22,591 bases of DNA from a virus. The DNA is taken from IMG/VR virus record IMGVR_UViG_3300045003_000069, positions 1 to 22,591 of that record; one strand, written 5' to 3'. The notes under the pieces are model-generated. The model was not told the DNA's origin and searched no databases. It saw only the letters and a list, made by a program, of their open reading frames with translations. Position numbers and translations under genes: made by a program. Shown one piece after another: positions 1-22,591 of the stretch; positions within the stretch are counted from its first letter, which is position 1, and each line of letters opens with the position of its first letter.

Positions 1-185
1 CGACTAGAAATCGCAGAGGTTTCCTGATCGAGAAGATGGGCGAGGAACCACACTTCGTATCTGCGATCAGCGGCCAGCGTCCACAGGATGAGTGGTGGAT
101 CAACGCTCGTGAAGCTATCAATGCACGCATGAGGGAATCGACTGAGCGGTTCCGCAGGGCGCTGGCAGACGTATCTTTTGAATAA
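1..185 (+). CDS. 3' end of an unrecognised phage structural gene (partial)
   Basis: Reading from base 3, sixty sense codons run without a stop to TAA at 183-185; the start lies outside the window. The visible C-terminus is basic and Trp/Arg-rich (motif DEWWINAREAINARMREST) and predicted helical, ending ALADVSFE. No catalytic motif is visible. Its position just before the tail assembly chaperones fits a head-tail completion, tail terminator or major tail protein gene, but I do not recognise the fragment and the assignment is by neighbourhood only. It ends 28 bases before the next start, with a very strong ribosome binding site in that gap. Confidence 0.6.
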   Translation, partial: TRNRRGFLIEKMGEEPHFVSAISGQRPQDEWWINAREAINARMRESTERFRRALADVSFE

Positions 186-200
186 ATAACCGCACGACCC

Positions 201-208
201 AAGGAGGT
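201..208 (+). promoter_or_regulatory. Strong Shine-Dalgarno site of the tail chaperone gene
   Basis: AAGGAGGT is a full match to the anti-Shine-Dalgarno sequence, five bases before the ATG at 214. It is the strongest ribosome binding site in the window, as expected for a high-output structural operon, and it fixes the start of the following gene. The string GAGGTCTCC recurs at 256-264, again just before an ATG, but inside the coding region. Confidence 0.85.
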
Positions 209-213
209 CTCCG

Positions 214-912
214 ATGGAAGCAGCAACGACACCACAAGCCCCGCCACAGGCCGAAGAGGTCTCCTATGAGCAGGCGGTTGCCGAGCAGAACGAGATCGAT
301 CAGGCAGAAGGCCGGCCTCGTCCCCGTCCGGGGGCAAAATCCGAAGGAGAGGATCTCGTCGATCTCCTAGCACCCAAGAAGGGTGCGAAGGAATGGGCTT
401 TCGGTAGGGACAAGGACGGAAATCCGATCCGAACCTACATCCAGCGGGAGCTTTCAGTGATCACGAAGGCCCAGTGGTTCTCGCTCGTCGGCGAGGTCAT
501 GGATGAAGCTCTGGGGGGAGATAACTCGCTGTCTCTGAACACGCTCCTGAGCCCGCCAGAGGGTGTTCGAGCAGGTGGGAGTGGTCTCAGGCCGGCTGAT
601 TTCCAGGACGCCGACACGTTCGTTCACGCGATCGGCAAGCTGCTCGTCTATGCACCTGACTTTCTGAAAAAGTCGATCTGCATCTGGCTCGACGTGCCGG
701 ACTACGAGTGGGAGTTGGCGCAAGAACTGATGCGGCAATCACCGGAGTTGGGTGGCCTTTCGGACGAGCAATTCACTGAGATGGTCGAGATCTTCATCGA
801 TCAGAACTTCGAGGCGATCCGGGCAAATTTTCGCGAAAGGTTTCCACGCCTACGCGATCGTTGGCAGGCTCGCGCGAAGGAAGCCGATCAGTTTCGCTCA
901 CAGAAGCGCTAG
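214..912 (+). CDS. Tail assembly chaperone, short (G-like) form
   Basis: This 232-residue protein lies directly before the tape measure gene and overlaps a second frame, the signature arrangement of siphovirus tail assembly chaperones (lambda G/GT type). In the family these bind the tape measure protein and recruit tail-tube subunits in the cytoplasm; they are not in the virion. Residues 1-45 are low-complexity, Ala/Glu/Gln-rich, with an Arg-Pro run (GRPRPRPGAKS). The rest is an acidic helical domain (for example DVPDYEWELAQELM). The start is set by the ribosome binding site at 201-208. A canonical slippery heptamer lies 27 codons before the stop, so part of the translation should continue into the frame ending at 1322. 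The call rests on gene order and frame architecture rather than a catalytic motif. Confidence 0.82.
   Translation: MEAATTPQAPPQAEEVSYEQAVAEQNEIDQAEGRPRPRPGAKSEGEDLVDLLAPKKGAKEWAFGRDKDGNPIRTYIQRELSVITKAQWFSLVGEVMDEALGGDNSLSLNTLLSPPEGVRAGGSGLRPADFQDADTFVHAIGKLLVYAPDFLKKSICIWLDVPDYEWELAQELMRQSPELGGLSDEQFTEMVEIFIDQNFEAIRANFRERFPRLRDRWQARAKEADQFRSQKR
825..831 (+). promoter_or_regulatory. Programmed -1 ribosomal frameshift slippery site
   Basis: In the frame of the 214-912 gene the codons are gcA AAT TTT, giving A AAT TTT, a perfect X XXY YYZ heptamer. Slipping back one base places ribosomes in the frame that stays open to 1322. The site lies inside the overlap of the two frames, where lambda-like tail chaperones carry it. 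TCGCG directly downstream could pair with later CGCGA copies to form a stimulatory stem, but I did not establish a specific structure. Confidence 0.78.
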
Positions 913-1322
913 AGGACTACTCCGCAAGTCATCCAGAATCCGTCGCAGAGCTACTGAAATGGCCGGCCCGAAGATTCGATCACTTCTACTTGCTGCATCA
1001 GAAGCGGCAGATCGTCGCTGGGCTCGAACGTCAGAAAGTCGAGATGGTCGCGGCACTTTGGAGCAATTCGAATTGGGACGACGGAAAAGACTCCCGTAAG
1101 AATGCGATTGCGGACATCGAATCCAGCTATGAAGAGGCACTGCGTAAGATCGAGAGCATCGGAAAGCCGATACAGGACGACGGTGAGCAGATTGACAAGG
1201 ACAATCCGTTCTTCGCTGCGGCTGAACGCGGAATCCAGAAACTCGAAGACAAATATGGGCATCTCGTGAAGAACGAAGCGGAAGAGATCAACTACATGGA
1301 GGGGCTCGACCAAGAGCTTTAG
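831..1322 (+). CDS. Tail assembly chaperone, frameshift (T-like) extension
   Basis: This frame is open across the slippery site and ends with TAG at 1320-1322. An ATG at 861 exists but has no clear ribosome binding site, so expression as the end of a G-T fusion is more likely: 206 residues from the first frame plus 163 here, about 369 in all. The segment contains a helical, aromatic core (ELLKWPARRFDHFYLLHQKR, then QIVAGLERQKVEMVAALW) and a charged C-terminal helix. Similar T segments in other phages contact the tape measure protein. It ends three bases before the tape measure GTG, so the two are probably translationally coupled. If no frameshift occurs, the alternative is a separate 153-residue protein from 861. 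Confidence 0.75.
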   Translation, partial: SRKVSTPTRSLAGSREGSRSVSLTEALEDYSASHPESVAELLKWPARRFDHFYLLHQKRQIVAGLERQKVEMVAALWSNSNWDDGKDSRKNAIADIESSYEEALRKIESIGKPIQDDGEQIDKDNPFFAAAERGIQKLEDKYGHLVKNEAEEINYMEGLDQEL

Positions 1323-1325
1323 ACG

Positions 1326-4300
1326 GTGCCTGACCGCTCGTACATCATCGAGATTCTGCTCAGGGCGCGTGATGAGACAGCACGCGCTTTTGCGTCTGCG
1401 ATGGGTGAGCTTGAGGCGTACGACAAGGCAGTAGAGGAATCCAATAAGAAGCTCCTAGCGAGTCGCGCGGCTCATACTGCGTACAACAAGGCAGTAGATG
1501 AAGGAACTACTTCGATAAAGCAGAAGGATGCAGCCCTGAAGGAGCACGGGCTCACTTCACAAGATCAACTGCGTAAGGAGATCGAACTCGAAAAGGCTCA
1601 ACGAGCAGTAACACAATCGATACTCGCAGGCAATGAAGGAACAAAACAACACACACTGCTGCTCGGCGATCTCGTTCGCGCAGAGGAACGATATGCAGAA
1701 TCACTGAAGACAAATAAGAAATTCACCGATGACATCATCGCTAGTCGCATCGCCGAGACTAGGCACATCGCCGATCAAACGACTGCGATCGAGCATGAGA
1801 CGCGAGTAAACGAAGAGCGAGCACGCTCGCTTGGGCGCGTCTCGGAAGCCGCAGCACGCGCCGCCCAAATTGAGGCAGCGGAGCGCAAGAAGGCCAGCGA
1901 TGCGATTATCCGAGCCGACGAAGAGGCGACACGTCGCGTTGAACAGAATCGTCGAAATCTGTCTAGGTATCTCGAACAGGAACAGAATCGACTAGAGACG
2001 ATTGACGCAAAGGCAGCACGCGCTGAAGAGGCACGGATTGCAAAGCAGGAGCAAATTCTAAGACGAGCAGCGTCGCTTGCTCAAATCACAGAAGCGCCAG
2101 GACGACGGCGCACCGTTAGCGCACGTGCGACCGTAGCACGTGCCCAGCGAGGTCTTGGTGCAGCCGAACAGGAACTTATTCATGTCGGCGGACTCGCTCC
2201 AGAAGAGGCGGCGCAGCAAATTCAGGGCGTTAGACAGCAGGCGCAAGATGATCTCGGTCTCAATAAGTTCGATCAACTCAAGAACAAATTCAAGGATCTC
2301 GATGGAAGCGTAAAGGGATTTGACTCATCGATCCGTAATGCGTTCGGATTCGCACTCGTAACATTCATTCAGCCGGCGATGGCCTTGATGGTGGGTCTGG
2401 CAGGAGCCTTTGCGGCGGTTGGCTCTGCGGCGATCTCGGCGGGGGCAGCGATTGGCACGACGTTCCTCTCTGCGATGGTGCAGGGAATACCTGTAATGGG
2501 ACTTTTGACAGCCTCGATGCAGAGGTTGACGCAGGTATTCAGCTACGTTCAAGCAGCGGCGCAGTCGGTTCAGCAACGATTCATGGCGCAATATCAGACG
2601 GCCATCCAAAACCGTCTGGGAATAAATCAGGTAGCGATTGCAGCACACGGATTGTCTGACGCTCTGTATTCGCAACAGCAGGCTATTAGACAGGTCTCGA
2701 TAGCGCAATTCGGTCTCACACAGACACGTCAGCAAGCAGCGCGGCAGCTACAAGACCTGACGTTCCAAGAGCAGTCTGCTCGTCTCGCTGCAGAAGCATC
2801 CTCGTTATCTGTCGTAAACGCCCAGAAAGCTCTACGTCAGGCGATTGCAACAGGTGGAGATGTTCAGCAGGCGCAGCTTGATCTTCAGCAGGCGCAGCTA
2901 GGCCACACACAAGCCGTCACACAGGCACAGCGAGCGATTGCGGACGCTTCACAGGGTTCGATAGCACGTCAAGCAATCGCTCAACAAGTTTCGCAGGCGC
3001 AGGTAGCCGTCACACAGGCACAGCGAGCAGTGGTCGATGCTCAGTTCAGCGTGGCTCAGGCTCGTGCCGGCCTGGTGCAAGCGCAACAAGCCGCAACAGG
3101 ATTCAACGCATCTGTTGCGGCGCAACTGGCGTACATGCGATCGCAAATGTCGCGGACCGAGTTGGCATTGGCGAATATTTTGATGCCGCTGTTCAATCCG
3201 CAGAGCCCACTCAGGAGGGCTCTGCATACGCTCACTGATCAGATCGTTGCGGCATTCATACCGCTTGCATCGCGGCTCATCCAGATCTTCCAGAGGCGAG
3301 ACTTCTTTGGCGCGCTTTTGAATCTCGCTACACAGATAGGAAACGCCTTCAGAACTGTATTCGCGACACTCACGAGCAGTCAGGCAGTTCGAGCTTTCAT
3401 CGCTCTCATCAATGATGCGGCAAGGAATGTCGGTCCACTTGCAGGAATTGTCTCGGCGATGCTGCGTGGATTCGGTGCAATCGCTCAAGCAGCCGCACCT
3501 TTCGTTCACGATCTCCTGGTGACGGTTGAATCGCTGGCAAAGGCATTTGCTGCGTGGGCCACTTCGGTAAAGGGTCAGAATTGGCTCAAGCAGTTCTTCA
3601 CCGACGCCTTTGGGTCGCTCAAGGCATTCATGGATGTCGGGCTCGCGCTGGTTCAGTTGATTGCAGCAGTGGTAACGCAGGGCGGTGGCGCGCAGGCAGG
3701 CATTCGTCTTCTCGATGATTTCGCAAAGCGGATCGATCAAGTTACGAATTCGATCAACAACCACGGACGCGCATGGCAGATCCTTCAGCAGCTTTGGCAG
3801 TCGGCGGCTCCAGCACTCCATGCTGTAGGTGAGATCCTCGGGGCGATCGGAAGCGCCTTCTTGCAAATCGGTGGGACGCCTGAAGGCCGGCGTTCAATGC
3901 AAGCACTCGCCGATGTGATCGCGCACGTCCTCGTCCCGGCGTTTGTTCAATTCGCACTCATTATTGGTTTTGTCGTCAGCCAGATCACTCAGTTCCTACA
4001 GCACCATCCCGCGCTCATGTCGGCGCTCAGTGGAATTCTGGGTATCGTACTTACGCTGTCATTTGCAGTCAAAGGCATAAAACTCATCTTTGGACCGTTC
4101 GCTGCGGCGATTACGATCTTGAAGACAGTTGGTGGTCTGCTAGGTGGTGTGGCGCGTAGGCTTGGCGAAATCGGCGTGCTGGCGATTGGGCGTCTGTTCG
4201 GGTTGGAGGGTTTACCTGAGTACGAACGTTTGCTTGATCGCATAAAGGGCGCTGGTGGTCCAGCAGCGACTATGGAAACCGCTATGAAGCGAGGCGGTGA

Positions 4301-7300
4301 TTATGCAGCTAGCAGAATGGAGGAAGCGCTTCATGGCGTGCGTGGCGGCGGAAGACCGAACGGCGGTTCGATATCGCATGTGGTCGAAATCGCCGGTCAA
4401 CCGATTCGAGTCTTCGTCGTAAATTGGGAAGAGATTGCGGCAGGTAGGGGACTTGGAGGCGGTCCGCATGAAGTTCCTCCGGGTGAGCATGTGCCGGTCG
4501 AGCCACGGACGCCAGGGCCAATTCGTCGAGCGGTCTCTCGGGTTACGGCACCGATACGGCGCACTGTTACGAGAATCACCTCGCCGGTTCGTCGAGCCGC
4601 CGGTGCTGTGCTGGGACCGATTACACGTGGAGTTCAGCCGATTCGTCGTGCAGCAGCCACCGCAGCAGCCATCGCATCACTGTCGCCTGTAGGTCGCGCG
4701 CTAAGAGGGCTTGGTTCATTTGCTCGCGCGATTCCTCTACTTGATCTTGGATTCCTCGGATTTGGCGCGCTCGGTCCAAGCGCTGAAGGTCCAGGGCTTT
4801 TTGGACATCTTGCGACAGGAATTGAATCGATCGATCCGACTGGGCTGATACCCGGATTCCAGGGAATCGCACATTCGCTGTTCCACCCGCTCTTTCATGC
4901 AGTCGGCGGTGATCTCACTGCGCCCCGGCCGGAACAAACTGCATATAACCTTCAGCAGCGCCAAGGAATCCCACAGTCGTTCTCGTTCTCGCGAGCGCTG
5001 CGCGGTGAAAGTTCACAGCAGATCATCACGGAATGGGATCGCACACTGAAGCCGGTATTCGCTCATGCTACGACCAGCTTCCGGCAGTTGGGCAAGGATG
5101 TATCGACGAATATCTTGGATGTCATCAAAGATATTCCGAATAAATTCCGACAACCGTTCAAGGATGCGACGAGTCGAGCGACACCCGAGTTCGATTCATT
5201 CCATAAGAACGTCACAACGAAGATTTCGAATACGCAGGCCAACATCCTCGGTGCGATCAGAAACATCGCTCGAACTGTTGGAACTGGGACTAATCGTGGC
5301 CTTCAGACATTCACATCAAATATCGGAACTACGGTCACGACGGCTATCGACAACATCAATGCGGTCGTCTCCGGAGTTCACGATGGAATCAAATCGATCA
5401 ATACGCAGATGTCTAATTCGCTCAAGGCGATGGGCGTCACGTCGGTCACAAACATCACGACCGGAACGGTTCAGAAGGTATCTGCTGCGATCAAGAGCTT
5501 CCTGTATGTCGCCACAGCATTTGCTGGCGGTGGATTCGTAGGAAATATGGGTGAGCGAGGACGCGATGGGGTTCTTGCACTGCTTGGTCGGGGTGAAGCT
5601 GTGCTGAACTGGGGTCATCAGAAACTCGTCGAGCCTGCGCTGAACGCTTTCTACGGCTTTGGCCTGACGGATCTGTTCCAACGCACCGCTGGATCACATG
5701 CCGGACAGCAGAGCCAGGGAGGATATGCGACAGGAGGATATATCTATCCGTTCCCACGAGGGACGCTGATCGGCCGCTCGGATCAGGGCGTGGATGCGAA
5801 TATGCCGGTGGGTTCTCCGATTGGACCGATGGGTCCGGCAGTCGTCAAGGGCGTGATTCAGAATTGGTACAAGGGCCAGCCGTTTATCTGGTGGGAGCTT
5901 ACAGATGGCCCGCGCAAGGGCCAGTATGGCTATGTCGCGGAGCAGATTACGAATCTCGCTCCAGTCGGCGCGGTTCTCCAGCCAAATCAGGCAGTAGCCG
6001 CATATGCGCCCTCTGGTACAGGAATCGAATATGGGTGGGCTACTGCTAGCGGTTCGACACTGGCACGAGCGACGACAGGCTACACCGAAGGCCAAGTCAC
6101 GCCGGCCGGTGCCGATATGCATTCGTTTTTGCTCGGGCTCGCTCACGGTCAAATTCTTGGTGGTCTTTTCGGTGCTGCTGCGAATATCAGCCCGCCACTA
6201 GTAAAGGGCGCTGGACATCTTGCGGCGTTGGCCCAGAAGGTGCTTCAGCGAATCACCGATCAGGCAAACAACTACTTGAATCAAAAACAGCAGACATCAG
6301 GTGGGACAGGAAATGTCTCATCGCTATCTGGATTTGCCGCGAAGGGCACGTCTGCTGCTGCGAATCAGTCGCTTGGTCACAGGATGATGCGAGCTTTTGG
6401 ATATCCCGAATCCGAGTGGCCAGCCCTCCTTGCATTGTGGAATCAGGAATCGAGTTGGGAAGCAGGTCCATCATCTGTCAACCCCTCGTCTGGCGCGTAT
6501 GGAATTCCTCAAGCCAATCCCTCTGGTGGCCAGGGACACCCATATGCGCTCAATGATCCTGTCGCACAGATCAAGTGGGGACTTCAATACATCAAGAATC
6601 GATACGGCACGCCATCTGCCGCCGAAGCACACGAACTGTCCTATCATTGGTACAACCAGGGTGGGTACGCTGGAGGAAAGCCGGTTTCTGTTACCGCGCA
6701 TGTTGGGGAATGGATTCTCAACAAGTCGCAGCAGATGAAATTAGCGAGTCGTCTCGGGATGACCGTTGACAGCCTGAAGAAGTCGTTGGGCTTTTCAGGT
6801 GGACCGACTTCCTTCCAGGGAGGCGGCGAGATTGGCGACTATCGCACGGGCCGTTTCAATCGCGCTGGCACTTATACCGGACCGGATATCGCTGTCGATA
6901 CCGAAGCGTTCTACGCAGCAGCGCTGTCCATCTATACGCGCGCCCAGAGTCGAGTTATCAACAACATCACAGCCAAGGTGCGAGCTTCCAGTAGGAAATT
7001 CAACTCGGCGCTTGATCGGTTCATTGCGAACTACAACGTCGTTGGTGGCGATAGCGGTCTCTTCGCCTTAGCTGCGACAGCAGTTTCCGATTTCGTATCT
7101 AGGCAGCAGACAGCAGTCACGCTTGCAGCAGCCGGCGTACGCGAGATCGGACAGCGACTAAGACGCGGAACAGCACAGACAGCGCTACAAGCGGCAACCA
7201 CTGATCTACGTTCAACACAGCAGATCATCGCCCAGCTTGAACCGTTACAGCGTTCCGAAGTAGAGGCGCTCGCACAGGTGAATCGTCAGATCGCCGCTCT

Positions 7301-8822
7301 TGGACCACATCCTGAGCGCCACCATCTGAAGCAGTATCAGACGCTCCTGAGTGCTCGTGAAGATTTCATAAAGAAGATTCAGGATGCCGATTCGCAACTC
7401 GCATCCGCATACACCGATCTCTATACGAAACAGACAGCGCAATTCCAAGCCGAGGTCGATGCCAGGATGCGTAACCCCACGCTGCGCCTGAATCTCGCCC
7501 AATTGAATCAGCAGATCGCACAGGCATTTGGTCGTACAGGCCAGTTGCTAGGCCCGCGAGGTGCTGATCAGCAAGTGATAAATGCCCTTCAAGCGCAGCA
7601 GCAGATTCTCCAGAACGAGTATTTCCGTGCGGCATCCAGGGCACGACATGATCCACGTTGGCAGAAGACGGCTGACGATCTCCTGCAACAGCTTCAGGGA
7701 GTCATCGCAAGCGTCGCTCAAGCACAAGCGCAACAGCTTCAGGACGCCATTTCGGCAGCCGACACTCGTGCCCAGATACAGCAGTCTGCGATCGACATGA
7801 CAAACAGGTTGATTCAGGTCCAGGCTGGGCTAGGCGATCAAGTCGGAGCGGCAGCACGGCAGATTGATGTCTCGCGCCTTCATCAGCAACAGCTTGGCGA
7901 GCAGTTCCAGACGTATAACAACCTGCTCGGTCAGGCCCGAGCGCAGGGAAATGTCAGTGCCATCAACGACCTCACGCAGAAGATCGAAGATCTGACTGCT
8001 CAAATGGCCGAGGCGAATCTCCAGACGCAGCAGTTGATCACCGCATATCGGCAGCTTTCGATTTCGATTCTCCAGACTCAGACGCAGGCGACGAGTGGTT
8101 TCTTCTCAGCAGCAAATCAGATCGCGCAAACGCTGGGGGCTATCGCAGGAAATCAGAATCTTCCTGCTCTAATCGCGTATGCAAAGGAAGCTGGGGCTTC
8201 GCTCATCGACCAAGGCAAGAGCATCGTTGCGAACATCATGGCGGCGGTGAATGATCCGAATGCACCATTTGGCGCAAATCAGGCACAGGCAGGTGGGCTC
8301 CTGACGCAACTCGTGAATGCCTATCAGGGCGGCCCGCAGCAATTCGCGAATGTCCTTGCTGCGCTTGGTCCGGCGTTGGGTCAATTCGAAGCTGGGCTTC
8401 CTCAAGACCAGGCGACGCTTTTCCAAAATCTCGTTCAGGCGCTTATCGACAACACGACCTCGATCGTCAACAACACGCAGCAGCTTCAGCAGCTAAATGC
8501 GACGACGCTTCAGCAGCAGTTCACATCAAGCGCGTGGTCGATGTTCCGCGAGGCGATCTTCAACGGCCTGGGCGGGCTCCTGCCGAATTATGCGCTGGCA
8601 GTGCCTTCGATGGACGTGGGCGGCTATATTTCGCGTAGTGGGCTACTGTACGGCCATCAGGGCGAGACGATCGTGCCGGCGGGAGTCCAACGTGGTCCGG
8701 TTGGCGGAGGGAATTACGGCGACGTGAACGTTCATGTCACGAATCCAACAGAGGTGGCCGATCCGGTTCATCTCGGAAATGCGATCGCTTGGCGTCTGGC
8801 CCACGATCCGAATTCACGATAG
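1326..8822 (+). CDS. Tape measure protein with lytic-transglycosylase-like and M23-like domains
   Basis: At 2498 residues this is by far the largest gene. It sits where a siphovirus tape measure belongs. The start is GTG; the nearest ribosome binding site (GGAGGGG, about 1298) is distant, so coupling to the preceding gene is likely. Residues 1-310 are Glu/Ala/Arg coiled coil, about 339-400 hydrophobic, about 440-620 Gln/Ala-rich coiled coil with heptad repeats, and about 861-942 a second hydrophobic block. Four P-[IV]-R-R repeats lie at 1065-1108. Residues about 1474-1570 resemble an M23-peptidase fold, but the metal His appears replaced (DQGVD at 1486-1490) and the second motif reads YVAEQI, so it is probably inactive. 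Residues about 1682-1781 resemble a soluble lytic transglycosylase (ALWNQESSWE, candidate catalytic Glu1708; SGAYGIPQ; AQIKWGLQYI). The last 700 residues are mostly coiled coil. At roughly 0.15 nm per residue the tail would approach 370 nm. Confidence 0.93.
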   Translation: MPDRSYIIEILLRARDETARAFASAMGELEAYDKAVEESNKKLLASRAAHTAYNKAVDEGTTSIKQKDAALKEHGLTSQDQLRKEIELEKAQRAVTQSILAGNEGTKQHTLLLGDLVRAEERYAESLKTNKKFTDDIIASRIAETRHIADQTTAIEHETRVNEERARSLGRVSEAAARAAQIEAAERKKASDAIIRADEEATRRVEQNRRNLSRYLEQEQNRLETIDAKAARAEEARIAKQEQILRRAASLAQITEAPGRRRTVSARATVARAQRGLGAAEQELIHVGGLAPEEAAQQIQGVRQQAQDDLGLNKFDQLKNKFKDLDGSVKGFDSSIRNAFGFALVTFIQPAMALMVGLAGAFAAVGSAAISAGAAIGTTFLSAMVQGIPVMGLLTASMQRLTQVFSYVQAAAQSVQQRFMAQYQTAIQNRLGINQVAIAAHGLSDALYSQQQAIRQVSIAQFGLTQTRQQAARQLQDLTFQEQSARLAAEASSLSVVNAQKALRQAIATGGDVQQAQLDLQQAQLGHTQAVTQAQRAIADASQGSIARQAIAQQVSQAQVAVTQAQRAVVDAQFSVAQARAGLVQAQQAATGFNASVAAQLAYMRSQMSRTELALANILMPLFNPQSPLRRALHTLTDQIVAAFIPLASRLIQIFQRRDFFGALLNLATQIGNAFRTVFATLTSSQAVRAFIALINDAARNVGPLAGIVSAMLRGFGAIAQAAAPFVHDLLVTVESLAKAFAAWATSVKGQNWLKQFFTDAFGSLKAFMDVGLALVQLIAAVVTQGGGAQAGIRLLDDFAKRIDQVTNSINNHGRAWQILQQLWQSAAPALHAVGEILGAIGSAFLQIGGTPEGRRSMQALADVIAHVLVPAFVQFALIIGFVVSQITQFLQHHPALMSALSGILGIVLTLSFAVKGIKLIFGPFAAAITILKTVGGLLGGVARRLGEIGVLAIGRLFGLEGLPEYERLLDRIKGAGGPAATMETAMKRGGDYAASRMEEALHGVRGGGRPNGGSISHVVEIAGQPIRVFVVNWEEIAAGRGLGGGPHEVPPGEHVPVEPRTPGPIRRAVSRVTAPIRRTVTRITSPVRRAAGAVLGPITRGVQPIRRAAATAAAIASLSPVGRALRGLGSFARAIPLLDLGFLGFGALGPSAEGPGLFGHLATGIESIDPTGLIPGFQGIAHSLFHPLFHAVGGDLTAPRPEQTAYNLQQRQGIPQSFSFSRALRGESSQQIITEWDRTLKPVFAHATTSFRQLGKDVSTNILDVIKDIPNKFRQPFKDATSRATPEFDSFHKNVTTKISNTQANILGAIRNIARTVGTGTNRGLQTFTSNIGTTVTTAIDNINAVVSGVHDGIKSINTQMSNSLKAMGVTSVTNITTGTVQKVSAAIKSFLYVATAFAGGGFVGNMGERGRDGVLALLGRGEAVLNWGHQKLVEPALNAFYGFGLTDLFQRTAGSHAGQQSQGGYATGGYIYPFPRGTLIGRSDQGVDANMPVGSPIGPMGPAVVKGVIQNWYKGQPFIWWELTDGPRKGQYGYVAEQITNLAPVGAVLQPNQAVAAYAPSGTGIEYGWATASGSTLARATTGYTEGQVTPAGADMHSFLLGLAHGQILGGLFGAAANISPPLVKGAGHLAALAQKVLQRITDQANNYLNQKQQTSGGTGNVSSLSGFAAKGTSAAANQSLGHRMMRAFGYPESEWPALLALWNQESSWEAGPSSVNPSSGAYGIPQANPSGGQGHPYALNDPVAQIKWGLQYIKNRYGTPSAAEAHELSYHWYNQGGYAGGKPVSVTAHVGEWILNKSQQMKLASRLGMTVDSLKKSLGFSGGPTSFQGGGEIGDYRTGRFNRAGTYTGPDIAVDTEAFYAAALSIYTRAQSRVINNITAKVRASSRKFNSALDRFIANYNVVGGDSGLFALAATAVSDFVSRQQTAVTLAAAGVREIGQRLRRGTAQTALQAATTDLRSTQQIIAQLEPLQRSEVEALAQVNRQIAALGPHPERHHLKQYQTLLSAREDFIKKIQDADSQLASAYTDLYTKQTAQFQAEVDARMRNPTLRLNLAQLNQQIAQAFGRTGQLLGPRGADQQVINALQAQQQILQNEYFRAASRARHDPRWQKTADDLLQQLQGVIASVAQAQAQQLQDAISAADTRAQIQQSAIDMTNRLIQVQAGLGDQVGAAARQIDVSRLHQQQLGEQFQTYNNLLGQARAQGNVSAINDLTQKIEDLTAQMAEANLQTQQLITAYRQLSISILQTQTQATSGFFSAANQIAQTLGAIAGNQNLPALIAYAKEAGASLIDQGKSIVANIMAAVNDPNAPFGANQAQAGGLLTQLVNAYQGGPQQFANVLAALGPALGQFEAGLPQDQATLFQNLVQALIDNTTSIVNNTQQLQQLNATTLQQQFTSSAWSMFREAIFNGLGGLLPNYALAVPSMDVGGYISRSGLLYGHQGETIVPAGVQRGPVGGGNYGDVNVHVTNPTEVADPVHLGNAIAWRLAHDPNSR
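2863..3028 (+). repeat. Tandem and spaced repeats within the tape measure coiled coil
   Basis: A 16-base unit (TTCAGCAGGCGCAGCT) occurs at 2863-2878 and 2884-2899, exactly 21 bases (seven codons) apart, giving heptads QQAQLDL/QQAQLGH. A 24-base exact repeat occurs at 2912-2935 and 3005-3028, 93 bases (31 codons) apart, encoding AVTQAQRA twice. The multiples of three and the heptad period point to growth of the coiled coil by in-frame duplication. Confidence 0.8.
4518..4649 (+). repeat. Basic P-[IV]-R-R repeat segment in the tape measure protein
   Basis: Four copies of Pro-Ile/Val-Arg-Arg begin at residues 1065, 1076, 1087 and 1105 (bases 4518, 4551, 4584 and 4638), spaced 11, 11 and 18 residues. 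The interval is rich in Arg, Thr, Ser and Val and has few acidic residues, forming a local basic stretch between the second hydrophobic block and the M23-like domain. Its function is unknown; a DNA- or membrane-contacting segment is possible. Confidence 0.7.
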
Positions 8823-8831
8823 GAGAGGTAG

Positions 8832-9854
8832 ATGGCAGTTCGATCGCAATTCACGGAGACGGTCACAGCACCAATGGGGACAGGTGGCAGTCTCGTTCCG
8901 GTATCGGGGATCGGAATCACGGTCTACAACGTCAACGCGGATGGGTCGCGAGGTTCACAGGTAGGCCCTGCAAGCCTGTATCAAGATCGCACTGGTAGCG
9001 CTCCTGCATCGCTCGCGACCGATTCGGGCGGGACCGTCTCATTCTGGGCAGATCCGGGCGAGTACGAGGTCGATTTCTCTGATCAGCAGTCGCCGCCACG
9101 GATTCCGAATTTCACTCGTGGGTTCGCTTCGATCCCATACTCGACGGCACAGGCGATTGCATCAAATCAGACGCCGCCGATCGGCCTGATCACAGCATTC
9201 GGAGGCACTGCAGACCCACAAGATTCGGATGGGACCGTGCGCTGGCTCATCTGCAATGGTCGGGCGATCAGCCGGTCTCAATATCAGACGTTGTTCGGCG
9301 TCATCGGCACCGAGTATGGAGCAGGTGATGGATCGACCACCTTCAACATTCCAAATCTCGAAAGCCGTGTTCCGGTTGGCGCAGGTCAAGGATCGGGCTT
9401 GTCGAATTACGGTATCGGGACTTCCGGTGGCGAGGAAACCCATTCGCTAGCGATGGGCGAGATGCCGCAGCACTTCCATACCATCGTCGATCCCGGTCAC
9501 GCTCATGACATCACGGCATCGGTGACGGACAACGGGCACACGCACAGTCTCGGTAGCCCACCTGACGCCACGCACTACGACGTGGCAGTCAACCCCGGTG
9601 GGGCAGCATGGGCAGCGCAGCATTTCCCGATTGGCCAGCCTTCCGATCCGATCGGCATCTACAACAACAACTTCGCAAATCAGAACATCAACGGAACGCT
9701 ATCCTCGCTCACAGGCATCAGTGTTGCCGCATCAAGCGATCTCAAATATGCCTTGGGCGCGGCGAACGTGAACACGCTGCTGGCAGGAAATAATCTGCCA
9801 CACAACAACATCCAGCCGTATCTGGTGGTTTCGTTCATCATAAAGGTTGTTTGA
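8832..9854 (+). CDS. Tail collar-domain protein, candidate receptor-binding tail tip/fibre
   Basis: The 340-residue protein carries a phage tail collar domain at about residues 116-185 (IGLITAFGG, WLICNGRAISRSQYQTLFGV, GDGSTTFNIPNL, SRVPVGAG), as in short tail fibres and microcystin-dependent-protein relatives. A His-rich part follows with three H-x-H pairs (His214/216, 223/225, 236/238) that could bind metal, as H-x-H motifs do in trimeric tail fibres. The C-terminus (NNLPHNNIQPYLVVSFIIKV) is the usual collar-family ending. Residues 1-105 look like a small beta domain (GIGITVYNV, GGTVSFWADPGEYEVDF), perhaps the virion anchor. The start has GGAGAGG about four to ten bases upstream, overlapping the tape measure stop. 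Its likely role is host-surface attachment; the collar fold is a firm call, the receptor role inferred. Confidence 0.85.
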   Translation: MAVRSQFTETVTAPMGTGGSLVPVSGIGITVYNVNADGSRGSQVGPASLYQDRTGSAPASLATDSGGTVSFWADPGEYEVDFSDQQSPPRIPNFTRGFASIPYSTAQAIASNQTPPIGLITAFGGTADPQDSDGTVRWLICNGRAISRSQYQTLFGVIGTEYGAGDGSTTFNIPNLESRVPVGAGQGSGLSNYGIGTSGGEETHSLAMGEMPQHFHTIVDPGHAHDITASVTDNGHTHSLGSPPDATHYDVAVNPGGAAWAAQHFPIGQPSDPIGIYNNNFANQNINGTLSSLTGISVAASSDLKYALGAANVNTLLAGNNLPHNNIQPYLVVSFIIKVV

Positions 9855-10763
9855 ATGCCGCTTTACGGTGTCGATCCATACGCACCGGGTCTCGGCGATG
9901 GCGTTCCCGAGACGACGACGCTCGCTGGCAGTGGATATGCCGTACCAGCGGGGCTGGAAGCTGTGCTCGAATACAACGGACTGTTTTTGAATGTCCAGAA
10001 GAACACCGATCGCTACAAGATCACCAACATCGATGGATTGGGCGATTCAGATATTCGCGACACACGCGATGTGAACACAGATGACGATGGTGAGACGCCG
10101 TTCAATGCATTTCTTGGAGGACGCACGATAGTCTTGACCGGAACGATCGAGACATACTCGGTGGCGAAGCTGAGAGACATGCAGCAGGCGCTCAGGGCGG
10201 CATTTGCAGATGTCAGTCAGGAGCGGCCACTGCATTTCCGTGTAGGCGATTTTCGCAAGGATCACGTCATCTACTGCAAGAAAGTCGCGTCCAACGGAAT
10301 GAGCGAGACGCAGCAGAACCGCCGTATGTCGCGTGATTTTCAGGTCACGTTGCGAGCTTCCAATCCACGTTTCCTGTCGTGGTATCAGAAATTCTTTTAC
10401 GCGACGCCGACGCCTGTCACGGCACCGCTTTTGCTCGGAACGCTCATGAACGCAGGCAATTACACAGCGGAGCCGGTGTACCGGATCTACGGCCCCTCGC
10501 AATCGACGACGATCACAAACGACACGACAGGTAAGTCGTTTACGGTCTCGCACATCGAGTTCGGGAATTACTTCGATTTCAACATTGCCAAGAAATCGCT
10601 AGTCGATTCGTTCGGAGTCAATCGTTGGAACAATCTCTCCGATGACAGCGATTATGTGAAGATGTTGGGTAGCACGCCAGGCTATCCGAGCGGCGATAAC
10701 GTCTTCTTCTTCACAGGCGACAGTCCGCGCGTCGAGATCTCCTGGTACGACAGTTGGGTGTAG
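9855..10763 (+). CDS. Distal-tail (Dit)-like minor tail protein
   Basis: This 302-residue protein begins directly after the TGA of the collar gene. Its N-terminal half has the layout of siphovirus Dit-family proteins: YKITNIDGLGDSDIRDTRDV, then an Asp-rich turn, then FLGGRTIVLTGTIETYSVAK, a helical stretch (LRDMQQALRAAF) and RPLHFRVGDF. The second half is beta-rich (LLLGTLMNAGNYTAEPVYRI, FTVSHIEFGNYFDFN), consistent with a galectin-like module. In the family such proteins form a hexameric ring joining the tail tube to the tip hub. The downstream hub-like gene and upstream tape measure support this. A less specific minor tail protein is the alternative. Confidence 0.68.
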   Translation: MPLYGVDPYAPGLGDGVPETTTLAGSGYAVPAGLEAVLEYNGLFLNVQKNTDRYKITNIDGLGDSDIRDTRDVNTDDDGETPFNAFLGGRTIVLTGTIETYSVAKLRDMQQALRAAFADVSQERPLHFRVGDFRKDHVIYCKKVASNGMSETQQNRRMSRDFQVTLRASNPRFLSWYQKFFYATPTPVTAPLLLGTLMNAGNYTAEPVYRIYGPSQSTTITNDTTGKSFTVSHIEFGNYFDFNIAKKSLVDSFGVNRWNNLSDDSDYVKMLGSTPGYPSGDNVFFFTGDSPRVEISWYDSWV

Positions 10764-11888
10764 ATGCCAGAGTACGAATGGATTCTGTGCAAGTCACCCA
10801 GCTTCTCAGCGCCCTTTGCACCGCTTGAGAAGATCGGGACGTTGCACAACGCCAAGCAACGGCAGTTTGAGTTGGTCAAGAACCGCGCCGGTTCGGCCTC
10901 CTTTCAGATTCGTACGAACGACGATGCAGCGTACGAGATTCTTGATCAAGTGAATCTCAACGATGTGCGTGGCACAGTCAGAAAGTGCATTCGTATCAGG
11001 AGAAACAAGGTTGATCTATGGTCAGGGCCGATCTGGGGCATACAAGGCAGCCTGGATCAAGGCACGATCACGGTGAATTGCGTCGGATGGCTGGAGACAC
11101 TCCAGCATCAGATTCTCGAATCCACGCTCGACTATTCAAATTCCGGTAATGGCACGCCGACTGATCAAATCGCCTACGGGCTTCTGAACGCCGTCAACGC
11201 ACAGGACACGTTGCACCCTCTCTGGGTCCAGCAGGGTACAGCGAGTGGGGTGATGCCGATCAGGAATCGTTTCTACGTTCTCGGGCAGAATCTCGGCCAG
11301 GGGATTCAGGAGCTTTCGGATATCGAGGCCGGTGTCGATATCAGTGTTGACCCGGTGACGCGCGCTCTGAATCTAGCTGCATGGGATCTCTATAAGTCAA
11401 CGTCAGGTTGGTGGGGACAAGTTCGATCCAACATTAAGCTCGGATATCGTTGGGGACCGAACAACCTCAAAAATTTCTCATGGCAGGAAAGCGTCGATAA
11501 GATGACGAACAGGATCATAGTCGTGTCTCAGGGAGCGCCTATCGGAGCGCAAGATAATGCGTCGCTCGACGAATACGGTCGTTTTTCTGAATATGACACG
11601 ATCACTGACGCTAATCAGACTATCCTGCCGGCGTATGCCAACGCTGAACTAGCTGTGCGTTCGAGGCCGATCATCACGTACAACATCGTTCCTTTCCCGC
11701 GAGGTACAGCAAATTCACTACCGTCGCTGTTCGATGATTTTCAAATCGGCGACAAGATATATCTGACTGCGACCAAAGATGCGTTTCGAGTCCAGAATCA
11801 AGCGGTTCGCATATTTGGTGCGACGGTGCAACTCGACGATGTAGGAAATGAGACGGTCTCCAATCTCATGACGAGCCCTTCGACCTGA
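10764..11888 (+). CDS. Tail hub / minor tail protein (Gp37-like or Tal-like)
   Basis: The 374-residue protein starts immediately after the preceding stop (TAG ATG). Its layout follows phage hub proteins that come after Dit: a beta-rich N-terminus (QFELVKNRAGSASFQIRTND, IRIRRNKVDLWSGPIWGI, GTITVNCVGWLETLQHQI), a helical linker (GQNLGQGIQELSDIEAGVDI), and a C-terminal beta domain (FDDFQIGDKIYLTATKD, NQAVRIFGATVQLDDVGN). Actinophage proteins of the ReqiPepy6 Gp37-like family share this style. Hub proteins form the tail-tip platform through which the tape measure and DNA exit. No peptidase or lysozyme motif is visible here; the hydrolase-like domains are in the tape measure instead. Family membership is inferred from pattern and order. 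Confidence 0.62.
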   Translation: MPEYEWILCKSPSFSAPFAPLEKIGTLHNAKQRQFELVKNRAGSASFQIRTNDDAAYEILDQVNLNDVRGTVRKCIRIRRNKVDLWSGPIWGIQGSLDQGTITVNCVGWLETLQHQILESTLDYSNSGNGTPTDQIAYGLLNAVNAQDTLHPLWVQQGTASGVMPIRNRFYVLGQNLGQGIQELSDIEAGVDISVDPVTRALNLAAWDLYKSTSGWWGQVRSNIKLGYRWGPNNLKNFSWQESVDKMTNRIIVVSQGAPIGAQDNASLDEYGRFSEYDTITDANQTILPAYANAELAVRSRPIITYNIVPFPRGTANSLPSLFDDFQIGDKIYLTATKDAFRVQNQAVRIFGATVQLDDVGNETVSNLMTSPST

Positions 11889-12199
11889 TGCCCAATCCCG
11901 GCGGAAAGCCCCCGAGACAGGATTCAGATCAGACCATCCTGCGAGATCTCAGGAGCAGGATAACGGCGTTGGAGAGCAGCCTTCCAATGGTATCCGATCA
12001 AGGCGCGTCGGTGACGAGCGTGACGATCAACCACGGTCGCGGCCGTGTCGTCGGCGTTCAGGCATTCGATGCATCAGGGAACTTCGTATCCGTGACATAT
12101 CAATGCATCCTCCAGACGGATGCTGTTACAGGAGCGATCGTCTCCAACGCAGTAAGAATCGTCGGCGCTAGCGCGTTTCGGTATGTGCTGATCAGCTAG
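11888..12199 (+). CDS. Small tail-associated protein, unknown
   Basis: This 103-residue protein overlaps the previous stop by one base (TGATG), so it is translationally coupled to the tail hub gene. Residues 15-34 form a short heptad-like helix (TILRDLRSRITALESSL), probably an oligomerising coiled coil. The remainder is beta-rich (ASVTSVTINHGRGRVVGVQAF, VTYQCILQTDAVTGAIVSNA, FRYVLIS). That layout suits a trimeric tail spike, fibre base or small tip protein. I do not recognise a family. It is the last gene of the plus-strand tail block; its TAG shares the palindrome CTAG with the stop of the converging minus-strand gene. Confidence 0.7.
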   Translation: MPNPGGKPPRQDSDQTILRDLRSRITALESSLPMVSDQGASVTSVTINHGRGRVVGVQAFDASGNFVSVTYQCILQTDAVTGAIVSNAVRIVGASAFRYVLIS

Positions 12200-13371
12200 G
12201 TCAGCTTTGCCCGCTCGCCGATATTCTTCTCAATCGACGCTCGAAACAACTCGCCCCGGCTGGTGATTTCCAGGTAAATCGGGAATTCATATCCACTGCG
12301 ATGCAATGCATCCATCGGAATTGCTCGCCCGGTATTCAGAATGCGTCCTTCGCCTGTTTCTATGGCATTTGCGAACGCTACTAGATGTTTACTTCGGAGT
12401 CGATGTGGGATTAGGACGGTAATTGGCTTACCGATGAGGCCACCGCGATCGTATCCGAACATCTTTTCGGCTTCTGGAGAGGCGTATTGGATTGTCCCAG
12501 AGTGGTCTGCATGGAGATCGGCCAGTTTTAGTGGGTCCGTCTGCTGCTTCCGATAGAAGGCATTGACTACCAGAAGGAAATAGATCGCGGCCGGCACTGC
12601 CAGTATGTCGATTATCAGTGTGATTACGGTGTGGTGATACGCACCACGGGCCACGTAATAAGCAAACATCCCGTGCGTGATTGCACAAGTCGGAAATATG
12701 AATGCCAGGCAGACTGCGCTCAAGCTCCAACTTCCAGTGCTAAAGAATGACAACACGGATGTCCTGAGCAGGAGCCATCCAATCGCCGTGTATAGAAGCA
12801 TCAACAGGAGATTTGGCACCTCGATTGCCTGGAAATGATGTGCTGCTGGACCGAGTGCGATGATCACGATCAGCGTCGTCACGTATGCGCTGAAGGAGGC
12901 TGTGATCGAATGCTGCACCCAGAAGTTTCGTCGCAAGCGAAAGTCGATAGGTCCATGACGTTTGCCATGTAATGCGAGCGTTCCGTTCAATCGCATGAGG
13001 AACCAAGCAATCCCTGGAGGAAATCCAACAGCGATTGCAATCGCCTCCAGCAAACCACCATGATCACCAGAATACATACCCAACGATATCGGGCTCGTGA
13101 TGTCTGTCAGATGAAAGAGTGAGAACGACGCAAGAAGATGGGCGGAGAACGGCACAAAAACCAACTGCGCGAGTCCATGTGCCAGGTAGTGTGGACCGAA
13201 CGTGAAGGACATGCATATCCATGCACATCCAAAGTGCCAAGAGGATGCCAAGCGCCCTCGCTCGGATCTGTAGACAGACCACCGCAGGATCATCTCGTCG
13301 ATCGTCATCACGCCGTATTGGCAATAGATGATCCCCAAGACGATCATCGCGATTGCTGAAATACCCGTCAT
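12196..13371 (-). CDS. Multi-pass membrane protein with C-terminal PAS sensor domain
   Basis: This 391-residue protein has about seven or eight hydrophobic segments (roughly residues 3-22, 46-66, 68-86, 104-127, 155-175, 185-203, 214-236 and 248-271), then a cytoplasmic PAS domain at about 281-373. PAS hallmarks are DHSGTIQYASPEAEKMFGY, GLIGKPITVLIPHRLRSKHL, a TGEGRILNTGRAIPMDALH stretch and GYEFPIYLEI. PAS folds sense ligands, redox state or light, or mediate protein contacts. No histidine kinase, GGDEF, EAL or other output domain follows, so any signal must pass to a partner. The membrane part is rich in His and aromatics (GPHYLAHG, THGMFAYYV). Its ATG overlaps the stop of the coiled-coil gene upstream (ATGA), implying coupled translation. 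A sensor of this kind is unusual in phage; host origin is plausible. Domain calls are good, function unknown. Confidence 0.8.
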   Translation of the reverse strand: MTGISAIAMIVLGIIYCQYGVMTIDEMILRWSVYRSERGRLASSWHFGCAWICMSFTFGPHYLAHGLAQLVFVPFSAHLLASFSLFHLTDITSPISLGMYSGDHGGLLEAIAIAVGFPPGIAWFLMRLNGTLALHGKRHGPIDFRLRRNFWVQHSITASFSAYVTTLIVIIALGPAAHHFQAIEVPNLLLMLLYTAIGWLLLRTSVLSFFSTGSWSLSAVCLAFIFPTCAITHGMFAYYVARGAYHHTVITLIIDILAVPAAIYFLLVVNAFYRKQQTDPLKLADLHADHSGTIQYASPEAEKMFGYDRGGLIGKPITVLIPHRLRSKHLVAFANAIETGEGRILNTGRAIPMDALHRSGYEFPIYLEITSRGELFRASIEKNIGERAKLT

Positions 13372-14051
13372 GATCCGTTTTCCTTTCTTGCGGCGGGGCC
13401 GATATCTCGTTCGCGTCTGCTTTGCTTGCGCCGCTCCTTCGAACCTGCCGGTGGCCCTTGATCGAGTTTTCTGCGATCTTCGCCGCGAATTGCTCCCACG
13501 TGTTGTTGGAACGCTGTGATGATGGATGGATCGCCTTCGCCTGGTCCAAGGAGGCGATCTATCTTGTGCTTGTATTGGAGGTGCTGATCGCGGAAATCCG
13601 AATATTCGCGTCGTAGCTTCTCCAATTCGGTGCGAAGGTTGCTCCGCTCCTGCATCGTGTTCTGGAGTTCACGTCGAAGCCCCGTCATCTGATCTTCCAA
13701 GGCCACCATTTCCTTGCGGAGACCAGAGATGATTGAGTTCAGGCGCTCTATTTCTTCCAGAAGATGACCGCGCTCGCGACGCATTGCATCGCGTTCTTCG
13801 CGATATTCTTGTTTTTGGGCCTCGCGCTCTTGCTGAAGCTCGTCGGTCAATCGCGCCCAAGCATCGATATGAGTGCGTTCTCGCTCGACATCTGCCTGGT
13901 TGAGCTTCGTTTCCTCTTCTGATTTCTCCCGTTTTTCTTCCAGGCGTTGCTTGCGTGATTCAGACCGTTTTTGAATCCAGACCCCAATGAATGTGCTGAT
14001 GAAACCGATCAGCCCCACGATGACTGTTGCGAGGGGCGCTGATATATGCAT
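13368..14051 (-). CDS. Membrane-anchored coiled-coil protein
   Basis: The 227-residue protein has one N-terminal transmembrane segment (about residues 5-26, VIVGLIGFISTFIGVW), then a charged, nearly unbroken coiled coil to about residue 165 (HLLEEIERLNSIISGLRKEM; QERSNLRTELEKLRREY), a short linker, and an Arg/Lys-rich tail (about 190-227). It directly follows the zinc-knuckle gene (TGA ATG) and overlaps the PAS gene by four bases, so the three form one operon. With positive charge after the anchor, the coil probably lies in the cytoplasm. It could be the partner that receives the PAS protein's signal. A lysis-type role such as spanin or holin partner is the main alternative, but the long coil and basic tail are not typical of those. 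Confidence 0.75.
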   Translation of the reverse strand: MHISAPLATVIVGLIGFISTFIGVWIQKRSESRKQRLEEKREKSEEETKLNQADVERERTHIDAWARLTDELQQEREAQKQEYREERDAMRRERGHLLEEIERLNSIISGLRKEMVALEDQMTGLRRELQNTMQERSNLRTELEKLRREYSDFRDQHLQYKHKIDRLLGPGEGDPSIITAFQQHVGAIRGEDRRKLDQGPPAGSKERRKQSRRERDIGPAARKENGS

Positions 14052-14405
14052 TCAATCGTCCTCTGAGGCGAGGTTTTCGTGGATGTAGCAATACGGATTC
14101 GGGGGCACGCGAGGCTCGTAGCACCCGACGTGGCAGCACGTCGGAGTACGAGGTGATTTGATTCCGGTTCCCGAGCCTCGATCAGCATTCGTGAATCCAT
14201 GCCCGCTGGAGATCTCACGGTCGCTGTTATCAGATCGACGCAGGAACAGATTCCCGCCATCAATCTCTTCTTTGATCTGAAGGATTTCCTTCAGATGCTC
14301 GGCGCAGAGATAGTGATCAGGAGCACGGCGCTCTCTGCAATAAGGGTTTCCACATTGACCCTTGCCGCGCGTTGAGACTACTGAGGACTTCTTTGGACGA
14401 CCCAT
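14052..14405 (-). CDS. Double zinc-knuckle protein, candidate DNA-binding regulator
   Basis: This 117-residue protein has two matching Cys/His clusters: Cys18, Cys23, Cys34, His37, and Cys90/91, Cys95, Cys106, His109. Both contain C-x10-C-x2-H (CRERRAPDHYLCAEH and CYEPRVPPNPYCYIH), so each probably binds one zinc. The N-terminus reads MGRPKKSS, close to an AT-hook core (GRPKK). It is the first gene of the minus-strand operon. Its ATG is six bases after a TAGGAT box on the minus strand, an arrangement that would produce a leaderless transcript. A regulator of this operon or of the divergent helicase gene is a reasonable inference. A very similar zinc spacing occurs in the 16683-17108 protein. 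Confidence 0.72.
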   Translation of the reverse strand: MGRPKKSSVVSTRGKGQCGNPYCRERRAPDHYLCAEHLKEILQIKEEIDGGNLFLRRSDNSDREISSGHGFTNADRGSGTGIKSPRTPTCCHVGCYEPRVPPNPYCYIHENLASEDD

Positions 14406-14413
14406 GCTATGAT
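14405..14413 (+). promoter_or_regulatory. Extended -10 promoter (TGCTATGAT) for the helicase operon
   Basis: TGC-TATGAT matches an extended -10 element (TGn plus TATAAT-like hexamer). The ten bases TGCTATGATC recur exactly at 16668-16677, before another gene start. No good -35 box is visible at normal spacing, which extended -10 promoters can tolerate. Transcription would begin near 14420, so the most upstream ATG (14409) would not be in the message; TTG 14418 or ATG 14427 would be used. Confidence 0.55.
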
Positions 14414-14417
14414 CCTA
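14412..14417 (-). promoter_or_regulatory. Divergent -10 box (TAGGAT) for the minus-strand operon
   Basis: On the minus strand TAGGAT is followed by six bases (CATAGC) and then the ATG of the zinc-knuckle gene. That is the same six-base spacing as TATGAT to GTG at 16671-16685. It overlaps the plus-strand -10 box, so the two promoters cannot be occupied at once. No clear -35 is visible. Confidence 0.4.
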
Positions 14418-14426
14418 TTGAGCGAG

Positions 14427-15836
14427 ATGATCATTCGAGTTGACCACAAGCTCCGGATCGCCCTATCCGAGCTTCCTCACGATGTACGCAATCAGATTAC
14501 CGAAGCGCTGTCGATCCCTAACGTCGCGCGTCAGAAAGCGATGGAGCAGAACCTCTGGGGCTGGCAGCAGATGCCAAAGACGATCCCGCTCTATGAGGAA
14601 GATCGAGCGGCGAATGATCTCCTGATGCCGCGAGGCTTTGGGTTCGATCTGATCGAGGGCCTGACGGATCTGGGAATTGAATTCGAAGTGCGCGATCGAC
14701 GAACACACGATCCGTTGCCGGCGAAGGGCCAGGAAATTCGTCTGCGCCCGTGGCAGGAAAAAGCGCTCTCTGCCCTTTTGGACGCCCAGGAGGGCATCTG
14801 GAAGGCCCCAGCGGGCTCAGGCAAGACCGTGGGCGTCCTAGAGGCCATCAGGCGGGTTTCAGGGCGCTCGATCGTGATCGTGAACACCAAGGACATCCTG
14901 TGGCAGTGGCAGGAGCGCGCAGTGCAGTTCCTTGGCAGTACCTATCCTGTGGGTCAGATCGGGGATAATGTCTTCTACATATCCCCATACATGACCATAG
15001 CTACAGCACAGACATTGCATAGACGTTTCGAAGCATTGGAGCAGGACGGCTTCTTCGATCTCTTCACGTTCATGTGCCTCGATGAGTGCCACCACGCAAC
15101 GGCCGAGACGTATAACCGAGTCGTGAACCGATTTTCTGCTCGCTTCCGAATCGGGGTCTCCGCAACTCCTGACAAGACGGGCGATTTCGCGCTTGCGACC
15201 AATGTCCTTGGACCAATTATTCATGAGACAAGGCCCCAGGATGTGACTTCATTGATGAAGCCTGAAGTCCTGAAGATCCCTACGACATTTGAATTTGGCT
15301 ACAAGCGAGCAAGCGGACGAATACCATCGAACTATTCGAAGATGCTGACAGCATTGGTCAAGGATCACGATCGAAATAATCTGATTGCGCGACTTATCAA
15401 ATCTCAAGACGGATCTCACAGCCTGGTCGTCTCGAAGCGTCTGGAGCATCTCGATATTCTTGCGGAGAAGGTCTCACGTCTTGGGTATCAGGGCAGGATT
15501 CTTAGGCTGACGGGCTCTGAATCATCTGAAGAGCGGCAAAGCGTCATCGAGACGGCGACCACCGAGCCATCAGTGATCTTCTCTACGCTTGCCGATGAAG
15601 CACTCGACATTCCGCGTCTAGATCGCCTGTTCCTGGTGTTTCCGCAGCGCAATCCAGGTTTGATCACGCAGCAGGTAGGGCGTGTGGAGCGCCAGCACCC
15701 AGATAAGCGCGACGCCAAGATTTTCGACTTCTGCGATCTAAGAGTTGGCCCTTGTGAGGCTCAATGGCGCGTGCGCCGGCTTGAAGTCTACGAGCCTCGC
15801 GGGTATCAGATCACGATGCTGAGGATCGGTCAGTGA
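14427..15836 (+). CDS. SF2 (DEAD/DEAH-like, UvsW/XPB-type) DNA/RNA helicase
   Basis: Superfamily 2 helicase motifs appear in order (numbered from the longest start, 14409): motif I WKAPAGSGKT with Lys139, motif II LDECHH (Asp225), motif III SATPDK (from 251), then in the second RecA domain IFSTLADEALDIP and motif VI QVGRVERQHP (from 422). A short domain precedes the ATPase core. Phage relatives unwind branched DNA or R-loops during recombination-dependent replication. I prefer ATG 14427 (or TTG 14418) because ATG 14409 lies inside the likely -10 box; with 14409 the protein is 475 residues, with 14427 it is 469. The stop overlaps the RNase HI start (GTGA). It is first in a plus-strand operon whose promoter lies almost on top of the minus-strand operon start. 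Confidence 0.88.
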   Translation: MIIRVDHKLRIALSELPHDVRNQITEALSIPNVARQKAMEQNLWGWQQMPKTIPLYEEDRAANDLLMPRGFGFDLIEGLTDLGIEFEVRDRRTHDPLPAKGQEIRLRPWQEKALSALLDAQEGIWKAPAGSGKTVGVLEAIRRVSGRSIVIVNTKDILWQWQERAVQFLGSTYPVGQIGDNVFYISPYMTIATAQTLHRRFEALEQDGFFDLFTFMCLDECHHATAETYNRVVNRFSARFRIGVSATPDKTGDFALATNVLGPIIHETRPQDVTSLMKPEVLKIPTTFEFGYKRASGRIPSNYSKMLTALVKDHDRNNLIARLIKSQDGSHSLVVSKRLEHLDILAEKVSRLGYQGRILRLTGSESSEERQSVIETATTEPSVIFSTLADEALDIPRLDRLFLVFPQRNPGLITQQVGRVERQHPDKRDAKIFDFCDLRVGPCEAQWRVRRLEVYEPRGYQITMLRIGQ

Positions 15837-16276
15837 AAGCCACGGCATACTGTGATGGACGGGGTGGTTCCGGAACGGGAGCCTGCGCTGCCGTTCTGAT
15901 TTTCGACGATGGTATGACGATCGAGAAGGCCACCCGCCTCAATCCCGAGGACGGTGGCGTTTCTAACAACGTCGCCGAGTACGAAGGCGTCCTGCTGGCG
16001 ATTGAGATGGCTATATCGAGCGGCGTCGATGATCTCCATATCTACACCGACTCCCAGTTGGTCATGAATCAGATAAATGGGCGCTATGACGTGAAGCAGG
16101 ACCATCTGAAGCCCTTGCGCGAGCGCGTCTGGGGAAAGGGATCGCAGATCAGGACGATCTCGATCTCATGGGTTCCCCGTGAGGAAAACCGCCGTGCCGA
16201 TGCCCTTTGCAGGAAAGTCGATCGTCCTGCACCATCTCGGCAAAATCCACTCAGAGCCGTAAATCGTTCCTCGTAG
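15833..16276 (+). CDS. Ribonuclease HI family protein
   Basis: This 147-residue protein has the RNase HI active-site pattern: Asp8 in YCDGRG, Glu49 in NNVAEYEGVL, Asp73 in IYTDSQLVMNQ and Asp123 in NRRADAL. RNase HI cleaves the RNA strand of RNA-DNA hybrids, removing Okazaki primers or R-loops. It begins with GTG overlapping the helicase TGA, so the two are translationally coupled and could act on the same hybrid structures. The length is normal for a stand-alone family member. The basic C-terminus (RPAPSRQNPLRAVNRSS) may be a tail specific to this phage. It is followed by the long non-coding structured region. Confidence 0.92.
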   Translation: MKATAYCDGRGGSGTGACAAVLIFDDGMTIEKATRLNPEDGGVSNNVAEYEGVLLAIEMAISSGVDDLHIYTDSQLVMNQINGRYDVKQDHLKPLRERVWGKGSQIRTISISWVPREENRRADALCRKVDRPAPSRQNPLRAVNRSS

Positions 16277-16281
16277 CGGCG

Positions 16282-16305
16282 TAGCCCGCCCATCCCTGCG
16301 GGCTA
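16282..16305 (+). terminator. Stem-loop after RNase HI, possible terminator
   Basis: TAGCCCGC and GCGGGCTA form a perfect 8-base stem with an 8-base loop, six bases after the RNase HI stop. It is followed by GTTACAC rather than a T run, so a classic intrinsic terminator is not proven. A T-poor terminator, an mRNA-protecting stem or a palindromic protein site are alternatives. Confidence 0.45.
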
Positions 16306-16437
16306 GTTACACTGCTGTAGGTTAGCTCTCGCCCTCCCAGGCCCCAATCTCGCTCTGCGGCCTAGCGCCTGTGCTTTCTGCCGGCCGTCCCATCCGCTTC
16401 CACGAGACCACCGCCTCAACGCCAAACGCATCCCTTT

Positions 16438-16490
16438 GTTGCGGTGCCTGCCGATCGTTCAGAGAGCCGATCGTTGTTCTGTGCCGCAAC
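16438..16490 (+). repeat. Nested inverted repeat with CCGATCG copies
   Basis: GTTGCGG (16438-16444) pairs with CCGCAAC (16484-16490). Inside, the direct repeat GCCGATCGTT occurs at 16450 and 16466; because CGATCG is self-complementary, these two can also pair with each other around TTCAGAGAGC. The nested arrangement could be an RNA hairpin or iteron-like DNA sites. Confidence 0.5.
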
Positions 16491-16496
16491 TAGCCG

Positions 16497-16525
16497 GCAA
16501 CATAGCTATGGGAGTTGCTATGTGC
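16497..16525 (+). repeat. Inverted repeat overlapping palindrome CATAGCTATG
   Basis: ACATAGC (16500-16506) pairs with GCTATGT (16517-16523), extended by GC/GC with one bulged A. The left arm overlaps the 10-base palindrome CATAGCTATG (16501-16510), which recurs in the primase gene at 20524-20533. The right arm enters the promoter-like box at 16521-16532, so a bound protein here could control that promoter. Confidence 0.5.
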
Positions 16526-16532
16526 TACGCTG
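16521..16532 (+). promoter_or_regulatory. Promoter-like box TGTGCTACGCTG
   Basis: TGC-TACGCT fits an extended -10 with an actinobacterial TAnnnT hexamer. Eleven of its twelve bases match TGTGATACGCTG at 20819-20830, upstream of the ssDNA-binding protein gene. A transcript would begin near 16538 and run through the two strongest stem-loops of the region. No good -35 is visible; the -35 position overlaps the CATAGCTATG palindrome. Confidence 0.42.
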
Positions 16533-16537
16533 CGCGT

Positions 16538-16660
16538 GGATCACTTCAGGAAGATCTGACCCTACCAGACCCGTGCTCCGATCGCACGGGCTCTGCAATA
16601 GGGCACCAAGCGTGCGGCGAGCACCCTGACCGACAAGCGATGGGGCTCGCCGTTCGTTTG
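16538..16660 (+). ncRNA. Candidate structured RNA with two strong hairpins
   Basis: Downstream of the box at 16521-16532 two long hairpins occur in tandem. The first, 16560-16603, pairs CCCTA/TAGGG, then AGA/TCT, then CCCGTGC/GCACGGG around loop TCCGATC. The second, 16615-16652, pairs CGGCGAGC-a-CCC with GGG-GCTCGCCG around a 15-base loop. Together they have about 26 base pairs with few bulges. No known RNA family is recognised, and there is no T run after the second hairpin. The ends given are estimates. The alternative is DNA-level secondary structure at an origin. Confidence 0.35.
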
Positions 16661-16667
16661 CCAGGCT

Positions 16668-16676
16668 TGCTATGAT
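16668..16676 (+). promoter_or_regulatory. Extended -10 promoter (TGCTATGAT) directly before a GTG start
   Basis: TGC-TATGAT is identical to the element at 14405-14413, and both are followed by C. The hexamer ends six bases before GTG 16683, so the expected transcription start falls on or next to the start codon. This implies a leaderless mRNA and explains why no ribosome binding site is present. No -35 box is obvious. Confidence 0.58.
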
Positions 16677-16682
16677 CTAATC

Positions 16683-17108
16683 GTGGGCAATCTGCCGATC
16701 CGGAAATGCGAAGCGAGGACGGCCACCGGAAAGCAATGCCGTGGCTTTCCGCGCAAGGGGAGTCAGTTCTGCTCGATCCACGCGCCCGAGCTAAACGCCG
16801 AGCACATCTACATTCGCGAGGCTGCGGAACTTCTGAACCGCCGTCTCGGGACTGTTCGGAAATGGGATCGGAACGGTATCCTTCCCGAACACCTTCGGCC
16901 GATGCGTGGACCCCGAGGCTGGCGTTATTGGACGCCCGGACAGATCGAGATGATCAAGGAGTGGATGCGCGAGACCGAATTCCACGCCGGCCGTGGCCTG
17001 CCCCACTGGAATCCGACAGAAAAGGAACTCGATAAAGCGATAAACGCCATGCGACGTGTCCACAATTACAAAAAACCACGACTGGAAGAGATCGAATTCA
17101 AGCCATGA
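16683..17108 (+). CDS. Zinc-finger plus MerR-like winged-helix DNA-binding protein
   Basis: This 141-residue protein starts with GTG. Residues 9-33 form a zinc-binding segment (Cys9, Cys19, Cys30, His33, with CRGFPRKGSQFCSIH). Residues about 42-97 look like a MerR/excisionase-type winged helix: IYIREAAELLNRRLGTVRKW, a turn (GILPEHLRP), a basic wing (RGPRGWRYWTPGQ), then IEMIKEWM. The C-terminal 40 residues are basic and helical. It is probably a site-specific regulator or excisionase-like protein, and as first gene after the structured region it is well placed to bind the nearby repeats. Its C-x10-C-x2-H spacing matches the minus-strand zinc-knuckle protein. It overlaps the next gene by four bases (ATGA). 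Targets are unknown. Confidence 0.75.
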   Translation: MGNLPIRKCEARTATGKQCRGFPRKGSQFCSIHAPELNAEHIYIREAAELLNRRLGTVRKWDRNGILPEHLRPMRGPRGWRYWTPGQIEMIKEWMRETEFHAGRGLPHWNPTEKELDKAINAMRRVHNYKKPRLEEIEFKP

Positions 17109-17737
17109 GCACGGAAACCACCACCTACACTTGCGAGGTTTGCGGAAAGGAGCTTCCGTACGGCGGTCGAGGTCGTCCGCCGAAGCGCTGCGATGAGCAC
17201 AAGAAGTCGGTGGCGAAAACTCCACCGTCGAATAACGGCAGCGAAACGAAGTCGCAAGCTGCTCCGCGCCCTCGTCCGCGCCCCGGCAAGACCGAGGAAG
17301 CGCCGTCCAAGGCCGAAACTGCTCCAGCGCCCCGGCAGCGCCCCGGAAGTGTTTCGCCCCCGCCCGTAGGGAAATCCGATCAGGGCTCTCGCCCGAAGGC
17401 CGAGGCCGCCGAGAAGCGCGCCAAGCAGCAATCGGAAATGGTCGATGCGGAGGCATGGCCGCGTGGAAAATCAGGCCGGCCGATGGCGAAAATCGAAATG
17501 GCGGCATCTGAATTGGTCCCCACAGGTCAGTACGCCAATGTCAGCATCGGTCCCGCCAGGATCACGGCTTTCGTCGATCTCGATCGCGATGTGAACGGCG
17601 GCTACTTCACCGACACCGAGCGCGAGACGCTCACGAAGGCCCTCAACGAGCTTGCCGAGGTCGTTGAGCGAGACGTGATCTCTGTGCAGCGGAGCCTCGT
17701 GCTGGAGTCGATGCAGGAGCAGATCTCGCAGTCATGA
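17105..17737 (+). CDS. Uncharacterised protein: zinc knuckle, Pro/Arg-rich linker, alpha/beta C-terminal domain
   Basis: The 210-residue protein begins with a zinc-binding cluster (Cys10, Cys13, Cys29, His32; CEVCGKELPYGGRGRPPKRC). A long disordered linker rich in Pro, Arg, Lys and Ala follows (about residues 38-115, with PRPRPRPG and APRQRPG). The C-terminal domain (about 127-205) reads KIEMAASELVPTGQYANVSI, GPARITAFVDLDRDV, then two helices (TERETLTKALNELAEVVERD). It resembles a conserved phage protein of unknown function; I cannot name a family. It overlaps both neighbours by four bases, so it is coexpressed with the winged-helix protein and replication genes. A nucleic-acid-binding accessory role is inferred. 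Confidence 0.72.
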   Translation: MSTETTTYTCEVCGKELPYGGRGRPPKRCDEHKKSVAKTPPSNNGSETKSQAAPRPRPRPGKTEEAPSKAETAPAPRQRPGSVSPPPVGKSDQGSRPKAEAAEKRAKQQSEMVDAEAWPRGKSGRPMAKIEMAASELVPTGQYANVSIGPARITAFVDLDRDVNGGYFTDTERETLTKALNELAEVVERDVISVQRSLVLESMQEQISQS

Positions 17738-17976
17738 TCGATGCCGAGGCCACGCAAGAAGAGATCGACAACGGCGTCGATCTGATTCGCTTGATCCACA
17801 ACGAGTTCGGGACCAATCCTGATGTCGTCAAGATGCAGATAGCGACAGGGAAGACGTTCATCGATGGTCGGCTGTGGGAAGGTGATCGGTTTCTGATTCC
17901 CTATCTCGCTGTCAAAGGCAAGGTGATCACGGTCATCGGACCAGATCGACGTTGGCGGGTCAAGTACGCGGGCTGA
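17734..17976 (+). CDS. Small uncharacterised protein in the replication operon
   Basis: This 80-residue protein overlaps the preceding stop by four bases (ATGA). An acidic helical N-terminus (EATQEEIDNGVDLIRLIHNE) precedes a beta-rich half (FIDGRLWEGDRFLIPYLAVK, GKVITVIGPDRRWRVKY) that looks like a small barrel. No cysteines or catalytic motifs are visible, and I do not recognise a family. It ends 24 bases before the DnaB-type helicase; a helicase-loading or accessory role is only a guess from position. Confidence 0.65.
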   Translation: MIDAEATQEEIDNGVDLIRLIHNEFGTNPDVVKMQIATGKTFIDGRLWEGDRFLIPYLAVKGKVITVIGPDRRWRVKYAG

Positions 17977-18000
17977 TAGCTCAACGGAACAACGGGCAAA

Positions 18001-19299
18001 ATGGATATCGAACGAGCGCTAGTAACGAAAATCGTCTACACGGGTCAACTACACCAAGCACAATCACGCAATATAGTCGCCGAGCATTTCGCAGATGACG
18101 AGTGCCGGCAGATGTTCATCTACCTTGAGCGGCACGCGCGCAAGTACCGCGAGACACCTTCGCTTGAGGCAGCCAAGAACGATAATCCTGATTTCGAGTG
18201 GTTTCAGGTTCAGGATTCGCTGGACTACCTGATCGACAAGTTTGCGGAACGTCTCAAGCGTCGATTCGCAAATGACAGCCTGATCGATCTCGCAGAAGCG
18301 CTGGAAGATCAGAAGCGAGCGAATCAGATCGAGATTGAATTTCTGGAAGTCGCCCGAAAGCTAGTCACAACGGTTCCATCAGAGGCGATTTCGCGTTTCT
18401 CAGATGCCGATCTAAGGATCAAGGAATACGATCGCCGCAAGAAGGAGAATAAGCCGATCGGCGTGCCCTATGGCTATCCGACGCTCGATCGTATGACAGG
18501 TGGGATCATGCCGCATGAGCTTGTTACCGTTCTCGGGTTTACGAACATCGGGAAATCGACGCTGTTGAGATCATTCGCATTCAATTTGTGGAGCGAGGGG
18601 TACACGCCGCTCTACATCACATTGGAGATGGAGGAAGAGGTGATCCTCAACATCTTTGACGCAATGGCAGCCAGCCTCGATTACAACAAGCTCAAGCAGC
18701 TACGGCTACCGGAAGATCAGATGCAGAACTGGAAGGAGTTCGCGAAGAAGATCAAGGACAGCGTGGGCGATATCCCGGTCATCGACCCGAAGTTCATGCC
18801 GACACCGGATTGGGTTGCCGCCACGATGATGCGCTACAAGCCGGACGTGGCAATCATCGATTACGTCGGATTGATGAAGTCGAGTTCGACATCGCGCGGG
18901 CTCAATCGCTATCAGCAGCTTTCCGAGATCACCGAGGATCTCAAGATGACTGCGCGCCTCCTGAAGATTCCGATCATCATGGCATCACAGACGACCAGAG
19001 CCGGCGCAAAAGATGGTGCTGATATCGACAACGTTGCCGATGCGATCACGATCTCGCATCATTCAGACACGATGATCGGTCTCTATCAGGATGACAAGGG
19101 CGAAATGGCTGCGCGCAAGGAGATGGAAATCCGTCTTGTGAAGAATCGTCTCGGTCCACGCGGCATAAATTTCAAGGCTGTGTGGGATTTCGATACGATG
19201 ACTTTTGCTGAGAAGCCGAAGTTCGAGCGCGCAAATGGCAAAGTCGAGAACAACCTCTTCATAAAACGTGAGATCGAACGCGAGCAACAGCATGTATGA
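18001..19299 (+). CDS. dnaB: Replicative DNA helicase, DnaB-type
   Basis: This 432-residue protein has a helical N-terminal domain (about 1-150) and a RecA-like DnaB C-terminal domain. Walker A is GFTNIGKST with Lys185; Walker B is VAIIDYVGLM with Asp287. Also visible are the DnaB-like TLDRMTGGIMPHELVTVLG entry strand, YITLEMEEE (the SLEM-type motif), PIIMASQTTR, and the arginine-finger region VKNRLGPRG. It should unwind duplex DNA ahead of the fork as a hexamer, fed by the primase encoded downstream. The ATG is preceded only by a weak purine stretch (ACGGGCAAA). Its stop overlaps the next start (ATGTATGA). The length is close to standard DnaB. Confidence 0.9.
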   Translation: MDIERALVTKIVYTGQLHQAQSRNIVAEHFADDECRQMFIYLERHARKYRETPSLEAAKNDNPDFEWFQVQDSLDYLIDKFAERLKRRFANDSLIDLAEALEDQKRANQIEIEFLEVARKLVTTVPSEAISRFSDADLRIKEYDRRKKENKPIGVPYGYPTLDRMTGGIMPHELVTVLGFTNIGKSTLLRSFAFNLWSEGYTPLYITLEMEEEVILNIFDAMAASLDYNKLKQLRLPEDQMQNWKEFAKKIKDSVGDIPVIDPKFMPTPDWVAATMMRYKPDVAIIDYVGLMKSSSTSRGLNRYQQLSEITEDLKMTARLLKIPIIMASQTTRAGAKDGADIDNVADAITISHHSDTMIGLYQDDKGEMAARKEMEIRLVKNRLGPRGINFKAVWDFDTMTFAEKPKFERANGKVENNLFIKREIEREQQHV

Positions 19300-19558
19300 C
19301 GATGCAAAATTGGGCCGATCCGTATCGTCAACCTGCGATCGCTGCGGGGCTGAGTGCGGTCCTCGGCAGGACTGGACAGAGGACGATGCCCGCCGGGAAG
19401 CAGCCGAGCTTTTCACCGGAGTCATGGCGGCACCGGAGGATGAGCGCGGGGTGCTCTGCGACGACTGCTGGCAGCAGTTCATGGTCTGGATGCGCGAGAA
19501 CTACGGTCCCCCGCCGTGGCCGCATCTCGACTTGGAGGGGAGGCCAGCCAATGCCTGA
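19292..19558 (+). CDS. Small zinc-ribbon protein
   Basis: From ATG 19292 the protein is 88 residues. Cysteines form two pairs, C15-x2-C18 (with C22) and C56-x2-C59 (STCDRCGAEC and VLCDDCW), typical of a small zinc ribbon, with an acidic helix between (TEDDARREAAELF). An ATG further upstream at 19268 lies deep inside the helicase; 19292 is preferred because it overlaps the helicase stop by eight bases. Codon choice is richer in G and C than in the flanking helicase and primase. It overlaps the following gene by eight bases. The function is unknown. Confidence 0.7.
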   Translation: MYDDAKLGRSVSSTCDRCGAECGPRQDWTEDDARREAAELFTGVMAAPEDERGVLCDDCWQQFMVWMRENYGPPPWPHLDLEGRPANA

Positions 19559-19799
19559 TCCGACCAACGGCCGAAGCGAGGCTTCGTCAGATCGTCCGCG
19601 CCAAAGCGAGGATCGGCTGACCACGCTCATCGCCTACTGCGCGGTCTGCGATGCGGGCAGGAAAGCGCTTGAGGTTCCCGCGAAGCCGTGTAGGCATTCC
19701 GGCACAGAGCACCGCAGGATGTTCGCGCTGCCCGTTGTTCCGGTTGACCCGGACACGCGGCTGCCCGGATCACCGGGTCGGGGGCGAAGCGATGCCTAG
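19551..19799 (+). CDS. Small Cys/His-rich uncharacterised protein
   Basis: From ATG 19551, with GGAGGGGAGG seven to ten bases upstream, the protein is 82 residues. Cys30, Cys33, Cys47, His49 and His54 (YCAVCDAGRK, KPCRHSGTEH) suggest one metal site. The N-terminus is polar and the C-terminus is Pro/Gly/Arg-rich and probably disordered. It overlaps the primase start by eight bases. Like its upstream neighbour it is of visibly higher GC. No family is recognised. The same frame opens farther upstream inside the previous gene, but the ribosome binding site supports 19551. Confidence 0.62.
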   Translation: MPDPTNGRSEASSDRPRQSEDRLTTLIAYCAVCDAGRKALEVPAKPCRHSGTEHRRMFALPVVPVDPDTRLPGSPGRGRSDA

Positions 19800-20814
19800 C
19801 TTTGATCCATCATGCATCGACGTAGAGGACTTCTTGGAGTGCTTGGAAATTCGAAATGTGACAAAAGCGACAGAGAAAGAATTTCGCTTTTCGTGCCCAT
19901 ATCCGGCTCACGATCTCGGCGATGAGACGCCTAGCTGCTACATGAACGCTGAGACGACGAGTTTTTTCTGTCACTCATGTCACGCTAAAGGCAATGCGAT
20001 TTCGTTCGCTGCTGACGTGCTCAAGGTCTCGCCGATCGAATCGACACGGCTTCTGCGCGAGCGGTATTCGTCAGCAGGAATCGATCCAGAAGCTCGCAAC
20101 ATGGTTGAAGAAGTAAGGAAGATTCTTGATAGAAAGTCGCCACCGAAGCGAATCAACGCGATTCTCGACGAGTATGCGCTTGATCAGTATGTAGTCGATT
20201 GGGATCGTGCTCTCGAATCTGAAGAACCCTGGGCCATGTATATGTGGGCACGAGGATTTGATGCTGCTGTGTTGAGAAAATGGCAGTTTGGATACAGTGA
20301 GCGATCACAGCGGATCACCCTCCCTGTCAGGGATGAGGAAGGCCGGCTGGTCGGCATCAAGGCGCGCGCATTTGATGGTCGTAAGCCTAAATACTTGAAT
20401 TTGCGTGAAGGGGAGATCGAGCCGTTTCTGAAAAATGAGATCGTGTTCGCCCTCGACCGTGTTATCAAAGCGCAGTTGCGCGATCTGATCGTCGTCGAGG
20501 GTGAGTTCAACGCTATAGCTATGCATAGCTATGGTTGGACCAATGCTGTAGCTATAAACGGCTCGTACTTCGGGAAGCGGCAAATGCGGTTGATCAAGCG
20601 CTATGGCGATGAAGCCACGCTGTTCTTCGATTCTGATACTGCCGGCCGCAACGCGACCGAAGCTGTCGCCGCTGAGCTATCGCCCTTCATGCCGGTCTAC
20701 ATCTGTCCTGATCACTATGGCGATCCGGCCGAGATGAAGCCGATGGAGATCAAGGCGTGCTTGGCTGATCGGAAGTCTGTCGTCGAGCGGAGGTTGGCCT
20801 TGATGAGATCATAG
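19792..20814 (+). CDS. dnaG: DNA primase (CHC2 zinc finger plus TOPRIM)
   Basis: From ATG 19792 the protein is 340 residues. The N-terminal CHC2-type zinc finger uses Cys35, His40, Cys60 and Cys63 (CPYPAH, FFCHSCHAKGN). The primase core follows (WARGFDAAVLRKWQFGYS, RITLPVRDEEGRLVGIKARA), and the TOPRIM motifs are LIVVEGEFNAIAM (Glu236) and LFFDSDTAGRNA (Asp280, Asp282). It makes RNA primers for lagging-strand synthesis. It is shorter than bacterial DnaG and lacks an obvious helicase-binding C-terminal domain, as in many phage primases. A longer frame extends upstream but overlaps two other genes. A small CCCGG/CCGGG hairpin (19764-19777) lies just before the start. The coding sequence holds an 18-base palindrome at 20515-20532. 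Confidence 0.9.
   Translation: MPSFDPSCIDVEDFLECLEIRNVTKATEKEFRFSCPYPAHDLGDETPSCYMNAETTSFFCHSCHAKGNAISFAADVLKVSPIESTRLLRERYSSAGIDPEARNMVEEVRKILDRKSPPKRINAILDEYALDQYVVDWDRALESEEPWAMYMWARGFDAAVLRKWQFGYSERSQRITLPVRDEEGRLVGIKARAFDGRKPKYLNLREGEIEPFLKNEIVFALDRVIKAQLRDLIVVEGEFNAIAMHSYGWTNAVAINGSYFGKRQMRLIKRYGDEATLFFDSDTAGRNATEAVAAELSPFMPVYICPDHYGDPAEMKPMEIKACLADRKSVVERRLALMRS
20515..20532. repeat. 18-base perfect palindrome inside the primase gene
   Basis: ATAGCTATGCATAGCTAT is its own reverse complement. Its right half runs into CATAGCTATGG (20524-20534), an 11-mer also found in the non-coding region at 16501-16511, and AGCTAT recurs at 20550-20555. It encodes part of AIAMHSYG in the TOPRIM domain. 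It could be a protein-binding operator or a codon-choice coincidence. Confidence 0.6.
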
Positions 20815-20830
20815 GAACTGTGATACGCTG
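20800..20830 (+). promoter_or_regulatory. Promoter for the ssDNA-binding protein operon
   Basis: TTGATG (20800-20805) as -35 is followed after 18 bases by TACGCT (20824-20829), preceded by TGA as an extended -10. The box TGTGATACGCTG (20819-20830) nearly repeats 16521-16532. Transcription would start near 20836, leaving a leader of about 60 bases with GTTCCG/CGGAAC inverted arms (20830-20835 and 20856-20861). Confidence 0.5.
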
Positions 20831-20882
20831 TTCCGTAGGAGCAAACGTAATCCAGCGGAACGCTCAAAGAACCAACCACAAC

Positions 20883-20890
20883 AGGAAGGA
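20883..20890 (+). promoter_or_regulatory. Ribosome binding site of the ssDNA-binding protein gene
   Basis: AGGAAGGA lies six bases before ATG 20897, a strong site. With a promoter of its own this gene is expected to be highly expressed, as a single-stranded-DNA-binding protein needs to be. Confidence 0.75.
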
Positions 20891-20896
20891 AAAATC

Positions 20897-21616
20897 ATGC
20901 CACGCGGATTTTCAGGTGTTCGTCAGGCCAGTGCCGAGGTCGAAGCTCGTCGCTCTGGCGGCGGTCCGAGCGCACTCTGGTTCCGTCTCAGGGCCGGCGA
21001 GGATACGATCGTTCGGTTCCTTGAAGAGAACGACGACATCTTCTGGTGCTTCATGCACGAGGTTCCGGTCGAAGGGCGTTCGTTCGGCCGCGATGTCGTG
21101 TGCTGCGATCAGGAGAAGGACGGGACTCCTTGCCCTGGCTGCGAGCGCGATCTCCCACGCCGTTTCAAGGGTTTCATCAATCTGATCTGGCAGAACGCGC
21201 CGGTCTTCAAGCGTGACGGCGACGGCAAGCTCGTGAAGGACCGCTTGGGCGATCCCGTGATCATCGGCGAGAAGTCTCAGGTGGCCGTGTGGGGTTCCGG
21301 TATCAGGCTTTTCGAAGAGCTTGACGAGATCAACGCCAACTATCGCGGGTTGCGTTCGCGCCCATTCCGCGTGAAGAGGAAGGGCGAGGGACTCGATACG
21401 AAGTACCACATCGCGCCGGCTGACGTGGATGGAGGCGCTGTTCCGCTCACGGCGGAAGAGAAGGAGCTTGAGAAGAACAAGTACGACCTCAACCTCTTCG
21501 TCAAGCCCCCCTCGTACGAGGATTTTCTAAAGGAGCTTGGTGAGGCTCCGCGCCAGAACGGCAAGTCGGGTGAGCAGCAGACGCGCGTCAACCCGTTCAT
21601 GCGTCGCGACAAGTGA
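20897..21616 (+). CDS. Single-stranded DNA-binding protein, T4 gp32-like
   Basis: The 239-residue protein has a beta-rich N-terminal half (SALWFRLRAGEDTIVRFLEE, IFWCFMHEVPVEG) with a zinc cluster: His54, then Cys69-x9-Cys79-x2-Cys82 (CCDQEKDGTPCPGC). The C-x9-C-x2-C spacing equals that of the T4 gp32 zinc ligands, and a His precedes it at similar distance. The layout (VR-x-L strand, H-x-V, zinc loop, then FINLIWQNAPVF) fits gp32-like proteins that coat single-stranded DNA at the fork. The C-terminus is charged (EEKELEKNKYD) but ends basic (NPFMRRDK) instead of acidic, which is unusual for an SSB tail. It lies between primase and dNMP kinase, and its stop overlaps the next start (GTGA). Confidence 0.68.
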   Translation: MPRGFSGVRQASAEVEARRSGGGPSALWFRLRAGEDTIVRFLEENDDIFWCFMHEVPVEGRSFGRDVVCCDQEKDGTPCPGCERDLPRRFKGFINLIWQNAPVFKRDGDGKLVKDRLGDPVIIGEKSQVAVWGSGIRLFEELDEINANYRGLRSRPFRVKRKGEGLDTKYHIAPADVDGGAVPLTAEEKELEKNKYDLNLFVKPPSYEDFLKELGEAPRQNGKSGEQQTRVNPFMRRDK

Positions 21617-22263
21617 CCGTCCTAATCGGACTGAACGGGTTCAAGGGCAGCGGTAAGAACACCGCTGGCAAGGTCATCGAGCAGTGGGGGGCTGCTCGTG
21701 GCCTTGTCGTAGTTCAACGCGCATTCGCCGACATGCTCAAGCTAAGCGCCGCGCGTTCACTTGGTCTTTATGACGCCCAGAGCATCAACGATGCGACCGT
21801 GCTCATGGACAGCCTCAAGAACTCGGGGACGATTGACATCTGTATTCCGGAGCAGTCGATTCTGAAATCGATTTCAGGCCGTGAGTTTCTGAAATGGTAC
21901 GGGACCGAGGGGCATAGAGATGTCTTCGGTAGCGATTTCTGGGTCGATCGTCTACTTCCGCTGAATATTCCGTGGGAAGCAAATTTCTCGGTCTATATCG
22001 ACTACAACAGCACGCGCCTGGCAGATATCGGCGTGATAACCGATGTGCGCTTCGCTAATGAGGCTCGACGGGTTAGGCAGGTCGGTGGAGTCGTCTGGAA
22101 TATCGATCGGGGTGCCAGTAATGACGAGCACGCATCAGAGCAACCGCTACCACGTGATCTAGTTGATCTTGTGATCTCTAATCGATCGACGCTGGAGGCG
22201 TTTGAGGTTGACGTGAATTCGACGATGACCGCAGAATTTCATATGCGGTTCCTTGAACTATGA
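21613..22263 (+). CDS. Deoxynucleoside monophosphate kinase
   Basis: The 216-residue protein begins with GTG overlapping the previous TGA. The P-loop is GFKGSGKNTAG (Lys15), very like GVKRSGKDT of T4 gene 1 dNMP kinase. Family signatures follow: SGREFLKWYGTEGHRD, DFWVDRLL, and VITDVRFANEARRVRQVGG with a later DEHASE. The enzyme phosphorylates dNMPs to dNDPs in the cytoplasm and can recycle nucleotides from degraded host DNA for phage synthesis. It is placed between the ssDNA-binding protein and polymerase genes and ends with ATGA overlapping the polymerase start. Confidence 0.85.
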   Translation: MTVLIGLNGFKGSGKNTAGKVIEQWGAARGLVVVQRAFADMLKLSAARSLGLYDAQSINDATVLMDSLKNSGTIDICIPEQSILKSISGREFLKWYGTEGHRDVFGSDFWVDRLLPLNIPWEANFSVYIDYNSTRLADIGVITDVRFANEARRVRQVGGVVWNIDRGASNDEHASEQPLPRDLVDLVISNRSTLEAFEVDVNSTMTAEFHMRFLEL

Positions 22264-22591
22264 GTGGTCATTTCGGGCACCTGCATCGGCACGGAGAGTT
22301 CTCACGTCTCGACGGCATCGGTACGGCGAAGCAATATGCCGAGCGTGCCGCTGCTCTAGGTCAGGGATTCCTTGCTCAGACCGATCACGGGACACTTTCC
22401 GGCGCTCTCCATCACATTGCTGCATGTCGTCAGTACGGAATTGTCCCGATCGTCGGCGTTGAGGCTTACTATCGGCCTAATCGGCTTTCGCGCATCACGC
22501 GGCAAGCGTGGCATCTGATTCTGCTGGCGAAGAACCTTCGGGGCTGGCACAATTTGATCCGAATCTGCTCGATCGCCTACGCAGATCAGTC
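22260..22591 (+). CDS. dnaE: DNA polymerase III alpha (DnaE-like), N-terminal PHP domain (partial)
   Basis: ATG 22260 overlaps the dNMP kinase stop (ATGA), and the frame is open to the window end, giving 110 residues. These match the start of the PHP domain of C-family polymerases: GHLHRHGEFSRLDG (His7, His9, His11), LAQTDHGTLSGAL (Asp42, His43), and YGIVPIVGVEAYY (Glu68), followed by HLILLAKNLRGWHNLIRI. In the family the PHP domain is a metal-binding, sometimes proofreading, module before the polymerase domain. The metal ligands seen so far are intact. Use of a DnaE-type enzyme fits the separate primase and DnaB-type helicase here. The rest of the gene lies outside the window. Confidence 0.88.
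   Translation, partial: MSGHFGHLHRHGEFSRLDGIGTAKQYAERAAALGQGFLAQTDHGTLSGALHHIAACRQYGIVPIVGVEAYYRPNRLSRITRQAWHLILLAKNLRGWHNLIRICSIAYADQ

What the first reader, a model, noticed from the sequence alone, without database searches (positions are those of the whole stretch)
12196..13371. Phage-encoded 7-8 TM receptor with a C-terminal PAS domain and no output domain
A multi-pass membrane protein ending in a PAS domain, without kinase, cyclase or effector, is unusual in a phage genome. Sitting antisense between tail and replication modules, with its own promoter, it could let the phage sense redox, light, membrane energy or a small molecule, or interfere with host signalling.
Basis: partly seen in the sequence, partly recalled or inferred. 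Interest (0 to 1): 0.82.

Follow-up and report, generated by a model that had tools for sequence, protein, structure and literature searches.

The report
Phage seven-helix receptor with heme-type PAS
A virus of bacteria carries an intact gene for a seven-helix membrane sensor of an unnamed family, fused to a PAS domain that most resembles bacterial oxygen sensors and lacking any enzyme part of its own, so it may listen to, or interfere with, the host's gas or c-di-GMP signalling.

Summary
Window 12196-13371 (-) is an intact 391-aa gene in an uncultivated phage contig (IMG/VR). It encodes about seven TM helices (N-out, C-in inferred) and one C-terminal PAS domain, with no output domain. The PAS is specifically of the FixL/DosP oxygen-sensor kind: every PDB sequence hit at E<0.01 and the top 34 Foldseek hits are heme PAS, and the FixL heme ligand (H329) and distal Arg (R349) are kept. 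Heme binding itself is inferred.

The TM part has no Pfam, PHROG or NCBIfam family and no relative found in phages, plasmids or IMG/VR. It does have relatives in 23 of 272 species of one pseudomonadotal genus (probably Bradyrhizobium). There it is a stand-alone 7TM protein whose gene overlaps an upstream soluble GGDEF-EAL gene by 4 bp in all 22 complete loci. It is a 3+1+3 TM repeat with conserved histidines in TM2 and TM6. It works like an MHYT domain but is not one.

A related phage (L077) keeps the flanking order but lacks the gene, so it is variable cargo. "Own promoter" and light sensing are not supported. Most likely function: a membrane gas or redox sensor acting in trans on host PAS or c-di-GMP proteins.

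The parts
12196..13371 (-). 391-aa 7TM-PAS protein gene
   Evidence: ORF; Pfam PAS above cut-off; hydropathy; homology of the TM part to bacterial 7TM proteins
12517..13371 (-). residues 1-285: duplicated (3+1+3) transmembrane domain with conserved GPHxLxHG (residues 59-66), TGxWSLS (213-218), CAxxH (229-233) and D..xPAxIYFL (255-266)
   Evidence: tblastn E 6.4e-10 to G293; BLASTP 6e-13 over 93 aa; alignments A2 and A5; internal repeat
12199..12552 (-). residues 274-391: PAS domain of FixL/DosP type; heme-ligand position H329, distal Arg position R349
13368..14051 (-). 227-aa protein, one N-terminal TM helix plus long coiled coil; same transcription unit (ATGA overlap with the 7TM-PAS gene); spanin- or holin-like by weak PHROG matches
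14052..14405 (-). 117-aa Cys/His-rich protein, first gene of the antisense block; conserved at the same place in the related phage L077 (35% identity)
11888..12199 (+). last tail-module gene, convergent, sharing CTAG with the 7TM-PAS stop
14409..15836 (+). ResIII/SF2 helicase opening the replication module, divergent from the antisense block
   Evidence: Pfam ResIII 1.3e-22; 52% identical to L077

Best explanation
It is a phage-carried accessory ('cargo') sensor. The duplicated seven-helix domain, with histidines near the outer face of TM2 and TM6, takes a membrane or periplasmic input (by analogy with MHYT a metal-bound diatomic gas, or membrane redox state). It passes this to a cytoplasmic FixL/DosP-type PAS that probably binds heme and reports O2, NO, CO or redox. 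Having no enzyme of its own, the protein most likely acts in trans: its PAS dimerises or docks with a host PAS-containing kinase or c-di-GMP enzyme and shifts that enzyme's output during infection. Shown here: intact ORF, PAS fold of the FixL/DosP subfamily, conserved heme-pocket positions, homology of the TM part to bacterial 7TM proteins encoded with GGDEF-EAL enzymes, absence of an output domain, and absence of the gene from a related phage. Inferred: topology, heme or metal binding, the trans partner, and the effect on the host.
For: PAS above curated cut-offs. All PDB sequence hits at E<0.01 are heme PAS: FixL, DosP/DOS and 10jx. The top 34 PDB fold hits are heme PAS. Against BjFixL, H200->H329, I215->I344, I216->L345, R220->R349, L236->L367 and I238->I369 (alignment with positions; the role of H200 and the distal pocket residues from PMC10765370). 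TM homology: 6.4e-10 in one of 299 genomes, then 23 of 272 genomes of that genus; invariant GPHxLxHG, WSLS, C..xH, D....PA..YFL. All 22 complete bacterial loci have a 4-bp overlap with an upstream EAL gene; the one read in full is a 523-aa GGDEF-EAL protein that shows no TM stretch to the eye. The related phage L077 keeps collar, Cys-rich gene, helicase and DnaB but lacks the 7TM-PAS and coiled-coil genes, which suggests optional cargo. MHYT-type 7TM domains are known standalone or fused to GGDEF, EAL and PAS, and one senses CO via copper (PMC11347149).
Against: No second viral copy was found, so nothing shows selection on the architecture. The His/Arg pair also occurs in PAS domains whose heme content is unknown (A4 rows). 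In the bacterial relatives the TM protein has no PAS, and the phage has no GGDEF-EAL gene in this 22.6-kb fragment. No trans partner was identified. The TM part could not be modelled in 3D (single-sequence pLDDT 41).
Confidence: 0.5

Rival explanations
1. Lysis- or exclusion-module membrane protein: with its coiled-coil neighbour it belongs to the lysis/accessory locus between tail and replication genes. The 7TM part acts on the membrane (lysis timing or superinfection exclusion), and the PAS is a regulatory add-on that reports energy or redox state.
For: Position after the tail genes. The neighbour 13368-14051 matches 'hol-like' and Rz-like spanin PHROGs weakly (8.7e-7 and 1.6e-5). In L077 the same slot holds + strand ORFs with apparent TM segments.
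Against: Coiled coils give many spurious hits. The L077 ORFs have no family match. No endolysin lies in the block. The TM family's relatives sit with c-di-GMP enzymes, not with lysis genes.
Confidence: 0.2
2. A passive fragment of a host sensor (7TM-PAS-kinase or cyclase) picked up by the phage, truncated at the PAS and without function.
For: Found in one virus only; absent from the relative L077; ends exactly where a PAS-to-output linker would begin.
Against: Intact 391-aa frame with phage-like codon positions (GC1-3 0.54/0.44/0.58) and codon usage (correlation 0.79, within the 0.68-0.92 range of the other genes). Tight ATGA and CTAG packing. FixL key residues kept. No remnant of an output domain seen downstream.
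Confidence: 0.15
3. Partner-by-neighbour: the output is the co-transcribed coiled-coil membrane protein (13368-14051), so the two genes form a two-component phage receptor that works without host proteins.
For: ATGA overlap (translational coupling). Both genes are absent from L077 while the first gene of the block is kept.
Against: No DNA-binding or enzymatic domain in the coiled-coil protein; co-occurrence is seen in one genome only.
Confidence: 0.15

Closest known systems
Stand-alone 7TM protein encoded with a GGDEF-EAL enzyme in one pseudomonadotal genus (e.g. L030:1429-2256, L032:1276-2112); no Pfam family
   Same: Homologous TM domain: same 3+1+3 repeat, GPHxLxHG, WSLS, C..xH and D....PA..YFL motifs
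   Different: Bacterial proteins have no PAS and overlap a GGDEF-EAL gene; the phage protein carries a PAS, has an insert of about 30 residues before TM3, and has no enzyme neighbour
FixL / DosP heme-PAS oxygen sensors
   Same: PAS subfamily by sequence and predicted fold; heme His, distal Arg and hydrophobic pocket positions kept
   Different: No kinase or EAL output; unrelated TM part; heme binding untested
MHYT domain sensors (Pfam PF03707; CoxC, MucR, NbdA, CdgB)
   Same: About seven TM helices, conserved His at outer ends of TM helices, associated with PAS/GGDEF/EAL, alone or fused (PMC11347149)
   Different: No MHYT motif, no Pfam match, no profile similarity (hhalign probability 0.3%); 3+1+3 repeat with motif in TM2 and TM6 instead of three motifs in TM2, TM4 and TM6
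VqmA of vibriophage VP882 (phage-encoded PAS receptor)
   Same: Phage-encoded PAS-based sensor (PMC8284805)
   Different: VqmA is a cytoplasmic PAS-HTH transcription factor; here the PAS is membrane-tethered and has no DNA-binding domain
Phage and giant-virus PAS or histidine-kinase proteins (e.g. Agrobacterium phage Atu_ph07 A0A2L0UZB1; uncultured Caudovirales A0A6J5L941)
   Same: Viral PAS folds, Foldseek E 1.7e-7 to 1e-3
   Different: Best matches are annotated as kinases, response regulators or GGDEF proteins, or as short PAS proteins; none is described as a 7TM-PAS without output

Membership tests
PAS domain superfamily | Score above curated cut-off and PAS fold | tested here: met
   PF13426 35.1 vs 27 bits, PF00989 32.7 vs 22.6; TIGR00229 37.7 vs 22.9; AF2 plus Foldseek E 1e-7
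FixL/DosP-type heme PAS | Proximal His, distal Arg and hydrophobic pocket residues of BjFixL | tested here: met
   H329, I344, L345, R349, L367, I369 aligned to H200, I215, I216, R220, L236, I238; one conservative change
FixL/DosP-type heme PAS | Binds heme | not testable with these tools
   needs purified protein and a spectrum
FixL (as a sensor kinase) or DosP (as a phosphodiesterase) | HisKA/HATPase or GGDEF-EAL output | tested here: not met
   no such domain; FixL equivalog 34 vs 850 bits, DosP 21.7 vs 857
MHYT domain (PF03707) | three MHYT motifs and profile match | tested here: not met
   no Pfam match for the phage or bacterial 7TM proteins; hhalign probability 0.3%
Bacterial 7TM family found here | sequence homology and motif set of the TM domain | tested here: met
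Bacterial 7TM family found here | gene overlaps an upstream GGDEF-EAL gene | tested here: not met
   upstream gene in the phage is a coiled-coil membrane protein; 22/22 complete bacterial loci have EAL
HisKA_7TM / 7TMR-DISM and other Pfam 7TM input domains | Pfam match | tested here: not met
   no TM-domain match up to E 1
Microbial rhodopsin / LOV photoreceptor | Lys in TM7 for retinal; Cys in PAS for flavin adduct | tested here: not met
   TM 250-268 ITLIIDILAVPAAIYFLLV has no Lys; residues 281-391 have no Cys (sequence)
VqmA-type phage receptor | PAS plus HTH DNA-binding domain | tested here: not met
   PAS ends at residue 391, no HTH

The most novel reading that the evidence does not exclude
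The phage encodes a two-input gas sensor (outer-face histidine site in a new 7TM family plus a cytoplasmic heme PAS) that has shed its enzyme and works only by coupling to host PAS or c-di-GMP proteins: an output-less, host-plugging receptor, and a way for a phage to tie infection or host lifestyle to oxygen or NO.
Probability: 0.25. Interest if true: 0.82.

Novelty: new variant of a known kind. Interest (0 to 1): 0.57.

Why it matters
Phage-encoded sensors studied so far mostly carry their own output (VqmA, histidine kinases). A membrane receptor with a heme-type PAS and no output would show that phages can plug into host gas or c-di-GMP signalling by protein contact alone. Independently, the work exposes a 7TM sensory family without a Pfam entry, encoded with GGDEF-EAL enzymes in about 8% of the species of one genus; it is a testable counterpart to MHYT.

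Tried and rejected
MHYT membership: no motif, no Pfam or profile match. Light sensing: no retinal Lys, no LOV Cys. Host contamination or misassembly: CTAG and ATGA overlaps, typical codon use, same flanks in L077. Weak phage hits of the TM part in Enterococcus phages (E 0.3) are chance over 83 residues. L038 and L039 look like MAPEG-type proteins sharing only xWSLxF; L078 and L079 are chance matches with stops. Five IMG/VR scans with the protein, its PAS alignment and TM alignments found no relative; the method needs near-exact 7-9-residue stretches, so distant viral copies may be missed. AF2 of the full protein from a single sequence failed (pLDDT 41). Bacterial 7TM sequences were not submitted to AF2 because the tool's stated list of allowed sources does not include genome-search loci. 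Bacteroidota and wider Pseudomonadota samples gave no further 7TM relatives. PADLOC matches of the neighbour are coiled-coil noise.

Full report
WHAT IS THERE. The window is a 22,591-base IMG/VR virus record. It carries a tail module (tape measure 1326-8822, collar-domain protein, Dit, tail proteins) and a replication module (ResIII helicase, RNase H, DnaB, primase, a weakly gp32-like protein, dNMP kinase, PHP domain of DNA polymerase III). Between them lie three antisense genes: a Cys/His-rich 117-aa protein (14052-14405), a 227-aa one-TM coiled-coil protein (13368-14051) and the 391-aa protein in question (12196-13371). The last two overlap by ATGA. The 391-aa gene shares CTAG with the stop of the convergent tail gene, and an AAGGAAA Shine-Dalgarno-like stretch precedes its ATG. 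Codon-position GC and codon usage are in the range of the other phage genes. This is an intact phage gene, not a seam of host DNA. The 'own promoter' is not supported: sigma-70-like sites are at chance and none precedes the block.

PAS DOMAIN. Residues 288-368 pass the Pfam and NCBIfam cut-offs. An AF2 model built with five bacterial PAS relatives has pLDDT 70 and pTM 0.62. Its first 34 PDB matches are all heme PAS domains: FixL, DosP/EcDOS and FG214. Sequence search alone gives the same answer: the twelve PDB chains up to E 0.002, and all fourteen below 0.01, are FixL, DosP/DOS or 10jx, which Foldseek lists as a heme-binding PAS. In the ungapped part of the alignment the heme ligand His200 of BjFixL falls on H329 and Arg220 on R349. 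The distal pocket residues I215, I216, L236 and I238 fall on I344, L345, L367 and I369 (roles of His200 and the hydrophobic residues from PMC10765370; the BjFixL numbering of the other residues and the role of Arg220 are from my own knowledge of the FixL literature). Caution: four of the five bacterial PAS rows used also keep an Arg near that position and three keep the His, so this is a prediction of heme binding, not proof. The domain stops at the position (NIGERAKLT) where the DIT motif and output linker of sensor kinases would begin, and nothing resembling an output domain is seen in the antisense frames beyond.

MEMBRANE DOMAIN. Residues 1-280 match no Pfam, PHROG, NCBIfam or PADLOC family, no phage or plasmid record, no PDB chain and no IMG/VR contig within the limits of the scan. 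A sample of 299 Pseudomonadota genomes gave one true relative (E 6.4e-10, 35% over 91 residues; BLASTP 6e-13). The genus of that genome holds it in 23 of 272 species. The relatives are about 275-aa stand-alone 7TM proteins. Between phage and bacteria the motifs GPHxLxHG, WSLS, C..xH, D....PA..YFL.VV are invariant, and the first lies outside the region that scored in BLAST, so it is independent support. The bacterial proteins show an internal repeat (N half against C half: 51-70 versus shuffles of 27-29 +/- 5, 0-2 of 500 shuffles reaching it; self-hhalign E 4.5e-4), giving a 3+1+3 TM plan with a histidine at the end of TM2 and of TM6. The phage copy shows the repeat weakly (4 of 500). With basic loops at 25-44 and 126-155 taken as cytoplasmic, the phage protein has N out and C in with the PAS in the cytoplasm; hydrophobic 70-88 is then part of an outer-loop insert absent from the bacterial proteins. 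This is inference, because AF2 failed on the full protein without an alignment.

WHAT THE RELATIVES SAY ABOUT FUNCTION. In all 22 complete bacterial loci the 7TM gene overlaps by exactly 4 bp an upstream gene with the EAL signature. Pfam calls EAL 6.7e-75 and GGDEF 2.4e-19 in the L030 copy. The fully read partner is 523 aa and I see no TM stretch in it. So the 7TM protein is probably the membrane input of a c-di-GMP enzyme, acting in trans. MHYT is the closest known parallel: seven TM helices, histidines at the outer ends of TM helices, alone or fused to GGDEF, EAL and PAS, and shown in CoxC to sense CO through copper (PMC11347149). The two are not homologous by our tests. The best PAS match in genomes is, as it happens, an MHYT-PAS-kinase (L003).

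CARGO STATUS. The only related phage found, L077 (44-kb contig), has 52% identical helicase, 41% DnaB, a collar domain and the Cys-rich antisense gene in the same order. It has neither the coiled-coil nor the 7TM-PAS gene; short + strand ORFs with apparent TM segments fill the slot. The 7TM-PAS plus coiled-coil pair therefore looks like variable cargo at an accessory locus.

MECHANISM. Shown: intact gene, PAS fold of the FixL/DosP subfamily, heme-pocket positions, TM homology, no output domain, cargo pattern. Inferred: the 7TM part takes an outer-face input, the PAS binds heme, and the signal reaches host proteins by PAS-PAS contact or by displacing a host 7TM protein from its GGDEF-EAL partner. 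I give this 0.5. A lysis or exclusion role (0.2), an inert fragment (0.15) and a self-contained pair with the coiled-coil neighbour (0.15) remain.

NOVELTY. Phage PAS proteins are known: VqmA of VP882 (PMC8284805), and PAS or kinase proteins in the BFVD search. What is new is the combination of a TM family without a Pfam entry with a heme-type PAS and no output, in a phage. I rate it a new variant of a known kind. The main weakness is that it rests on a single viral genome.

Noticed in passing
L030:1429-3503, L031, L032, L040-L061, L075:2260-4655: An undescribed (no Pfam) 7TM protein encoded with a 4-bp overlap after a GGDEF-EAL gene in about 8% of species of one genus; a candidate MHYT-like c-di-GMP sensor family.
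   Followed up: partly
14052-14405 and L077:5667-5969: Cys/His-rich small protein, antisense and divergent from the ResIII helicase, conserved in position and sequence (35%) between two distantly related phages; no family.
   Followed up: partly
16683-17108: 141-aa protein with a C/H-rich N-terminus followed by a MerR-like HTH (weak Pfam matches, below cut-off).
   Followed up: partly
1326-8822: 2498-aa tape measure protein with an embedded transglycosylase region (phrog_12661, 5.7e-16, residues 1697-1776).
   Followed up: partly
L077:8811-9257: YkuD-type L,D-transpeptidase domain (Pfam 1e-24) encoded in the related phage, downstream of its helicase.
   Followed up: no
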